Below are positions 1 to 64,000 of a stretch of 64,000 bases of DNA, piece after piece. The position numbers and the translations under genes are program-made. The DNA lies in NCBI GenBank assembly GCA_023382675.1, contig JAHDWN010000005.1:117407-181406 (forward strand). Direction: 5' to 3'. The notes below the pieces were generated by a model, which did not search any database, had not been told where the DNA came from, and worked only from the letters and a program-made list of their open reading frames with translations. This DNA comes from Anaerolineae bacterium (GTDB lineage Bacteria; Chloroflexota; Anaerolineae; Aggregatilineales; Phototrophicaceae). Each line of letters starts with the position of its first letter. Positions within the stretch are counted from its first letter, which is position 1.

Positions 1-867
1 TCGACGCCGGTCATCGATGGCGTCCTCGGCGTCTGGGATACGACGCTTGCCACCGACGGCGTTTACGAGCTGTGGCTGACGGCCAACGTCAGCGGCGGCG
101 AGGCCGTGCGCCATCGTGTCGGCCCGCTGCGCATCGAGAACAACCCGCCGCCGTTCGCCGTCCTGCCAACTCCGCCCGTGATCGCGCCCGTGGTGACGCA
201 GGAACCCGTCGCGCCGAGCGGCCCCACGGCGACCGTCGCCGTCGCCAGCGCCAACGTCCGCACGGGCGATTCGACCGACTACCCGGTGATCACCGCCCTG
301 CCACTCGACACTGTGCTGCCCGTGATCGGCATCAGCAACCGTGGCACCCGCTGGTATCAGGTGCGACTGCCGGACGGGCGCGCCGGCTGGGCTGCGCCGA
401 GCGTTGTCCGCATCAGCGGCGATACGAGCGGGCTGCCCCTCGTCCAGCCGCCGCCGATCCCGGCGACACGCACGCCAACACCGGTGCCGACACCCGCCAC
501 CAGCGCGGATCTGGTCGCGGGCATCGTTGTGCTCGACCCGGCCACCCCGACCTGCCAGCAGACGTTCACGGTCGGCTTCGACGTCGCCAACCTGGGCAGC
601 GCGCCGACGACCGTCTCCGGCGTCGTCTCACTGGTCGATTCGCGCGCGGCGGATGGCAGTCCGCAGGGCACGACCATCGGCGGTTTCCCGATCTTGCAGC
701 CTGGGCAGACGTTCCGCGTCAACATGCCGCTGACGATCTCGACCTGGTACAACGAAGTCCACCGGATCACGCTGACGATTGATGCCGGCTTCTCGATCCC
801 GGATCGCGACCGTTCAAACAACACGCGCACCGTCGAATACACGCTGCAAAAAGGTGGCTGCCCGTAG
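1..867 (+). CDS. SH3-domain and CARDB-like exported protein, C-terminal part
   Basis: The reading frame is open from the first base, so the start lies outside the window. The opening residues (GVLGVWDTTLATDGVYELWL) resemble the short beta-rich tails found after penicillin-binding or other surface proteins. A bacterial SH3-like module follows at about nt 226-420 (NVRTGDS...WYQVRLPDGRAGW), then a Pro/Thr-rich linker, then a CARDB-like beta-sandwich at about nt 510-850, ending in Cys-Pro. These modules normally bind cell-wall or surface glycans or mediate adhesion outside the cell. Whether an enzyme domain lies upstream cannot be seen. A bidirectional hairpin follows 20 nt after the stop. Confidence 0.75.
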   Translation, partial: STPVIDGVLGVWDTTLATDGVYELWLTANVSGGEAVRHRVGPLRIENNPPPFAVLPTPPVIAPVVTQEPVAPSGPTATVAVASANVRTGDSTDYPVITALPLDTVLPVIGISNRGTRWYQVRLPDGRAGWAAPSVVRISGDTSGLPLVQPPPIPATRTPTPVPTPATSADLVAGIVVLDPATPTCQQTFTVGFDVANLGSAPTTVSGVVSLVDSRAADGSPQGTTIGGFPILQPGQTFRVNMPLTISTWYNEVHRITLTIDAGFSIPDRDRSNNTRTVEYTLQKGGCP

Positions 868-887
868 CAAAGACCATCAGAATCAAA

Positions 888-912
888 AGAGGCTGGGGTT
901 GGCCCAGCCTCT
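888..912. terminator. bidirectional hairpin between convergent genes
   Basis: A perfect 10-bp stem (AGAGGCTGGG with CCCAGCCTCT) encloses a 5-nt loop. It lies between the stop of the SH3/CARDB gene and the stop of the convergent DUF4397 gene. There is an A-rich flank on the left, which reads as a T-rich tail for the minus strand. It is a plausible shared Rho-independent terminator. Confidence 0.7.
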
Positions 913-933
913 GCTGCTTCAGGATGATGGGCT

Positions 934-1905
934 TTAGCCTGACGCGGTCGGTTCAACAGTCGGTTCGGCGGTCATCGCATCCATGCCTTCCATCGCCGGG
1001 GCGGGATGGAAGCCCGCCATGTTGTTAAGCTGGTCGCCCGACACGCTCTGCACGAATGTCTGCGGATTGTCCGGCGTTCCGGCAATCACGACGAAGTAGA
1101 AGTTGTTCGGCTGAATGTCATCCAGCGAGAAGCGCGACTCGTTCGTTTCGCTGATGACGGCGTGGAGCGTCGTCGTCTCTGCAGGCACAAGAACCGTCAC
1201 ACCGCAGTTGTCGTAACGGCGCTCGGAAGACCCCACCGCGTTACACGTCACCGTGCCACCCTCCTGGTAGGCAGGCACTGCGTCGCCCTGCGCGCAGGTG
1301 TTGAACACCTCTACGTCCGGCGAGACGCGGTTGCCAGAGAGACCAATGTTCGTATCCAGCATCCCCGCATCGCCGTAGAACAGGTCGATGTCCGGGCCGT
1401 CCATCACCGTGTTGATGACCGTGACCTGAGCACAGCCAAAGGGCAGCGCACTGACCTGTTCTTTGACCGTGAAGGCTGCCAGCGTATCATCGGCTGTCGA
1501 GCCTGTGATAGCGAGCGTCGTCCACTGCGAACCGGTCGTGTTCACGGTCACAGGCCCGACCACGATCTCCTCGCTTCCATCCGGCACAAATGACACCGAC
1601 GCCCCGGCGGGAACTTCGGCCCAACCACTGATGGTTCCAGGGGCAAGCGTTTGAATGTCGCTTGGCTCACCGTTCACATACGGCACCAGGTTATTACCCT
1701 CGGACGCGAGATAGGCGATGCGCAGGTGAACCACAGCCTCCGGGCTGAGAGCCATCGGCGTTTCGATCGCCGCAGCCATGTCACCATCCGCGTCCGTTGC
1801 CTCGGCCATCGGCGCTTCCGGCGTCGCCGTCTCCTGCGCGACTGCCTGGATGGCGAGCGCCGCGACGAAGACGTAAATAATCAACAGAAGTGCATAGCGT
1901 TTCAT
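934..1905 (-). CDS. exported DUF4397 protein
   Basis: The start at 1905 is preferred over an in-frame ATG at 1938: it begins a clear signal peptide (MKRYALLLIIYVFVAALA...) and has AGGAG 6 nt upstream. The mature protein has an Ala/Glu/Thr/Pro-rich linker, then a DUF4397-type beta domain (HLRIAYLASEGNNLVPYVNG, followed by APGTISGWAEVPAG). A longer second half has two paired cysteine-containing segments (FGCAQVTV..., FNTCAQGD). The C-terminus is again low-complexity (EPTVEPTASG). DUF4397 proteins are cell-surface proteins of unknown function. It converges on the upstream SH3/CARDB gene and is probably monocistronic. Confidence 0.8.
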   Translation of the reverse strand: MKRYALLLIIYVFVAALAIQAVAQETATPEAPMAEATDADGDMAAAIETPMALSPEAVVHLRIAYLASEGNNLVPYVNGEPSDIQTLAPGTISGWAEVPAGASVSFVPDGSEEIVVGPVTVNTTGSQWTTLAITGSTADDTLAAFTVKEQVSALPFGCAQVTVINTVMDGPDIDLFYGDAGMLDTNIGLSGNRVSPDVEVFNTCAQGDAVPAYQEGGTVTCNAVGSSERRYDNCGVTVLVPAETTTLHAVISETNESRFSLDDIQPNNFYFVVIAGTPDNPQTFVQSVSGDQLNNMAGFHPAPAMEGMDAMTAEPTVEPTASG

Positions 1906-2252
1906 GAGAAACTCCTGACTAACCTCTCTGGGTGGCACAGCATCTCCTATGCGTCGTGTGTGCCAGGTGTCACTTTAGGCGCACGACGGCTGTACGTGAT
2001 GGGCTGAATGACCCATTCGAGATCGACCTCTTGGGCCTAATCGAGGTGCGAGCATAAGGCGTTGGTACTATCGATACCCAAATCTGCGCTTCAAAAACGC
2101 TTAGTCGCCCACAAATGCCCCTGATCGGCAGGCTGGATTCAACCAGGGGTCATGTCTGGTTTTTTCATCAAGAGACGCTTGTCGGTTACGATGAGTGAGC
2201 AGCGAGCAATCGCCACTCGCATTTTTACGGGGTTTGCGCTTCAATTGTTTGT
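1906..2252. other. intergenic region between divergent DUF4397 and BchI-like genes
   Basis: No open frame of convincing length is present. It must hold the promoters of both divergent genes. On the minus strand a weak match, TTGAAG with a 17-nt gap and ATAGTA, lies near 2095-2067. On the plus strand an imperfect CCCCTG...CAGGGG repeat is followed by a T-run near 2160. I see no repeat family or RNA gene here. Confidence 0.4.
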
Positions 2253-3464
2253 ATGAACGATCTGCTTCCCGATCTCGAACACGGACAATCGTCCGTCTTG
2301 ATGCGCCTGCTCAACCGGAGCGGCGCGCGCGGTGTCCTCAGCGCCGATGCGCCCGACCTTGGCCTGGCGGAGATTCGCCCCTACCCATTCCTGGCGCTCG
2401 TCGGCCAGTACGAGATGCGCATCGCCCTGCTGCTGGCAGTCATCAACCCGGCCATCGGCGGCGTGCTGCTGATCGGCCCGCGCGGCACCGGCAAGACAAC
2501 CGCCGTCCGCAGCCTGATCGACATCCTGCCGGATACGGAGGTCAGCGACTGCGACGAAGGCGCGCTGCCGGAGGACTTGCAGCACGAGTCCGCGCGGCTG
2601 CTCTACCCGGACTGCTACGAGCGTTTTCACAACGGCGAGACGATTTCGCACTTCGAGCGCGTCAAGCTGGTCGAACTGCCGCTGAACGCGCGGCTGGAAG
2701 ATGTCGTCGGCGGCATCAACGAGCGCGTGGCGGCGACGCAGCAGCGCATCAAGCTCGAACGCGGCATCCTGGCGCGCGCTGACCAGAATCTGCTCTACAT
2801 CGACGAGGTCAATCTGCTCAACGACGAGATCGTCGATGCCATCCTCGATGCCGCCGCCCAGGGCAGTTACACCGTGCGCCGCGGCGCGATGGTCGGCACC
2901 TATCGCTCGCGTTTCTCGCTGATCGGCTCGATGAACCCGGAGGAAGGCCGCCTGCGCCCGCAGATCCTTGACCGCTTCGGGCTGCGCGTCAGCGTGCGCG
3001 GGCTGACCGCCGGCGAGGATCGGTTGGAGGTTTACAACCGCGTGCGCCTTTACCGGCAGCATCCGGGCGCGTTCGCGCGCCAATGGGAGCGGACGACGGC
3101 GGACGTGCGCGAGGATGTGCTGGCAGCGCGGGCGCTGCTCAAAGAGGTCAAGCTGGCCGATGATGCCGTCTCGGTCGGGCTGGCGCTGGTCGAGCGGCTG
3201 GCGATTGACAGCCACCGCGCGGAATACACCCTGTTCGAGGCAGCGCGCGCCCATGCGGCGGCGGATGGGCGCGATCTGGCGACGGTCGCCGATGTGCGGT
3301 TCGTCGCGCCGATGGCCCTGCGCCAGCGCCGCAGCGAATTCATGATCAACTTCTTCGAGCAGCAGGCCGAAGAAGACACGCAGATCCGCGATTACATCGA
3401 CGTGCTCACGGGAAATGGCACACAGCCACAGCGGCGTAAAGGACGCAGAAGGGATCAAAGTTGA
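2253..3464 (+). CDS. bchI: magnesium-chelatase subunit I-like AAA+ ATPase
   Basis: At 403 residues it is close to the length of BchI/ChlI. The AAA+ core is complete: Walker A GPRGTGKT at residues 75-82, Walker B NLLYIDEVNLL, and the family signatures VGQ.EM..ALLLAVINP, ED.VGGI and GSMNPEEGRLRPQILDRFGL. BchI works with BchD and BchH to insert Mg into protoporphyrin, but neither partner is in the window and no other tetrapyrrole-insertion gene is near. It may therefore serve another chelatase or act as a stand-alone MoxR-like ATPase. The stop overlaps the start of the next gene (TTGA), so the two are probably translationally coupled. The family assignment is firm; the substrate is not. Confidence 0.85.
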   Translation: MNDLLPDLEHGQSSVLMRLLNRSGARGVLSADAPDLGLAEIRPYPFLALVGQYEMRIALLLAVINPAIGGVLLIGPRGTGKTTAVRSLIDILPDTEVSDCDEGALPEDLQHESARLLYPDCYERFHNGETISHFERVKLVELPLNARLEDVVGGINERVAATQQRIKLERGILARADQNLLYIDEVNLLNDEIVDAILDAAAQGSYTVRRGAMVGTYRSRFSLIGSMNPEEGRLRPQILDRFGLRVSVRGLTAGEDRLEVYNRVRLYRQHPGAFARQWERTTADVREDVLAARALLKEVKLADDAVSVGLALVERLAIDSHRAEYTLFEAARAHAAADGRDLATVADVRFVAPMALRQRRSEFMINFFEQQAEEDTQIRDYIDVLTGNGTQPQRRKGRRRDQS

Positions 3465-4150
3465 CCAGCGGAAATCCCGATCAAGCGACATGGTCAGCCG
3501 TAGACGACTACTTCGCCAAATACATGCCAACCTCCGATTCACTTCTGGAAGCGGCGCTTACAGCCAGCGCGGCGGCCCGCCTGCCGGAGATCAATGTCAC
3601 ACCCAGCCAGGGCAAGTTCCTGATGCTGCTGGCGCAAATGCAGGGCGCACGTCGCATCCTGGAGATCGGCACGCTCGGCGGCTACAGCACGATCTGGCTG
3701 GCACGCGCCCTGCCGCCGGGCGGACATTTAGTCACCCTGGAAGCCGACGCGAATCATGCCCGTATCGCCCGCGCCAACATCGCGCGTGCCGGGCTGACCA
3801 GGCTGGTCGAACTGCGGCTGGGCCGCGCGCTGGACACGCTGCCCATGCTCGTAGGCGAGCAGCAAAAGCCATTCGACTTCATCTTCATCGACGCTGACAA
3901 GGTGAACAATCCAGAGTACTTCGACTGGTCGTTAAAGCTTTCCCATCGTGGCACCGTGATCATCATCGACAACGTCGTGCGCAATGGCAAGGTGGTCGAT
4001 GAGCATAACCCTGATATGTCCGTCCAGGGCGTGCAGCGCCTCAACAAGATGATCGCCAACGAGCCGCGCGTGACCGCGACCGCCGTCCAGACGGTCGGCA
4101 GCAAGGGCTACGACGGCTTCATCCTGGCGCTTGTCATCCAGGATGTATAA
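3461..4150 (+). CDS. class I O-methyltransferase (COMT/MdmC family)
   Basis: The TTG start at 3461 overlaps the TGA of the BchI-like gene and has GAAGGG about 7 nt upstream. The 229-residue protein has the SAM-binding motif ILEIGTLGGYSTIWLA, an acidic residue closing strand 2 (VTLEAD), and the metal-site motif FDFIFIDADK typical of cation-dependent catechol/caffeoyl-CoA O-methyltransferases. IIIDNVVRNGKV is also typical of the family. The acceptor is unknown. Coupling to a BchI-like ATPase is notable but does not by itself prove a tetrapyrrole role, because this family is distinct from BchM. Confidence 0.85.
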   Translation: MTSGNPDQATWSAVDDYFAKYMPTSDSLLEAALTASAAARLPEINVTPSQGKFLMLLAQMQGARRILEIGTLGGYSTIWLARALPPGGHLVTLEADANHARIARANIARAGLTRLVELRLGRALDTLPMLVGEQQKPFDFIFIDADKVNNPEYFDWSLKLSHRGTVIIIDNVVRNGKVVDEHNPDMSVQGVQRLNKMIANEPRVTATAVQTVGSKGYDGFILALVIQDV

Positions 4151-4218
4151 GTAGCAGCGCCCGGCGTGCAGCATCCTGCGGGCACAGTGCAGCGTTTAAT
4201 CAAACACGAGGTCAACAA

Positions 4219-4878
4219 ATGGACGCTTCGACGGTACGCTCGATCCAAGTGGGCTTGCCCGCCGAATACGGCGCGGATGCCATTTCACAGAAACCCTGGC
4301 AATCAGGCATCTTCAAGTTCCCGGTCGAAGGCCGCGTCTGGCTCGACACGCTCAATCTGGTTGGCGATGGGCAGCAGGATCTGGAAAATCACGGCGGCCC
4401 ATACCGCGCCATCCTGACCTACAGCGCCGATCACTATCCTGTCTGGCGTGAAGAACTCGCCCGGCCTGACCTGCCATATGGCGCATTTGGCGAAAATCTT
4501 ACGGTTGACGGCATCGATGAGACGAGCGTGTGCCTGGGCGACGTGTACGCCGTCGGTGAGGCGGTCGTCCAGGTGACACAGCCACGTCTGCCCTGCTGGA
4601 AGCTGGCGCGCCGCTGGGGCATCAAAGACCTGACGGCGCGTGTCGAGGCGCGTCAGTGGGGCGGCTGGTATCAGCGCGTCTTGCAGCCGGGTTACATCCA
4701 GGCGGGCGCTCGTTATCGTTTGCTCGAACGCAGCTATCCCCAATTCTCGATCCGGGCCATTTTGCAGATGGTCAAGGACAAAGGCGCGCCGCCAGAGATG
4801 CTGGACACGCTGAGCAAAATCGACGCCTTCACCCCAAGCTGGCGAGAATGGTGCGTCGATAGGCTCAAGGTGAACTAG
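4219..4878 (+). CDS. MOSC domain protein, YiiM-like
   Basis: The 219-residue protein begins IRSIQVGLP-like and carries the MOSC core with GDGQQDLENHGGP, YGAFGENLTVDG, the strand VYAVGEAVVQVTQPRLPCWKLA with the conserved Cys, and the C-terminal three-helix 3-alpha extension. MOSC proteins of the YiiM type reduce N-hydroxylated substrates using molybdenum cofactor bound through the conserved cysteine. The start ATG at 4219 follows an AACACGAGG-like site. The stop overlaps by 2 nt with the stop of the convergent next gene. Confidence 0.88.
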   Translation: MDASTVRSIQVGLPAEYGADAISQKPWQSGIFKFPVEGRVWLDTLNLVGDGQQDLENHGGPYRAILTYSADHYPVWREELARPDLPYGAFGENLTVDGIDETSVCLGDVYAVGEAVVQVTQPRLPCWKLARRWGIKDLTARVEARQWGGWYQRVLQPGYIQAGARYRLLERSYPQFSIRAILQMVKDKGAPPEMLDTLSKIDAFTPSWREWCVDRLKVN

Positions 4879-5267
4879 CCGCCAGCGACCGCCGTCGCGG
4901 TCACCTGCTCGACAATGTGCGTGGCCGTCAACGCAACCGGATCCATAGCCGCTGGTACATTCGTCGCCTGCGCCTGATCGCCGAAGGCAGCCTGCCCCGT
5001 CGCCGCATCGACAAGGTGGGTCGCCGTCAGCGCCAATGGATCAACATTCGCCGAGATCCCTGCCGCCATTGCTGTCGCCTCATCCACGACGCGCGTGGCG
5101 GTCAGCGCCAGGTCAACCGGGGCCACCTGTACACTGTTCACCGCTGAGGGTGGCACACTCCTGATCTGGAAGACCAGCAGCATCGCCAGCGCGCCCAGCA
5201 TGAACGCCACCACCAGCAGCCAGCCCGAAAAGCGCCGAGTCTCATCGTGCTTACGTTTCTCACCCAT
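4875..5267 (-). CDS. membrane-anchored protein with three ALTAT repeats
   Basis: AGGAG lies 7 nt before the ATG at 5267. The 130-residue protein has a basic N-terminus (MGEKRKHDETRR), one transmembrane helix (WLLVVAFMLGALAMLLVF) and an exported tail made of three similar units of about 30 residues. Each unit contains D-x-x-ALTAT followed by a hydrophobic pair, Val and Asp/Glu, then an Ala/Thr run (VDLALTATRVVDEATA, VDPLALTATHLVDAATG, MDPVALTATHIVEQVTA). I do not recognise the family. Single-pass topology with a repeat tail suggests an envelope role. It converges on the MOSC gene with overlapping stops. Confidence 0.65.
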   Translation of the reverse strand: MGEKRKHDETRRFSGWLLVVAFMLGALAMLLVFQIRSVPPSAVNSVQVAPVDLALTATRVVDEATAMAAGISANVDPLALTATHLVDAATGQAAFGDQAQATNVPAAMDPVALTATHIVEQVTATAVAGG

Positions 5268-5432
5268 GGTGATCTCCTCGCATTTCGCCTCTCTCAGCGA
5301 TTACGAAGAAACCGCAACCAAGTTGCAGATCTCTAATCCACCCACATTCAGCGCCGCATTCTCGCGCTAACCTATGGTATCCTTGGCCTGACAGATACAG
5401 AGATCGCTTGCGATAAGTCAGGCGTTTGCCCT

Positions 5433-6113
5433 ATGCTGACTCAGAAAACCACGACCGCAGTCCGCAGCACTGCACACCCAACTGATGTCCAGTATCTCCC
5501 CATCCTGATCCTGTTCGTTCTGCTCGCCGCCTATGCGCTGCTGCCCTGGGTGACACACCCGACCGCCGCGCTGACGAGCAACGCCTACGATCTGGCGGAG
5601 TGGGCGAGCATCTTCCCGGCGGTGCGCAGCGATCCGCTGCTGCTGACCGCCCTGCTGCTGCGCCTGCCTCTGGTCGGCGTGGCCTGGTGGGTCGCTGGCT
5701 GGAATGCAAAATCGAATGTACGGGCGGGATATGGTAGTGTACGAGCGGGATATATCCCGCCCGTACTCCAGGGCTTGATTGTCGTCGTGATCGCAATCGC
5801 GCTGCTGCCGCCGTTCGAATTCCTGACTGGCGGGCGCGGCGATCCGAATTATCAGCAGCAGGCGCTGCTGGCCGCCGCCGCATTCCTCGGCGGGCTGGCG
5901 ATCTTGTGGTGGCGCAGCAGGGCGCATCATGATGCGCCCCTACGCATTCTGGTGGCTGTCGCGCTCGTGATCGGCGCGGGCGCGGGCCTCTGGGGCATAG
6001 CGCAGGCGCTCAATCTGTGGCAGAACGTCGGCATCACGGCCAGCATCGGTGCGGGCGGCATCGTTTTCGCAGCGGCGGCGCTCGTCGCGGCCTGGCTCAC
6101 GCTGCGCGCCTAG
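5433..6113 (+). CDS. multi-pass membrane protein containing two inserted palindromes
   Basis: The 226-residue hydrophobic protein has about six predicted membrane segments (YLPILILFVLLAAYALL, LLLTALLLRLPLVGVAWW, GLIVVVIAIALLPP, ALLAAAAFLGGLAILWW, LRILVAVALVIGAGAGLW, GIVFAAAALVAAWLTL). No known family is recognised. Two repeats lie in frame in its coding sequence: a composite palindrome at 5718-5766, giving the loop VRAGYGSVRAGYIPP, and a perfect 20-bp palindrome at 5920-5939, giving RAHHDAPLR. Both fall in loops between helices, so the frame and probably the fold are kept. The YkgJ-like gene starts 3 nt after the stop. Confidence 0.65.
   Translation: MLTQKTTTAVRSTAHPTDVQYLPILILFVLLAAYALLPWVTHPTAALTSNAYDLAEWASIFPAVRSDPLLLTALLLRLPLVGVAWWVAGWNAKSNVRAGYGSVRAGYIPPVLQGLIVVVIAIALLPPFEFLTGGRGDPNYQQQALLAAAAFLGGLAILWWRSRAHHDAPLRILVAVALVIGAGAGLWGIAQALNLWQNVGITASIGAGGIVFAAAALVAAWLTLRA
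5718..5766. repeat. composite REP-like palindrome, family A copy 1
   Basis: GTACGGGCGGGATAT (5718-5732) is followed by a variant direct copy GTACGAGCGGGATAT (5739-5753) and its inverted partner ATATCCCGCCCGTAC (5752-5766). The second and third parts form a hairpin. The same 15-mer and its inverted partner recur at 26470-26497 inside a REP-associated transposase gene. Here it sits in frame inside the membrane-protein gene. Confidence 0.85.
5920..5939. repeat. perfect 20-bp palindrome, REP-like
   Basis: GGGCGCATCATGATGCGCCC is a perfect palindrome. On the minus strand it is preceded by CGTAG, the same prefix as the repeats at 10181 and 46179. It lies in frame within the membrane-protein gene at 5433-6113. 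Confidence 0.75.
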
Positions 6114-6116
6114 CCG

Positions 6117-6404
6117 ATGGAATGTCGCGTAGGCTGTGGCGCTTGCTGTATCGCGCCTTCGATCTCGTCGCCGATCCCGGGGATGCCGCAGGGCAAGCCC
6201 GCCGGTGTCCGCTGCGTGCAGTTGACAGAGGACAACCGCTGTAAACTGTTCGGCCAGCCCGAACGCCCGGCTGTCTGTGTGCGCCTGCGTCCCAGCGCCG
6301 ATATGTGCGGCGAGACGAACGCCGACGCCTTCATCCTTCTGAGCGAACTGGAAATCCTGACAACCGTCTCGCCCAGCCCACCGCGTTCAAACGTCACCGA
6401 CTGA
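6117..6404 (+). CDS. YkgJ-family cysteine cluster protein
   Basis: This short protein of 95 residues has the family pattern [13 protein letters not shown] near the N-terminus, [12 protein letters not shown], then [13 protein letters not shown] and MCGET. Eight conserved cysteines are suited to binding zinc or an iron-sulfur cluster; the biochemical role of the family is unproved. The ATG lies 3 nt after the stop of the membrane-protein gene, so co-transcription is likely. The length matches the short E. coli-type members. Confidence 0.85.
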
Positions 6405-6549
6405 CCATCGCGCTGCGCCCGCGAACATTCAGAAACACGTCAAAGGCCGCAGAATCAATCATTAGGACGCGATCCACCCCCAGTTACAGAGGGATTCTTC
6501 GACTTCCCAAGCGCCTATACTGAAGAAAAATCTTCATTGGCGGAGGTCG

Positions 6550-7350
6550 ATGATGGAAGATCAACAAGTGTTGACGCCGGAGACGAAAACAGAATCCGGC
6601 TACGATCCTTTCGAAATCCAGGCCGAGTTTGGCATCACCAAGCATATGGGCGGCGTGGACGCGACGGACATCCTCGCCAAACAGTGCCGGATCGGCGCTG
6701 GCAGCCACGTGCTCGATGCGGGCTGTGGCGTGGGCATTACGCCCATCTCCCTGGCGAAACAATACGGGTGTACCGTCGTCGGCGTGGACATCCGCGACAG
6801 CATGATCGCGCGCGCCAGAGAACGCGCCCAGAAACAACAGATGGCCGATAAGGTGCAGTTCCGGGTCGCTGATGTGCAGGCGCTGCCGTTCGAGGATAAC
6901 CAGTTCGACGCCGTGATCAGCGAGTCGGTGCTGGCATTCCCTGAGGACAAGCTGCGCGCCGTGGCGGAGTATGTCCGCGTGACCAAGCACGGCGGCTATG
7001 TCGGCCTGAACGAAACCATCTGGATCAAACCGCCTACGCCTGAACTCCTGGAATACCTCGCCCATGCTGGCTCGCAGACCCAACTCCTGACGCACGAGGA
7101 TATGCAAGCGCTGCTACGTGCCAACGGCCTGGAAGTCGTTCTCGCCCAGGCCTACGAGATTTCCCCACGGCAAGAAGCCCGTGCGCAGATCAAACGGGTC
7201 GGCTGGGGGCATATCCTTGGCAGCTGGTGGCGAGCGCTCAAGATGTACGTCACCAAGCCAGCCTATCGAGCGTACCTTCAGGACGCGCTGGGAACACCGA
7301 AAGAAGCGGCAGGCTACATGGGCTATGGCCTGTATGTAGGCCGGAAGTGA
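6550..7350 (+). CDS. SAM-dependent methyltransferase (UbiE/type 11)
   Basis: Two adjacent ATGs (6550 and 6553) follow GGAGG at 6542-6546; the second has the better spacing. The 266-residue protein has motif I VLDAGCGVGITPISLA, motif post-I VVGVDI, motif II FDAVISESVLAF, and a region IRDSMIARARERA typical of type 11 class I methyltransferases. The substrate cannot be told. A C-terminal extension (WGHILGSWWRALKMYVTKPAYRA...) resembles small-molecule methyltransferases acting on lipids or quinones. It stands alone between short intergenic regions. Confidence 0.82.
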   Translation: MMEDQQVLTPETKTESGYDPFEIQAEFGITKHMGGVDATDILAKQCRIGAGSHVLDAGCGVGITPISLAKQYGCTVVGVDIRDSMIARARERAQKQQMADKVQFRVADVQALPFEDNQFDAVISESVLAFPEDKLRAVAEYVRVTKHGGYVGLNETIWIKPPTPELLEYLAHAGSQTQLLTHEDMQALLRANGLEVVLAQAYEISPRQEARAQIKRVGWGHILGSWWRALKMYVTKPAYRAYLQDALGTPKEAAGYMGYGLYVGRK

Positions 7351-7422
7351 ATCATTGCCTGAGACGGGTATTTGACGCGACAATAGTACCCGGCAGGACT
7401 CGCGACTCAAGAAAGGCCTCTC

Positions 7423-8373
7423 ATGCAGCAGTACATCGAGATTGATAGCGTCGCCGCCGCGCCGAACAGCAAGGCCAGCGGCTACGTGACTGTCCCCGGC
7501 ACGAACACCCAGATTCCGCTGATCATCGTCAACGGCGCGGACGATGGGCACATCCTGCTCGTCACGGCGGGCGTCCACGGCGCGGAGTACCCCTCCATCG
7601 AAGCGGCGCTGCGCCTCGCAGCCGAGCTTGATCCCGCGCAGATGCGCGGCGCGGTACTGATCGTGCCCGTGGTCAGCCAGTCGGCCTTCTTCGAGCGGCA
7701 GACGTTCATCCTGCCGGAAGACGGCAAGAACCCCAACCGCCAGTTCCCCGGCAAGGCCACCGGCACACTTTCCGAACGCATCGCTCACACGCTGACAAAC
7801 AAGATCGCCGCCCGCGCCAGCGCCTGGGTCGATCTGCATGGCGGCGACCTCCCGGAAGCGCTCGTGCCGTTGATCGGCTACCTGCGCAGCGATGACCCGG
7901 TCTTGAGCGCCAGCGTCAACAGCATGGTCACAGCGTTCGGCATTCAGATCGTCGTCAGCCCGGCGCAGCTCGTCGGCACGACCCTGCACGCCGCCGCTGA
8001 ACTGCGCATCCCGGCGCTCATCGCCGAGGCCGGTCAATTGGGACGCCGTGACCCCGCGGACACGCAGCGGCTGGTGACCGGCTGCACCAACGTTGCCCGG
8101 CGGCTGGGCATTCTGCCAGGGGATGTCGCGCCGGTGCGCGTGCGCGAATTCCGCGATTGGCCGTGGGTGCGCTCGTCGCACGCGGGCTGCTGGTATCCGG
8201 CGGTGCAGGTGGGTGAAACAGTGCGCGAAGGCCAGGTGATCGGCGCTGTCACCGACCTTTTCGGTGTGCGCCAGGCCGATTATCATGCCCCGGCATCCGG
8301 GGTGGTCCTGCTGCTGTGGCAGGCACTCGCCGTCCGTGTGGGCGATCCGCTGGCAGGCGTGGCCGTAGCATAA
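7423..8373 (+). CDS. succinylglutamate desuccinylase/aspartoacylase family hydrolase
   Basis: The 316-residue protein has the zinc-carboxypeptidase-like motif GVHGAEYPSIEAA, which supplies His and Glu ligands, then NPNRQFPG and WVDLHGGDLPE with the third His. The final 100 residues form the barrel-like domain seen in AstE/ASPA-type deacylases (HAGCWYPAVQVGETVREGQVIG, DYHAPASGVVLLL). It probably removes an acyl group from an amino acid or similar amide. AAAGG lies 8 nt before the ATG. A bidirectional hairpin follows the stop. Confidence 0.85.
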   Translation: MQQYIEIDSVAAAPNSKASGYVTVPGTNTQIPLIIVNGADDGHILLVTAGVHGAEYPSIEAALRLAAELDPAQMRGAVLIVPVVSQSAFFERQTFILPEDGKNPNRQFPGKATGTLSERIAHTLTNKIAARASAWVDLHGGDLPEALVPLIGYLRSDDPVLSASVNSMVTAFGIQIVVSPAQLVGTTLHAAAELRIPALIAEAGQLGRRDPADTQRLVTGCTNVARRLGILPGDVAPVRVREFRDWPWVRSSHAGCWYPAVQVGETVREGQVIGAVTDLFGVRQADYHAPASGVVLLLWQALAVRVGDPLAGVAVA

Positions 8374-8378
8374 AAACA

Positions 8379-8397
8379 GGGCAGCTTGGCGCTGCCC
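8379..8397. terminator. bidirectional terminator hairpin
   Basis: GGGCAGC (8379-8385) pairs with GCTGCCC (8391-8397) around a 5-nt loop. A-run TAAAAAC lies on the left and GGTTTT a little to the right, so it can end both the hydrolase gene (plus) and acpP (minus). Confidence 0.75.
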
Positions 8398-8436
8398 CGT
8401 CGGTTTTCTCAAGCGGTGGCCGGATGACCGGCGCGA

Positions 8437-8676
8437 TTACTCCCCTACGTGCTCTTTCAGATAGGACACTGCCTCGCCGACAGTGGTAATCTTCTGCGCA
8501 TCTTCGTCAGTGATTTCACCGCCGAATTCTTCTTCGAATGCCATGATCAATTCGACCAGGTCGAGCGAGTCAGCCTGAAGGTCTTCCTTGAAGCGCGCCT
8601 CAGGAACAACCTTGTCAGCTTCCACGCCCAGCAAATCGACCACGATATTCGTGACACGTTCTTGAATCGACGCCAT
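8437..8676 (-). CDS. acpP: acyl carrier protein
   Basis: The start at 8676 has GGAGGGGAAG upstream; an in-frame ATG at 8712 would add an unrelated tail. The 79-residue acidic protein has the phosphopantetheine attachment motif [20 protein letters not shown] with the modified serine in ADSLD, and the usual C-terminal helix [19 protein letters not shown]. It carries acyl intermediates in fatty-acid synthesis. No fab gene is adjacent, unlike the common fabD-fabG-acpP order. It diverges from fni. Confidence 0.95.
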
Positions 8677-8847
8677 TGAACTTCCCCTCCTCTGCGGAGC
8701 ATGTATTAGCAATGCTTATGCGCCAGATTATACAGACAATAGGCGTCGTCGCCAGTGTTTGATTGCGGCAGGCCGCCCTGCTGGCCGTTCTTGCAAGTGG
8801 CGCGTCACCTCAGCAGTGATAACGCCACCTCCACGGCGGCCTACGAA

Positions 8848-8876
8848 TTGACACACGACAACCCCGCCTGTAGCAT
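8848..8876 (+). promoter_or_regulatory. sigma-70-type promoter of fni
   Basis: TTGACA at 8848-8853, a 17-nt spacer and TAGCAT at 8871-8876 give a near-consensus promoter. Transcription would begin about 24 nt before the fni start. AGGAAGGAAC ahead of the ATG supplies the ribosome site. Confidence 0.7.
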
Positions 8877-8906
8877 TACGGGCACATTAGGAAGGAACAC
8901 CGTCAG

Positions 8907-9947
8907 ATGCCTGAAGTCACGGCGAATCCCTCAATTGAAGATCGCAAGGTCGATCACATCAAGATCAATCTCGAACGCGATGTCCAGTTTCCGCGCCTGA
9001 CAACCGGGCTGGAGCGCTATCGCTTCATGCACAACGCGCTGCCGGAAATCAACCTGAGCGAGATCGACAGCACCGTCACGCTCTTCGGCAAAACGCTGAG
9101 CGCGCCGATCCTGATCTCGTCGATGACCGGCGGCGCGGAGATGGCGCACCGGCTGAACACGCGCCTGGCCGAAGCTGCCCAGAAACACGGCGTCGCCATG
9201 GGCCTCGGTTCGCAGCGGGCGGCGCTCAAGAACCCCGATGTCGCCTACAGCTATAAAGTGCGTGATGTCGCGCCGGACATCCTGCTCTTCGGTAATCTCG
9301 GCGCGGTGCAGTTCAACTACGGCTACGGCGTGGACGAGTGCCGCCGCTGCGTCGACATGATCGAGGCGGACGCGCTGATCCTGCACTTCAACGTTTTGCA
9401 GGAGGCCGTACAGCCGGAAGGTGACGTGAATTTCGCCGGGTTGCTGGGACACGTCGAACAGGTCTGCAAAACGCTCGGTGTGCCGGTGATCGCCAAAGAG
9501 GTCGGCTGGGGCTTCAGCGAGCAGAACTGCCGCGATCTCAGGAATGCTGGCGTCGCCGCCATCGACGTGGCGGGCAGCGGTGGCACGTCGTGGAGCGAGG
9601 TTGAGTATCATCGCGCGCCAACCGCCCTCCATGCGCGCGTGGCCGCCGCCTTCGCCGATTGGGGCATCCCGACTGCCGACGCCGTGCGGTACGCTGTGAG
9701 CGGCGCGCCCGGCCTGCCGGTGATCGCCAGCGGTGGCCTGCGTGACGGCATCGACATCGCCAAGTCGATTGCGCTCGGCGCGACGCTCGGCGGCATCGCC
9801 GGGCCGTTCCTGAAAGCGGCGGATCAGTCCACGGAAGCGGTGAGCGAGTTCATCGACGAATTGACGCGCCAGGTACGCATCGCCATGCTGTGCAGCGGCG
9901 CGCGGGACATCGCCAGTTTGCAGCAAACACCGCTGATCAAGGACTGA
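8907..9947 (+). CDS. fni: type 2 isopentenyl-diphosphate delta-isomerase
   Basis: This FMN- and NADPH-dependent enzyme interconverts isopentenyl and dimethylallyl diphosphate. At 346 residues it is full length. Visible signatures are [14 protein letters not shown] at the N-terminus, the FMN/substrate motif [41 protein letters not shown] with the metal-binding Glu and catalytic Gln, EVGWGFS, and [14 protein letters not shown]. The start is downstream of a clean promoter at 8848-8876. The next gene on the strand is a prenyl synthase that uses its products, 330 nt away across repeats. Confidence 0.95.
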
Positions 9948-9957
9948 AGAAGATAGT

Positions 9958-10060
9958 ACGTGGTACTCGGTGCTCGGTGCTCAGTTACACAGGGTCACAG
10001 TTCACGGTGCGGGAAGAGACGTTCTGAGTTCCGGTTCTGAGTTCTGGGTTCGGGACAGGA
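9958..10060 (+). repeat. composite repeat E, copy 1
   Basis: It begins GTACTCGGTGCTCGGTGCTCAG, a run of 8- to 9-nt near-tandem units, continues with CACAGTTCACGGTGCGGGAAGAGA and ends in GTTCTGAGTTCCGG-type units. An inverted copy with the same order of parts lies at 34131-34252. It occupies the first third of the gap after fni. Confidence 0.75.
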
Positions 10061-10277
10061 AGACGGACTCTCGTCGCCGACGTCGGTGAACGCCACAACG
10101 GAATAGGGTAGCGACAGAACGCGCCCTGTCCGACCGATTGATTTCGCCAGGCCAGGTCGGTTAATATCTAGGACATAATTCGTAGGGACGCCATTCTTGG
10201 CGTCCGTCCCCACAGCCGAAAAGATAGCTGATGTCAGATAGCCGCAGTCACACGCAACCCACGAATGAGAGAGAATC
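10061..10277. other. remaining intergenic stretch upstream of the prenyl synthase gene
   Basis: Together with repeat E this completes a 330-nt gap. It contains repeat B (10181-10210) and the region expected to hold the prenyl synthase promoter. I find no clear -35/-10 pair and no coding frame. Confidence 0.4.
10181..10210. repeat. REP-like palindrome, family B copy 1
   Basis: CGTAGG is followed by GGACGCC, the loop ATTCTT and GGCGTCC, then GTCCC. The 7-bp stem is perfect. A second, partly decayed copy with the same loop and flanks is at 46179-46206. Confidence 0.75.
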
Positions 10278-11288
10278 GTGATCCAGGAAATCGCCCAACG
10301 CTACTTCGCCGAAATTGAACGTACTATGCGCGAGGTTGTCGCGCTCGCGCCTGACGCGCCCGATCTACACGTCATGCTCGAATACCCGCTCGGTTGGGTA
10401 GACGCCGACAACCGGCCTTATGACAAGCCGACCGGCAAGCGCATCCGCCCGATGGTCGTGCTCATGTGTACCGAGGCCGCCGGCGGCGATTGGCACGACG
10501 CGCTGCCCGCCGCCGCCGCGGTCGAAATCCTGCACAACTTCACCCTCATCCACGACGACATCCAGGACGACAGCCCGACACGCCACGGACGCCCGACCGT
10601 CTGGCAGGTCTGGGGGCGACCAAACGCCATCAACACCGGCGACGCGCTGTTCACCCTGGCTTACATCGCCCTGCAACGGCTGGAGACGACCAGCACACCA
10701 GAGGTCGTGCTCGGCGCGTGGCGCATCTTCAACGACACCATGCTCGAACTCACACGCGGCCAGCACCTCGACATGCGCTTCGAACAGCAGACTGGGGTCA
10801 GCGTCGACGAATACATCTCGATGATCCGCGGCAAGACGAGCGCCCTGCTCAGCGCTTGCGCCCAGATCGGCGCGCTGGTTGGCAGCGGCGACGCCGACGT
10901 TGCGCGCCACTACGCCGAATTCGGCCTGAACCTGGGCATCGCCTTCCAGATTCACGACGACATCCTCGGCATCTGGGGCGACGAGGCCGTGACTGGCAAA
11001 TCCGCCGCGACGGACATCGTCAGCAAGAAGAAGTCGCTGCCCGTGCTCTACGGCCTGTCCCAGAGCGCGAAGCTGGTCAAGGTCTACCAGCGCCCGGCAT
11101 TCACCGACGCGGATGTGCATGAAGCCGTCGCGCTGCTTGACGCGGTCGATGCGCGCGGCCACGCGGCCCGGCTCGAAAACGACTATTACCAGCGGGCGCT
11201 GGCTGCGCTGGACGCCGCGCAGCCGCAGGGCGCGGCGGGCAAGATGCTGCGCGGGCTGGCTGCCTGGCTGTTCCAGCGGGCGTATTAG
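10278..11288 (+). CDS. short-chain polyprenyl diphosphate synthase
   Basis: A GTG start is used, with a weak AGAGAGA site. The 336-residue protein is a class I trans-prenyltransferase. It has GKRIRPMVVL, the first aspartate-rich motif HDDIQDDSPTRHGRPT, and the second motif in the form FQIHDDILGIWGDE followed by TGKSAATDI. A Phe sits five residues before the first Asp, which in this family points to C15-C20 products, so farnesyl or geranylgeranyl diphosphate is likely; sequence alone does not settle it. The upstream fni supplies the allylic primer, so the pair forms a small isoprenoid unit. Confidence 0.9.
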   Translation: MIQEIAQRYFAEIERTMREVVALAPDAPDLHVMLEYPLGWVDADNRPYDKPTGKRIRPMVVLMCTEAAGGDWHDALPAAAAVEILHNFTLIHDDIQDDSPTRHGRPTVWQVWGRPNAINTGDALFTLAYIALQRLETTSTPEVVLGAWRIFNDTMLELTRGQHLDMRFEQQTGVSVDEYISMIRGKTSALLSACAQIGALVGSGDADVARHYAEFGLNLGIAFQIHDDILGIWGDEAVTGKSAATDIVSKKKSLPVLYGLSQSAKLVKVYQRPAFTDADVHEAVALLDAVDARGHAARLENDYYQRALAALDAAQPQGAAGKMLRGLAAWLFQRAY

Positions 11289-11452
11289 CGGCAATTGGGT
11301 GTTGGCGGTTGGGTATTGGCTCGAACCTGGCGAGCCGCCACGCTTGTGAAGATCCGACGAATTGACCATGCCGACGTAGGGTCACATCCGTCTCTTACCG
11401 TTCGTGACCCTCACACAGATTTCCCCCGCCACGCAACATTTGTACAAAACAG

Positions 11453-11493
11453 GTGTACAGTCTTGATGTGCTGTCGTCTCAAGGAGGCATATC
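11453..11493 (+). promoter_or_regulatory. conserved leader of the first exported paralogue
   Basis: GTGTACAGTCTTGA, then GTGCTG, GTCTCAAGGAGGCA and the first coding bases recur almost unchanged ahead of the second paralogue (12664-12704). AAGGAGG is 6 nt before the ATG. Two TGTACA hexamers (11441 and 11454) lie here. The duplication evidently included the leader. Confidence 0.6.
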
Positions 11494-12237
11494 ATGCAGC
11501 GCACAAAAGCCACTCTCTTTGTAATGCTCTTCAGTTTCCTATTTGTGGGGATCGGTGTCACACCGGTGACAGCACAGATGCCGCGCACAATCTCGTTGGG
11601 CAGCGATGTACAAGGCGAACTGACCCCGCAACAACCCATTGCCAATTTTATGCTGAGGATTGATACCCCCCAGACGGTGAGCATTCAACTGCGATCACTT
11701 ACGTCAGGCTTTGCGCCAACTTTTGTCATGCTCGCCCCATCAAATACCGTTGTACATAGGGATCTTAACCCCATCGAAGCCAACATCATCGAGGCAACGG
11801 TCAGCCTGACAGAGACGGGCGAGTACCCCATCCAGATCCAGCGAGCGGGTTCGCTGCATGGACGATATTTGATCACCGCGCAGGCAGTCGCCGATGCAGC
11901 AGTCCCAACACCGCTAAGCATGGGAGAACTCGTCATCGCCTCAGTCAATACGCAAACGTCCCCGCTCAGCTATAGCTTTGCGGCCTCACCGAACGAAGCC
12001 ATCATCCTAAACGTGCAAGCCCCGTCGGGCAGTCTATACGGCCCCACCGTCACCCTCAAGGACGCCGTCACCGACGAAACACTCGCTTTTGGCAGCGCAC
12101 GTTTGCTCGGCGTGAGCTATCGACTGCCACCAGGCAACGAACATTACGAGGTAGTGATCAGCATCAGCGATGAGGCTCGCCAAGACGCCTTCATGCTCTG
12201 CGTTGGCACGGAGAGCAGCGCCGTCCCATGCCCTTGA
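11494..12237 (+). CDS. exported beta-sandwich protein, short paralogue
   Basis: The 247-residue protein has a signal peptide (MQRTKATLFVMLFSFLFVGIG...). Its two modules correspond to residues 1-250 of the longer protein encoded at 12705-14282: both have SLGSDVQGEL/ITVGQNVQGEL, then SLTETGEYPIQIQRAG, then TSPLSYSFAASPNEAIILNVQ, then SARLLGVSYRLPPGNE, and end CVGTE...PCP. This copy stops exactly where the other continues into an SH3 domain. Its codons are less GC-rich than those of the second copy, which fits a diverging duplicate. The beta-rich modules resemble pre-peptidase C-terminal folds. The function is unknown. Confidence 0.75.
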   Translation: MQRTKATLFVMLFSFLFVGIGVTPVTAQMPRTISLGSDVQGELTPQQPIANFMLRIDTPQTVSIQLRSLTSGFAPTFVMLAPSNTVVHRDLNPIEANIIEATVSLTETGEYPIQIQRAGSLHGRYLITAQAVADAAVPTPLSMGELVIASVNTQTSPLSYSFAASPNEAIILNVQAPSGSLYGPTVTLKDAVTDETLAFGSARLLGVSYRLPPGNEHYEVVISISDEARQDAFMLCVGTESSAVPCP

Positions 12238-12240
12238 TAG

Positions 12241-12563
12241 TTCGCCGAAATTGTTGATGTGGGCGCAACAAAGACCACGCTTCGACCATGTCGTCCAAGA
12301 CAGCATGGCAAGATTGAACCTGCCGTGGTCGATGGCAAGACGGTGATTGTCGCGAAAGCGCGGATGGGCCCACATTTACGGCTGCATTTCACAGTGGCCT
12401 TATCGTTTTGTTGATTATCCTGATAGGCTATCTCGCGTACAGTCGAACTGATCTCCTTTGTGGCTGGCTGATAGTTGCGAGTTTTATGCCCGCGATATGG
12501 ATCGTCTGGAACTACTTCAAGCGGCAGTTGGCTAAAACTGTCACAGAGGTACTCACGCCGTAG
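12241..12563 (+). pseudogene. frameshifted remnant of a small membrane-protein gene
   Basis: This 467-nt gap between the two paralogues contains coding-like sequence in two frames. One frame reads HGKIEPAVVDGKTVIVAK and RMGPH up to about 12374. Another then reads HSGLIVLLIILIGYLAYS, CGWLIVASFMPAIWIVWNYF and a basic tail up to TAG at 12561-12563. The second part encodes two convincing membrane helices. A one-base shift near 12370-12390 would join them. No start codon with a ribosome site is visible, so I read it as a decayed gene. The parent family is not recognised. Confidence 0.4.
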
Positions 12564-12704
12564 GCGAATCGGGGAGCAATTCGCGCGGGTGATACTTGTC
12601 CTCGCCCTTTCGATCCTGCGATTCTGGCAGAAGATTCTGCTGCGCAACAATTCACAAGAATCGTTGTACAGTCTTGAAGTGCTGATGTCTCAAGGAGGCA
12701 AAAC

Positions 12705-14282
12705 ATGCAGCGCACAAAAACCATTTTCTTCGTTATGCTCGTCAGTTTCTTATGTGTGAGCGTCGGGGCTGCGCCAGCGGCGGCGCAGGCGGTAGTGCCG
12801 ATCACGGTCGGTCAGAATGTGCAGGGAGAACTCAGCCAGCAGCAGCCAAGCATCGAGTTCGACCTGACCACCAACACACCGCAGTTCGTCACCATCCAGG
12901 TCCTGGGGTTGACGCCGGGACTTGCGCCCGCCTTCAGCGTCATCGCGCCCTCAGGCGTCGTGGCGCACACGAACGAGAACCCTGGCGACGCCAACATCGT
13001 CGAAAGTACCGTCAATCTGACTGAAACCGGTACTTACGCGATCATCGTCCAGCGCGGCAGCGCTGCCTTCGGACAGTTCGTGCTGACGGTGCAGACCGGC
13101 GCGCCCGCCACACCGCCGATTCCGATCAACCTGGGTCAGGCGGTGACGGACGCGGTTGACGCGCAAACGTCGCTCCGCAGCTACGGTTTCGCGGCCTCGC
13201 CGAACGAGGTCATCGTCCTGAATGTCCAGGTGCCGCCCGGCAGTTTTTCCGGGCCGAACGTCACGCTCAGCGATGCCGCCACCCGGGAGACGCTCGCCAA
13301 CAGCAGCGCGCGCTTGCTCGGCGTGAGCTACCGCCTGCCGCCGGGCAACGAACTCTACCAGGTGATGATCAGCAGCAGCGGCGCGGCGCTGCAAGAACCG
13401 TTCACGCTTTGTGTGGGCACGGAAGGCGGCAGCGCGCCGTGTCCGGCATCGGTCGTCGCCTTCGCGCCAACGGCCCTGCCAAACGCGCCGACGCCGACCC
13501 GCTTCATCCCGGTCGCCATCGACCCGAATGCCGCCTGCCAGGTTGCATCGGCCAGCGGCGCGGTCATCAACGTCCGCAGCGAGCCAAACACCAACAGCGC
13601 CGTCACCGGGCGGCTGAACCCGAATACCACAGCCCTGGTCATCGGCAGGCTGCCGGATGGCTCGTGGTACAACGTCAACCTCAACGGCCTGATCGGCTGG
13701 ATTGCGACCTCGGTCGTGGTCGCGGGCGGCCAGTGCGGCGGCATCCCTATTGTCGCGCCGACCAGTGCCGCCCCCCCACCCACCGTGACCGGGTTGACGG
13801 CCACAGCATCCGCGACGGCGACCGCCACTGCAACCGCGACAGCCAGCAACACGCCCCCCCCTGTGGCGACGCTCAATTTCAGCCTGCCGCCGGTCTACGG
13901 CTCGACCGCGCTGACGTCTGGCTTCGTCCCCGATCCATTCACGGTCGGCATCACTGCCGGCGGCCCAGCTAACGTCAGCTATCTGGGCGGCGGCTGTTCG
14001 GGCTATGCGACATCCGCGCCAAGTTTCTCGGTCAACTACACAGCAGGCGCATTCCCAACGCTGCGGTTCTATTTCATCGGCAGCGGCGACACGACAATGA
14101 TCATCAACACGCCCGGCGGTTCGTACTATTGTGTCGATGATTCGTTCGGTACGTTGAATCCGACCATCGACTTCAACAGTCCATCAAGCGGGCGCTACGA
14201 TGTCTGGATCGCCACGTTTGCGCCGGGTGCATCGATTGGCGGTACCCTGTATGTGACCGAAAACACAGGTAATCACCCGTAA
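12705..14282 (+). CDS. exported protein with paired beta modules, SH3 domain and C-terminal beta domain
   Basis: The 525-residue protein begins with a signal peptide cleaved near AAPAAAQA. Residues 30-250 form two pre-peptidase-like beta modules shared with the protein at 11494-12237. Residues about 275-345 form a bacterial SH3 domain (NVRSEPNTNSAVTGRL, DGSWYNVNLNGLIGWIATS). A Thr/Ala linker follows (TATASATATATATATAS), then a C-terminal beta domain with a Cys pair (GGGCSGYATSAPSF, GGSYYCVDDSFG). AAGGAGG lies 7 nt upstream. It probably acts at the cell surface, perhaps binding glycan or wall polymer; no catalytic site is seen. Confidence 0.8.
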   Translation: MQRTKTIFFVMLVSFLCVSVGAAPAAAQAVVPITVGQNVQGELSQQQPSIEFDLTTNTPQFVTIQVLGLTPGLAPAFSVIAPSGVVAHTNENPGDANIVESTVNLTETGTYAIIVQRGSAAFGQFVLTVQTGAPATPPIPINLGQAVTDAVDAQTSLRSYGFAASPNEVIVLNVQVPPGSFSGPNVTLSDAATRETLANSSARLLGVSYRLPPGNELYQVMISSSGAALQEPFTLCVGTEGGSAPCPASVVAFAPTALPNAPTPTRFIPVAIDPNAACQVASASGAVINVRSEPNTNSAVTGRLNPNTTALVIGRLPDGSWYNVNLNGLIGWIATSVVVAGGQCGGIPIVAPTSAAPPPTVTGLTATASATATATATATASNTPPPVATLNFSLPPVYGSTALTSGFVPDPFTVGITAGGPANVSYLGGGCSGYATSAPSFSVNYTAGAFPTLRFYFIGSGDTTMIINTPGGSYYCVDDSFGTLNPTIDFNSPSSGRYDVWIATFAPGASIGGTLYVTENTGNHP

Positions 14283-14355
14283 TAAGTCACGGCGTATCCG
14301 GAGATTGAACCGGGAGCGGCATCAGCGTACTATTCTGATGAGAAGGAGATCGATC

Positions 14356-15309
14356 ATGATCAAATATCTTCTTATCGGACTGCTGATGCTGCTCCCGCTG
14401 GCGGCGGTGAGCGCCCAACCCGCCATCCCGACCCGCCCGCCGATGGACGAAACGCCGTTCGAAGATCGCGTCTACGAAGTCTTCGTGCCGGAGCGCGACG
14501 AGGACGACGACTCGCTCATGCCGCTGCTGTTCGTCTTGCACGGCGCGAGCGGCAGCGGTCATCGCACACGCGAATGGCTCGGCTTCGACGAACCGGCGCA
14601 AGCAGCCGGCTTCATCGTCGTCTACCCGACCGGCATCGCCAACAACTGGGACTTCGGCGGCGGTATTCGCACGCAGGATGGCATCATCCTCAGCGACGAC
14701 GTGAGCTATCTCGTCTGGTTGGCCGAACAACTGGCGGATGAGTATCCCGTGGATACGACGCGCATCTACGCCACCGGCATGTCTAACGGCGCGCAGATGG
14801 CCTACTACCTCGCCTGCCAGGCCCCGGAGACGTTCGCGGCGGTCGCGGGCGTGGCCGCTCCTCTCAGCGGTTCGACGGCGACGCGCTGTGCCACATCCCC
14901 GATCCCGGTGCTCATAATCAACGGCACGCTCGACCGCATCTTGCTCTGGCAGCCACAGACGACCGCCGATGGCCGCGTGATCAGCCTGGGCACGCTGGGC
15001 ACGATTGAATTCTGGGCGCGGCGCAGTCAATGCAACGTCGAAGACGACGCTGTTATCGTGGATAATCTGCCGGACACCGATCCCGATGATGAATCGACTG
15101 TCCGCCACATCGCGCTCAACGAATGCGCGAACGGCACCAACGTGCAGTTCTACGGTGTCATCGGCGGCGGCCACACCTGGCCGGGACATCCGCTCGACAT
15201 CGAGTTCGACCTGGGGCCGACCAACATGGACATCGACGCCACTGCGCTGATCATCGACTGGCTGCAAGGGCTGCCCGCGCCGGAGGCCGCCGAGGTCGGT
15301 AGCGATTGA
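14356..15309 (+). CDS. secreted polyhydroxybutyrate depolymerase/feruloyl esterase-like hydrolase (LpqC type)
   Basis: The start at 14356 has AAGGAG 7 nt upstream and opens a signal peptide (MIKYLLIGLLMLLPLAAVSA). The alpha/beta-hydrolase triad can be placed: Ser in GMSNGAQMA, Asp in INGTLDRIL and His in GGGHTWPG. FVLHGASGSG and GFIVVYPTG are typical of the PHB depolymerase/esterase branch. At 317 residues it is a single catalytic domain without a substrate-binding domain. It would hydrolyse esters outside the cell. Confidence 0.85.
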   Translation: MIKYLLIGLLMLLPLAAVSAQPAIPTRPPMDETPFEDRVYEVFVPERDEDDDSLMPLLFVLHGASGSGHRTREWLGFDEPAQAAGFIVVYPTGIANNWDFGGGIRTQDGIILSDDVSYLVWLAEQLADEYPVDTTRIYATGMSNGAQMAYYLACQAPETFAAVAGVAAPLSGSTATRCATSPIPVLIINGTLDRILLWQPQTTADGRVISLGTLGTIEFWARRSQCNVEDDAVIVDNLPDTDPDDESTVRHIALNECANGTNVQFYGVIGGGHTWPGHPLDIEFDLGPTNMDIDATALIIDWLQGLPAPEAAEVGSD

Positions 15310-15375
15310 CGGTTTCGCCGTCAGGAGCAGGCGTTATACTTACGCTATCGTCCCGTGTATGGGTGATAGCTGCTG

Positions 15376-16452
15376 ATGTTCACGCGCATTCTTCGCCGCC
15401 TGGCCCTGATGATCGCGCCGCCGCTCGCCCTGATGTTGCTCGTGGCCTGTGTGCTCGCGCCCGCGCTGCCACAAGCCGGTCAGATCGCCTTCAGCGCCTC
15501 TCTCGGCGAGGCGGAAACACTCTACCTGATGGATGTGACGCACGATTTGGCGCATCCGCTGGCGCGCGATGCCTTCGCCGCCCGGCTGCCCGGCTGGTCG
15601 GCGGATGGCGCGCGTCTCGCCTACGCCGATTCCCTCGGCAGCATCTTCAACGACACCATTTTCGTCCATGACATCGCCGCGCACGACGTGACGCCGCTGC
15701 CGGAACGCCCCGACGGCGCAGGCCAGGTGACAGAGCCGCCGGTCTGGTCGCCGGATGCGCAATCACTGGTCGTCTCGTTCGGTCAATCGCCCTCTGTTGG
15801 CCAGGGCGACCTGCAACTGACACGCTATCAGGTGGCGGATGCGGATGTGAGCAGCTTGCCGCTGCCGAGCACGCGCGCCAATCATCACGCCTTCCGCTGG
15901 CTGCCGGATGGCCGCCTGCTGTTCGTGCTGGTTCAAGATGACACCGTGCGCCTGGGGGAGATCGACCTGGCGAACATGTCGCTCGAGACGGTGCAATCGT
16001 GGCCGTTCGTGTTCGCCAGTCTGTGGCAGCCCGTCATCGCTCCGGATGGCAGCCGCTTCGTCATCTCCGCCATCCGCCCTGACGCGCTCACGTCCGACCT
16101 CTATCTGTTCGCGCGCGGCTCGGCGGAGGTGGTCAACATCACGCAGCTCGGCAACAGCAACGAGACCCAACCGGTCTGGTCAGCCGATGGCTCGAAAATC
16201 GCCTACAAACTGCTGACGGGCACCGATCAGTCTGTCGTCATCATCAATGCCGACGGCAGCGACCAGCACATCCTTTACCGCGATCCAGACATGCGCATCA
16301 GCAACATCAGCTGGTCGCCGGATGACACGCGCGTTTCGTTCTTGCTCAACCCTGTCGGCGAGACGCATATGTGCATCGCCGTGCTGGCGGATGGCGGGGT
16401 CGAGTGCCCGTACAGCGCCAGACGCCTGAGCGAGCCTGTCTGGCGACCGTAG
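15376..16452 (+). CDS. TolB-like beta-propeller lipoprotein
   Basis: The N-terminal helix ends in a lipobox (LMLLVAC), so the 358-residue protein is probably lipid-anchored. The body is a series of PD40/WD40-like units, each marked by a W-S-x-D/P-D/G-G signature (GWSADGARLAYADS, VWSPDAQSLVVSF, VWSADGSKIAYKL, SWSPDDTRVSFLL). Such propellers usually make protein-protein contacts at the envelope. No partner tol or pal genes are near. A repeat-filled gap follows. Confidence 0.75.
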   Translation: MFTRILRRLALMIAPPLALMLLVACVLAPALPQAGQIAFSASLGEAETLYLMDVTHDLAHPLARDAFAARLPGWSADGARLAYADSLGSIFNDTIFVHDIAAHDVTPLPERPDGAGQVTEPPVWSPDAQSLVVSFGQSPSVGQGDLQLTRYQVADADVSSLPLPSTRANHHAFRWLPDGRLLFVLVQDDTVRLGEIDLANMSLETVQSWPFVFASLWQPVIAPDGSRFVISAIRPDALTSDLYLFARGSAEVVNITQLGNSNETQPVWSADGSKIAYKLLTGTDQSVVIINADGSDQHILYRDPDMRISNISWSPDDTRVSFLLNPVGETHMCIAVLADGGVECPYSARRLSEPVWRP

Positions 16453-16780
16453 ACAGGCGTGCGTACTCATGGATCAAACAGATAGGCATGACAGGATCGA
16501 TGGTTTGGGCAGTAGTTGGGCCAGATTGCTTTCGTCGCCGACCGATCAATCGGTCGGCTAGGCCTAATCAAGCATACTCAAGATGCTTCATTACGCTAGT
16601 TGTCTTGTGCGTTTTCTGAAAAAGCACCTTGAGTGTGCTGGATGCCTGCTAGCCGTGCTCAGGGGTCGGCTTGCGCCGACGAAGGCAGCAAAGCTGCCCC
16701 CGCGCAGGTTGACCCGTCGGCGGACGCCGTGCCAACCCTACCTATTAGTCTGATCCGTTCAAACCTAACTGGATGCTCCA
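16453..16780. other. repeat-bearing gap between convergent genes
   Basis: This 328-nt stretch lies between the convergent propeller lipoprotein and MDR dehydrogenase genes. Near 16537-16558 a short imperfect inverted repeat CCGACCGATCAATCGGTCGG is visible. Repeat D occupies about 16606-16708. A GTCGGCGGACGCCGTGCCAACCCTACC stretch ends the region in pieces resembling the REP-like families. No coding frame is supported. Confidence 0.5.
16606..16708 (+). repeat. composite repeat D, copy 1
   Basis: The core TAGCCGTGCTCAGG...GTCGGCTTGCGCCGAC, GAAGGCAGCAAAGCTGCCCC matches an inverted copy at 34023-34125, including the less conserved left flank (AGC-C-TT-AGTG-GCT-GAT). The core contains two nested hairpins (GTCGGC with GCCGAC, GGCAGC with GCTGCC). 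Confidence 0.75.
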
Positions 16781-17827
16781 TCAGAACCGCACCGCGTATT
16801 TGATGACTTCGTGTGCCCGATCACGGATCAACTCTAGAATACCCGTGCCTTCTTCGAATGGGATCGTGTGATTGATCAATCCAGGCGCTGTCAGCCGCCG
16901 CTGCTGAATCAAGTGCGCCAGCGTGTCATAGGCGCGCTGGTCGTCCCACAGCGGGTAATCGCGCGGCGGATGCCCCCAGCCACAGCCGTGCGGGACGATC
17001 AGCGTCACCCGGTTGTGATGGAATTCCCGGCCCAGCCAGAGCTTGTTCGCCTCGCCCTGATAGAAGCCCGCCGCGCAGACCGTGCCGCCGACGCGCACAC
17101 AGCGTACCGCCGTTTGCAGCGCCGGATACGCGCCGCTCAGTTCGATGGCGACATCCACGCCCGCGCCGCCGGTCGCGCGATGCACCTCTAACGCCGCGTC
17201 GCCGACCGTGGGATCGAGCACCAGATCCGCGCCATAGCTCTGCGCAAGCTGCCTGCGCAGTGGCAGCGGATCGATGGCGACGACCAGCGCCGCGCCGGAC
17301 GCCACGGCCATCCGCACCGCCAGCAGCCCCAGCGCGCCCAGGCCAACAACCACGACCGTGTCGCCATAGCGCACGTGTGACTCGCGCAGGCAGTGAAACG
17401 CGACAAACGCTGGCTCGACACACAACGCATCCAGCGGATCGGCAGCGCCCAACAGCCACAGCCGATCCGGTTTACAGACGTTCGTCTCGCGCAGATCCAT
17501 GCGCCCAAAGACGCGGTCGCCGGGTTGGAGGCCCGTCACAGCTTTGCCCACCTGCATCACGACGCCGACGCCGGTTGTGCCGAGCGCCATCGGTGCTGCT
17601 GGCGTTGGCAGCCCCGGCTCCACCGCCGGATCATCGAGGAACAGCCGTAGATCCGGATCGAAGCGCTGCCCCCTGAGCGCGCCATGGTCGAGCGCGGCGG
17701 CAGTCGTGCCGTGCTTGCCCGCCGCCAACTCCGTGCGCACGAGCACCTCGTCGTCTTTGAGCGGCGCATCTTCATAGCTGAGGATCGATACCTGATTGAC
17801 GCCAGTCGCTGCGAGTCGCCGTGGCAT
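16781..17827 (-). CDS. medium-chain dehydrogenase/reductase (zinc-type ADH family)
   Basis: The ATG at 17827 has GGAGG 8 nt upstream and lies 2 nt after the stop of the isomerase-like gene, so the two are co-translated. The Rossmann signature VVVGLGALGLLAVRMA and GDRVFGRMD place it in the MDR superfamily. The usual catalytic zinc Cys near residue 40 is absent (ELAAGKHGTTAAAL), and the structural four-Cys loop is missing too, so it may be a zinc-independent member or use a shifted site. The probable activity is NAD(P)-dependent oxidation of a sugar or polyol, given its partner. Confidence 0.8.
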   Translation of the reverse strand: MPRRLAATGVNQVSILSYEDAPLKDDEVLVRTELAAGKHGTTAAALDHGALRGQRFDPDLRLFLDDPAVEPGLPTPAAPMALGTTGVGVVMQVGKAVTGLQPGDRVFGRMDLRETNVCKPDRLWLLGAADPLDALCVEPAFVAFHCLRESHVRYGDTVVVVGLGALGLLAVRMAVASGAALVVAIDPLPLRRQLAQSYGADLVLDPTVGDAALEVHRATGGAGVDVAIELSGAYPALQTAVRCVRVGGTVCAAGFYQGEANKLWLGREFHHNRVTLIVPHGCGWGHPPRDYPLWDDQRAYDTLAHLIQQRRLTAPGLINHTIPFEEGTGILELIRDRAHEVIKYAVRF

Positions 17828-17829
17828 GC

Positions 17830-18636
17830 TTACGCCTCCTCCCACCGTTCACGCAGCCAGCGCACCGCCCTGGGCAGTGATTCCTCCGGCTGATCGCCAA
17901 CGCTGCATTCCAATGCCATCCAGCCGCCGAAGCCGATCTGCTTCAGGGCGCGGAAGACAGCGACGAAATCGGTGTGCCCCTCCCCCGGCAGCCAGCGATT
18001 GCTATCCGCCAGGTGTACGTGCCCGATCTGCTGAGCATGCTCGCGCAGGGCGTCATCGATGCGCACCTCTTCGATATTCATGTGATAGACATCCGCCATC
18101 ACCTGAACGCGGTCGCTCGCCGCTGCGGCGCATAATGCGGCTGCCTGGCCGACCGTGCGCATATACCACGTCTCGTAGCGATTGAGCGGCTCCAGAAAGA
18201 TCGCCGCACGCGCATCCGGCGTGGCAGCGAGCGCCGCTTTGAGACCGGCCACGGCGAGCTGTGTCGTCACCGCCTGCTCATCGGCAACCGGCGCCAGATC
18301 CGGCATGTGCAGCGGGTTACGAATCGGCAGACCGATCACGCCGGGCGCTTCCAGCCGGTCGGCCAGCCGGATCAGCGCAACCAGACCCGCCAGGCGCGTT
18401 TCACGCTCGCTGCGCTCTGGATGCACGAAATCGTCCGGGCGATGTGAACACAGGCTGCTAACTGGCAGCCCGCTGGCGCGCTTCGCCCGTTCGATGGTCG
18501 CCAGATGATCGCTCATCGGCCCGTCAAAGCCCCACCCGGTCAGTTCGACACCCTGAAAGCCATATTCAGCGGCCTTCGCGAACTTCTCCGATAAATCTTT
18601 CCCAGGCAGCAAGTGATGTTGAATTGCCAGCTTCAT
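17830..18636 (-). CDS. sugar phosphate isomerase/epimerase-like TIM barrel protein
   Basis: The start at 18636 overlaps the hemW stop (ATGA), and the stop is 2 nt from the next ATG. The 268-residue protein is an AP-endonuclease-2/xylose isomerase-like barrel: GFQGVELTGWGF, IFLEPLNRYETWYM with the metal Glu, VMADVYHMNIEE with Asp and His, IGHVHLADSNRWLPGEGHTDF, and a final metal Glu in GWMALECS. Relatives isomerise or epimerise keto-sugars or hydroxypyruvate. Together with the MDR gene it suggests a sugar or inositol-type catabolic step. Confidence 0.85.
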   Translation of the reverse strand: MKLAIQHHLLPGKDLSEKFAKAAEYGFQGVELTGWGFDGPMSDHLATIERAKRASGLPVSSLCSHRPDDFVHPERSERETRLAGLVALIRLADRLEAPGVIGLPIRNPLHMPDLAPVADEQAVTTQLAVAGLKAALAATPDARAAIFLEPLNRYETWYMRTVGQAAALCAAAASDRVQVMADVYHMNIEEVRIDDALREHAQQIGHVHLADSNRWLPGEGHTDFVAVFRALKQIGFGGWMALECSVGDQPEESLPRAVRWLRERWEEA

Positions 18637-19817
18637 ACCAACTCCCGAAAGATGACATTGCTGAGCATCCGCCCGCGATCCGTCAGCCGCACGCGCGTCT
18701 CGTCCACCTGAAGCAGGCCGTCGCGGGTGAAGCGCTCGATCAACGGACGGTGCAGATCGACAAGATCGACGCCGAAGCGCCGCGCAAACCGCGCCCGATC
18801 CACGCCCTCGCGCGTCAGCCGCAGCCACATGATCAACGTTTCGGCGATCTCGTCGTCACGCGCCAGCGTCGTCGCCTCGTCCACCGCCGGGGTGAGCGGG
18901 AAGGCCGCGCCGGTGGGCTGCTGTGACGGCGGCAGCAGCGCCGCGATGTAGCGCTGCGGCGAGCGAATGACCGAGTAGCGCACCCCGTTGGCGAAACCAT
19001 GCGCCCCCGGCCCCAACCCGATGTACGCATCGTTGTACCAGTATTGCAGATTATGGCGGCATTCGTGACCCGGCTTCGCCCAGTTGCTGATCTCGTACTG
19101 CCCGTAACCCGCCGCCGCCAGCATCTCGGTCGCCAGGTCGTACATGTCCGCCGCCAGGTCATCATCCGGCGCGGGCAGCTTACCCCGTTCGACCCAGGTG
19201 TGCATCGACGTCCCCTCCTCCAGCGAGAGCGCGTAAAGCGAAGCATGATCCGGCTGCAAGGCGATCATCTGGCGCAGCGTCGCCGCCCAGGTCGTCATCG
19301 TCTGCTGCGGCACACCGTAGATCACGTCGAGATTGAGGTTGTCGAAGCCCGCGCCGCGTGCCGCATCGACCGCGCGCACGACCGCCTCGTTATCGTGTCG
19401 GCGGTCGAACAGGCGCAGTTCCATCTCGCTCGACGATTGCATCCCGATGCTCAGGCGGTTGACGCCCAGCGCCCGCAGCGGCGCGAGATAGGCGCGGTCG
19501 AGATCGTTCGGGTTCGCCTCGATGGTGATTTCGGCATCCGGCAGCAGCGTGAACGACGCATTGAGCGCCGCGAAAATGCGCTCGAACTGCGCGTGCGAGA
19601 GCAAACTCGGCGTGCCGCCGCCGAAGAAGACCGTATGCACACGATAAGCCGCCGCGCCCGCGCCCGTGATGCGCAGTTCTTCCCCCAGGGCATCGACGAA
19701 GCGATCCACCAGATGATCGAACTGCGTGTAGGTGTTGAACGCGCAATAGCTGCACTTGGTTTTGCAGAATGGGATGTGTAAATAGATGGAAAGTAGAGGC
19801 GTTGATACAAAATTCAT
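18633..19817 (-). CDS. hemW: radical SAM protein HemW (heme chaperone-like)
   Basis: The 394-residue protein has the radical SAM cluster motif CKTKCSYC (Cys 18, 22, 25), GGGTPSLL, ITIEANPNDLD, RLSIGMQSSS and the HemW-type C-terminal region (YEISNWAKPGHECRHNLQYW, GLGPGAHGF). It lacks the extra residues of true HemN coproporphyrinogen dehydrogenase, so heme trafficking rather than coproporphyrinogen oxidation is expected. It leads a three-gene operon with overlapping or 2-nt junctions to the isomerase and MDR genes, an odd pairing for a heme protein. Confidence 0.9.
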   Translation of the reverse strand: MNFVSTPLLSIYLHIPFCKTKCSYCAFNTYTQFDHLVDRFVDALGEELRITGAGAAAYRVHTVFFGGGTPSLLSHAQFERIFAALNASFTLLPDAEITIEANPNDLDRAYLAPLRALGVNRLSIGMQSSSEMELRLFDRRHDNEAVVRAVDAARGAGFDNLNLDVIYGVPQQTMTTWAATLRQMIALQPDHASLYALSLEEGTSMHTWVERGKLPAPDDDLAADMYDLATEMLAAAGYGQYEISNWAKPGHECRHNLQYWYNDAYIGLGPGAHGFANGVRYSVIRSPQRYIAALLPPSQQPTGAAFPLTPAVDEATTLARDDEIAETLIMWLRLTREGVDRARFARRFGVDLVDLHRPLIERFTRDGLLQVDETRVRLTDRGRMLSNVIFRELV

Positions 19818-19854
19818 GACATCTTCACGAGGTCGAAAGGGTTACAAGGCTCAA

Positions 19855-19883
19855 TTGTGCCATCAATTGCGATAAACTATAAT
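19855..19883 (+). promoter_or_regulatory. promoter of the kinase operon
   Basis: TTGTGC (19855-19860), a 17-nt spacer and a consensus TATAAT (19878-19883) precede the kinase gene by about 70 nt. The region lies between hemW (minus) and the kinase (plus). Confidence 0.6.
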
Positions 19884-19955
19884 GGAACATGTCATTATTG
19901 GCGCAACTTATCTTTTTTTGTTTTTGCGCCATATCCGAGGATTGCCGAGTAGATC

Positions 19956-21902
19956 ATGCCTGAAACGACCCAGTTTGGCGGTGAAGCGCCATCCAGCGGC
20001 TCGAACGACGTAACACTCAAGCCGAATTCGATTTTGCAGAACCGTTACAAAATCACAGGCGTACTGGGCGGCGGTGGCATGGGCACTGTCTATCAGGCGC
20101 GCGATTTGAATTTCCCGGATGTTCGCAAACTCGTCGCCATCAAAGAGATGCAAAATCTGAGCAACGATCCATCCGTGCGCCAGACGGCACTGCGCAACTT
20201 CCGGCGCGAGGCCAACATCCTGGCAACGCTCAGTCACCCGGCGACACCCAAGATTTTTGATTTCTTCGACATCAGCGACCGCGCTTACCTGGTGATGGAA
20301 TACATCAACGGCGGCGATCTCGAAGTCATCCTGAGCAAGACGAAAGAACTGCCCACCGACCGTATCCTCCAGTGGGCGATTGAACTCTGCGACGTGCTCG
20401 CTTACCTGCACCGCGCCGAACCAGAGCCGATCATCTTCCGCGACATGAAGCCGCCGAACGTCATGATCGACAACCTGGGTAAAGTGCGCTTGATCGACTT
20501 CGGCATCGCCAAAGCCTTCACCAGCGGCGTCAAGCATACCATGATCGGCACGGAGGGTTATTCCGCGCCAGAACAGTACAAAGGCGATGTCACCCCATTG
20601 AGTGACATTTACAGCCTGGGCGCGACGCTGCATCACGTGCTCACGCGCAAAGACCCCCGGTTGGAACCGCCCTTCAGCTTCCACGAGCGCCCGATCAGCG
20701 CTTTCAACCCGAAAGTGCCCGAAGGCTTCATCGCCGTTATCGAGAAAGCACTGGCCTTCAAGCCGGAAGATCGCTACCAGTCGTGCGACGAGATGAAGCA
20801 GGCACTCGAAGCGCTGCGCTACCAGCCACAGGCGGCCATGTACGTTGCGCCCACCGCGCCCGCCGTCGGCGATAACGGCGCAGCCGTCGTCACGACCACC
20901 CCGTTTGAGCAGGGCGGCCAGGCTGGCGGCATTCAGCCCAAATGGATGTTCAAGACTGAGGACGAAATCCGAACCAGCCCGACCGTCTGGAAAGACCTGG
21001 TCTTCATCGGCTCCTACGACACGAATATGTGGGCGCTCAAGGCGGCAGACGGCGAGCTGGTGTGGAAATTCCCCACCAATGCCGGGATTGCGTCGTCCCC
21101 CGTCATCGACGAGAGCAATCGTGCCATCATCTTCGGCTCGGAAGACTACCGTCTGTACGCGCTGGACGCACGCACAGGCCGTGTCAACTGGACATTCAAT
21201 TCGCAGGACCGCATCCGCAGCACGCCGCGCGTTGCGCATAATCACGTCTTCTTCGGCAGCGATGACGGCAAAGTCTACGCCCTCAACGCCAGCAATGGCC
21301 GAAAAATCTGGGAATTCGAGGCGGGCGCACCCGTGCGCTGCCGACCAGCCGTCACCAACGAGTTCATCATCGTCGGCTGCGAGTCTGGCGAAATCTTCGG
21401 CCTGAGCTTGTCCGGCCAGCGCAAATGGAGCAATCGCACGCGCAAATCGGTCATCTCCGCGCCCTACGTCGATCACGAAGAAGGTATCTGTTTCGTCGGT
21501 TCCAACGACAACTACCTGTACGCAATTGATTCCAATAACGGATACACGGGCTGGCGCTTCCGCACGAGCGGCCCGGTCATCTCATCGCCGACGATGCAAG
21601 GCAGCCTCGTCTATGTCGGCTCTGCCGACGGCAATCTCTATGCTATCAACGCCCAGAATGGCAAGGAGCGTTGGAAGTTCAAAACGGAGAAACCGATTGT
21701 CGGCTCACCCACCGTTCACGGTGGCGTGGTCATCTTTGGCGGCTCGGATAACGTCCTCTACTGTCTTGATGCCGAGAATGGCAAGGAACGGTGGCAGTTC
21801 ATGACCGGCGGCGCGATCACGTCCACACCGCTTATCCACGAAGGGGCGATCTATTTTGGTTCCTTCGATCATGTGCTTTACGCCTTGCCGCTTGTAATCT
21901 GA
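19956..21902 (+). CDS. Ser/Thr protein kinase fused to a PQQ-type beta-propeller
   Basis: Residues about 30-290 form a protein kinase: glycine loop GVLGGGGMGTVYQARD, Lys63 in AIKEM, catalytic loop IIFRDMKPPNVMI, LIDFGIAK, and GTEGYSAPEQYKGD. The catalytic HRD is FRD here. Residues about 325-648 are at least seven repeats of the PQQ/pyrrolo-quinoline propeller type (YALDARTGRVNWTFNS, YALNASNGRKIWEFEAG, YAINAQNGKERWKFKTE, YCLDAENGKERWQFMTG). No transmembrane helix separates them, so the propeller is probably cytoplasmic, as a ligand or protein sensor. A PP2C gene follows after 45 nt, making a reversible phosphorylation pair. Confidence 0.9.
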   Translation: MPETTQFGGEAPSSGSNDVTLKPNSILQNRYKITGVLGGGGMGTVYQARDLNFPDVRKLVAIKEMQNLSNDPSVRQTALRNFRREANILATLSHPATPKIFDFFDISDRAYLVMEYINGGDLEVILSKTKELPTDRILQWAIELCDVLAYLHRAEPEPIIFRDMKPPNVMIDNLGKVRLIDFGIAKAFTSGVKHTMIGTEGYSAPEQYKGDVTPLSDIYSLGATLHHVLTRKDPRLEPPFSFHERPISAFNPKVPEGFIAVIEKALAFKPEDRYQSCDEMKQALEALRYQPQAAMYVAPTAPAVGDNGAAVVTTTPFEQGGQAGGIQPKWMFKTEDEIRTSPTVWKDLVFIGSYDTNMWALKAADGELVWKFPTNAGIASSPVIDESNRAIIFGSEDYRLYALDARTGRVNWTFNSQDRIRSTPRVAHNHVFFGSDDGKVYALNASNGRKIWEFEAGAPVRCRPAVTNEFIIVGCESGEIFGLSLSGQRKWSNRTRKSVISAPYVDHEEGICFVGSNDNYLYAIDSNNGYTGWRFRTSGPVISSPTMQGSLVYVGSADGNLYAINAQNGKERWKFKTEKPIVGSPTVHGGVVIFGGSDNVLYCLDAENGKERWQFMTGGAITSTPLIHEGAIYFGSFDHVLYALPLVI

Positions 21903-21947
21903 TGTACCATCAAACTGGCACGTCTTCCAGCCGTGGAGCTTGCGCTT

Positions 21948-22883
21948 ATGAATGTTTTGCGACGCTTGTTTAATTCGACTGCAGCCGATACCCTGCCACC
22001 GACGCAGCCAGCGCCCACGCCTACGGCGCTGAACGATGATATGGAGGATGCGTTGGCGGCGCTGAACGGCTCGACGCGCCCCTTCCCGCCGGACGATGCA
22101 ATTCCGGCGATGCAAATGCGGCATCTGACGTTCGGGCAGGCGAGCGATGTCGGCATGGTGCGCAAAAACAACCAGGATGCGGTGCTCTCATTCTTCTCCA
22201 CAAGCGAAAGCGTGGATGAGCGGCCTGGCTTTGGCATCTTCATCGTCGCTGACGGCATGGGCGGCCATCATGATGGCGAAGTCGCCGCTGCTGTCGCCGC
22301 ACGCACCGTGATGAACGAATTGATCCGCAGCCTGTACCTGCCGCTGCTGAACACCGAAGATCCTGATCGCCCGCCGATTACGGAAGCGGTCGAAACTGCC
22401 ATCATGCAAGCGAACCAGGCCGTCGTGCGCAATGTGCCGGAAGGCGGCACGACCATGACCACAGTCGTTATCCAGGGCGACCTGGCGTGCATCGGCCACG
22501 TAGGTGATAGCCGCGCCTATCTCATTCACGATAAGAAGGCGGAGCAGTTGACGCGCGATCATTCCTATGTGCAGCGGCTCGCCGAACTGGGACAGATCGA
22601 CGCCAACGACGTGTCCAGTCACACGATCAAGAATGTTTTGTACCGTGCGCTCGGCCAGACTGAGTATCTCGAAGTCGATACGCTCACGCGCCGCTTGCCC
22701 GCCCACTCGTATGTTCTCATCTGTAGCGACGGTCTCTGGGGGCAGATCAAAGAGTACGAGGTCACGAGCGCGGTGCTGAGCAATCCCAATCCCCAGGCGG
22801 CGTGTCATGAACTGATCGCCAGGGCCAACAATGCCGGCGGCGTTGATAATGTCAGTGCAATCGTGATCCAGATACCAGGCTAA
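21948..22883 (+). CDS. PP2C-family Ser/Thr phosphatase
   Basis: The ATG at 21948 is preferred over an in-frame GTG at 21933; GGAG lies about 8 nt upstream. After a Pro/Thr-rich N-terminal segment of 65 residues, the PP2C motifs follow in order: SDVGMVRKNNQDAV, FIVADGMGGHHDGEVAA with the metal-binding Asp-Gly, GGTTMTTVVI, HVGDSRAYLI, LTRDHSYVQRL, CSDGLWG and GVDNVSAIVI. It would dephosphorylate targets of the adjacent kinase. The gene order kinase, phosphatase, DnaJ-VWA, FHA on one strand with short gaps indicates one operon. Confidence 0.93.
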   Translation: MNVLRRLFNSTAADTLPPTQPAPTPTALNDDMEDALAALNGSTRPFPPDDAIPAMQMRHLTFGQASDVGMVRKNNQDAVLSFFSTSESVDERPGFGIFIVADGMGGHHDGEVAAAVAARTVMNELIRSLYLPLLNTEDPDRPPITEAVETAIMQANQAVVRNVPEGGTTMTTVVIQGDLACIGHVGDSRAYLIHDKKAEQLTRDHSYVQRLAELGQIDANDVSSHTIKNVLYRALGQTEYLEVDTLTRRLPAHSYVLICSDGLWGQIKEYEVTSAVLSNPNPQAACHELIARANNAGGVDNVSAIVIQIPG

Positions 22884-22907
22884 GCTTACGCATAAGGGAA
22901 GCGCACC

Positions 22908-24398
22908 ATGGCTTTCGATGGTTTTGATCCCTTCAGCGTTCTTGGGATCGCACAAACAGCCACACTGGATGATGTCAAAGCCGCCTTCCGTCGGGTAGCG
23001 CGGCGGCTGCATCCTGATGTCAATCGTCATCCTGGAGCCGGGGCGCAGTTTCAGTACATCAACAACGCCTATGAAGTGCTGAGCGATCCGGCACAGCGCA
23101 GCGCTTACGAGAAAGCCCGCACGGATGATGACCCGGAACATCCTTACTTCACCATGCGCGTGACCCCCAGCCGCCGCCGCATCCAACCGCTGGACGAGCC
23201 GCAGGTCATTTACCTGCTGGCAGACATCTTCCCTGACCCGCGCGCGACCCAGGACAGCACCGAGCGGGAAACGCGGCTCAACCTGTGCCTGGCGCTGGAT
23301 CGCAGCAATTCAATGAACGGCGCGCGGCTCAACGAAGTCAAGATCGCGGCGCATCAGATCATCGATCTGTTGAATGCAGACGATATCTTCTCGATTGTCG
23401 CCTTCAGCGACCGTGCTGAAGTCATCATCCCAGCCACGCACGTCACCGATAAGCCCGCCATGAAAGCCCGCGTCAGCATGATGACGGCCAGTGGCGGCAC
23501 GGAAATCTTCCAGGGCTTGAACGCCGCCGTCGAGCAAACACGGCGCTTCCTGGCTCCGCGCCTTGTCAACCACATCCTGCTGCTCACCGACGGTCACACC
23601 TTTGGCGACCAGATGCAAACGCTGGAACTGGCGCGCACCGCCGCCAAAGAAGGCATTCTCGTCAGCGCTATGGGGTTGGGCCAGGAGTGGAATAACAAAT
23701 TTCTGGACGAGATCGCGTCCCTCACCGGCGGCAGCAGCGCCTACATCAATTCGTCGGGAGCGGTGGTGCGGTTTCTGAATACGCATGTACGCAACCTGTC
23801 GAACGTCTTCGCGGATCGCCTTCAGCTCTCCATCGCGCCCGACCCGGATGTCAAATTAGAATCGGTCTTCAAGCTTCAGCCCAACCCGCAGCCGCTGCCC
23901 ATCGGGCAGGGCTTCATCCCGCTCGGCAGCTTGCAGCGCAACCGGCCAACATCGGTTTTGATGCAGTTCGAGTTCCCTGCCGGGTTGACGCGCGAATTTC
24001 GCTCCATCGCCCGCATCGTAACGGTCGGCGACATTCTGGCCGAACGCATCCACAACTTCCACGCGATGAGCGACATCTCGGTTGAAGTTTCCGCCGACGC
24101 CACGGTCGAAAACCCGCCCACGGCCATCCTCGACGCGCTCGGCAAACTGACGCTCTATCGAATGCAAGAGCGCGCCAACGAAGCGCTGGAAAATGGGGAC
24201 ATTCGCCAGGCCACCCGTCACCTGGAAAATCTCGCAGCGCGCCTCTCGGCCATGGGTGAGGTCGAACTGGCCCAGCAGGCGCGGGCAGAAGCGCAGCAAG
24301 TTGCGCATACCTCCGCCCTGACCGAGAAAGGGCGCAAGGTATTGAAATACCAGACCCGACATCTCCTGCTGGGTGAAACGACTGGAGAAACCACCTGA
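22908..24398 (+). CDS. DnaJ-domain and von Willebrand A-domain fusion protein
   Basis: Residues 1-70 form a J-domain with the Hsp70-activating HPD (RRLHPDVNRHPG) and NNAYEVLSDPAQRSAYEKA. Residues about 120-300 form a VWA domain with a MIDAS motif (ALDRSNSMNGARL), the conserved Thr in SGGTEIFQGL and the Asp in LLLTDGHTFG. The C-terminal 150 residues have a beta region, then a helical part (ANEALENGDIRQATRHLENL). The J-domain implies an Hsp70 partner; dnaK lies 5 kb downstream in the window. The stop TGA shares its last base with the next ATG, so it is coupled to the FHA gene. Confidence 0.88.
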   Translation: MAFDGFDPFSVLGIAQTATLDDVKAAFRRVARRLHPDVNRHPGAGAQFQYINNAYEVLSDPAQRSAYEKARTDDDPEHPYFTMRVTPSRRRIQPLDEPQVIYLLADIFPDPRATQDSTERETRLNLCLALDRSNSMNGARLNEVKIAAHQIIDLLNADDIFSIVAFSDRAEVIIPATHVTDKPAMKARVSMMTASGGTEIFQGLNAAVEQTRRFLAPRLVNHILLLTDGHTFGDQMQTLELARTAAKEGILVSAMGLGQEWNNKFLDEIASLTGGSSAYINSSGAVVRFLNTHVRNLSNVFADRLQLSIAPDPDVKLESVFKLQPNPQPLPIGQGFIPLGSLQRNRPTSVLMQFEFPAGLTREFRSIARIVTVGDILAERIHNFHAMSDISVEVSADATVENPPTAILDALGKLTLYRMQERANEALENGDIRQATRHLENLAARLSAMGEVELAQQARAEAQQVAHTSALTEKGRKVLKYQTRHLLLGETTGETT

Positions 24399-24919
24399 TG
24401 AAGACTTGTCCGTATTGTGGTTATCGAAATCGTCCTGGCTCGCTTTTTTGCGAAGACTGCGCCCAGCCGCTCCACGAAGACGCCAGACTGATGACACTGC
24501 AAACCCGACAGATCGAAGATGACGAAATCGATCTACTGAGTCAGTCAACCTGGGGGACCGCTAGCTTCGAGCAACATGCCATTGTCATCATCCATGTGCG
24601 TGATGCGTCCGAACCCCTGCATCTGCGCCCCACTGCCGACCAGCTTACGATTGGTCGCGCCGACGTGAGCAATCCGATCCGCCCTGATCTCGATCTGACT
24701 CCGTATGGTGCAATGGAGAACGGCGTTTCGCGCCTGCACGCCGCCATCGCGCGCAACGATAATACGCTCACGCTGGTCGATCTGGGCAGTTCCAACGGCA
24801 CATTCCTGAACGGGCAGCGACTGACGGAACAAACGCCGCGCGTGCTGCGTGACGGTGATGAGATTCGCTTCGGGCGTCTGGTGACGCACATCTACTTCCA
24901 GGATGAAAATGGCTTTTAG
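24398..24919 (+). CDS. zinc-ribbon and FHA-domain protein
   Basis: The N-terminus is a CPYCGY...CEDC zinc ribbon. Residues about 80-170 are an FHA domain with LTIGRAD, GVSRLHAAIARN, LVDLGSSNGTFLNGQRL and the closing RDGDEIRFGRL. FHA domains bind phosphothreonine, so this is the likely reader of the upstream kinase. It overlaps the DnaJ-VWA gene by one base. The protein is 173 residues with no membrane segment. Confidence 0.92.
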   Translation: MKTCPYCGYRNRPGSLFCEDCAQPLHEDARLMTLQTRQIEDDEIDLLSQSTWGTASFEQHAIVIIHVRDASEPLHLRPTADQLTIGRADVSNPIRPDLDLTPYGAMENGVSRLHAAIARNDNTLTLVDLGSSNGTFLNGQRLTEQTPRVLRDGDEIRFGRLVTHIYFQDENGF

Positions 24920-24965
24920 CCCGCTCGCACAGCCCATCTTATCTGCCTCAATGGAGTTCTGACTC

Positions 24966-25211
24966 ATGATCACGCTGTTACTGCACATCAGTGCCGCAGA
25001 ACCGGTCAAAGTCGATGTCGAAGATCTGCCCGACGTGCGCGATCAGATTATTATCGGCAGGAATCCCCGGGATAAGGCTGACCGCGAACTGAACTGGATC
25101 GAAGAAGGTGTCTCCACCCTGATCTTCCCCTGGTGGCGCATCACCTTCGTCGAAGTGCTGCCATCCGAGGAAGAAGGCGAGGCCTTCCCGCTGCCCTTCC
25201 GCAACGATTAG
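24966..25211 (+). CDS. small conserved protein of the kinase operon
   Basis: This 81-residue acidic protein (MITLLLHISAAEPVKVDVED... IIIGRNPRDKADRE) is not a known family to me. GGAG lies about 9 nt before the ATG. It follows the FHA gene by 46 nt on the same strand and is probably co-transcribed. The phrase IIIGRNPR resembles the first strand of an FHA domain, but the rest of that domain is absent. The end is rich in Trp, Pro and Glu. Confidence 0.6.
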   Translation: MITLLLHISAAEPVKVDVEDLPDVRDQIIIGRNPRDKADRELNWIEEGVSTLIFPWWRITFVEVLPSEEEGEAFPLPFRND

Positions 25212-25364
25212 GCCGTCACGCGCGCAGGCTGCCTGGTCGTCTTGCCTGCGTGCACTTACGAACTTCTGATCAATCGACGTTATAATTAGCCCGGGCATAA
25301 ATTCCGCCGTATGGTTTGATTCCACGCAAGCGGCGATGAACGGCGCACAGAGGCTAGACATATC

Positions 25365-26108
25365 ATGACCAATCCAAATCTCCCACGCATGGCGCAGCGT
25401 GACGGCAAACGCATCCTGGTGGTGGATGACGAACCGCGCATGATCAACTTCATCCGCATGAACCTTGAGATCGACGGCCACCAGGTTGTCGAGGCGCACA
25501 GCGGCCTGGAAGCGCTGGAGGCTGTGCGCACCAAGCTGCCGGACTTGATTCTGCTCGACGTGATGATGCCGGAACTCGACGGCTTCGAGACGCTGCGCCT
25601 GCTGCGCGAATTCTCGACCATCCCAGTGATCATGCTCACGGCGAAAGGCGAGGAAAACGACAAGGTCTATGGCCTGGAGTTAGGCGCAGACGACTACATC
25701 ACCAAGCCGTTTGGCCCGCGCGAACTCAGCAGCCGCATCAAGGCGGTGCTGCGCCGCGCCGACATGCCCTCCGCCGCGCCGAGCCAGGCCGTGCTCAAGA
25801 TCGACGACCGGCTGAGCGTCGATTTCAACCGGCGCGAAGTCATCGTCAACGGCGAGCGCATCAAGCTGCGCCCAACCGAGTACCGCCTGCTCTACCACCT
25901 GATCGAGAATGCGGGCTGGACGGTGCCGCACGATCAACTGCTGGCGAAGGTCTGGGGCTACGAGTATCGCGATGAGGCGCATTACGTGCGCTTGTACGTC
26001 AACTACCTGCGCGAGAAGATCGAAGAAGACCCTAGCAACCCGAGGTACATTCTCACTGAGCGCGGCGTCGGTTACCGCTTCGTCGATTTCAAGCGCGAAG
26101 AGGTGTAG
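25365..26108 (+). CDS. OmpR/PhoB-family response regulator
   Basis: Residues 15-130 form a receiver domain with the acidic pair at 21-22 (VVDDEPRM), phospho-acceptor Asp65 in [12 protein letters not shown], the Thr in VIMLTAKG and the Lys in [10 protein letters not shown]. Residues about 145-245 form a winged-helix DNA-binding domain ([40 protein letters not shown] split over two stretches, RGVGYRF). No histidine kinase gene is adjacent, so it is an orphan here. A consensus TATAAT is at 25281-25286, without a good -35. The stop overlaps the GTG of the transposase remnant. Confidence 0.93.
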
Positions 26109-26699
26109 TGGCGAACGCGCGCTCGCCGCAGCGCAAATCCCCGCGCCTGCAAGCCTATGACTATGCGCAATCAGGCGCGTATTTCGTCACCATCTGCACA
26201 CACCAAAGGCAGTGCTGGTTGTTACATCGCCAATGAGGAGATGCGATACTGCGGTTTGGGTGAAATCGCTGCCTTGCGCTGGCTCGCGTTGCCCGAACAC
26301 TTCCCAACGGTCGAGCTTGATTTGTGGGTGGTGATGCCGAATCACGTGCATGGGATCGTCGTTTTGCACGAGGATGGCAGCGCCCGCTTGACGGATGTGA
26401 TCGGCAACTACAAGGCGGCGGTCACGCGCGCCTGGCGGCGCATGGGCGGAATAAAGATCGATCCTGAGCGTACGGGCGGGATATGTCCCGCCCGTACAGA
26501 AGCAGATCCTCCTCGCACCGCCAGCATGAATCCCGCACCCGGCCCCTCCTCGCATCAGATTCCGCCTGATCCGCAGCCCATCTGGCATCGCAGCTTCCAC
26601 GATCACATCATCCGCAATGAGCGCGCACTGAATCAGATTCGCCAGTACATCCTCGCCAACCCCGCCCGCTGGAGCGCGGACACGTACTATCGCGCCTGA
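26108..26699 (+). pseudogene. REP-associated tyrosine transposase (RAYT), frameshifted
   Basis: From GTG 26108 one frame gives RLQAYDYAQSGAYFVTICTH and ends at TGA 26234. The next frame continues EEMRYCGLGEIAALRWLALP, VMPNHVHGIVVL with the HUH histidines, NYKAAVTRA with a candidate nucleophile Tyr, and the end HIIRNERALNQIRQYILANP. A +1 shift between about 26205 and 26234 therefore breaks an otherwise full-length Y1 transposase. A palindrome of family A (26470-26497) sits in its coding region. RAYTs act on REP palindromes elsewhere in the genome. It may be dead, or rescued by frameshifting. Confidence 0.85.
26470..26497. repeat. REP-like palindrome, family A copy 2
   Basis: GTACGGGCGGGA and TCCCGCCCGTAC form a perfect 12-bp stem with loop TATG. 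The first 15 bases are identical to the start of copy 1 at 5718. It lies inside the transposase gene and encodes the piece TGGICPART. Confidence 0.85.
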
Positions 26700-27388
26700 G
26701 CGCGGCGCTGCCACGTGCGATAGAGCAGCAGCCCGGTCAACTGCCAGATCAGGACGATGAACGTGAGCATCAACGTCAGGTCGCCGAACGGCGGTTCGCG
26801 TCCGCCGGCCTGCTGGTAGATGAGCGTATGCGCGAGCACGAGCACAGCCAGCAGGTAATTCAACCGCTGCACTGTCTTCCAGCGCTTGCCTTTGAGCCGC
26901 CGCAGCATCAGATCACTGCTCGTCACCAGCAGCGCAATCAGCACCAGCATCGCCACCAGGCCGATGTTATTGCTCAGGCCGCGTCCTTCCAGCAGCAGGC
27001 GCGGCGCGCCATCGGTATCCAGGCGCAGGAAGTTCGACAGGATGTTGCCGCGCGCATTGAGAAACAGGCCAAACGCCACATGCAGCAGCCCGGTGATGCC
27101 CGCCCAGATGCCCACGTCGCGGCGCAGATAGACGTTGACCGGATTCCTGCGCCGCACGATCAGCCAGAGCGGGCCGATGATCAGGCTGACCCCGATCAGC
27201 AGCAGGGAGGTATAGCCCGCTCCAACCGTGATCACGTAATCCAACCCGCCGCGCGGCACGTAGAAGACTTTGATCGCGCCGATGCCCGCCAGCGAGATCA
27301 GTGCCAGCGCGATGTGCGTGCGCAGGCGCGTCCAGCCGAAGCCGTGCCAGCTTTGTCCTAGGGATGTCCAGAAGGTCGTCGTTTGCAT
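26687..27388 (-). CDS. ferric reductase-like heme-binding membrane protein
   Basis: The 233-residue protein has about six membrane helices and the layout of the ferric reductase-like/MsrQ (YedZ) family. Heme-ligand candidates are His in LLHVAFGLFLNARG and His in LVLAHTLIYQQAGG. A cytoplasmic linker LRRLKGKRWKTVQRLNYL is typical of the family (KRWK.LHRL.Y). It would pass electrons across the membrane. No msrP-like partner gene is near. Its last 13 nt overlap the end of the convergent transposase remnant. Confidence 0.75.
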   Translation of the reverse strand: MQTTTFWTSLGQSWHGFGWTRLRTHIALALISLAGIGAIKVFYVPRGGLDYVITVGAGYTSLLLIGVSLIIGPLWLIVRRRNPVNVYLRRDVGIWAGITGLLHVAFGLFLNARGNILSNFLRLDTDGAPRLLLEGRGLSNNIGLVAMLVLIALLVTSSDLMLRRLKGKRWKTVQRLNYLLAVLVLAHTLIYQQAGGREPPFGDLTLMLTFIVLIWQLTGLLLYRTWQRRAQAR

Positions 27389-27430
27389 AACCCAATACTA
27401 CGCCGCCTCGATTACAGGCAGATGAATTGC

Positions 27431-27550
27431 AGCCAGAGACTCAAGTCCCTGGCTGAGGCTGCGCCCGGTGAACCGGGCTCCAAAAACAACCACCACGCTA
27501 TGCAGTCCCGTTTACGGGACGCAGCCTTAGCCGGATGGTTGACCATCCGG
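27431..27550. repeat. array of small perfect palindromes
   Basis: Between two minus-strand genes lie three tight hairpins, each with a 2-nt loop: GCCCGGT-GA-ACCGGGC (27463-27478), GTCCCGT-TT-ACGGGAC (27505-27520) and CCGGATGGT-TG-ACCATCCGG (27531-27550). An outer inverted repeat AGGCTGCG (27456-27463) with CGCAGCCT (27520-27527) encloses the first two. AGCCAG...CTGGCT (27431-27454) adds a fourth stem. It fills the 220-nt gap; no gene is seen there. Confidence 0.75.
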
Positions 27551-27608
27551 CGGTTGTCAGATGCTTCATTGAGTCGATAGTTTGAAGCGGCGGCGTGCTT
27601 GCCACCCC

Positions 27609-28205
27609 TCACACGCGGATCGCGGCCAGCCCGGAGCGCAGCCCAGCTTCCCAGCCTGGATCGCGCGTGGCGTCGGCCAATGGGCGCGGCACAGCGGGCG
27701 TGGCATGGATGTCTTGCAAGCGCAGCCCCCACCACGAGACATCGTGCCACGCGCCGAGCTTGTAGCCGACGCTGCGATACACACCGACCGCCTCGAAACC
27801 GACCGCCGTATGCAGGCCGATGCTCGCCTCGTTCGGCAGCGCGACCCCGGCGAATGCATTGGCATAGCCCTGCAAACGCAGCAGCGCGAACAGCGACGTA
27901 TATAACCCGCGCCCGATGCCGGAGCGCTTGACCGGCACATCGACGTAGGCGCTGACATCGACCGACCATTGGTAGGCCGCACGCTCGCGGTGTTTGCTGG
28001 CGTAGGCATAGCCGAGAACGCGCCCGCTGTCATCCGCGCACACGAGCCACGGCCACATGACGAGCGTCCGGCGGATGCGTTCGGCCATCTCCTCGACGGT
28101 CGGCACAGCCAGTTCGAACGAGACGGTCGTGTTCGCGACGTAGGGCGCGTAGATTGCCTGTATGTTGGGCGCGTCGGCCTCCGTCGCCAGGCGAATGGTG
28201 GTCAT
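27609..28205 (-). CDS. GNAT acetyltransferase, phosphinothricin-acetyltransferase-like
   Basis: The 198-residue protein opens with TTIRLATEADAPNIQAIYAPYV and has the pattern of the PAT branch of GNAT enzymes: NTTVSFELAVPTVEEMAERI, GYAYASKHRERAAYQWSVDVS, VKRSGIGRGLYTSLFALL for acetyl-CoA binding, and IGLHTAVGFEAVGVYRSVGYK. Relatives N-acetylate phosphinothricin, methionine sulfone or related amino acids. The C-terminal 30 residues are an unusual Pro/Ala-rich addition. The true substrate is unknown. Confidence 0.88.
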   Translation of the reverse strand: MTTIRLATEADAPNIQAIYAPYVANTTVSFELAVPTVEEMAERIRRTLVMWPWLVCADDSGRVLGYAYASKHRERAAYQWSVDVSAYVDVPVKRSGIGRGLYTSLFALLRLQGYANAFAGVALPNEASIGLHTAVGFEAVGVYRSVGYKLGAWHDVSWWGLRLQDIHATPAVPRPLADATRDPGWEAGLRSGLAAIRV

Positions 28206-28253
28206 TGTGGCTCTATACTCTCCTGGTGATTGATCGCGCGTGGATATGCTCGC

Positions 28254-29261
28254 TCAACGCCGCCGAGGACGACCCGACTTGCCCGATTTCCGGGGTGCCG
28301 CACGCTTCTGAGAAACGCTCCCTGGCCCCTCCGCGTAAATAGCAAGCAGCCAGTCAACTGCGCCAGGCGTGTCTTCCCAGCAAAACCCGGCTCCCGACAG
28401 GTATTCGAGCGCATCCATACTCATCATGGCGATGGCAGGTGCTGCGTCTTCATCCAGGCCTTCGACCATGTTGTCGAGAAATTCAGACCCCAGGAAGACG
28501 GCGGGCACAATCGGATTCGCTGCCAGCGCTTTGTTCAAGTGCGTTCTCGCTAACCCAGAATTGCCCTTCTCCCGGAAGGTCAGAAGCGCGCGACTATAGA
28601 GCCAGTGCGTCATCTGTTCAGGATAGCGTTTCAAGATCTGGCTGGCCCCCGCATCGTCGCCCTGCCGCATCAGCCAATTGACAAGGGTATTGCGCACACC
28701 CTGGTGGTCATCCTCATCAAGACGGAGTAGCTCGCGCGCATGATCGATGGCCGCCTGCCGCTCGCCGCTCTCCCAGAGCGCCTCGGCCAACCCAAAACGA
28801 GCGCGCATGTAGCCACGCGCATCGATCAGGTCCCAGAACATGCCGACGACCTCTTCATCGCGCATTACCTCGCCGAGCGCGCGTTCGCCAGCCTCGACCC
28901 CCTGTTGATAGAGCGGCACCGCTTCTTTCGCGTCCTTGGCGGTTTCTTCGGCCAGGATTACGTAGGCGTCCGCGCAATCCGGGCAGATATCTAACGCCTT
29001 GCGCGCCAGCCGCACACGCTTCTTCTCCCCTTTCGCCTGATAGGCATCATAGACAACCGACTGCGCCTTCTCGACATCATTCTTCGGCTCGTATTTTGGG
29101 AGCTTGCCGATCAGGCTATTCATGTAATGCTCTAGTTCCGACTGAGTCTCGAAGTCCTGATCTTCCAGCAGCTTATTGATCGCCCACATCGTTTTCTCCA
29201 GACCGCGAGTGTCGTTAGGCATACCAGGTAGATTCATGCCTAATGGCAGCATATCCATCAT
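28254..29261 (-). CDS. TPR-containing protein
   Basis: The start at 29261 (MMDMLPLG...) is chosen over 29363 because GGGAGG lies 7 nt upstream. The 335-residue soluble protein is helical throughout, with tetratricopeptide-like pairs (RLARKALDICPDCADAYVIL, YMRARFGLAEALWESGERQA, ARTHLNKALAANP). The pattern NP-x-VPAVFLG resembles ST7-type TPR proteins. The C-terminus is very basic (RKSGKSGRPRRR), suggesting contact with nucleic acid. It diverges from dnaK and may be a helper, but no link is shown. Confidence 0.7.
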   Translation of the reverse strand: MMDMLPLGMNLPGMPNDTRGLEKTMWAINKLLEDQDFETQSELEHYMNSLIGKLPKYEPKNDVEKAQSVVYDAYQAKGEKKRVRLARKALDICPDCADAYVILAEETAKDAKEAVPLYQQGVEAGERALGEVMRDEEVVGMFWDLIDARGYMRARFGLAEALWESGERQAAIDHARELLRLDEDDHQGVRNTLVNWLMRQGDDAGASQILKRYPEQMTHWLYSRALLTFREKGNSGLARTHLNKALAANPIVPAVFLGSEFLDNMVEGLDEDAAPAIAMMSMDALEYLSGAGFCWEDTPGAVDWLLAIYAEGPGSVSQKRAAPRKSGKSGRPRRR

Positions 29262-29448
29262 CACTGCGCCTCCCGCGCCAGCCTGCATCCAGACAGCGAT
29301 CTTAACGCGCTTGCAAGCCCACTCCAATGGGTCTCCTATGGACTTCTGATATGGCTCATACATCCAAGACCTAGACTCTAGACTGAAACATAACCTGAGA
29401 AAAAAGAGGCGAATAGTTACACGCTATTTGCCGGAGGAGAATGGACTC

Positions 29449-31341
29449 ATGTCACGCATAGTAGGCATTGACCTGGGGACCACCAACAGCGTGATCGCCG
29501 TCCTTGAAGGCGGCGAACCTATCGTTATCCCCAGCGCAGAAGGCGGACGCACCGTGCCATCGGTCGTCGCGTTTACGAAAACCGGTGAGCGGCTGGTCGG
29601 ACAGGCAGCCAAGCGCCAGGCTGTCGTCAATCCGGAAAATACGATCTTTTCAGTCAAGCGACTGATGGGCAAGAGCTATGATGACGCCGCGTGGGAAGTG
29701 AAACACCTGCCCTACAGCGTTGTCAAGGGCGTCGCCAGTGATGCGCGCATCAAGGTTCCGGCCACAGGCAAGGAATACACCCCGCAGGAAATCAGCGCGA
29801 TGATCCTGACCAAGCTCAAGCAAGATGCCGAGGCTTACCTGGGTGAACCTGTGACCAAGGCGGTCATCACCGTGCCCGCGTACTTCAACGACAGCCAGCG
29901 CCAGGCGACCAAGGACGCCGGTAAGATTGCCGGGCTGGAAGTCCTGCGCATCATCAACGAGCCGACGGCGTCGAGTCTGGCTTACGGCCTGGACAAAAAG
30001 ACGCACGAGACGATCCTCGTCTTTGACCTGGGTGGCGGCACATTCGACGTGTCGATCCTGGAAGTCGGCGACGGCGTAGTCGAAGTCAAGGCCACCAGCG
30101 GCGATACGCACCTGGGTGGCGACGACTGGGATCAGGTGATCGTCGATTGGATCGCTGAAGAATTCAAGCGCGAGAACGGCATTGACCTGCGCCAGGATCG
30201 CCAGGCGCTCCAGCGGCTCAAGGAAGGCGCGGAGAAGGCCAAGATCGAACTCTCGAACACCGTGCAGACGGAGATCAACCTGCCGTTCATCACGGCGGAT
30301 GCCTCCGGGCCGAAGCACCTGGTGCTGACGCTGACGCGCGCGAAGTTCGAGCAGCTCAGCGCGAGCCTGTTGGAGCGGGTACGCCATCCGGTCGAGCAGG
30401 CGTTGAGCGACGCCAAGCTCGACCAGGGCCAGATCGACGAGGTTGTCCTGGTCGGCGGCGCGACACGCATGCCGATGGTCCAGGAACTGGTCATGAGCCT
30501 GCTCGGCAAGACGCCGAACAAGAGCGTCAATCCGGACGAGGTTGTCGCGGTCGGCGCGGCCATCCAGGCCGGTGTGCTGGCGGGCGAAGTCAAGGACGTG
30601 CTGCTGCTCGACGTGACGCCGCTCAGCCTGGGCGTCGAAACGATGGGCGGCGTGATGACGCGCCTGATCGAACGCAACACGACCATCCCGGTGCAGAAGA
30701 GCGAAACCTTCTCGACTGCAGCCGATGGACAGACCGCCGTCGACATCCACATCTTACAGGGCGAGCGCCCGATGGCGGGTGATAACATGTCCCTGGGCAT
30801 GTTCCGGCTCGAAGGCATCCCGGCAGCGCCGCGCGGTATTCCGCAGGTGGAGGTCACGTTCGACATCGACGCCAACGGCATCCTCAACGTGACGGCCAGG
30901 GACAAGGCCAGCGGCAAGTCGCAGAAGATTACCGTAACGGCGACGACCAACCTGAACCAGGGCGAGATCGACCGACTGGTGCGCGAAGCCGACCAGCACC
31001 GCAGCGACGATCAGCGCCGCCAGCAGGTGGCACAGGCGCGCAACGAGGCGGACACGCTCGTCTACCAGTCCGAAAAGGCGCTGCGTGAGTTGGGCGATAA
31101 AGTCCCCGCCAGCGACCGCTCGACCATCGAACAGCAGATCGGTGATGTCAAGCAGGCGCTCACGAGCGAGGACGCCGACCGCATCCGTCAGGCGGCGCAG
31201 GCGCTGCAGAACGCGACCTACGCGCTCAGCCAGCAGATGTATGCCCAGAGCAACCCGGCGGATGGTGGCAGCACCCCGTCCGGCGCGCAGGGGCAGCCCG
31301 GCGGCGAAGACGTGGTCGAAGGCGAGTTCAGCGAGGCCTGA
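29449..31341 (+). CDS. dnaK: Hsp70 chaperone DnaK
   Basis: The ATG at 29449 has GGAGGAG upstream; an earlier in-frame TTG at 29428 would overlap the ribosome site. The 630-residue protein has [19 protein letters not shown], the ATPase signatures [17 protein letters not shown] and [17 protein letters not shown], a substrate-binding domain ([20 protein letters not shown]), and a helical lid ending in a Gly/Ser/Gln-rich tail with EGEFSEA. grpE and dnaJ are not adjacent. No CIRCE operator is visible upstream. The separate J-domain protein at 22908 could be one partner. Confidence 0.97.
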
Positions 31342-31381
31342 GCTCGGCTGAACGCTGCTACACAATCACTGCTCACAGCGA

Positions 31382-31406
31382 GGGCGGGCCAATGGCTCGC
31401 CCTTTT
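31382..31406 (+). terminator. Rho-independent terminator of dnaK
   Basis: GGGCGGGCC (31382-31390), loop AAT and GGCTCGCCC (31394-31402) form a 9-bp stem with one G-T pair, followed directly by TTTT. Confidence 0.85.
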
Positions 31407-31513
31407 CGATTCGTTGCCGGTCGCTAACTCCCCGCGTGTGTTCGATTGCATAGAACGGATCAAGACGCTACCTTATCCCGCACTGAGGTTGCATTAGGCA
31501 TTATGCAGCCTGA

Positions 31514-32278
31514 TTAGTTGTCACGATGTGGTTCGTTACGAAGCGCCAGTAATTTTTGCTTCTGTTCCTCTGGGTGGCGCGAGACAGCCCTTCTGAATGC
31601 ATCCGTCGAGAGCCTGGTCGCATTTTGAACCAGGAATTCATCTACCTCATCGGGATAGGCGCGCCGCATCTCACGTAGCACCCAACCCACAGCCTTCTGC
31701 ACGTAATACCACTTATCTTCACTGCAATTTGCAACGAGCGGAAGTACGTCTCCGGGCGGTAAGTAGACAGCTTTTTTGCCCGTGTACCGAATCAAACTTA
31801 CTATCGAAATCCGGCGCAGCCACTGATTATCAGACTGTTGATTCCATGTAGTAAGCATTTGCTTCACTTGCATAGGGTATTTTGGCAAGACGTAGGAGTA
31901 AATCGAGGACAGTTGATCGGAGGTGGCCCAATTCTCAGTTCGATATGCCCAGCCGGCTAACCGTCCCCATGTGACCTCATCTATCGCCTCGAGATGGAGT
32001 TCATAGTATCTTGCTGCTACAAACATGACTTCGTAGTATGGTGTGTTCCACCATATCTCATTCCAGATGCTCATGACGTCTGCTGCGGATTGGTCATAAA
32101 AGCTAAAGCCCTCTTTTGCCACCCGCTTCATCTCTGGAACGCTCACGACCAGGTACTCCAGATCGGACTTTCGATCATTTTTGACGGCTTCAGCCTTATG
32201 CGGTCGAGAATACTTCTGGAGAGCCGCCAGCACTTCAGGATGATACTTCTCATAGAGTTCAGACGTTACGTCTTTCAT
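31514..32278 (-). CDS. AlkD-like DNA alkylation repair protein
   Basis: The 254-residue helical protein shows the HEAT-like repeats of the DNA alkylation repair family: SDLEYLVVSVPEMKRVAKEG at the N-terminus, IWNEIWWNTPYYEVMFVAAR, LAGWAYRTENWATSDQLSSI, NQWLRRISIVSLIRY, and VQKAVGWVLREMRRAYPDEV. AlkD excises positively charged alkylpurines. The central WATSD and VGWVLRE stretches are typical. Its base composition is visibly more AT-rich than its neighbours, which suggests recent transfer. Confidence 0.8.
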   Translation of the reverse strand: MKDVTSELYEKYHPEVLAALQKYSRPHKAEAVKNDRKSDLEYLVVSVPEMKRVAKEGFSFYDQSAADVMSIWNEIWWNTPYYEVMFVAARYYELHLEAIDEVTWGRLAGWAYRTENWATSDQLSSIYSYVLPKYPMQVKQMLTTWNQQSDNQWLRRISIVSLIRYTGKKAVYLPPGDVLPLVANCSEDKWYYVQKAVGWVLREMRRAYPDEVDEFLVQNATRLSTDAFRRAVSRHPEEQKQKLLALRNEPHRDN

Positions 32279-32808
32279 TCGTTAACGCCTCCCTGCAATT
32301 CACCCTAAGAAGCATCCCTAAAGAAATCACTCACAGAGCGCCTCGCAACCTACCATTCGACGAAATTGTAGCACTGTAAGCATTTCTCGACCTGAGAATC
32401 ACGACGACCAGGCTGTGGCAGATGAGTCGGATCATCACAGCGATACTGATGAGGTCTATGCGTTGGCAGGCGACGAGAGTATCGTGATCAAAGCGGACAA
32501 AGGAACAGAAAGACTGGATCGGTTCCTTTCGAGCCTGAATGAGAAGGCCATGCCCGGCACGCCATTCTTTGACCAGGCGTTGATCAGCACCGCTCGTATT
32601 CGTTGCTTTTCGAACAGCGGGTGCGGCGTGAAGCGGAGAAGGTAGCGCAAGCATCCCGCAAGTAGAAAAACGTCTCCATACTTCACGCTCAATCCTGAGC
32701 GCGAGATTAGGGAAAGAATTCACAATAAATCTGATACATCCAGCGCCGCATCTGCCGCCGAAATACAGGTTAGTGCAAGAGAGTTCTTCTCAGAAGGAGC
32801 ATAAGGGC
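32279..32808. other. 530-nt AT-richer gap without a supported gene
   Basis: Frames of 130 codons (minus, 32331-32723) and 76 codons (plus, 32415-32645) exist, but neither has a ribosome site, recognisable motifs or GC bias like a real gene. The DNA matches the lower GC of the adjacent AlkD-like gene, so both may have arrived together, possibly with a decayed element. The ribosome site AAGGAG for the next gene is at 32793-32798. Confidence 0.4.
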
Positions 32809-33909
32809 ATGAAACGCTATGGAATCGCGCTGTTGGTGATCGCGGCGCTGCTCGTCGGCGCGCTCGGCGTGCTGGCGCAGGATGATATGCCACCCGCCAC
32901 CGTCCAGATGGGCGGGAATGACGACCTGGGAGCTTTCCTGGTCGATGCCAACGGGATGACGCTGTATTTGTTCACCAATGACACCCCCGGCGTCAGCAAC
33001 TGCGCCGGTGACTGCGCCACCAACTGGCCACCGCTCATGGTTGGCGAAGAAGAACGCGCCACACTCGCGCCCGGCATCCCCGGTGTTATCGGCGAGATCG
33101 CACGCGAAGATGGTGGTCGTCAGGTCGTCTACAACGGCATGCCGCTCTACTACTTCGCTCAGGATGCGGCTGCGGGCGATACCACCGGCCAGGGCAGAGG
33201 TGACGTGTGGTACGTCGTGACGCCGCCCACGGTCAGCGTCAGCGAAAATGCGGAGCTCGGCTATTTCCTGGTTGGTCCCAACGGCATGACTCTCTACCTG
33301 TTCACCAATGACGCCGAAGGTGTCAGCAACTGTTCTGGCGATTGCGCCGTCAACTGGCCGCCGTTGACCGTCGCTGATGCGATGAACGTGACCACGCAGC
33401 CCGGTCTGGTCGGCGAAGTCGGCACCATTACGCGCGATGACGGCTCGATCCAGGTCACCTACAACGGTATGCCGCTGTATTACTGGAAAGACGATATGGC
33501 TCCCGGCGACGCCACCGGCCAGGGTGTCGGTGATGTCTGGTACGTCGTCAAGCCCCCGACGGTCAGCGTTGGTGGCAATGATGAGCTGGGCGAGTTCGTG
33601 GTCGGCCCCAACGGCATGACGCTCTACATGTTCTTCAACGACGAACCGCCGGTCAGCAACTGCTATGACCGCTGCGCCGCCGCCTGGCCGCCTCTGATCG
33701 TCGGCGCGGGCGAGACCCTGACCGCAGGCGACGGCGTCACCGGCACACTCGGCGTCTCCGAGCGCACAGACGGCACCTATATCGTCACGCTCAACGACAA
33801 CCCACTCTACTATTGGTGGGATGACAACAGCCCCGGCGAGTCGACCGGGCAGGGCGTCGGCGACGTCTGGTACGTCATGCGTCCTGACGGCACCATCGTC
33901 GGGCCATAA
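32809..33909 (+). CDS. exported protein with three PF03640-type secreted repeats
   Basis: The ATG at 32809 begins a signal peptide (MKRYGIALLVIAALLVGALG). An earlier in-frame start has no such peptide. The mature part is three units of about 110 residues, each with LG-x-FLV-x-x-NGMTLYLF, a Cys pair (SNCAGDCATNWPP, SNCSGDCAVNWPP, SNCYDRCAAAWPP) and GMPLYYF...GQGxGDVWYVV. COG4315-type lipoprotein-like repeats like these occur in exported proteins of unknown role. The first two units are most alike, and the third has lost some residues. A very strong terminator follows. Confidence 0.85.
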   Translation: MKRYGIALLVIAALLVGALGVLAQDDMPPATVQMGGNDDLGAFLVDANGMTLYLFTNDTPGVSNCAGDCATNWPPLMVGEEERATLAPGIPGVIGEIAREDGGRQVVYNGMPLYYFAQDAAAGDTTGQGRGDVWYVVTPPTVSVSENAELGYFLVGPNGMTLYLFTNDAEGVSNCSGDCAVNWPPLTVADAMNVTTQPGLVGEVGTITRDDGSIQVTYNGMPLYYWKDDMAPGDATGQGVGDVWYVVKPPTVSVGGNDELGEFVVGPNGMTLYMFFNDEPPVSNCYDRCAAAWPPLIVGAGETLTAGDGVTGTLGVSERTDGTYIVTLNDNPLYYWWDDNSPGESTGQGVGDVWYVMRPDGTIVGP

Positions 33910-33922
33910 CTCCCCCGCCACT

Positions 33923-33962
33923 AAGACGACCTGCGGCAGTCCACCGCAGGTCGTCTTTTTTT
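33923..33962 (+). terminator. strong Rho-independent terminator
   Basis: A perfect 14-bp stem (AAGACGACCTGCGG with CCGCAGGTCGTCTT), 7-nt loop CAGTCCA, then a run of seven T. Confidence 0.93.
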
Positions 33963-34022
33963 GACAGCGCACGCATCTGTCTCTCCGAACCGCTCCTCAG
34001 GCACTCGCCGACGGCTGAAGCT

Positions 34023-34125
34023 GTGCGGGGGCAGCTTCGCTGCCTGCGGTCGGCAAAGCCGACCCCCTGAGCACGGCTAACTCAAATCAAGCGCACTGAA
34101 CGCGCTACTTTCTCGCACACTGCGC
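34023..34125 (-). repeat. composite repeat D, copy 2 (inverted)
   Basis: On the minus strand TAGCCGTGCTCAGGGGG, TCGGCTTTGCCGACCG and CAGGCAGCGAAGCTGCCCCC match copy 1 at 16606-16708. Several stem positions differ in a paired way. It abuts repeat E. Confidence 0.75.
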
Positions 34126-34130
34126 CCAAA

Positions 34131-34252
34131 GACTGAGCACCAGCATCGGAACACAGAACCTCTCTTCCCGCACAGTGAACTGTGAACCATGTACTGTGAA
34201 CCCATAAGCTGAGCACCGAGTACCGAGCACTGAGCACCCAATACCCCGTCCC
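34131..34252 (-). repeat. composite repeat E, copy 2 (inverted)
   Basis: Read on the minus strand it gives GGGTGCTCAGTGCTCGG, TACTCGGTGCTCAG, CACAGTTCACTGTGCGGGAA and GAGAGGTTCTGTGTTCCG, in the same order as copy 1 at 9958-10060. It ends at the stop codon of the MerR gene. With the terminator and repeat D it fills the 343-nt gap from 33910 to 34252. Confidence 0.75.
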
Positions 34253-35056
34253 CTATTCGACTGCCTGATGCGCCTCGTCCTCCGCCAGCATCCGCTCGAT
34301 CTCTGCTGTCTCCAGATCATCGACGTACTGCGTGATCGCCGTTTCCAGGTAGGCAGGCAGATCGACGTGCAGCTTCTGGAAATTGGCGATGAAATCCGGG
34401 TGCGAGTTGTAGCCGTGCCCCAGGCCGCGCAGGATATCCAGCGTCGGCTCGTAGAAATAGCGCATATGCTCGTGCCAGCGCTGGAGAATCGCTTGAACTT
34501 CGGCGCTGGTCGGTGGCCGCCCTGCCTCAATCGCATCGACCATGTCGATATAGATCTGACTGCCTTCGCCCATGATGATGTCGCGTTGAGTCTGCGTGTA
34601 GCTGTTCCAGCGCTTGATCGAGTCGTTGACGATCTCCGGGCCGTATTGCAGGCGCACCTCGCGCTCGTACTCTTTCTGCTTCTCGTCGCTGAAGGCTTCA
34701 AACAGCCGCTTCTTGCTCATTTCGACCTCTCCTGCAAGGTGCATAATCGTGCTATCAACCGTGCTGACAAGCTTCTGCAAGCGGCCGATCTTCGCCGCCA
34801 ACACCTTCCGGTGGGAGCGCAGCGCCGCCAGCAGATCGAAATCCGGGCTGTCGAGAATATCTTTGATGCGCAACAGCTCAAGCCCGATCTCGCGATAAAA
34901 CAGGATCTGCTGCAAGCGCAGCAGCGCCGCGTCGTCGTAGTAGCGATAGCCGTTCGCGCCGACCTCGGCCGGCTTGAGCAGCCCGATCTCGTCGTAGTAA
35001 TGCAGCGTGCGGATGCTGACCCCGGCCAGTTCCGAGAGCTGCTTGACGGTGTACAT
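34253..35056 (-). CDS. MerR-family regulator with TipAS-type effector domain
   Basis: The ATG at 35056 has GGAGG upstream and opens the canonical MerR helix-turn-helix (YTVKQLSELAGVSIRTLHYY, DEIGLLKPAEVGANGYRYYD). A dimerisation helix follows (residues about 75-110), then a C-terminal TipAS-like helical domain (WNSYTQTQRDIIMGEGSQIY, RWHEHMRYFYEPTLDILRGLG). TipAS domains bind thiopeptides and other hydrophobic drugs and then activate transcription by DNA distortion. The gene has a MerR-type promoter of its own (35082-35112) and diverges from the sheath-TIR gene. Confidence 0.9.
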   Translation of the reverse strand: MYTVKQLSELAGVSIRTLHYYDEIGLLKPAEVGANGYRYYDDAALLRLQQILFYREIGLELLRIKDILDSPDFDLLAALRSHRKVLAAKIGRLQKLVSTVDSTIMHLAGEVEMSKKRLFEAFSDEKQKEYEREVRLQYGPEIVNDSIKRWNSYTQTQRDIIMGEGSQIYIDMVDAIEAGRPPTSAEVQAILQRWHEHMRYFYEPTLDILRGLGHGYNSHPDFIANFQKLHVDLPAYLETAITQYVDDLETAEIERMLAEDEAHQAVE

Positions 35057-35081
35057 GCCTCCACCTCCTCTCTCGCTGAGC

Positions 35082-35112
35082 ATCATAAAGGATGACGTTA
35101 CGTGAGAGTCAA
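35082..35112 (-). promoter_or_regulatory. MerR-type promoter with 19-bp spacer and operator dyad
   Basis: Reading the minus strand: TTGACT (35112-35107), a 19-bp spacer, then TATGAT (35087-35082). Spacers of 19-20 bp are the hallmark of MerR-controlled promoters. A dyad GACTCTCACGTAACGTC is centred in the spacer. Transcription would enter the merR gene itself, so autoregulation is likely. Confidence 0.75.
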
Positions 35113-35268
35113 GTACATAGCGACAACGGCGTCACGTTCAAGCTGGCGTAGAGGACACAAGCGCTATCTCGTTACCGGTTAGGCGCTTCGGCCGCATTCG
35201 ACGCCAGAGTCAAACTGCATTACACTGGTCGGCATGCATTTGCGCCGTGTCACCCGCGGAGTCGCCCC

Positions 35269-36978
35269 ATGCCCAGCTATTTGACCCCCGGTATCTATAT
35301 CGAAGAAATCGTGGAGACCGACATACGCCCGGCTAACGCCTGGCGCGGCGACTGCACGACATTGACCGCAGACGCTGCCGACAAGATCAGCATAGTCCAT
35401 CTGGGCACTGCCGCATTCATCGGCATCACGGCGCGCGCCGGCGATTCTGACGAACTGCTGCGCAAACCGACCCAGGTGAAAAGCTGGGACGAATTCGTCG
35501 AACTGTATGGGGAGAACACCGGCCCTGGCTATCTGCCCGCAGCCGTCCACGGTTTCTTCGCCAACGGTGGGCCAGCCTGCATCATCGTCAGCGTGGGCGT
35601 GGTCGTTGCCGACAAGGGCCGTGCCCGACTCCCCGATATACGCGCGCAGGACTTCATGGATGTCATGTATGAGCGCGTCGGGTTGGGGGCGATCCGCCCC
35701 GGTCATGAGCCGGGACTCCTGTGCATCCCGGACATCATGGCGCTGTTCCAGCAGGGCGCCTTCAAGCCTGTGGATGTGCAGGCCATCCAGCAGTCGATGA
35801 TCACCTACTGCGAGTACCATGGCAACTGTATCGCAATCCTTGATCCCATGCCGGTGCTGACACCCCAGGAGGTGCTTAATTGGCGGATGCACGTCAATCA
35901 CGACACCAGCCGTGCGGCGCTCTATTATCCCTGGCTGATAAGCGCAGCGAGCGACGGCCGCGCTTCACGCGCAGTCCCGCCCTGTGGGCATATCGCCGGC
36001 GTGATGATGCGGGCGCAGATCGAGCATGGCGTGCAAAAAACCCCGGCCAACGAAATCCTGCGCGATGTGGAAGATCTGGAATTGCACGTCACGCGCGATG
36101 AACAGGCGCTTCTGAACCCCCTGGGCATCAACCTGCTGCAAGCGACACCCGAAGGCGAAGTCCGCATCTGGGGCGCGCGCACGCTGTCATCCGATTCCGC
36201 CTATCGCCTGATCAAGACGCGGCGGGTGATGATGACCGCGCAGCGCAGCATCGAGCGCGCCGTCAGTTGGGCGATCTTCGCGAGCCTCGACCGCCAGGCG
36301 CGCGAACGCATCTGCTGCACCATCCAGCATCTCTGTCGCTTGCTGTGGCAATCGGGGGCGCTGACCGGAGCGAACGCAGACGATGCCTACTATCTCCTCG
36401 AACATCTCGACCCGGAGACGCCATCCCTCTATGTCGTCGATACCGGGCTGGCGCTCGACGCGCCCGGCACCTTCAGACGCTTCCGGGTCGTCTTCTTCAC
36501 CGACGATGTCATCCCCGACCTGGCCGAGCCGACACGCGCCGCGCCCGATAACTCCCGCGATCTGGTCGATGAGCAGCCACCGCCGGACATCTTCGTCTCC
36601 TACAGCCGCAGGGATTGGGATGAGTTTGTCGAGCCGCTGGTCGCGAGCCTGCGTGAGAACGGCCTGTCCGTCTGGGTCGATCAACATCTGCTGCAAGGTG
36701 GCCAGGATTGGATGGATGAAATCAACCACGCGCTCAAAATGTGCCGGTTGATGATCCTGTGCGTATCGCCAGACGCGCTGCAATCACGCTACGTCAAGCT
36801 GGAGTACCGCCAGTTCTTCAACACCAACAAGCCGATCCTGCCCGTCATCTGCCATCCGGCGGAGCTGCCAGCAGAACTGGGGGGTATTCAATACCTGCCC
36901 TACGACGAGCCTGACACGCTGATCGTGCGAGCGCGGCAGCTTCTGTCGGTGGATGACGATCAGGCCCGCCCGATCTGA
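35269..36978 (+). CDS. contractile tail-sheath protein fused to a TIR domain
   Basis: Residues 1-415 are a full phage/injection-system tail-sheath protein. It opens with YLTPGIYIEEI. The conserved C-terminal sheath core has PPCGHIAGVMMRAQIEHGVQ, KTPANEIL, GINLLQ, VRIWGARTLSSDSAYRLI, RSIERAVSWAIFASLD and LLWQSGALTGANADDAYY. After an acidic/Pro linker, residues 439-548 are a TIR domain: DIFVSYSRRDWDEFVEPLVA, LSVWVDQHLLQGGQDWMDEI, LMILCVSPDALQSRYVKLEY. Glu484 in WMDEI is the candidate NADase glutamate. No tube, baseplate or ATPase gene is near. The domain calls are strong; the function (assembly-activated NAD cleavage or signalling) is inference. Confidence 0.92.
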   Translation: MPSYLTPGIYIEEIVETDIRPANAWRGDCTTLTADAADKISIVHLGTAAFIGITARAGDSDELLRKPTQVKSWDEFVELYGENTGPGYLPAAVHGFFANGGPACIIVSVGVVVADKGRARLPDIRAQDFMDVMYERVGLGAIRPGHEPGLLCIPDIMALFQQGAFKPVDVQAIQQSMITYCEYHGNCIAILDPMPVLTPQEVLNWRMHVNHDTSRAALYYPWLISAASDGRASRAVPPCGHIAGVMMRAQIEHGVQKTPANEILRDVEDLELHVTRDEQALLNPLGINLLQATPEGEVRIWGARTLSSDSAYRLIKTRRVMMTAQRSIERAVSWAIFASLDRQARERICCTIQHLCRLLWQSGALTGANADDAYYLLEHLDPETPSLYVVDTGLALDAPGTFRRFRVVFFTDDVIPDLAEPTRAAPDNSRDLVDEQPPPDIFVSYSRRDWDEFVEPLVASLRENGLSVWVDQHLLQGGQDWMDEINHALKMCRLMILCVSPDALQSRYVKLEYRQFFNTNKPILPVICHPAELPAELGGIQYLPYDEPDTLIVRARQLLSVDDDQARPI

Positions 36979-37060
36979 CGGCAGCGCCCCGCGTGCGGCG
37001 GATGCGCTGCGGCGCTAAAATTCTGCCGGACATTCACATGCACCTCCAGGAGAGATGGTC

Positions 37061-37492
37061 ATGGGCTTTCCATCGTTTCGAGCTGTACCTCCTCGCGGGC
37101 CGGTCACGCGCGGCGCGGATGCCGAGGCACAGGCAGACTCCGGCACGCTGGCGCAGAGCACGGCGCAAAACCTGCTCGCGCAAATCCCTGGCGAAGCGAG
37201 CGGCTTCTATTTGCTGGCCGCCGACAACATCCAGAACCCCGGCACAGGCACGCTCGCGTTCATCTTCGTGCTGGCGCTGATTCTGCTGATCGTCGTGCGC
37301 GTGGTCGGCAAGGCGAGCCGGATGGTGATCTTGACCTCGGTCGGGGCGTTCGTCATCTGGATGTTCGTGCTCGATCATGGCCTGTTTCATGTGCTCGCGC
37401 CCAACCTGCTGCCCGATCCGCTCGGCCTGATCGTCGCACTGTTTTACACGACGCTGATCACCGCGCTCGCCAACGCCGGGATCATCAAGTAG
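37061..37492 (+). CDS. small membrane protein downstream of the sheath-TIR gene
   Basis: The ATG at 37061 is chosen because AGGAG (37048-37052) is then 8 nt away; the ATG at 37055 is too close. The 143-residue protein has a polar N-terminus of about 60 residues with the phrase LLAQIPGEASGFYLLAADNI, then about three membrane helices (FIFVLALILLIVVRVV, MVILTSVGAFVIWMFVL, LGLIVALFYTTLITALA). No family is recognised. It starts 82 nt after the sheath-TIR stop and is followed by a terminator, so the two form a unit. It may anchor or be targeted by the sheath-TIR protein; that is conjecture. Confidence 0.75.
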   Translation: MGFPSFRAVPPRGPVTRGADAEAQADSGTLAQSTAQNLLAQIPGEASGFYLLAADNIQNPGTGTLAFIFVLALILLIVVRVVGKASRMVILTSVGAFVIWMFVLDHGLFHVLAPNLLPDPLGLIVALFYTTLITALANAGIIK

Positions 37493-37510
37493 CCAGCCAT
37501 CCGCTAAATG

Positions 37511-37541
37511 AAAACAGCGCCGGGGTGGCGCTGTTTTCTCA
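37511..37541. terminator. bidirectional Rho-independent terminator
   Basis: AAAACAGCGCC (37511-37521), loop GGGGT and GGCGCTGTTTT (37527-37537) form a perfect 11-bp stem with A- and T-rich ends on both sides. It closes the sheath-TIR unit and the convergent GlsB-like gene. Confidence 0.9.
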
Positions 37542-37558
37542 TGAGCCTAGACGAAAGA

Positions 37559-37828
37559 TCAGGCGCGTCGTAATAGACGCAGCAGCGCCAGCAGAATGAC
37601 CGCGCCGATGAAAGCGACCAACAGGCTGCCAAGATTCAAGCCGGTGACTTCACCCCCGACACCGATGAAATTCAGCACAAACCCGCCGATCAAGCCGCCG
37701 ACGATACCGACAATGATGTCCATCAGCAGGCCTTGCGAGGCGTTCGTCTTCATCACGATGCTGGCAAGCCAGCCCGCGACTGCGCCAATGATGATCCAGA
37801 CGATGATGTTGACAGGATCGAGATTCAT
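37559..37828 (-). CDS. GlsB/YeaQ/YmgE-family membrane protein, copy 1
   Basis: The ATG at 37828 has AAGGAG upstream. The 89-residue protein has three membrane helices and the family pattern IIVWIIIGAVAGWLASIVMK, LLMDIIVGIVGGLIGGFVL and LVAFIGAVILLALLRLLRRA. Transglycosylase-associated (TAG) proteins of this kind are stress-responsive. It is about 90% identical to the protein encoded at 38018-38287, so the pair arose by tandem duplication. Confidence 0.92.
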   Translation of the reverse strand: MNLDPVNIIVWIIIGAVAGWLASIVMKTNASQGLLMDIIVGIVGGLIGGFVLNFIGVGGEVTGLNLGSLLVAFIGAVILLALLRLLRRA

Positions 37829-38017
37829 CGTACAGACTCCTTCCCCTCTGCGGAGAATTATGGCGACCAATTGGAGTTCGCCAGATAGTATTTTTCCATA
37901 AGGTCACTCTCTTCGCCACTTATTCGGTTATATCGCACGACTGCAAGTACCGCGGGAATCGACAGCGCCCCACGTGATCGTGAGGCGCTGAAGATGCTCA
38001 AAACGGCTCATCCGGCG

Positions 38018-38287
38018 TCAGGCGCGGCGCAACATACGCAGCAGCGCCAGCAAGATGACCGCGCCGATGAAGGCGACCAGGATGCTGCCGAGATTGAGGC
38101 CGGTGACTTCACCGCCAACGCCGATGGCATTGAGGACGAAACCGCCGATCAAGCCGCCGACGATACCGACGATGATGTCGGTCAGCAGCCCCTGCGAGGC
38201 GTTCGTCTTCATGACGATGCTGGCGAGCCAACCCGCAATCGCGCCGATAATGATCCAGACGATGATGTTGACAGGATCGAGCGTCAT
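38018..38287 (-). CDS. GlsB/YeaQ/YmgE-family membrane protein, copy 2
   Basis: The ATG at 38287 follows AAGGGGAG. The 89-residue protein differs from copy 1 at only a few positions, for example TLDP for NLDP, TDII for MDII, LNAIG for LNFIG and LLRMLRRA at the end. It has the same three glycine-rich helices. Each copy has its own ribosome site, and the 189 nt between them leave room for a separate promoter. Differential expression rather than different function seems likely. Confidence 0.92.
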   Translation of the reverse strand: MTLDPVNIIVWIIIGAIAGWLASIVMKTNASQGLLTDIIVGIVGGLIGGFVLNAIGVGGEVTGLNLGSILVAFIGAVILLALLRMLRRA

Positions 38288-38413
38288 TGTATTCTCCCCT
38301 TGCATGTGTCCGGCGAATTCAGTCGCTCGAACGACCAGTATGTATCAGAGGATAGTTACAAACTCGAAACGTCACATCCCCCACCCGACCCATCTACGCC
38401 TAGCCGACTCGCG

Positions 38414-41400
38414 CTAGCCACGCCGGAGCGGCAGCGCCAGGCAGCGGGGGCCACCCATGCCGCGCACCAGCTCCGAGCCTTCGATTTCGAGCACCTCAAT
38501 GCCGAGCGCGCGCATCGCCCGATTGGTGTGCAGGTTGCGGTCGTAGCTGATCACCCGGCCCGGCGCGATGGCGAAGACGTTGGTGCCATCCGCGCCCTGC
38601 TCACGCGCGGCGTAGCGGGCATCGTTGTTGCCCGTGTTGACGACCGTCAGCGGCGCGGCGAATTCGTCGCTCAGCAGCGTGTAGAAGCGCCGGTTCTCGC
38701 GGATCGGCAGCGCGACCAGTTCGCCATCGCGCGTCAGCGTCGGCTCGTAGCGCTTGATGATCTCGATCTGATCCATCACGTCGGGATAGACGACGATCAC
38801 CCCGTGCGCGATCACGGTGAAGACCGTATCCAGGTGCATGTACTGGCGGGCGCTCGGGATATGCACCTCGTAGACGCGCTGGACTTTGCCCGCCTGGAAC
38901 AGCTTGCGCGCCAGCATCCCGACCGTCTCCGAGCGCGTGCGCTGGCTGCAGCCGATCACAACAGTCTCGTCGTTGAGCACGAGGATGTCGCCGCCTTCGA
39001 TAGTGAACGGCCTGCCCTCGTCCGCCTGCGCGCCGTAGACGATCTCGACCCCGGCGAACAACGGATGCCACTGCACGACCGCCTGCAAGATCAGCGTTTC
39101 GCGCACGCGGGCGTCGAACTGCGCCTTGCAAGCGATGTAGCCATCGCCGATGACCGCGCCGGGGTCGCGCGTGAAGTAGGCGTTCGGCACCGGGTCGGCC
39201 AGGAAGGCGGGCGCGTCCTCGCCCATGCCCTCGAACAGCAGCGCCCGCAGCGCGTCCGGCGCGTAGTCGTTCAGCAGGCGCGCGCTCAGCTCCGGCGCGC
39301 CGCCCGCCCGGCACAGCCACTCGACAGCGGCGGAGCGGGTCCGTTCATCGCGCAATATGTCATCCACCAGCTGGTCAAGATAGAGCGCCTCAATGCCCTG
39401 GTCGCGCAGAAGCTGGCAGAAAGCGTCGTGCTCAAGCTGCATCTTGCGCAGGAACGGGATGTCTTCGAACAGCAGCCGCCCCTTGTTGCCCAGATCAAGC
39501 AGATCGATCTCGCTGCCGGGGCGATGCACCAGCACCGTCTGCAGCTGGCTGCACTCGGACGCGACTTGTAAGTGGATCGGCTCCGGCGCGTCAGGAGCAG
39601 CGGGCACTTGAGCCACGTCACGGGCAGCGATGCGCGCCAGGAACGTCTCGTGTTCCTCGCCCGCGCCGGAGGCTGTGCCCGCGAACGCGCCCAGGATCGT
39701 GTGATAGACGAACTCCGGCACGACGCGGAACGAGTACGGCATATGCACACGTTCAAACAGGCCGTGCGCGTCCTTGCCGAACGGCCCGATGTTGACCACC
39801 GGGCAGTCGAGCGCCGCCATCTGGTCGAAGGCCAGGCTGTAGCCATGGTCGAACAGCGGCATGTTGTCGATCAGCGCGGGCAGGTGATCGCGCACGGTCG
39901 GGTCGAGGCGGACGTAGCTGATGTCGGCGATGTACGGGTAAAAGCCGCGCAAATGGATCTGGCCGTGCGGGTTCACGTCGGAATCGTCAATCAGCGCCGC
40001 AATCGCGTCGACAAGCGGGTGCGCCTGCGGCTGGATGTGCGGGTAGAACGGCGGCGCGAAGAAGACGATCACCGCCGGGCCGGTTAGCTCAGCCTCCCGC
40101 GCCAGCCGCGCCACGATCTGCTGGCTGATCTCGCGCGCGTCGCCTTTGTGCGTCGCCGCCGGGATCGCCAGCGTCTCCGTGCCGCTGACCGAGCGCACCA
40201 GCGCATCCAGCCACTCGGCGAAAGCGACCTCGCCCTTCGCGCCGAACCAGCCGCGCTTCTGCCGCACCCGACGGCACAGATCGGCATAGCTGAGCACCAG
40301 CGGCGCGTACTGCTTGGGCTGTGGCTCGTGGCCACGGAAGGCTGCAAACTGAGCGTCGCGCGCCTCTAATACGCTCAAGAGCGCGGCGGTGGCCTCGGCC
40401 TCCATCGTCGCCAGCGCCTGTGCCGGCGAGATGCTGTAGGTCAGCCAGTTGATGTAGACGAAGGCCTCGGCGGAGGTCTGCACGTTGTAGCTCGGCTTGA
40501 GGTCGCGCAGCTTGAGCGTCACCGGCGGCACAGCGACTTCGAGCGGCGCCACGCCGTCCGGCGACCAGCTATCGCTCAGGCGTGTGTTCAGGTTGAGCCG
40601 CCGCACCAGCTCCGCCGCGATCTGGTTGGCGTCGACGCCGCGAAACGGCTCGCCGACGTGCGTTGGATCGCCCAGGATGTAGAACGACGGCAGCAGCTTG
40701 CCGACGACGCCGGTGTAAATGTAGCGCTCATGGTCGTCACTGCCGCGCGGCGCGGTGTAATCGGTGTTGATGACGCCGATGTAATCGAGATCGTGCGCCG
40801 CCTGGAGTTCGATCAGATACGGCAGCGCGCCGAGGATGCCCGCCGACTCGTTCTCCTCGTCTGGGCAGGCCAGCAGCAGCAGATTGCCGCCGAGTTCGTC
40901 GGAATGCTCGGCGAAATAGCGCAGGAGCGCGATGTTGATCGACAGGCCGCTCTTCATATCGACCGAGCCGCGCCCGAACATCCAGACCGGTTCGCGCTCT
41001 GCGCCCGGTCGCTGCCAGGTCTGTTCGAGATCGCGCTTGACCTCCAGCGATGCGCCCTGTGGCAGCCCGCCTTCGAGCGCCGCCCGCAGCCGCGCCGGAT
41101 CACGCGCAATCGCCCCGCCCTGCTCCGGGTCGAGCGCCTGGAACTCGTCGATGCCAACCGTGTCGTAATGCGCCATCAGGATGATCGTCTGCCGTGTCGG
41201 TGCTGGGCTGCGCAGCAGGCAGGCGACGTTGTGCCGCCCGTCGGCGACCGGCCACAGCTCCGGCGCGAGGCTGTCCGCCTGCCCTTCCGCCAGCAGCTCG
41301 GTGATCAGGCGGGCGCAGGCATTCTCACCCTCGACATCCGGGCTAATGGTCGAAACGGACATCAGGCGCTCGGTCATAGCTTTGACAGTGGTGAACCAGC

Positions 41401-41422
41401 GATCAGGTTGGAAGGCGTTCAA
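38414..41422 (-). CDS. RocB-like M20 peptidase fused to arginine deiminase
   Basis: The TTG at 41422 is chosen: GAGGAG lies 8 nt upstream, and the RocB homology starts there (NAFQPDRWFTTVKAMTERL). An ATG at 41485 is possible. Residues 1-610 are RocB/M20 type, with metal ligands in ILMAHYDTVG, FGRGSVDMKSGLS and CPDEENESAG. Residues 615-1002 are a complete arginine deiminase: FTRDP (Asp753), IEGGDILVL (Glu809), YMHLDTVFT (His863) and Cys994 in GMGGPRCLALPL. The deiminase would make citrulline and ammonia from arginine; the M20 half could release arginine or hydrolyse a derivative. Fusion of the two is unusual. No arcB or arcC is near. Confidence 0.92.
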   Translation of the reverse strand: MNAFQPDRWFTTVKAMTERLMSVSTISPDVEGENACARLITELLAEGQADSLAPELWPVADGRHNVACLLRSPAPTRQTIILMAHYDTVGIDEFQALDPEQGGAIARDPARLRAALEGGLPQGASLEVKRDLEQTWQRPGAEREPVWMFGRGSVDMKSGLSINIALLRYFAEHSDELGGNLLLLACPDEENESAGILGALPYLIELQAAHDLDYIGVINTDYTAPRGSDDHERYIYTGVVGKLLPSFYILGDPTHVGEPFRGVDANQIAAELVRRLNLNTRLSDSWSPDGVAPLEVAVPPVTLKLRDLKPSYNVQTSAEAFVYINWLTYSISPAQALATMEAEATAALLSVLEARDAQFAAFRGHEPQPKQYAPLVLSYADLCRRVRQKRGWFGAKGEVAFAEWLDALVRSVSGTETLAIPAATHKGDAREISQQIVARLAREAELTGPAVIVFFAPPFYPHIQPQAHPLVDAIAALIDDSDVNPHGQIHLRGFYPYIADISYVRLDPTVRDHLPALIDNMPLFDHGYSLAFDQMAALDCPVVNIGPFGKDAHGLFERVHMPYSFRVVPEFVYHTILGAFAGTASGAGEEHETFLARIAARDVAQVPAAPDAPEPIHLQVASECSQLQTVLVHRPGSEIDLLDLGNKGRLLFEDIPFLRKMQLEHDAFCQLLRDQGIEALYLDQLVDDILRDERTRSAAVEWLCRAGGAPELSARLLNDYAPDALRALLFEGMGEDAPAFLADPVPNAYFTRDPGAVIGDGYIACKAQFDARVRETLILQAVVQWHPLFAGVEIVYGAQADEGRPFTIEGGDILVLNDETVVIGCSQRTRSETVGMLARKLFQAGKVQRVYEVHIPSARQYMHLDTVFTVIAHGVIVVYPDVMDQIEIIKRYEPTLTRDGELVALPIRENRRFYTLLSDEFAAPLTVVNTGNNDARYAAREQGADGTNVFAIAPGRVISYDRNLHTNRAMRALGIEVLEIEGSELVRGMGGPRCLALPLRRG

Positions 41423-41498
41423 CGATGCGCTCCTCGACAGCGATGATGCATGTCTATTGTCGCATCGTTTGCCCCTTCTCAACAAGCGGAAACGGCAC

Positions 41499-41534
41499 TA
41501 TAATCCATCCTGACTAGTCAATCTTGACTAATCA
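41499..41534 (+). promoter_or_regulatory. promoter and candidate PadR operator
   Basis: A consensus TATAAT at 41499-41504 precedes two similar elements, the palindrome TGACTAGTCA (41511-41520) and TTGACTAATCA (41524-41534). These lie at and just after the expected start point, where a repressor would block transcription. The regulator gene begins 13 nt further on, so autorepression is likely. Confidence 0.6.
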
Positions 41535-41547
41535 GAACGGACTATAT

Positions 41548-42075
41548 ATGCATCGAGAACTCTTGCTTCTCGGCCTGCTGCGCAACGAAGACATGCACGG
41601 CTACCGGCTGGCAGAATTCATCGCGCACGACATGGCCTTCTGCACCGATCTGAAAAAACCGACAGCCTATCACCTGCTGCAGAAGATGGCCGCTGACGGC
41701 CTGATTGACGAATCGGCAGAGCAAGAAGGCAACCGCCCCGCGCGCACGGTCTACCGGATTACAGCCGCGGGCGAAGCGCGCTTTCAAACGCTCCTGCGCG
41801 AAAACCTGCGCCACTATCAGAGCATCCATTTCGCCGGTGACATCGGACTGGCCTTCATCGACGCGCTGCCCCAGGACGAGGCGCACGACCTGCTGCGCCA
41901 ACGCCACGCAGCCATTACCGCCGAAATCGAACACCTCAGCAGCGTCGCCGGTCAAACCCACACAGACGGCGGGCTGGCGCTGGTGTTCGACCATTATCTC
42001 TACCACCTGCGCAGCGAAAGCGCGTGGCTGGCGGCTGTGCTGAACGGCGAGCCGAGAACCTCACCGCCGGGCTGA
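41548..42075 (+). CDS. PadR-family transcriptional regulator
   Basis: The start at 41548 matches the family N-terminus (MHRELLLLGLLRNEDMHGYR). An in-frame TTG at 41524 lies inside the operator. The winged helix reads KPTAYHLLQKMAADGLIDES, EQEGNRPARTVYRITAAGEA. A C-terminal helical dimerisation domain follows, with PADR-type HLSSVAGQTH. It has no strong ribosome site. The MFS transporter gene follows 43 nt downstream on the same strand, so this is a regulator-efflux pump operon. Confidence 0.9.
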   Translation: MHRELLLLGLLRNEDMHGYRLAEFIAHDMAFCTDLKKPTAYHLLQKMAADGLIDESAEQEGNRPARTVYRITAAGEARFQTLLRENLRHYQSIHFAGDIGLAFIDALPQDEAHDLLRQRHAAITAEIEHLSSVAGQTHTDGGLALVFDHYLYHLRSESAWLAAVLNGEPRTSPPG

Positions 42076-42118
42076 TCCCCAGATTTCGCCCAGATATGAC
42101 CCTTGTCTAGCTACAGGA

Positions 42119-43486
42119 ATGAAAATCTCAATGACCACGACCGCTAATCCACCAACCGACGAGAAGCTCAATTTCAAACGCGTGCTGCCGATCTTCGTCA
42201 TCGTCCTGATCGACCTGCTCGGCCTGACGATTATTATCCCCCTGCTGCCGCTGTACGCGGTATCCTTCGGCGCTGATCCGTTCACGGTCGGGCTGATTGG
42301 CTCGACCTACCCGCTTATGCAGTTGATCGGCGGGCCAGTGCTCGGCGGCCTGTCTGACCGCTACGGACGCAAGCCTGTGCTCATCATCAGCCAGATCGGC
42401 ACACTGTTCGGGTTCATCCTGCTGGCCGTCTCGAACAGCCTGGCGCTCATCTTCGTTTCGCGCATCATCGACGGCCTGTCCGGCGCGAACATTGTGGCCG
42501 CCCAGGCAGCCATGACTGACAGCACCACCGAAAAGACGCGCACGCAGGGGTTGGGGTTGATCGGCGCGGCTTTCGGGCTGGGCTTCGTGCTCGGCCCGGC
42601 CATCTCCGGGATCGCGCTGGCGCTCAGCGGCAATGATTACCGCGTCCCGGCGCTGATCGCCGCGGCCTTTTCGCTGCTGTCGATCCTGCTGACTGCGTTC
42701 TGGTTCAACGAGACGCTGCCAGCGGCGCGACGCGGGGCTGCCCAGGGCACTGGCAGCAAACCCGCGCTGCAACGCGTCGTTCGCGCCATCACGAATCCGC
42801 TGGTGGGGATGCTGCTCATCCTCATGTTCCTGCAGCAGATCGTCTTCGGCGGCTACGAGAACCTGTTCTCGCTGTTCAGCCTGACCCGCCTGGGGCTGAA
42901 CGCCGCCGGCAATTCGCTCATCTTCGTCTTCATGGGCATCATCATCGTGCTGGTACAGGGCAAATACATCGGCCCGCTCAGCCGCAAGTACGGCGAACAC
43001 AAATTGATCTGGGCTGCGCTCGGCCTGCTCGCCATCGGGCTGGTGCTGACCTCGATCACGCCGCAGCAGCCGGTGCCTTGGTACTCGCGCGCGGAATTGG
43101 CCGCAGAGCTAAACGAGCGCGTTAGCATCGACGCTCAGACCGCATCGCTCCGCCTGCCGGAAGACGGTGCCAATGGCTGGTTCGGGCTGGCCTGGATATT
43201 GGTCGCCTCGGTGCCGGCGGTCATCGGCGGCGGGCTGCTCGCACCCAGCCTGAACAGTCTGATCACCAGGCGCAGCCCGGCGAGTGAAACCGGCAGTATC
43301 CTCGGCGTCAGCGCGTCGCTCGTCAGCGCGGCCAACGCCATCACGCCGATTGCGGGCGGGGCGCTGTTCCAGATCTTCGGCAGCACCGCGCCCTTCTTGA
43401 TCGGCGGTCTGGGGATGGCGGCGCTCATGTTCCTGGCGCTGCGCGTCGTTCAGCCGCTGCCGGAAACAGAGACGGTCGCGACGTGA
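42119..43486 (+). CDS. MFS drug transporter (DHA1/TetA-like)
   Basis: The 455-residue protein has twelve predicted membrane helices and the MFS loop motif GGLSDRYGRKPVLI after helix 2, with the helix 5 motif GAAFGLGFVLGPAISG of 12-TM drug:H+ antiporters. An ATG at 42131 is an alternative start, since AGGA is only 1-2 nt from 42119. An extracytoplasmic loop of about 50 residues between helices 9 and 10 (AELNERVSIDAQTASLRLPE) is longer than usual. It lies in the padR operon. The substrate is unknown. Confidence 0.9.
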   Translation: MKISMTTTANPPTDEKLNFKRVLPIFVIVLIDLLGLTIIIPLLPLYAVSFGADPFTVGLIGSTYPLMQLIGGPVLGGLSDRYGRKPVLIISQIGTLFGFILLAVSNSLALIFVSRIIDGLSGANIVAAQAAMTDSTTEKTRTQGLGLIGAAFGLGFVLGPAISGIALALSGNDYRVPALIAAAFSLLSILLTAFWFNETLPAARRGAAQGTGSKPALQRVVRAITNPLVGMLLILMFLQQIVFGGYENLFSLFSLTRLGLNAAGNSLIFVFMGIIIVLVQGKYIGPLSRKYGEHKLIWAALGLLAIGLVLTSITPQQPVPWYSRAELAAELNERVSIDAQTASLRLPEDGANGWFGLAWILVASVPAVIGGGLLAPSLNSLITRRSPASETGSILGVSASLVSAANAITPIAGGALFQIFGSTAPFLIGGLGMAALMFLALRVVQPLPETETVAT

Positions 43487-43596
43487 GGCAGGCGTCTGTC
43501 TATCGTGTGATCAAAAAAACGACGTTTCCGGTGCGTGAACAATTTGTGTCACAATGTGTATAAGCTTGTGTTTACACTGCCACCGGAGACAGAGTC

Positions 43597-44949
43597 ATGA
43601 CCAACGGCCACAAGCTGCGCACGTTCTACACGATTTTGCTGACCCAGGCGTTTTCGGAACTGGGCAGCCAGATGACCGGCCTGGCCGTCGCCATCTGGCT
43701 CTACACCGAGACCGGCGAGGTCACACCGCTGGCGACCATCTCGGCCATCAACATGCTGCCGCGCGTGCTGCTGGCGAACTTCAGCGGCTGGGTGGCCGAC
43801 CGCTTCGACCGCCGCCTGATCATGGCTCTGGCGGATACCGGCGCAGCCCTGTGTACGCTGATCCTGCTGGGATTGCTGGCGACGGGCGTGTTCCAGATCT
43901 GGCATCTGTACGTGCTGGCATTCATCCAGCAGACCTGCGGCGCCTTTCAGAACCCGGCCTACATCGCGTCGATCACGATGCTCGTGTCGGACAAGCAGCG
44001 CGAACGTGCCAACGCCGTTATGCAATTGACCGGCCCGATGGCGGGTCTGTTTGCGCCGGCGCTGACCGGCATCCTCTATGCCATCATCCGTGTGACTGGC
44101 ATCATGGTCTTCGACCTGTTCACCTTCGCCGTCGCCGTCACGACGCTGCTGTTAGTGCATATCCCCCGCCCGGCCCAGACGGCAGCGGGCAAGGCGCGCA
44201 GCGGTTCATTCCTGCGCGAACTGACCGGCGGCTTCTCGTATCTATGGCAGTATAAGCCGCTGCTCGCCCTGATGCTGGGCGTGGCGCTGGTCAATTTTGT
44301 CGCAGTCGGCTTTGGGTCGATGCAAACGCCTTACCTGCTCGCGCGCACCGGCAGCGAAATAACGCTCGGCCTGATCTTCAGCGCGGGCAACGTCGGCGCG
44401 ATTGTCGGCGACATCATCATCGGTGCCTGGGGTGGCACACGGCCACGCATCCACACGATCATGCCGAGCATCATCGGCTTCGGGCTGTGCCTGGCGCTCT
44501 TTGGCCTCGCGCAGACGCCCATTACGCTGGCGGCGGCACTGTTTGCGTTCATGGCCTGCCCGATGTTCGTCAACGTCAGCATCGTCTCGATGTTCCAGGC
44601 GAAAGTCGCGCCGGACATCCAGGGTCGCGTCTTCGCCGTTCTCACGCAGGTGGCGCTGGTCGTCAGCCCGATTGGCCCGCTGATCGTCGGGCCGCTGGCA
44701 GATCGCGTCTTCGAGCCTGCCGTCGGCACGCCCGCATGGGCACCGTTCGCACCGCTCGTCGGTGGCAGCGCGGGCGCAGGCATGGGCCTTCTGATCGTCA
44801 TCGGCGGGATCTTGATGGCGGGCGTTTCGCTCTTCATCTACGTGCTGCCCGCGATCCGGCACATGGAGGCGAGTATCCCGGATTACGTGCCCATCGAAGC
44901 CGAGACAGCGCCAGAATTCGCTGTGGCAGTGGACGCCGTCGCCAAATAG
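43597..44949 (+). CDS. MFS transporter (EntS/DHA3-like)
   Basis: The 450-residue, twelve-helix protein has GWVADRFDRRLIMALAD after helix 2, FIQQTCGAFQNPAYIASI and VSIVSMFQAKVAPDIQGRVF typical of the MFS_3/EntS-like macrolide or siderophore exporter branch. GGAGAC lies 8 nt before the ATG. A purine/pyrimidine dyad (GTGTCACAATGTGTATAAG then GTGTTTACAC) precedes it and may be an operator. It is a separate unit from the padR operon, 110 nt downstream. Confidence 0.9.
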   Translation: MTNGHKLRTFYTILLTQAFSELGSQMTGLAVAIWLYTETGEVTPLATISAINMLPRVLLANFSGWVADRFDRRLIMALADTGAALCTLILLGLLATGVFQIWHLYVLAFIQQTCGAFQNPAYIASITMLVSDKQRERANAVMQLTGPMAGLFAPALTGILYAIIRVTGIMVFDLFTFAVAVTTLLLVHIPRPAQTAAGKARSGSFLRELTGGFSYLWQYKPLLALMLGVALVNFVAVGFGSMQTPYLLARTGSEITLGLIFSAGNVGAIVGDIIIGAWGGTRPRIHTIMPSIIGFGLCLALFGLAQTPITLAAALFAFMACPMFVNVSIVSMFQAKVAPDIQGRVFAVLTQVALVVSPIGPLIVGPLADRVFEPAVGTPAWAPFAPLVGGSAGAGMGLLIVIGGILMAGVSLFIYVLPAIRHMEASIPDYVPIEAETAPEFAVAVDAVAK

Positions 44950-45115
44950 GCCAGGTCGAATCAGGCAACCGGGCGGCGTGTGGACGATGACGAATTATGA
45001 GAACGCGATGAGAAAGCTCCGCAAGTTGTCATCTTGATGCCTTCTCGTTCGACGTTATGATGGAACGACAAGATGGGGTCATCCTCCATCCATTTGAACA
45101 CGGGGAGATTCTCTC

Positions 45116-45580
45116 ATGAGCGCAGACAAGAGCACTACCAAGAAGGCCACGCAAAAGGCTGATGGATTCACGGCTGAGGAGCGCGCCGCCATGAAAGAGC
45201 GCGCCAAAGAGCTAAAAGCGGAAGCGCGCGCGAAGAAAAGCAAAGCGGACGGCGAAAGCGACCTGCTCGCCAAGATCGCCGAGATGCCGGAACCGGATCG
45301 CGGCATGGCCGAGCGGATTCATGCGCTGATCAAAGCCAACGCGCCCACGCTTTCGCCGAAAACCTGGTACGGGATGCCCGCCTATGCTGACAAAGACGGC
45401 AAGGTCGTCTGTTTCTTCCAGAGCGCGGCCAAGTTCAACGCGCGCTACGCGACGTTCGGCTTCAACGACACGGCGAACCTCGACGACGGCACCATGTGGG
45501 CGACAGCCTTCGCGTTGAAGGCGTTGACCGCCGACGCTGAGAAACAGATCCTCGCGCTCGTCAAAAAAGCGGTGAACTGA
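45116..45580 (+). CDS. DUF1801-family protein
   Basis: The 154-residue protein begins with a long Lys/Ala/Glu-rich helix (residues 1-45). It then has a DUF1801 fold with [40 protein letters not shown] and [19 protein letters not shown], ending in a helix. The family (YdhG-type) includes a frataxin-like iron chaperone in Bacillus, but most members are uncharacterised. GGGGAG lies 10 nt upstream of the ATG. Confidence 0.85.
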
Positions 45581-45619
45581 GGAACGCGCTCGCCACTGGC
45601 GCAACGGCTGTCCGGTGCC

Positions 45620-46084
45620 CTATCTGCTTTGCGCCAGATTACCCGACTCGACAAGCACGTCGTAGACAGACTGTGCCCACTGCCGGACGCTCTCGCAGTA
45701 GCGATCCACGCCCGCAGCGACGACATCAGCGGCGGTCATCGGCCAGGTGACAGGCTGTGTATAAGTGCCATGCGCGGCGGTCGTGCCCCTGATCTTGAAC
45801 GTCCGGCGGCTCGAATCGACGCGCTCGCCATCGCGCCGCCGGATCGCCTGCGGGGTCATGCCATACGCGACGAAATCCGCCAGTAACTGCGTCGCCGCAC
45901 GCAGTCCATCGGGCGAATACAGATGCGGATGCTGCAAGTAATAGCACAGCACCATCAGATGATGGACGACGCCATAATCGGGATACTCGTGCTCCCAGTA
46001 GAGCATCTGGTGAAACTGCTCCTGGCACGTGCTGCCCGCAGGCAAGATTGCCCCACACTCCGGGCAGGTTTGTATGTCATTCAT
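45620..46084 (-). CDS. DUF5946-family protein
   Basis: The start at 46084 opens directly with a zinc-ribbon half (MNDIQTCPECGAILPAGSTC). The rest of the 154 residues is helical with DYGVVHHLMVLCYYLQHPHLYSPDGLR, which is typical of DUF5946 (conserved His and Tyr pairs), and a C-terminal WAQSVYDVL helix. The function of the family is unknown. It is convergent with the DUF1801 gene, 39 nt apart. Confidence 0.8.
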   Translation of the reverse strand: MNDIQTCPECGAILPAGSTCQEQFHQMLYWEHEYPDYGVVHHLMVLCYYLQHPHLYSPDGLRAATQLLADFVAYGMTPQAIRRRDGERVDSSRRTFKIRGTTAAHGTYTQPVTWPMTAADVVAAGVDRYCESVRQWAQSVYDVLVESGNLAQSR

Positions 46085-46178
46085 GCGCGAGGTGTCGTCC
46101 TGTTCAGTATGGTCGTCCGCGTTTGAGTCTAGCACGGATTGCCTTCATTATCGAGGCTACGAAAGGTCATAACAGGCC

Positions 46179-46206
46179 CGTAGGGATCCATTCTTGGCGT
46201 CCGTCC
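46179..46206. repeat. REP-like palindrome, family B copy 2 (partly decayed)
   Basis: CGTAGGGATCCATTCTTGGC, then GTCCGTCC matches 10181-10208 except for changes in the left arm (GGATCCA for GGACGCCA), which break the stem. The surrounding gap (46085-46379) also has TATTAT at 46260-46265 as a possible -10 for the EamA gene; nothing else is seen there. Confidence 0.65.
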
Positions 46207-46379
46207 GGCTCTCCCCCATCACACTCCTGCTCGCGTGTGTCATATAGGACTGCGCGCGGTATTATGTGGCCCTAGCGCATACCAACCGCCGATGGAGAAT
46301 CAGCGGTCACATTCGCCACTCCACGGTGGACTTCAATAGCGAACTTCAGACAGCGATATGAGTACGTGAAAGCGGCAAC

Positions 46380-47336
46380 ATGAAACGGGCATGGATTTAC
46401 TTCTGGGTGGTGTCGGTCATCTGGGGATCGTCGTTTTTGTTCATGCGCGTCGGCGTGGAAGAACTGCCCGCCGCGCAAATGGCGTTTACGCGCGTCGGCA
46501 TCGCCGCCGTCTGCATGAATATCATCCTGCTGCTAACGCGGCGGCACTACCCGACCAACCGGCGCACGCTGCTGTTGCTGCTGCTGCTCGGCATGGTCAA
46601 TACCGGGCTGCCCTTCACGCTGCTGGCCTGGGGTGAGCAGACCGTCGAGAGCGGCATGACCGGCGTGCTGCAAGCGATCACGCCCGTGTTTGCGGTCATC
46701 ATCGCCCATTTCGCCTTCGCCGACGAACGCATCACGCCGATGAAGATCCTGGGCATCGCCATCAGCTTTGGCGGCATCCTCGTGCTCACGAGCCGCGACC
46801 TGGCCAGCGGCAGCGGCTTTGGCGCGGATCTCAGCGGCGAGATCGCGATTCTGGTCGCGTCGCTGTGCTACGGAATCGGCACCAACTTCAGCCGCAAGAT
46901 GCTCAGGGAGCGCGCGCCGGATACGATTGTCGTCGCCGCCGTCACCATGACCGGCGCGAGCATCATCACGCTCGTGCTGATGTTCGCCCTGCCGCTGCTC
47001 GGAGATCGCGCCCCGGTCGCCTACACCAGCCTGAGCAGCGACGTGTTTCAGATCGCGCTGGTGCTCGGCTTCGTCAACACCTTTATCGCCTATCTGATGT
47101 TCTACAACGTCATCGCCGACCTGGGCGCGGCGCGCGCCTCGATGGTGACGTACGTCATCCCGGTGATTTCGGTCGCGCTAGGAGCGCTGTTCCTGCAAGA
47201 ACTGATCGACGTGCGGATGCTGATTGGCTCGGCGTTGATTCTGGTCGGCCTCGTGCTCGTCAACGGCTGGCTGAGGCCGCTGCTCCAACGGCGCAGGTTC
47301 GCGGCGAAACAACCGCGCAGTGCCGTGGGCGACTAG
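46380..47336 (+). CDS. EamA/DMT-family transporter
   Basis: The 318-residue protein has ten predicted helices in two EamA repeats. The first repeat begins FWVVSVIWGSSFLFMRVGVE and ends VLQAITPVFAVIIAHFAFAD-E. The second ends with the typical VTYVIPVISVALGALFLQEL, then a cytoplasmic basic tail. DMT proteins export amino acids, metabolites or drugs. The gene stands alone on its strand, with a possible promoter near 46240-46265. Confidence 0.88.
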   Translation: MKRAWIYFWVVSVIWGSSFLFMRVGVEELPAAQMAFTRVGIAAVCMNIILLLTRRHYPTNRRTLLLLLLLGMVNTGLPFTLLAWGEQTVESGMTGVLQAITPVFAVIIAHFAFADERITPMKILGIAISFGGILVLTSRDLASGSGFGADLSGEIAILVASLCYGIGTNFSRKMLRERAPDTIVVAAVTMTGASIITLVLMFALPLLGDRAPVAYTSLSSDVFQIALVLGFVNTFIAYLMFYNVIADLGAARASMVTYVIPVISVALGALFLQELIDVRMLIGSALILVGLVLVNGWLRPLLQRRRFAAKQPRSAVGD

Positions 47337-47510
47337 CCTTATACGCAGCCCATCCGCTGGCGTCATTGCAGGAGGATGGGCTGCTCCTCTCGTTTGGCCT
47401 GACACTGGACATGCGCAATAATTGGCGTGGTCGTCTGCCGCAGCCTGGACACAGCACATCGCGTCACACCACCGGCGGCTGTCTCAAACTGTAAAATGTC
47501 GAGGTGTCTG

Positions 47511-48083
47511 ATGGTTGATCAGAGTGATGAGTACAACTCTCTACGCAGTGAGATTATTCAACATCAGAACCGGCGCGATCAATTGATGAACCTGGGCCTG
47601 ACTGCGTCGATTGCGCTGCTCGGTATTGGCTCCCAACTTCAGAATCCGTTCATCCCTTTGCTGACCCTGCTGCTGGTGTTTCTGGTGCGGGTGCAGCTCA
47701 CGCAGATTCAATTTGGCATCGAACGCATCGCCACCTACATTCGGGTCGCCATTGAAAGCGACAATCCAGCGCTGCGTTGGGAAACCATCAGCTATGAGAT
47801 GCGGTCACTGGAGCGATCAGGTCGGATTGGCCTGAAGGTGTCGTCCGCGGTCGCAATCAACGGGATTTTGACCCTCGTGGGCCTGTCGTCCGTCATCCTC
47901 GCCTTCGTATTCTCGAATTGGGACCCGTTGGGCGTTGGCATTGCGCTGGTTGCCGGTCTCACATGGCTGATCGTGTGGATAGTCTACGGCGCAACGCATA
48001 AGAGGCAGACTCTGGAAAACATCAACGTGGTCGAGGACGTGTTCAAGAAGATCCGCGCGGAGTCAGGGCAAGCCAGCGAATAG
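47511..48083 (+). CDS. four-helix membrane protein of unknown function
   Basis: The ATG at 47511 has GAGGTG 5 nt upstream. The 190-residue protein starts with a polar helix (EYNSLRSEIIQHQNRRDQLM), then two adjacent membrane helices (GLTASIALLGIGS, FIPLLTLLLVFLVRV), a cytoplasmic segment of about 50 residues with ESDNPALRWETISYEMRSLE, two more helices (INGILTLVGLSSVILAFVF, GIALVAGLTWLIVWIVYG) and a basic tail. This layout resembles SLATT-like and similar small effector membrane proteins, but I cannot assign it to one. Confidence 0.7.
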   Translation: MVDQSDEYNSLRSEIIQHQNRRDQLMNLGLTASIALLGIGSQLQNPFIPLLTLLLVFLVRVQLTQIQFGIERIATYIRVAIESDNPALRWETISYEMRSLERSGRIGLKVSSAVAINGILTLVGLSSVILAFVFSNWDPLGVGIALVAGLTWLIVWIVYGATHKRQTLENINVVEDVFKKIRAESGQASE

Positions 48084-48212
48084 CGGCGCGGCGCTGCCCC
48101 TGCATCTCCCCATTCATCGCCTCTCGTAAGCGCATCCCAGATTGCGCCCCAAGGCCCGCGCGCGTTATAAATGCGTGTAATAGTCTTTCATGCCAGCAAG
48201 AGAGGATTGAAG

Positions 48213-49148
48213 ATGACAACGCAGCAGGATGCGCCCCGGATTTGCATGGTCGGCAGCTGCAATATCGACCTGATCGCGCGCACGCCGCGCCTGCCCGGCC
48301 CCGGCGAAACCATCATCGGCACCAAGTTCCAGATGGGCTTCGGCGGCAAGGGCGCGAATCAGGCGGTGATGGCTGCCCGGCTGGGCGCGAAAGTATCGGT
48401 GGTCGCCAAGGTCGGGCGCGATATCTTCGGCGAGAACACGCTCAAGAATTTCCAGGAGCAGGGCATCGACACGACTTATTTCTTGTTTGACGAAGAGCGT
48501 TTCTCCGGCGTCGCGCCGATCTGGGTCGATGAAGGCAGCGGCCAGAACACGATCATCATCGTGCCGGGCGCGAACGATGGCCTGTCGCCCGCCGACGTGC
48601 GCAGCGCTGCCCCGGCCATCCAGCAGGCGCAGCTTGTCATCTGCCAGCTTGAGGTGCCGGTCGAGACGACGCTCGAAGCCTTCCGCGTGGCCAAAGAGGC
48701 GAACGTGATGACGATCCTCAATCCCGCGCCCGCCGCGCCGCTGCCGGACGAACTCCTAGCACTGACGGATCTGTGTGCGCCCAATGAGATCGAGGCCGAG
48801 ATGCTGACCGGCGTCAAGACCGACTCGGTCGAAGGCGCAGAGAAAGCTGCCCGTGCCTTGCAGGCGCGTGGCCCGCGCACGGTCATCCTCACGCTCGGCG
48901 AGCGCGGCGCGCTCTACGTCGAAGGTGACGCACCGGCACAGTTCTGTGCCGCTGAGAAAGTCCAGGCCGTCGATTCGACTGGCGCGGGCGATGCTTTCGT
49001 CGGCAGCCTGGCCTACGCATTGGCGGCAGGCCGCCCGCTCGGCGACTCCGTGCGCGTCGGCTGCGCGGTCGCGACCCGCTCCGTGCTCAAGACGGGCACC
49101 CAGACCTCGTTCCCGTATCGCCAGGAGGTCGGGGATATACTGGGATAG
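48213..49148 (+). CDS. rbsK: ribokinase
   Basis: The start at 48213 follows AGAGGA. An in-frame ATG at 48171 lacks a site. The 311-residue PfkB protein has the N-terminal signature GSCNIDLIARTPRLPGPGET, GFGGKGANQAVMAARLGA, the anion-hole and catalytic-base motif DSTGAGDAFVGSLAYAL, and NPAPAAPLP, which together favour ribokinase over fructokinase. It phosphorylates ribose at O-5. No ribose transporter genes are adjacent. Confidence 0.88.
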   Translation: MTTQQDAPRICMVGSCNIDLIARTPRLPGPGETIIGTKFQMGFGGKGANQAVMAARLGAKVSVVAKVGRDIFGENTLKNFQEQGIDTTYFLFDEERFSGVAPIWVDEGSGQNTIIIVPGANDGLSPADVRSAAPAIQQAQLVICQLEVPVETTLEAFRVAKEANVMTILNPAPAAPLPDELLALTDLCAPNEIEAEMLTGVKTDSVEGAEKAARALQARGPRTVILTLGERGALYVEGDAPAQFCAAEKVQAVDSTGAGDAFVGSLAYALAAGRPLGDSVRVGCAVATRSVLKTGTQTSFPYRQEVGDILG

Positions 49149-49174
49149 GCGCAGTCCGCGCCCGAACATAGGAG

Positions 49175-49193
49175 GGCGAGCCAGCCTCGCCCT
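49175..49193. terminator. GC-rich hairpin after rbsK
   Basis: GGGCGAG (49175-49181), loop CCAGC and CTCGCCC (49187-49193). There is no T-run, so termination would be partial at best. Confidence 0.4.
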
Positions 49194-49219
49194 GACGATG
49201 ATTAACGAAAGGCCCCGCC

Positions 49220-49945
49220 GTGAAGCCCTTCAGCTACTATGATCTCCTCGACGCCTTCACGCTGTCCGGCTGTCCGGTGTGCCGCCTGTTGAGCCTGGAT
49301 GCCCAGCGCTTTCTCGACAGCCTGCTCTACGAGAACACGATGGACATCGGCATTCAGCAGGGGATGCGTGCCAGCCGTGGCCTGTGCAATACGCACGCCT
49401 GGCAGTTGCTGGAGTACAAGGGCAACGCGGCGGGCATCGCCGTGCTGTCAGAGGCCGTGCTCGACGAGCTGATCTCCCTGCTGCGCAGCGACGGCAGTCC
49501 AGCGGCGAGCGCGCGCAGCCTGCGCGGCCTGATCTCGAAGCGCGACGGCACACAAACCGCGGCGGCGCTGGATGCGCGCCAGGGCTGCCTGTGCTGCGGC
49601 CTGCTCGACCGCACGGAAGCCAACTACCTGCAAACGATTGCCGACCACTTCGCCGAGGGGCCGATGCAGGAGGCTTTCCGCGTCTCGGAAGGGCTGTGCC
49701 TGCCGCACTTCCGCCAGTTCGTGCCGCTGCTGCGCGATCCCGCCCTGCTGCGCACCGCCATCGAGGCGCAGGCGAACATCTGGCAGCACCTCAAAGACGA
49801 GTTGGAGCAGTACCTGCGCCAGAGCGGCGCACGCGCCACCGACGAGCCGATGGGCGCGGAGGGCGATAGCTGGCAGCGAGCCATCCTCGCCATCGCCGGC
49901 GACAGGCGGCTGTTCGGTATGGATGGCTCGCGCAAGAAGCGCTGA
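49220..49945 (+). CDS. DUF6062-family cysteine-rich protein
   Basis: It has a GTG start with AAAGG upstream. The 241-residue helical protein carries paired Cys motifs: SGCPVCRLL at residue 17, RGLCNTHAW near 55, QGCLCCGLLDRTE near 116 and EGLCLPHFRQ near 155. Each CxxC is followed by a C-x-x-H, so two zinc or iron-sulfur sites of CxxC...CxxH type are likely. The family is conserved in Chloroflexota and Actinobacteria without known function. It follows rbsK by 71 nt and may be co-transcribed. Confidence 0.75.
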   Translation: MKPFSYYDLLDAFTLSGCPVCRLLSLDAQRFLDSLLYENTMDIGIQQGMRASRGLCNTHAWQLLEYKGNAAGIAVLSEAVLDELISLLRSDGSPAASARSLRGLISKRDGTQTAAALDARQGCLCCGLLDRTEANYLQTIADHFAEGPMQEAFRVSEGLCLPHFRQFVPLLRDPALLRTAIEAQANIWQHLKDELEQYLRQSGARATDEPMGAEGDSWQRAILAIAGDRRLFGMDGSRKKR

Positions 49946-49952
49946 GGTCAGG

Positions 49953-50996
49953 CTACGCTTCGTCTTCGATGTAGAGCGCGCGCAGCTTGGCGTAATCTTC
50001 GGTGAATGAAGCGACCATGGCCGCTTTGGCTTCGTCATCGAGCGCGCTGGCACGGACGGCGTTGAGCGCCACCTCTTCCAGCTCGTCCAGCGTCAGCAGT
50101 TCGAGTTCGACCACCTGCTGGTATTCCTGCACGAGCGACGTGCCGTAGAGCGCGGGCATATCGCTGCCGAGCACAAGCTGCACGCCGGAATCGTAGAGCG
50201 CGCGCAGCGGGTAAGCTGTCGCTTCTTCGACCCAGCCCTGCTTGACCGCGCGGGTCACGTTGACGCACAGCGCGGCATTGTGTTCGCGCAGCTTCGCCAG
50301 CGTCTCCGCCGACTCCGCCACGCCGAAACCATCGACGACGCGCGAGGCGGCCAGCGCATCCAGCGCCGCCGTGACGCCTTCCGCACCCTGCTCATCGCCC
50401 GCACGCACCATGCGCACCACGTCGCGCTTCTCCGCCAGCTTGAACGAGCGCTCGAACTGGCCGACCGGCATGACGCTCTCGTGACCGCCCAGGCCGACAC
50501 CGACAATGCCGTTCTTGACCGCCGTCGGCCCGGTCGCCCAGCGCACGATGTCCTCGGCGCGGCGCGGTTCCTCGCGCGGCATGGTGATGATCCAGGCTGC
50601 CTTGATGCCCCAGGCGCGTTCGGCGCGGTCACGCCCGTCGTTGATCAGCTCCATGAAGTCTTCTGGCTGGAGACTGAGCACGCTGTAGAGCGTTGGGTCG
50701 ATGCTGATCTCGGCATAGCGCACGTTCTGGCGAAAGAGCGTCGTCAGCAGTTCGTAGATGAGAAACCTGACATCGTCCGACTGCTGCAGCCAACTGCTCT
50801 CCATCTTCGCGATTTCATCGACGCGGCTGTAATCCGGCTCGCGCACCAGCGCCAGCCAGTCGTGATAATGCTTGATCTGGTCGATGATTTCGTTCTGCTC
50901 GGCAATCGTCGTCACGGTGCTCGCTTTCATCGCGCCGTGGAACTGCACCGAAAGCTCGACCTTCGGCATCGCCTTGATGTAATCTGCTACTGTCAT
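49953..50996 (-). CDS. adenosine deaminase-like protein lacking catalytic residues
   Basis: The ATG at 50996 has AAAGGA upstream. The 347 residues align throughout with adenosine/AMP deaminases: MPKVELSVQFHGAM at the N-terminus, RYAEISIDPTLY, GIVGVGLGGHES and LGSDMPALYGTSLVQEY. But the zinc ligands His-x-His are Ser16-Val-Gln18, the LHAGE motif is VRAGD (His to Arg198, Glu to Asp201), and the GHG His is Phe224. Only Asp279 of the metal set remains. It is therefore probably not a deaminase; it may bind nucleosides or act as a structural protein. It converges on the DUF6062 gene, 7 nt apart. Confidence 0.85.
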   Translation of the reverse strand: MTVADYIKAMPKVELSVQFHGAMKASTVTTIAEQNEIIDQIKHYHDWLALVREPDYSRVDEIAKMESSWLQQSDDVRFLIYELLTTLFRQNVRYAEISIDPTLYSVLSLQPEDFMELINDGRDRAERAWGIKAAWIITMPREEPRRAEDIVRWATGPTAVKNGIVGVGLGGHESVMPVGQFERSFKLAEKRDVVRMVRAGDEQGAEGVTAALDALAASRVVDGFGVAESAETLAKLREHNAALCVNVTRAVKQGWVEEATAYPLRALYDSGVQLVLGSDMPALYGTSLVQEYQQVVELELLTLDELEEVALNAVRASALDDEAKAAMVASFTEDYAKLRALYIEDEA

Positions 50997-51041
50997 TCTC
51001 TCTATCCTTTTCAGGCAAGATTGAAGCACTCTCTTTGTATG

Positions 51042-51195
51042 TCTCCTCTCCCCTCAATCCCCTCCCCATCGCAATGGGGAGGGGAAGAACCGCAGGTTCA
51101 GGAGTGGGATGGAGATTCACTGGGAACCTCACCCCCGCCCCACTGCGCTTCGACTCCCATCTCCGTGTGCGGAGAGAGGGTTGGGGGTGAGGTGA
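51042..51195 (+). repeat. composite repeat F, copy 1
   Basis: The left part (51042-51100) has CTCCTCTCCCCTCAATC, then a perfect 11-bp hairpin CCCCTCCCCAT-CGCA-ATGGGGAGGGG, then AAGAACCGCAGGTTCAGG. The right part has an outer stem CCTCACCCCC (51127) with GGGGGTGAGG (51183). An inverted copy of the left part is at 55511-55570. It fills the gap between the ADA-like gene and pyrG. Confidence 0.85.
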
Positions 51196-51271
51196 GCACG
51201 ACCGTTTCATAGATGCTTGAGCCATCGTCTTTGATCTCACAATCGGCGTTTACCAACCTGTATCGAAGACC

Positions 51272-53005
<1,734 letters not shown>

Positions 53006-53009
53006 TCAA

Positions 53010-53039
53010 CAAAAACACAGCGGGGATAGAATCCCCGCT
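53010..53039 (-). terminator. Rho-independent terminator upstream of pyrG
   Basis: A perfect 9-bp stem AGCGGGGAT-TCT-ATCCCCGCT (minus strand, 53039-53019) is followed by GTGTTTTTG. It probably ends RidA transcription. A TACAAT at 53073-53068 raises the possibility that it is an attenuator in a pyrG leader. Confidence 0.75.
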
Positions 53040-53128
53040 CATGTTTAACTGCCGACCATGTAAATCTATTGTACACGAAAATACACGGCTTATGCAGCGT
53101 CTAGTGCAATCTGTTTGCGACGCGACTT

Positions 53129-53533
53129 TCACTCGTCCAGCACGGCGACGGCTTCAATTTCCAGCAGAAATTCCGGGTGCACCAACTGCCGGACTTCAAC
53201 GGCGGTGCTGGCCGGGAGATGCGCCGGGTCGATATAGCGATCCCGCACGTCGCGCACGGCCTGTATTTGCGCAACATCGACCAGGAAGTACGTTAGTTTG
53301 ACGACATCAGTAAAACTGGCATTGACGGCGGCCAGTGCCGCCTGGAGATTCTGAAAGACCTGCTCCGCCTGCGCCCGCATGTCACCGACGCCGACGAGAT
53401 TCCCCTGGGGATCGACCGCTACCTGCCCAGAGATATAGATGGTGCGCTTCCCCGTCGTTTCGACGACGTGGGTGTAGCCGGTGGGACGAGCCATAGTATC
53501 GGGATTGATGAAACGACGGCGGGCGCTGCTCAT
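53129..53533 (-). CDS. ridA: RidA-family enamine/imine deaminase
   Basis: The 134-residue protein has the RidA (YjgF/YER057c) pattern: TGYTHVVETTGKRTIYISGQ, VAVDPQGNLVGVGDMRAQAEQ, VFQNLQAALAAVNASFTDVV and the C-terminal RQLVHPEFLLEIEAVAVLD. The canonical catalytic Arg appears to fall in the stretch ASTAVEVRQL rather than the usual P-R-S/T. It may therefore belong to one of the Rid1-7 groups with uncertain activity. It lies upstream of pyrG on the same strand, separated by a terminator. Confidence 0.88.
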   Translation of the reverse strand: MSSARRRFINPDTMARPTGYTHVVETTGKRTIYISGQVAVDPQGNLVGVGDMRAQAEQVFQNLQAALAAVNASFTDVVKLTYFLVDVAQIQAVRDVRDRYIDPAHLPASTAVEVRQLVHPEFLLEIEAVAVLDE

Positions 53534-53611
53534 GACAGCCCTTCCAGATGATCGCAGTTCAGCAATTTCGCCCGGCGAAATTCGCGCTCGCAGATTTGCG
53601 CCCGGCGCTGT

Positions 53612-53983
53612 CTAGAGCGTCCTCGCCAGGTCGTCCACCGCGCGGCGCATGTCGAGGAGAATCAGGCCGAGCTTCGCGCCTTCGCGCACGAGCGTCGTCA
53701 GCACGGCCTCAGCGCCGACGGCCATCAGGATCACATAGCCTTCAGCGCCCTTGATGTAGACCTGATCCAATCCACCGCGCCCCAACTCGTTCGAGATCCG
53801 CTCGCCCAGGGACAGCATCGCCGCGCTCATCGCCGAGACACGGTCTTCTTCAACGCCGACTGGCAGCGACGACGCCATGATCAAACCGTCCACGCTCACG
53901 ACTGCCGACGCTTCGATTTCCGGGGTGGTCGCCTGAAGATCGCGGAGGCGTTCCACCATCATCTCGGCGCGAGACTTCGCCAT
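53612..53983 (-). CDS. roadblock/LC7-domain protein
   Basis: The start at 53983 is favoured by spacing from AAGGAG; an ATG at 53989 is also possible. The 123-residue protein is one roadblock/LC7 domain: VERLRDLQATTPEIEASAVV, SVDGLIMASSLP, SAMSAAMLSLGERISNELGR, YVILMAVGAEAVLTTLV and AKLGLILLDMRRAVDDLA. Such proteins regulate small Ras-like GTPases (MglA, Arf-like) in bacteria. No GTPase gene is adjacent here. It is 79 nt upstream of ridA on the same strand. Confidence 0.92.
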   Translation of the reverse strand: MAKSRAEMMVERLRDLQATTPEIEASAVVSVDGLIMASSLPVGVEEDRVSAMSAAMLSLGERISNELGRGGLDQVYIKGAEGYVILMAVGAEAVLTTLVREGAKLGLILLDMRRAVDDLARTL

Positions 53984-54293
53984 GTGCATAAGCTCCTTCT
54001 GTCAAACGTCACGGCCAGATGCGCGGTCGGACGCAAGATAAATGCATATGAAGAGAAGAAAGGCAACGTAAAAGGTGGATAAGCAAAGCTCCCACTCTGT
54101 CCGTATTATACTGTGCAAGTGTTGTCAGACAACATTGAGCCTCAAAGGGGTGGATTCGGAAATAGGCTAGATGTGCTGCGGCATCCGTCAGGGATTAAAG
54201 CCCCCTGACGCGGGCTATCACCCATCGCGAGGGCGTCTCCCCACACACGCAAGAGGACTGATTCGCTATCCTGTCCCCGCCGCCCGCCGATTC
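53984..54293. other. gene-free region with one inverted repeat
   Basis: This stretch, with the leader beyond, makes a 579-nt gap. It contains CGTCAGGG (54186-54193) and CCCTGACG (54203-54210) as an 8-bp hairpin with no T-run, similar in style to the palindrome array at 27431-27550. A minus-strand promoter for the roadblock gene must lie near 54000-54120, where the DNA is AT-rich. I see no gene. Confidence 0.4.
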
Positions 54294-54322
54294 TTGACAG
54301 CCGAACCGTGACTCTCTACAAT
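54294..54322 (+). promoter_or_regulatory. near-consensus sigma-70 promoter
   Basis: A perfect TTGACA (54294-54299), 17-nt spacer and TACAAT (54317-54322). It directs transcription into the 240-nt leader of the EamA gene at 54563. Confidence 0.8.
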
Positions 54323-54562
54323 CGCGCGCGTTCCTATACAAACGGAAATGATCTCATGCCTCGCACGCCGCACAGCCACTCCATCGTCTCGCCACCCATA
54401 GCTGCCTGATCCTGGGCAGACGGCGCTCCTCACGCAATCCCAGCAGGCACGCTGTTGGGGTGTGTTTTGCGTTGCATCCTGCCCGCTGCTGGTTTATCGT
54501 GCGGAAGCCCGGCGCTTCCCCAGCCAACACCAACATAATCACGATCAAGGGCAGTTGCTACG
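54323..54562 (+). promoter_or_regulatory. long structured leader of the EamA exporter gene
   Basis: The leader has a small open frame, 54356-54409 (MPRTPHSHSIVSPPIAA), and a long-range pairing CCAGCAG (54440-54446) with CTGCTGG (54486-54492). A hairpin GGAAGC-CCGGC-GCTTCC follows at 54503-54519. EamA-type exporters are often controlled by riboswitches or attenuation, but I do not recognise a known class here, and there is no T-run behind the last hairpin. Confidence 0.45.
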
Positions 54563-55486
54563 ATGCAGAAAAGACTCTCACCCCAGCCAGGCGGCCTCTG
54601 GCTGGTGACAGGTTCGGCGATCCTCTGGGGCACCATCGGCGTCGCCACGCAGGCGATCTACAACACCGACACCACAAGCTCACTTTTCATCAATCTGGCG
54701 CGGATGCTGATCGCAACGCCGGTGCTGCTGGCGGCCTGCTGGCGCGTGGTCGGGCCGCAGATGTTTCACATCCGGCGGCGTGACCTGCTGATCATGCTGC
54801 TGACCGGGACGCTGCTGGCGACCTCACACGCGGCCTATTTCGCGGCCATCCGCTACACCGGCGTCACCATCGCCACGCTGCTGACAATTTGCATCGCGCC
54901 GGTGGTCGTCACCGGCGGATCGGTGCTGCTGAAGCTCGAACGCCTGACCGCGCAAGTCATGGTCGCGCTGGTCTGCGCGCTGATCGGCAGCGTGCTGCTG
55001 GTCGGCTTTCACGCGCCGGAAGGCAGCGGTTATGATCTGGCGCTCGGAACGTTCTTCTCGCTGGTTGCCGCCGTCACCTACGCCAGTATGATCATCGGCG
55101 GGCGCTTCCTGGCTGCCGGGTATCATCCTTTGCAGGTGACGGCCATTTCGTTTGGCGCGGGCGCGCTGGTGCTTGTGCTCGTCAATCTGGCGGCGGGGAC
55201 GGTGAGCGTCCACAGCGCGCAGGGCTGGCTGCTGCTGGTCTATCTAGGCCTCGTGCCATCCGCGCTCGCCTATTGGTTGTTCCAGATGGGGCTGCGTTCC
55301 GTTTCGGCCACCGCCGCCAGCATCGTCAGTATGCTCGATCCGCTGGTGGCGGCGCTGCTGGCCTGGGCGCTCTTTGGCGAGACGCTGGCCGTCACCGGCA
55401 TTATCGGAGCTGCGCTGCTGATCCTGGGCATCTTCCTGCTGTCGGTGGATCGGCGCAGGCTGCGGCCGCACGTTCAGAGCAAATAA
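54563..55486 (+). CDS. EamA/DMT-family transporter
   Basis: The 307-residue protein has ten predicted helices in two EamA repeats: GLWLVTGSAILWGTIGVATQ, then YTGVTIATLLTICIAPVVV; the second repeat holds SATAASIVSMLDPLVAALLAWALFGE split across its end. It is only distantly related to the EamA protein encoded at 46380. No ribosome site better than GGGCAG is visible near the ATG. Expression is from the consensus promoter at 54294 through a 240-nt leader. Confidence 0.88.
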   Translation: MQKRLSPQPGGLWLVTGSAILWGTIGVATQAIYNTDTTSSLFINLARMLIATPVLLAACWRVVGPQMFHIRRRDLLIMLLTGTLLATSHAAYFAAIRYTGVTIATLLTICIAPVVVTGGSVLLKLERLTAQVMVALVCALIGSVLLVGFHAPEGSGYDLALGTFFSLVAAVTYASMIIGGRFLAAGYHPLQVTAISFGAGALVLVLVNLAAGTVSVHSAQGWLLLVYLGLVPSALAYWLFQMGLRSVSATAASIVSMLDPLVAALLAWALFGETLAVTGIIGAALLILGIFLLSVDRRRLRPHVQSK

Positions 55487-55510
55487 TTCCAATTGTGCCT
55501 TTATCCCCAC

Positions 55511-55570
55511 GCCTGAACCTCACGGTTCTTCCCCTTCCCATCGCAATGGGGAGGGGATCAAGGGGAGAGG
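55511..55570 (-). repeat. composite repeat F, copy 2 (inverted)
   Basis: On the minus strand CTCTCCCCTTGATC, CCCTCCCCATTGCGATGGG, AAGGGGAAGAACCGTGAGG, TTCAGGCG matches the left part of copy 1 at 51042-51100, with small changes. The right-hand part of copy 1 is missing here. Confidence 0.85.
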
Positions 55571-55882
55571 ATAGACTGATTCCAGTGCTCTGAGATGGCG
55601 GCGCGTGCCCACGTCACAGCAGGCGTAACCACGCGTAAACCAGAGTCCACACCAGGTTCATTGCATTTGCATGGCCGGTTAGCGCCTGGTCATGCAGATG
55701 CCAATACACGACCGGTACTGACGGAAAATGTTACCAACCCGCCGTGTCAATCGTGGATTAATCAGCCGGAAAAATGCCGCCGACCAGGGCACATGTGTAG
55801 CTTAACCAGCTTTGTGGACATCCGCGCGCACAGCCTGTAGGATCTGGCTCAGATTCGACACACGCACGTCACGGTAAGCCTC
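55571..55882. other. gap before the imelysin gene
   Basis: About 310 nt without a supported gene; an 81-codon plus frame (55595-55840) has no motif or ribosome site. The region 55810-55840 has TTGTGG and TAGGAT with a spacing near 20, a poor promoter match. I see no clear Fur box. Confidence 0.35.
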
Positions 55883-57004
55883 ATGTTCAATCTTGCCAGC
55901 CTACGGCGCGGCCTCGCGCTCATCAGCCTGTCCGCGCTCCTCCTCGTAAGCATCGTCCAGGCGCAAACCGGCGACTTCTCCCGGCGCGACCTGCTGGAAA
56001 ACATCGTCCAGAATATCGTGCTGCCGCTGCACCGGGATTTCCTCCGCCAGACGGAAACCTTCCAGGCCGCCGCCGAAAACTTCACCGCCAACCCCAGGCC
56101 GCCAGCGCTGGCGAGCCTGCAGGATGAATGGCGCACGACCTCCCTGCTCTGGGAGAAAGTCGCGTTCTTCCGGCTGGGGCGCGATACCGTGCCGCTGCAC
56201 AACCGCATCGACAACGGCTACCCGGCAGCGCCGCAGGCCATCGACGGTCTGCTCGACAGCGATCAGCCGCTCGACGCCGACTTCCTGAACACGCAGGCGT
56301 CGAATGTCTACAACCTGCGCGCCATCGAATATCTGCTCTTCGACGGCGACTGGACGCCGAACGAGGCCATCGCCGCCTTCGCCCGTGGCCAAGAAGGTGA
56401 GCGGCGGCGGCAGTATGTCGAGACGACGGTCGCCATGCTCCACCAGGCCGCCAGTGAGTTGTGGGATCTGTGGTCACCGGCGGGTGAAAACTACGCGCAG
56501 ACCTTCGTCAACCTGGACGACCTGCGCAACCCCAATGAGACGATCAGCATGTTGACTGCCGCCATGCTCCAGAGTGTGCAAGCCATCGAGTTGAACGGCC
56601 TGGCGCTGCCGCTCGGCATCACCACCGGCGAGCCGCGTCCAGATCTCGTACCAGCACCCTACAGCCACATCAGCCTCGATCAGATTCGCAGCCGCCTCGA
56701 AATCATCCAGCAGACGTTCAACGGCGACAGCGACGCCGGTTCGCTCGGCCTGGACGACTATCTCGATCTGATCGGCGCGACCGAGAACAACGTGCCGCTG
56801 TCCGAAGAGATCGACACGCAGATCACCGCCGTGATCGCGGCCATCGACACCGTCCGCGAGCCATTGAGCGACGCCATCGCCGATAAGCCGGATCTGATCC
56901 ACGGCATCTACGGCGGCGTCGAATATCTGGTGCATCTGATCGAGGTCGATATGGCCGGTCAGATGGGTTTGAGCATCGCCGTCCAGGAGAGCGATGTCGA
57001 TTAG
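55883..57004 (+). CDS. imelysin-family (M75) periplasmic protein
   Basis: A signal peptide (LALISLSALLLVSIVQA) leads the 373-residue protein. It has the imelysin layout of two helical bundles: NIVQNIVLPLHRDFLRQTET, LQDEWRTTSLLWEKVAFFRL, the GxHxxE-like region as NLRAIEYLLFDGD (here Arg-Ala-Ile-Glu; the His is absent), and a C-terminal bundle ending LIHGIYGGVEYLVHLIEVDM. Imelysins are iron-regulated, probably iron-binding envelope proteins rather than proteases. The following HTTM gene overlaps its end by 11 nt; pairing of these two families is seen in other phyla. Confidence 0.85.
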   Translation: MFNLASLRRGLALISLSALLLVSIVQAQTGDFSRRDLLENIVQNIVLPLHRDFLRQTETFQAAAENFTANPRPPALASLQDEWRTTSLLWEKVAFFRLGRDTVPLHNRIDNGYPAAPQAIDGLLDSDQPLDADFLNTQASNVYNLRAIEYLLFDGDWTPNEAIAAFARGQEGERRRQYVETTVAMLHQAASELWDLWSPAGENYAQTFVNLDDLRNPNETISMLTAAMLQSVQAIELNGLALPLGITTGEPRPDLVPAPYSHISLDQIRSRLEIIQQTFNGDSDAGSLGLDDYLDLIGATENNVPLSEEIDTQITAVIAAIDTVREPLSDAIADKPDLIHGIYGGVEYLVHLIEVDMAGQMGLSIAVQESDVD

Positions 57005-58325
57005 CATGGCGACGCTGCGCGACCGGCTGCAGCAGCCCGTGCCCAGTCTGCCGCTGGCGATCTTCCGCGTCGGCTTCGGGCTGCTCATGTTCGTCGCTAC
57101 TGTCCGGTTCGTCGCCAACGGCTGGGTCCAAACGCAGTACGTCGCGCCCACGTTTCACTTCACCTTCGTCGGCTTCGGCTGGGTGCGTCCCCTGCCGGGC
57201 GACGGCATGACCGTCGTCTTCGTCTTGATGGCGCTGGGCGCCCTCGGCATCGCCGCCGGGCTGTTTTACCGCGCCAGCGTCGTCGCCTTCTTCGTGCTCT
57301 TCACCTACGTCGAACTCCTCGACCAGACCTACTACCTCAACCACTACTACCTGATCGCGCTCTTGAGCTTCCTGATGATCTGGCTGCCGCTCAACTGCCG
57401 CTGGTCGCTCGACGCCCGCCGCGATCCGCGCCTGTACGCCGCGACCGTCCCGGCGTGGACAATCGCTGCCGTGCGCTTACAGTTTGGGCTGGTCTATATC
57501 TTCGCCGGTGTCGCCAAGCTCAACAGCGACTGGCTGCTGCATGGCCTGCCGCTGGCGATCTGGCTGCCGCCGCTGCGTGACCTGCCGCTGGTCGGTGGAC
57601 TGCTGGCGCAGCGCGAGACGGCGCTGGTGATGAGTTGGGCGGGCGCGATCTTCGACCTGACGATCCCGATCTGGCTCGGCTGGCGCAGGACGCGCCCATT
57701 CGCCTATGTCGTCGCCGCCGGGTTTCACATCCTTACCGGCGTGCTCTTTCCGGTCATCGGCATGTTCCCGCTGATCATGACGGTGCTGACGCTGGTCTTC
57801 TTCGACGAGCGCGACTGGCGCTGGCTCATGCGCGCGCGTCTCTCCCTACCCGACACGACCACCCCATCAGCGCGCGCCACCACACGCTGGGTCGTGCCGC
57901 TGCTGGCGGTCTTCTTCGCCATCCAGGTGCTGCTGCCATTTCGCTCTCTACTCTACCCGGGCGACGTGCTCTGGACGGAGGAGGGCTTCCGCCTGAGCTG
58001 GCGCGTCATGCTGGTCGATAAGGCAGGCTCGGCGACCTTCCACGTCCGTGACTCGGCCAGCGGGCGCACGTGGACGGTCTTCCCGCGCCAATATCTGACG
58101 CGGCTGCAAGAACGGCAGATGGCCTTCCAGCCGGACATGATTTTGCAGTTCGCGCATTACGTCGAAGCGCTGGCGCGCGAACAAGGCTACGGCGACGTGG
58201 AAGTCCGCGCCGAGGTCTACGTCGCCTTCAATGGACGCCGCAGCCGCCTCCTGATCGACCCCGACGTCGATCTGACGCAGACGCCGCCATCCTTCCTGCA
58301 CAAGCCATGGATCTTGCCGCTCTAA
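56994..58325 (+). CDS. HTTM/vitamin K-dependent gamma-carboxylase-like membrane protein
   Basis: The ATG at 56994, inside the imelysin gene, has AGGAG 4 nt upstream; an ATG at 57006 is the alternative. The 443-residue protein has about six to eight helices, then a C-terminal globular part. IFAGVAKLNSDWLLHGLPLA carries the Lys that corresponds to the catalytic base of the human carboxylase, and EEGFRLSWRVMLVDKAGSAT is the conserved start of the soluble region. Bacterial homologues have unknown substrates. Translational overlap with imelysin implies a joint envelope role, perhaps in metal or iron uptake. Confidence 0.87.
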   Translation: MSISMATLRDRLQQPVPSLPLAIFRVGFGLLMFVATVRFVANGWVQTQYVAPTFHFTFVGFGWVRPLPGDGMTVVFVLMALGALGIAAGLFYRASVVAFFVLFTYVELLDQTYYLNHYYLIALLSFLMIWLPLNCRWSLDARRDPRLYAATVPAWTIAAVRLQFGLVYIFAGVAKLNSDWLLHGLPLAIWLPPLRDLPLVGGLLAQRETALVMSWAGAIFDLTIPIWLGWRRTRPFAYVVAAGFHILTGVLFPVIGMFPLIMTVLTLVFFDERDWRWLMRARLSLPDTTTPSARATTRWVVPLLAVFFAIQVLLPFRSLLYPGDVLWTEEGFRLSWRVMLVDKAGSATFHVRDSASGRTWTVFPRQYLTRLQERQMAFQPDMILQFAHYVEALAREQGYGDVEVRAEVYVAFNGRRSRLLIDPDVDLTQTPPSFLHKPWILPL

Positions 58326-60967
58326 GCCCACCGCCAATCGCGGACGATCTCCAACAAGAGCGGTGCGACCTGCGCGCGCAGATTCGGCGGCAGCAGCGGC
58401 ATGACCTGCGCCCACGGCATGAACCAGTCGAGCAGCGAGTCACGGCTACCGGTGCGCTGAATTTCAAGCTGCGTGATAATCCCGCGCCAGGTCACGCGCC
58501 GCATGTCAGCCTGATCGGATAGCTGAGGGTACAATTGCACCAGGATCTGCCAGCGCGAGTCTTCTTCCATGTTGCTCACGCTCTCCATGACCACGTCGAG
58601 CGCTTCTTGTACGCCCGCCTGCGCCAGTGCGATGAATGCAGCGCGCCGCTCCCACAACACGCGCACCTGCATGCCCTCCGCCAGCGCCTGATCGCGTAGT
58701 TCCAGGCGCGCGTCGCCGGTCGCCTCCTGCGCCTGGTCGAGCAGCCACTGGACCCGGCCAAGGCTGCCCCCGGTCTGAGTTTTCGGCAAGGTGGCAGCTT
58801 GCTCCGCCGTCAGATATGGACGCAGCATGACATAGCCGAAAGCCTGCTCGTTGGCATCTTGCCAGGTGTTGACGGTCGCCAGCGCCCGCGCGAGTTGATC
58901 CGTGTCAAGGAGACGCCCGATCTGTGCCAGAATACCCGTGGCCCAGCGCAGATCCCCCAGCGACAGCGCGAGATCGAGCAACCGTGCGACCAGATGCGCT
59001 TTACGCTCATCCTGAAGGTGGTCGAGTAGCGGAAACACCTGTTCCAGCCGATCTATAATGCCGTACTCGTCCGCCGCCGGTGGGTACTTCGCGACCTCGG
59101 GCGACGGCGCAAACTCCGCATAAGTCAGCACGTCGGCATACAACGCCTCGATAGCCGCAGCACGATCAGCCTCGTCAAGCACGCCGATCAATGCGCTTAG
59201 GTAGCCTGCGCGGGTTGGCGCGTAGCCGATGGCGCGGGCCGCCGCCAGTGCCTCCGCCGAGCGGGCGCGTTTGGCCTCGCCGGTCAGATGTGGCAGCAGA
59301 AGCTGCAGCAGTTCGATACGGATGTGAGGATGCACGCGTGGCTTCATACGCGACTCGACGTAAGCCACCGCCTCGCTCCGAAATGGCTCGCCCAGTTCAT
59401 CCGCCCAGATCAAGAGCGCCCGGCATTCTGCCAACGTCTGCCACCAATCGGCGGCCCAGGCAAACATCGACGCTAATAGCTCACCGTCAGCGCGCACGGC
59501 GACTTCATCCAGCAGATGGTCACGCGAATAGTCTTCATTGCGAGTCCCATGGGCATCTTCGATCACGAGCCGGATTTGTTCCGGCGCAAGATCCGGCAGC
59601 AGCCGCTCAAATTCCGGGAAGCGATCCTCACCCCAGAGTATCGTCAGTGTTTTGGCGAACTGCTCGTCCACCGAAGGCGTGTTCGTGTCCGCAGCCGGGG
59701 CAGCCTGCTGCGTATGACTCGCCGCTCGCAGAGAGCGCAGCACGTCCAGCGCCCAGGCTTTCTGCTCGTCATCGGCGATCTGCTCGGTGAAAACGCTGCC
59801 GGCTTCCATCAGCGCCAGGTTGGCGTTCACGCCGAGCGCCTGACGGATGGCCTCGCGCGCCTCGCCATGACGAATTGTGAGCAGCGCCTCGAACGCCCGC
59901 CGCTGCGTCTCGCCCCGCGCGTGCGGGACGAGCGCCAGCAGCCCATCTTTGCGCCACCATTCATCCTCGACCAGCAGCACCGCTGCCAGCGCCCGCGCCC
60001 GCTGCGCGTCATCCAGCCGATCCACCAGTGGCGCGATGGCGCGCGGCAGCCAGCTCCGGCCTTCATCGACCAGTGTCAGGCCGATCTCGAAGGCACGCGT
60101 CACCTGCTCACCTGCGAGCAGGTCGGCCATCTGCGCGATCGCATTCGCGCGCATCACGTCGTCCATGCCTTGCGCCGTGGCATCGACGATGGCGGGAACA
60201 GCCTTGAGCGCATCGTCGATCAGTGCCGCACGGCGCTCCGGCAGCCGCCGTGCCAGGCTGGTCAGCATCCAGGCGCGCGCATCTGCATTGTTGAGCATCC
60301 GCGTGCCTTCAATCGCCTTTTCGAACAGGGCGTCCGGCAAATCTTCCGCCAGCCGCAGCAGCATATAGCGATCGGGATAGTCTGGGTGATCTGCCGCCTT
60401 AAGCGCCGCAGCGAGCGCCGTCTCCAGCGATTGCGTCTGCGTTTCGGGATCGGCATGTTTCGCCGCGCGTTCGAAAGCCTGCGCCCGCGCGCCCTCGTAG
60501 TCGATGGCTTCCGCTGCCTGCATCATCAGCCGGTAAACCGTCGCAGCGTCCTCGCGGGACAGGCCGCCGTGCTCCAGCAGCGCGTCGTAGATGTCAAAGG
60601 CGCGCGTCGGCTCCCAGCTCAGCCCCGCCGCGCTGATTGCCCGCCCCGGCGACCACAGCCCGGTCGCGACCGCCCGCGCGATCACCCCCGGCGCGAAGTA
60701 GTTAGCCGCCGCGGCCGTGCCCGTGCCGATCAGCCCATAGCGCAGTAGATCGAGCAGCGCCGCAGGTTCTTCGCCCGCCTCGGCCTGGCCGGCGGCCAAG
60801 TCCAAGGCGATCTGCATGTCAGCCAGATAGCCGTCATAGCCGCCCTGCGCCGCGCGCGCCCGCAGCCAGCCATCGTCCGCGAACAGCGCCCGGATCGCCG
60901 CGTGGTCGCCCGCGTCGCGCAGGCGTGCCACATAATCGTCCGTCGGCGGCGGCGTTGTCATGCTCAT
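58322..60967 (-). CDS. large helical-repeat protein
   Basis: The 881-residue soluble protein is almost entirely amphipathic helices in repeats of about 40-60 residues, Ala/Leu/Asp-rich with recurrent pairs such as LRLAEDLPDALFEKAIEGTR, MLTSLARRLPERRAALIDDA, AIAPLVDRLDDAQRARALAA, and YLSALIGVLDEADRAAAIEA. These resemble the superhelical tails of STAND NTPases, but no NTPase, TIR, peptidase or membrane domain is present. AGGAG lies 10 nt before the ATG. Its stop overlaps the end of the HTTM gene by 4 nt. The function is unknown; a protein-binding scaffold is likely. Confidence 0.75.
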   Translation of the reverse strand: MSMTTPPPTDDYVARLRDAGDHAAIRALFADDGWLRARAAQGGYDGYLADMQIALDLAAGQAEAGEEPAALLDLLRYGLIGTGTAAAANYFAPGVIARAVATGLWSPGRAISAAGLSWEPTRAFDIYDALLEHGGLSREDAATVYRLMMQAAEAIDYEGARAQAFERAAKHADPETQTQSLETALAAALKAADHPDYPDRYMLLRLAEDLPDALFEKAIEGTRMLNNADARAWMLTSLARRLPERRAALIDDALKAVPAIVDATAQGMDDVMRANAIAQMADLLAGEQVTRAFEIGLTLVDEGRSWLPRAIAPLVDRLDDAQRARALAAVLLVEDEWWRKDGLLALVPHARGETQRRAFEALLTIRHGEAREAIRQALGVNANLALMEAGSVFTEQIADDEQKAWALDVLRSLRAASHTQQAAPAADTNTPSVDEQFAKTLTILWGEDRFPEFERLLPDLAPEQIRLVIEDAHGTRNEDYSRDHLLDEVAVRADGELLASMFAWAADWWQTLAECRALLIWADELGEPFRSEAVAYVESRMKPRVHPHIRIELLQLLLPHLTGEAKRARSAEALAAARAIGYAPTRAGYLSALIGVLDEADRAAAIEALYADVLTYAEFAPSPEVAKYPPAADEYGIIDRLEQVFPLLDHLQDERKAHLVARLLDLALSLGDLRWATGILAQIGRLLDTDQLARALATVNTWQDANEQAFGYVMLRPYLTAEQAATLPKTQTGGSLGRVQWLLDQAQEATGDARLELRDQALAEGMQVRVLWERRAAFIALAQAGVQEALDVVMESVSNMEEDSRWQILVQLYPQLSDQADMRRVTWRGIITQLEIQRTGSRDSLLDWFMPWAQVMPLLPPNLRAQVAPLLLEIVRDWRWA

Positions 60968-61102
60968 GGGTCGTGTGCTCCTCGTGCCGTATCCGCTGGC
61001 ATGTGGTGAGTTCAGTATAGCCTAATGTCGCTTGAGAGCAGCCTGTCTACAGGCTAATATCTTCACTGACATCTAGATCGTTGCTCGACCTACAATAGCT
61101 GT

Positions 61103-61474
61103 ATGAAGCTGAAATTCTACACCGACACGCATATTCCAAAGGCTGTTGCGGTACAATTACGTAGTCGCGGCGTCGAAGTTGTGCGCTGTGAGGAAGTCGG
61201 GATGGCAGCAGCCACAGATGCCGACCATCTGGCCTATGCCACGGAAACCGGCTGCGTGTTGATTACACATGATGATGATTTCACCCGTCTCGACGCAGAA
61301 TGGCGGGCGAACAATCGTCCTCACGGCGGCAATATCTACTGTCTGCCTTATGTGCAAGGTAATCCAGGTATCGGCAAGATCGTGACCATTTGTGCGGACT
61401 ATGCCACATTGATCGCACAGGGAGCGGGCACATACGAGGATGATATTGCGAATCGAATCATCTATGTGAGCTAA
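61103..61474 (+). CDS. DUF5615 PIN-like toxin candidate
   Basis: The 123-residue protein matches the DUF5615/Mut7-C-type PIN-like fold: KLKFYTDTHIPKAVAVQLRS with the first acidic site, EVGMAAATDADHLAYATETG, VLITHDDDFTRLDAEW with the Asp cluster, and a C-terminal helix. Members are presumed RNases paired with DUF433 antitoxins (VapC45/VapB45-like). The DUF433 gene begins 9 nt downstream. TACAAT lies just upstream near 61091. The toxin-first order is usual for this family. Confidence 0.85.
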   Translation: MKLKFYTDTHIPKAVAVQLRSRGVEVVRCEEVGMAAATDADHLAYATETGCVLITHDDDFTRLDAEWRANNRPHGGNIYCLPYVQGNPGIGKIVTICADYATLIAQGAGTYEDDIANRIIYVS

Positions 61475-61483
61475 GGTTCAATT

Positions 61484-61801
61484 ATGGACGCAATACCCGT
61501 TCAGCACATCGAAATTGAAAACGGCAAAGCGGTGATCGCTGGCACGCATCTCAAAGCGGCGCTCGTCGCTGCGATGGTCGTGCGGGCGGGCGCGACCATT
61601 GATGAGACGATGGGGCACTATGCCCTGACGCGCGCGCAAGTTCACAGCGCTCTGGCCTATTACTACGATCATCAAGACGCCATCGAGCAGGCTTTCGAAG
61701 AGGCGGAAGATTACGTCAAACAGGCAGGCGTCGCCGCCGAACAGCATCTGCGCGAACTACGCCAGCGCCGTGCCGAATCGAGTGGCAACGAGCGTAGCTA
61801 G
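61484..61801 (+). CDS. DUF433 antitoxin candidate
   Basis: The 105-residue protein begins with the DUF433-type core (VQHIEIENGKAVIAGTHLKA, VRAGATIDETMGHYALTRAQ, VHSALAYYYDHQDAIE), a winged-helix-like fold, then a Lys/Arg/Glu-rich C-terminal helix that could contact the toxin. It follows the DUF5615 gene by 9 nt. Together they form a type II toxin-antitoxin module. Confidence 0.88.
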   Translation: MDAIPVQHIEIENGKAVIAGTHLKAALVAAMVVRAGATIDETMGHYALTRAQVHSALAYYYDHQDAIEQAFEEAEDYVKQAGVAAEQHLRELRQRRAESSGNERS

Positions 61802-62007
61802 ACTGCGCATGTAACCTCACGCCATGGGACAGATATTCCGCCGCACACGCCAACGATGAGCGGAGGTAAAGCGCAGGGCAGCGCAGACTCCCACCTTTTT
61901 CTCATCCTTCCGACAGGGTGTTGTTAGGGATATACTGCTAAGATAAGCGTGCGCTGCGGCAGCCCGCAGTGCTGCGATGTGATTCGTTAGCAAAAGAGCC
62001 GAGACAT

Positions 62008-63036
62008 ATGCCGGATACCCCCACGTCCAGACTGCGCCGCGCGCAGCAGGAACAAACCCAGTATGCCGACACCGCCAACGGGGCCAATGTCGAAATCGTT
62101 CAGCAGGTGGCCGAGCGCATCACCCACAGCGTCAGCCAGGTGATCGTCGGCAAACGCAACGAGATCCGCTTAACGGTGCTGGGCTTGCTCAGCATGGGAC
62201 ACTTGCTTATCGAAGACGTGCCCGGCGTCGGCAAGACGATGCTGGCGAAGGCGCTTGCCCGCTCCATCGGCGCGACCTTCAGCCGCATCCAGTTCACACC
62301 AGATATGCTGCCGTCGGATGTCACCGGCGTCTCGCTCTTCAACCAGAAGACGCGCGAATTCGAGTTCCGCGCCGGGCCGATTATGGCCCAGATCGTGCTC
62401 GCCGACGAGATCAACCGCGCGACACCCAAGACTCAGGCCGCCCTGCTCGAAGCGATGGAAGAGCGGCAGGTGACGGTGGATGGCGTCACGTACCAGCTTC
62501 AGGAGCCATTCCTGCTGCTGGCGACGCAGAACCCGATTGAGTACGAGGGCACGTTCCCGCTGCCGGAAGCGCAGCTCGACCGCTTCTTCATGCGCATTCA
62601 GCTTGGTTATCCCTCGCCGCAGGAAGAGATGGCGGTGCTGACTTCGCAGCAGTACGAGCACCCGCTGGCGAACACCTACCAGGTCGTCACCGTGCAGGAT
62701 CTCGTCAATGCGCAGTACGCGGTGCGCCAGGTCTACGTCGCCGAGGAGATCAAGCGCTACATCATCGATCTGGTGACGCACACGCGCAACCACACCGATG
62801 TCTACCTGGGAAGCAGCCCGCGCGGTGGTCTTTCAGTGTTCCGTGCCTCACAGGCGCGGGCGGCCATGGCCGGGCGCAACTATGTCGTGCCGGATGACGT
62901 GAAGGCGCTGGTCGAGGTCTGCCTGGCGCATCGCATCATCGTCCGCCCGGAGGCGCGTATCAACAAGGTCACGGCGCGCAACGTCGTCAACGACATCTTG
63001 CAGACGACGCCCGTTGCCGGGGCGTCTGCGCGCTAA
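62008..63036 (+). CDS. MoxR-family AAA+ ATPase
   Basis: The start at 62008 is favoured; an in-frame ATG at 61969 lies in a non-conserved region. The 342-residue protein has Walker [17 protein letters not shown], Walker [51 protein letters not shown] and the MoxR C-terminal region ([20 protein letters not shown]). MoxR ATPases act as chaperones for metal or complex assembly and are usually encoded with DUF58 and VWA proteins. The DUF58 gene starts 9 nt downstream. Confidence 0.95.
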
Positions 63037-63045
63037 TCATCACCG

Positions 63046-64000
63046 ATGCCAAACCGTCGCAACGCTTTCTACCTGCTGCTGATCGCCAGCCTGGCTGTCG
63101 GGCTGATTACAGGCCGGTCGTTTCTCTTCAACCTGGCCTATGTTTTCGGCGCGATTCTGGTTGTCTCGCTGATGTGGGCCTGGCTCTCCGTCCAGTGGAT
63201 CAGCGTCCTCCGGCGCACGCGCTCGACCCGCTCACAGGTCGGCGGCGTCATCGACGAGTCGTTCGCCGTGATCAACCGCAGCTATCTGCCGCGCCTGTGG
63301 CTCGAAGTGCGCGATCACTCGACGCTCTCCAGCCACAACGCCGGGCACATCGTCCCGGCGATGGCTGGCCGTTCGACCTACACCTGGCACGTGCAAACGC
63401 CCTGCCAATCGCGCGGCGAATTCCAACTCGGGCCGATGACCATCGTCAGTGGCGATCCGTTCGGCTTCTTCGTCTATCCACGCACGATCCCGGCCAAATC
63501 CAAGGTGATCGTCTTCCCGCAAACCGTGCCGGTGGATCGCTTCACGCTGCCCGCGGGCGCGCTCAGCGGCGGCGAGGCGCAGCGCCAGCGCACCCACTAC
63601 GTGACGACCAACGCCGCCGGTGTGCGTGAATATGCCTATGGCGACAGCTTCAACCGCATCCACTGGAAAAGCTCCGCCCGCCGCGACCAGCTAATGGTCA
63701 AAGAGTTCGAACTCGATCCGATGGTCGATCTGTGGCTGATGATCGATTTCTCGGCGGCATCGCTGGTGGAAGAGAAATCGGTGCGTCGTATCGGCGGCGT
63801 TGGCCCGGTCGTGCCGACCCAGGCGGGCATCCCCGCCTCGACCGAGGAGTATGGGGTCGTAGCCGCCGCGTCGCTGGCCGAGCATTTCGTCCAGGGTGAG
63901 CGCGCCGTCGGCTTCATCGCCTACGTGCCGCAGCGCATCGTCCATCACGCCGAGCACGGCATGCCGCAGCTCACGCGCATCCTGAACACGCTGGCGACCG
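63046..64000 (+). CDS. DUF58-domain protein, N-terminal part (runs off the window)
   Basis: The ATG at 63046 begins 9 nt after the MoxR stop. The frame stays open to the last base, so the gene is truncated by the window edge. Two membrane helices lie near the N-terminus (FYLLLIASLAVGLITG, LAYVFGAILVVSLMWAWL). The body shows the DUF58 pattern RGEFQLGPMTIVSGDPFGFF, IPAKSKVIVFPQTVPVD, GDSFNRIHWKSSARRDQLMV and ELDPMVDLWLMIDFSA. MoxR-DUF58 pairs occur in a conserved locus of unknown function, often with a transglutaminase gene next. Confidence 0.93.
   Translation, partial: MPNRRNAFYLLLIASLAVGLITGRSFLFNLAYVFGAILVVSLMWAWLSVQWISVLRRTRSTRSQVGGVIDESFAVINRSYLPRLWLEVRDHSTLSSHNAGHIVPAMAGRSTYTWHVQTPCQSRGEFQLGPMTIVSGDPFGFFVYPRTIPAKSKVIVFPQTVPVDRFTLPAGALSGGEAQRQRTHYVTTNAAGVREYAYGDSFNRIHWKSSARRDQLMVKEFELDPMVDLWLMIDFSAASLVEEKSVRRIGGVGPVVPTQAGIPASTEEYGVVAAASLAEHFVQGERAVGFIAYVPQRIVHHAEHGMPQLTRILNTLAT

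Follow-up and report, generated by a model that had tools for sequence, protein, structure and literature searches.

A conserved gene joining a tail sheath to a TIR domain outside any injection-system cluster in an Anaerolineae bacterium

TIR domains often destroy NAD, killing the cell or alarming it, and clustering often serves to switch TIR enzymes. In most bacterial TIRs, the glutamate responsible for NADase activity is reported to lie in a WxxxE motif on the C helix (E208 in AbTIR); the W204A substitution cost AbTIR its NADase activity, and TcpC needed no Trp (PMC11374754). Switching by assembly is described for the related case of bacterial STING filaments (PMC12421889), and EAT15, an eCIS-associated toxin, brings a TIR domain into an injection-system context (PMC11297309). 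In contractile sheaths, the C-terminal region is reported to carry the strands that link neighbouring subunits and the helix that grips the tube (PMC10329688, PMC8894135), and phage sheath proteins can assemble into polysheaths in the absence of further viral proteins (PMC6357053). In the engineered RaK2 041 phage sheath, 200 C-terminal residues were removed and GFP, mCherry or the enzyme YqfB was joined to the C-terminal end, and the products formed active nanotubes with the cargo probably inside (PMC8618960). The contractile injection system (CIS) of Streptomyces coelicolor, a cytoplasmic system of lineage IId that also occurs in Roseiflexus and other Chloroflexota, mediates regulated cell death (PMC12237407, PMC10020575), the route from particle to death being still in the course of elucidation.

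The gene described here, from the Anaerolineae, a class of Chloroflexota, brings the two families together in one protein. Within the window (the whole stretch of 64,000 nucleotides that was analysed), a single, intact, uninterrupted open reading frame passes from a tail sheath into a TIR domain (Table 1), as the preliminary description had proposed: Phage_sheath_1 (residues 169-306, 8.4e-17) and TIR_2 (residues 441-546, 2.7e-23) both match above their curated Pfam cut-offs, and the sheath motifs named in that description are all present in the translation. Phage_sheath_1C (residues 307-370) falls under its cut-off, at 20.9 versus 26.9 bits, and a 'tail sheath' PHROG spans residues 47-369 (7e-35). 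The coding signal is normal, and GC and GC3 lie near those of the neighbouring genes, giving the fusion a native look.

Table 1. Features of the sheath-TIR locus; positions are counted from the first nucleotide of the window.
Feature	Position	Strand	Codons or length	Basis
Sheath-TIR fusion gene	35269..36978	+	569 aa	Pfam and PHROG matches; full-length orthologue in a second species (whole gene, dN 0.14, dS 0.67)
19-residue insert	35317..35373	+	codons 17-35	Sheath alignment; between N-arm motif PGIYIEE and core
Conserved sheath core	35404..36219	+	codons 46-317	Pfam and PHROG; confident AlphaFold2 model; VIA match to 9gtp_1f; dN/dS 0.25 (bootstrap 5-95%, 0.18-0.35)
Remodelled C-terminal sheath domain	36220..36513	+	codons 318-415	Invariant positions; pLDDT; dN/dS 0.34 (bootstrap 5-95%, 0.20-0.58)
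TIR domain (TIR_2)	36586..36912	+	codons 440-548	Pfam; AbTIR alignment; dN/dS 0.07 (bootstrap 5-95%, 0.03-0.12)
WxxxE-type motif Y-V-K-L-E with candidate catalytic Glu512	36790..36804	+	codons 508-512	AbTIR alignment
Membrane protein, possible partner	37061..37492	+	143 aa	82 bp downstream of the fusion; about three hydrophobic segments by hydropathy
MerR-TipAS regulator, divergent, probably outside the unit	34253..35056	-		Pfam

The same fusion is present at full length in a second species of the genus (G052, 95% complete; the source genome, G000, is 96% complete), with 77% identity across query residues 1-560. Gene order is common to both species, with dnaK, a Lipoprotein_15 repeat protein and a MerR-TipAS regulator on one side of the fusion, and a 143-residue membrane protein, Transgly_assoc proteins and an M20/ADI-type protein following on the other. 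The sheath core, the C-terminal sheath domain and the TIR domain are all under purifying selection in the two species, with the tightest constraint on the TIR (Table 1). A frameshift or an assembly join between the halves, which the preliminary description had named as the outcome that would undo it, is very unlikely, because a second species has a full-length orthologue in a MAG of its own and both halves are under purifying selection.

Close relatives of the fusion are few. The full-length gene occurs in two of 15 genomes of the genus and in 2/154 genomes of the order (E 1e-55), where at most nine candidate places were scored per genome, and in 1/396 genomes of the class (1e-50) and 1/400 of the phylum (1e-65), each time the source genome itself, with at most three places scored per genome, so that remote fusions could be missed. 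The orthologue of the second species would have matched at the class and phylum levels and is absent among the matches, meaning that its genome was not drawn into those samples. A scan of genome contigs for close relatives returned one fusion locus. Among viral contigs, the matches at seven loci fall inside residues 1-444 with no TIR match at 0.01, and among phage (29) and plasmid (124) records none covers 80% of the fusion protein. Likewise, 11 sheath-cluster loci yielded no TIR match at 0.01, and four distinct long sheaths (L131, L140, which equals L147, L145 and L146; 574-649 aa) end in a canonical C-terminal arm and are not fusions. Judged by titles and abstract openings, no paper among those listed in literature searches takes a sheath-TIR fusion as its topic; the term TIR is absent from a sheath survey (PMC9230969) and a CIS metagenome survey (PMC12210884), and in PMC7824862 and PMC11144348 sheath and TIR terms stand in unrelated places. 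Neither half is new in itself; their pairing as a stand-alone gene did not turn up in print in these searches, and we regard the product as a TIR signalling protein to which a novel kind of module is attached.

The fusion lies outside any injection-system cluster, as the preliminary description had stated. It is the only sheath on its contig, and no CIS genes were found near it: neither tube, baseplate nor gp25 genes stand beside it, and the locus has no eCIS operon in or near which it could be a cargo gene. In the source genome, the tube matches are on contigs C8 and C10 and the gp25 match is on C8, which holds one separate tail- or eCIS-like cluster with its own sheath, about 27-30% identical to the sheath half of the fusion. 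That cluster (L048:7592-19722) contains sheath, tube, spike, gp25 and baseplate J genes. Across the genus, Phage_sheath_1 matches in ten of the 15 genomes and gp25 in nine, and the second species is the only one to have a sheath without a gp25 match, the fusion being its only sheath. Its orthologue also sits outside any CIS operon, so homologues are not always found within injection-system operons, as the preliminary description had allowed they might be, and reading the neighbours in both species led us to reject the idea of a regular sheath paralogue in an operon. The fusion can therefore exist without an injection system. Two unfused relatives of the sheath half whose surroundings were inspected are differently placed: one (L059, genome G039) stands in a cluster with two tube matches and gp25, and the other (L058, genome G008) shows the same gene order by eye.

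Both fusion-bearing species also carry an isolated gene for a protein of about 150 residues, on contig C10 of the source genome (L129:7654-8109) and contig C41 of the second species (L130:7925-8377), in the same gene order. In the source genome, Phage_T4_gp19 matches its last two thirds (2.1e-10). In the second species, where the gene is far from the fusion, the tube-family match (6.7e-8) exceeds the Pfam cut-off, at 34.5 versus 28.2 bits, and a tube partner for the fusion is for this reason conceivable. Weak tube-family matches of the same sort occur in 11 of the 15 genus genomes, including two (G046 and G061) that have no sheath match.

The sheath half appears to descend from the cytoplasmic CIS sheaths of Streptomyces and Chloroflexota, a line of descent that we infer in its details. 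CIS sheaths of the phylum are about 40% identical to it over roughly residues 105-408, and phage sheaths are 25-33% identical among the matches listed (20 of the 29 records). By sequence, the best solved relatives are the sheath chains of the S. coelicolor CIS, 8bl4 (1.1e-69) and 8bky (2.8e-69), and the closest solved structures are 9gtp, 9gts, 8bl4 and 8bky. AlphaFold2 models the core with confidence, and the model (range 46..326) superimposes on the S. coelicolor sheath 9gtp_1f over 268 residues (VIA Z 36.5, rmsd 2.3 A), so that, as modelled, the core fold is intact. In an alignment of 68 sequences, 182 columns carry one residue in at least 90% of 34 canonical sheaths of the lineage, and the fusion keeps 97 of these, as compared with 114-132 in four main sheaths from outside those 34 and 90 and 101 in two 'second' sheaths. 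It retains 16/22 in residues 46-110, 17/21 in residues 161-235 and 31/46 in residues 236-310, and 4/13 in residues 111-160. In the sheath tree, the stem branch of the fusion pair measures 2.25 changes per site, and the pair adjoins the 'second' sheaths of two other clusters (L056 and L066) with support of 87/92, a placement that carries a long-branch warning.

Both ends of the sheath have been altered. The N-arm motif is retained and is followed by the insert, which is absent from the 13 other sheaths among the 15 of 68 aligned sequences listed. The strongest remodelling is at codons 318-415, which, judging from the alignment, would be equivalent to the tube-contact helix and the handshake strands: of the 47 invariant positions from residue 336 onward, the fusion has only 14 and its orthologue 16, as against 31, 34, 39 and 40 for the four main sheaths and 23 for each of the two 'second' sheaths, so that the C-terminal tube-contact and handshake region is unconserved in the fusion. 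The PAEF of the C-terminal arm, which 59 of 68 other sheath ORFs share, reads DAPGTF in the fusion; a looser P-x-E-F/Y/Q is present in 66 of the 68, and the two misses look disrupted or cut short. Residues 318-434 of the AlphaFold2 model are mostly below pLDDT 60, and the equivalent region of a canonical sheath (413-514), modelled in an identical way from that set of 31 sheaths, gave block means of 74-92, a control that is suggestive rather than strict because the fusion's alignment holds just one close relative; the N-arms have low pLDDT in both. A further difference is the absence of the outer domain of relatives of 520-555 residues (the open frames of the unfused relatives at about 40% identity, from the genus and family, are mostly 523-555 residues long), although some relatives from the class, of 425-455 residues, lack it as well. 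Of the 'complete contractile sheath' that had been proposed, the core thus stands; the C-terminal domain is strongly remodelled, the N-arm carries an insert and the outer domain is absent. Because the C-terminal part is altered yet constrained, it looks re-purposed and not decayed.

The TIR half is predicted with block means of pLDDT of 78-97 over residues 441-560 and matches AbTIR (8g83) at 4e-07. In that alignment the WxxxE motif of AbTIR falls on Y508-V-K-L-E512, with Tyr in place of Trp, and Glu occupies position 512 in 26 of 28 TIRs aligned from the loci retrieved, a set that contains both fusions. Glu512 is therefore the likely catalytic residue on the strength of the alignment, and Asp471 is also kept. 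The candidate originally put forward, Glu484, is rejected: it is Glu in only half of the aligned TIRs (14/28) and Lys in three close relatives, and it is not the residue that aligns with the WxxxE Glu of AbTIR. Among defence TIR models, the TIR half matches ThsB, SAVED-TIR and others at 2.9e-14 and weaker, and its match to ThcB4 (2.4e-8) is far under the cut-off. The source genome is rich in TIRs, with 54 further TIR places (56 matches minus the fusion and the C8 sheath), many of them in open frames of 300-1600 residues.

Compared with the lineage IId sheath, with which it shares the core fold at about 40% identity, the fusion has no CIS operon and no outer domain, and has gained the N-arm insert, a remodelled handshake and the TIR domain. 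Its TIR belongs to the same subfamily as those of TIR-WD40, REC-GAF-TIR and FHA-TIR proteins of related bacteria; the nearest are accompanied in their proteins by WD40 repeats (70% identity) or by a response regulator and GAF (46-56%), and the FHA-TIR of the source genome is more distant (37% over the TIR) and has lost the Glu at the 512 position. The module joined to TIR in these proteins is a phospho-sensing, ligand-sensing or repeat domain, whereas in the fusion it is a tail sheath; the sheath thus stands where the nearest TIRs carry an input module. With AbTIR and ThsB of Thoeris, the fusion has in common the TIR fold and the WxxxE Glu (the ThsB models match weakly), but it differs from them in having Tyr for Trp, and no ThsA-type effector partner was matched by Pfam or PADLOC among the neighbours scanned, a subset of the genes in the window. 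Like the RaK2 041 constructs, it combines an altered sheath end with a joined enzyme; however, those nanotubes are man-made and the fusion is a natural gene, whose assembly is putative. Its TIR is covalently part of a sheath with no eCIS at the locus, unlike EAT15, which is an eCIS-associated toxin.

The reading that we favour, tentatively and at a little short of even confidence, is that an orphaned or domesticated sheath of the cytoplasmic CIS type has been recruited into a TIR enzyme as its module for assembly or sensing, the enzyme being switched by assembly. It is favoured because the sheath half has a fold for ordered assembly, no customary partners accompany it, and there are precedents both for sheath self-assembly and for enzyme-bearing tubes; moreover, since the joined gene has been kept in a second species without the rest of the machine, the old sheath may now be the trigger or scaffold of the TIR. 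We infer that the sheath part would serve both for input and for oligomerisation: lacking a tube, it would self-assemble into a polysheath-like form or a shorter oligomer upon a rise in concentration or a cue that exposes the arms, and assembly would set the TIR domains side by side, leading to cleavage of NAD+ via Glu512. The outcome would be NAD+ loss or a cyclic-ADPR-type signal by which the producing cell is stopped or killed, perhaps with the 143-residue membrane protein acting together with the fusion. Assembly-driven switching of an NADase is plausible by analogy with the systems cited above. It is possible, though we hold it as the more doubtful claim, that the gene encodes an enzyme nanotube of natural origin or an immune switch built on a sheath, in which assembly of the tube-less sheath, with itself or on a phage tail, activates the attached TIR NADase, a part of a contractile tail having thus turned into the trigger of a cell-death enzyme. 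Against canonical sheath polymerisation stands the fact that the subunit-weaving strands are among the most altered parts, but C-terminal remodelling need not stop assembly, since the phage sheath shortened by 200 residues is reported still to form tubes (PMC8618960). The replacement of the Trp of WxxxE by Tyr speaks against NADase activity, and the presence of the fusion in just two genomes of the order, the same two species on which the link to the membrane protein rests, also counts against the favoured explanation.

An unlikely alternative is that the fusion senses phage tails: its sheath half would mimic, or co-assemble with, the sheath, tube or baseplate of an infecting contractile-tailed phage or of an injection system deployed by a rival; contact, rather than self-assembly, would activate the TIR and bring about abortive infection. 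A phage structural protein as trigger has a precedent in Thoeris, whose TIR proteins are reported to be activated by phage major capsid proteins (PMC12578639), and both the faster evolution of the sheath half relative to the TIR (dN/dS 0.25-0.34 versus 0.07) and the matches of the TIR to defence models are in keeping with such a role. The adjacent MerR protein also matches the PADLOC mad1 model (8.2e-15), but over residues 2-49, its DNA-binding part, which we read as general MerR similarity, and ten other neighbours have no PADLOC match at 1e-4. The nearest sheaths, moreover, are those of CISs of the phylum and not of phages, and the C-terminal strands that would weave into a foreign sheath are unconserved. 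Rather improbable, too, is a TIR that serves as a non-enzymatic adaptor, recruiting other TIR-domain proteins to a scaffold formed by the sheath as polymer or oligomer; the many further TIRs of the genome and the replaced Trp would suit this role. Against it, the fusion retains Glu512 as well as Asp471, and no other region of the protein is as constrained as its TIR; the Glu at 512 can be lost, since an FHA-TIR and one more of the 28 aligned TIRs lack it.

The remaining explanations fare less well. That the fusion is an accessory sheath, adding TIR domains to the particle of a CIS or tube encoded elsewhere, is very unlikely: the C8 cluster of the source genome could supply partners, the lone tube-family gene is present in both species in the same order, and the tree, with its long branches, sets the fusion beside 'second' sheaths that adjoin a main sheath; however, the second species has the fusion without another sheath or a gp25 match, lone tube-like matches also occur in genomes without sheath matches, the tube-contact and handshake region is unconserved, and the C8 sheath shares no more than about 27-30% identity. 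A decaying relic, in which a TIR gene captured a sheath gene and the product, without function, is drifting, is scarcely credible. Its very narrow distribution (2/154) and the long stem branch are what such a relic would have, but the open reading frame, the synteny and dN/dS values of 0.07-0.34 by region have been kept in two species, and coding signal, GC and GC3 are those of an ordinary gene of this neighbourhood.

In this gene, a CIS sheath and a death-type enzyme are joined in one protein, which has been kept in a genome that yielded no injection machine. The cytoplasmic CIS of this lineage is tied to regulated cell death in Streptomyces; a TIR that is activated by assembly would represent a minimal link from sheath to death and a natural version of the engineered sheath-enzyme tubes; if it is a phage tail that activates the TIR, the fusion would be a new kind of sensor, acting as a mimic of a viral structure.

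Of the neighbouring genes, the 143-residue membrane protein is a possible partner. It is found in 2/154 genomes of the order (E 0.001), the same two that carry the fusion, and no family was matched in Pfam (0.01), PADLOC (0.01), NCBIfam (0.1) or PHROGs (1); as both genomes share the whole neighbourhood, the association is a lead and not proof. The MerR-TipAS regulator is present in ten of the 15 genus genomes (E 1e-30) and, in the five further members for which flanking genes were examined, out of eight others with a match, it stands among different genes. A conserved promoter- or operator-like element, TTGACTCTNACGNNACGTCA, precedes merR at 7/7 loci (positions 35093-35113 of the window and six other loci), and its placement appears to point at merR itself. 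A role as dedicated regulator of the fusion is therefore unsupported, and with other neighbours elsewhere and a promoter-like element of its own, MerR-TipAS is probably not part of the unit. Elsewhere in the window, positions 19956-25211 hold kinase-beta-propeller, PP2C phosphatase, DnaJ-VWA and FHA genes in what looks like a phospho-signalling cluster, and positions 38414-41422 encode a protein of 1002 residues, with an M20-type peptidase part and an arginine-deiminase part, that is conserved in the second species.
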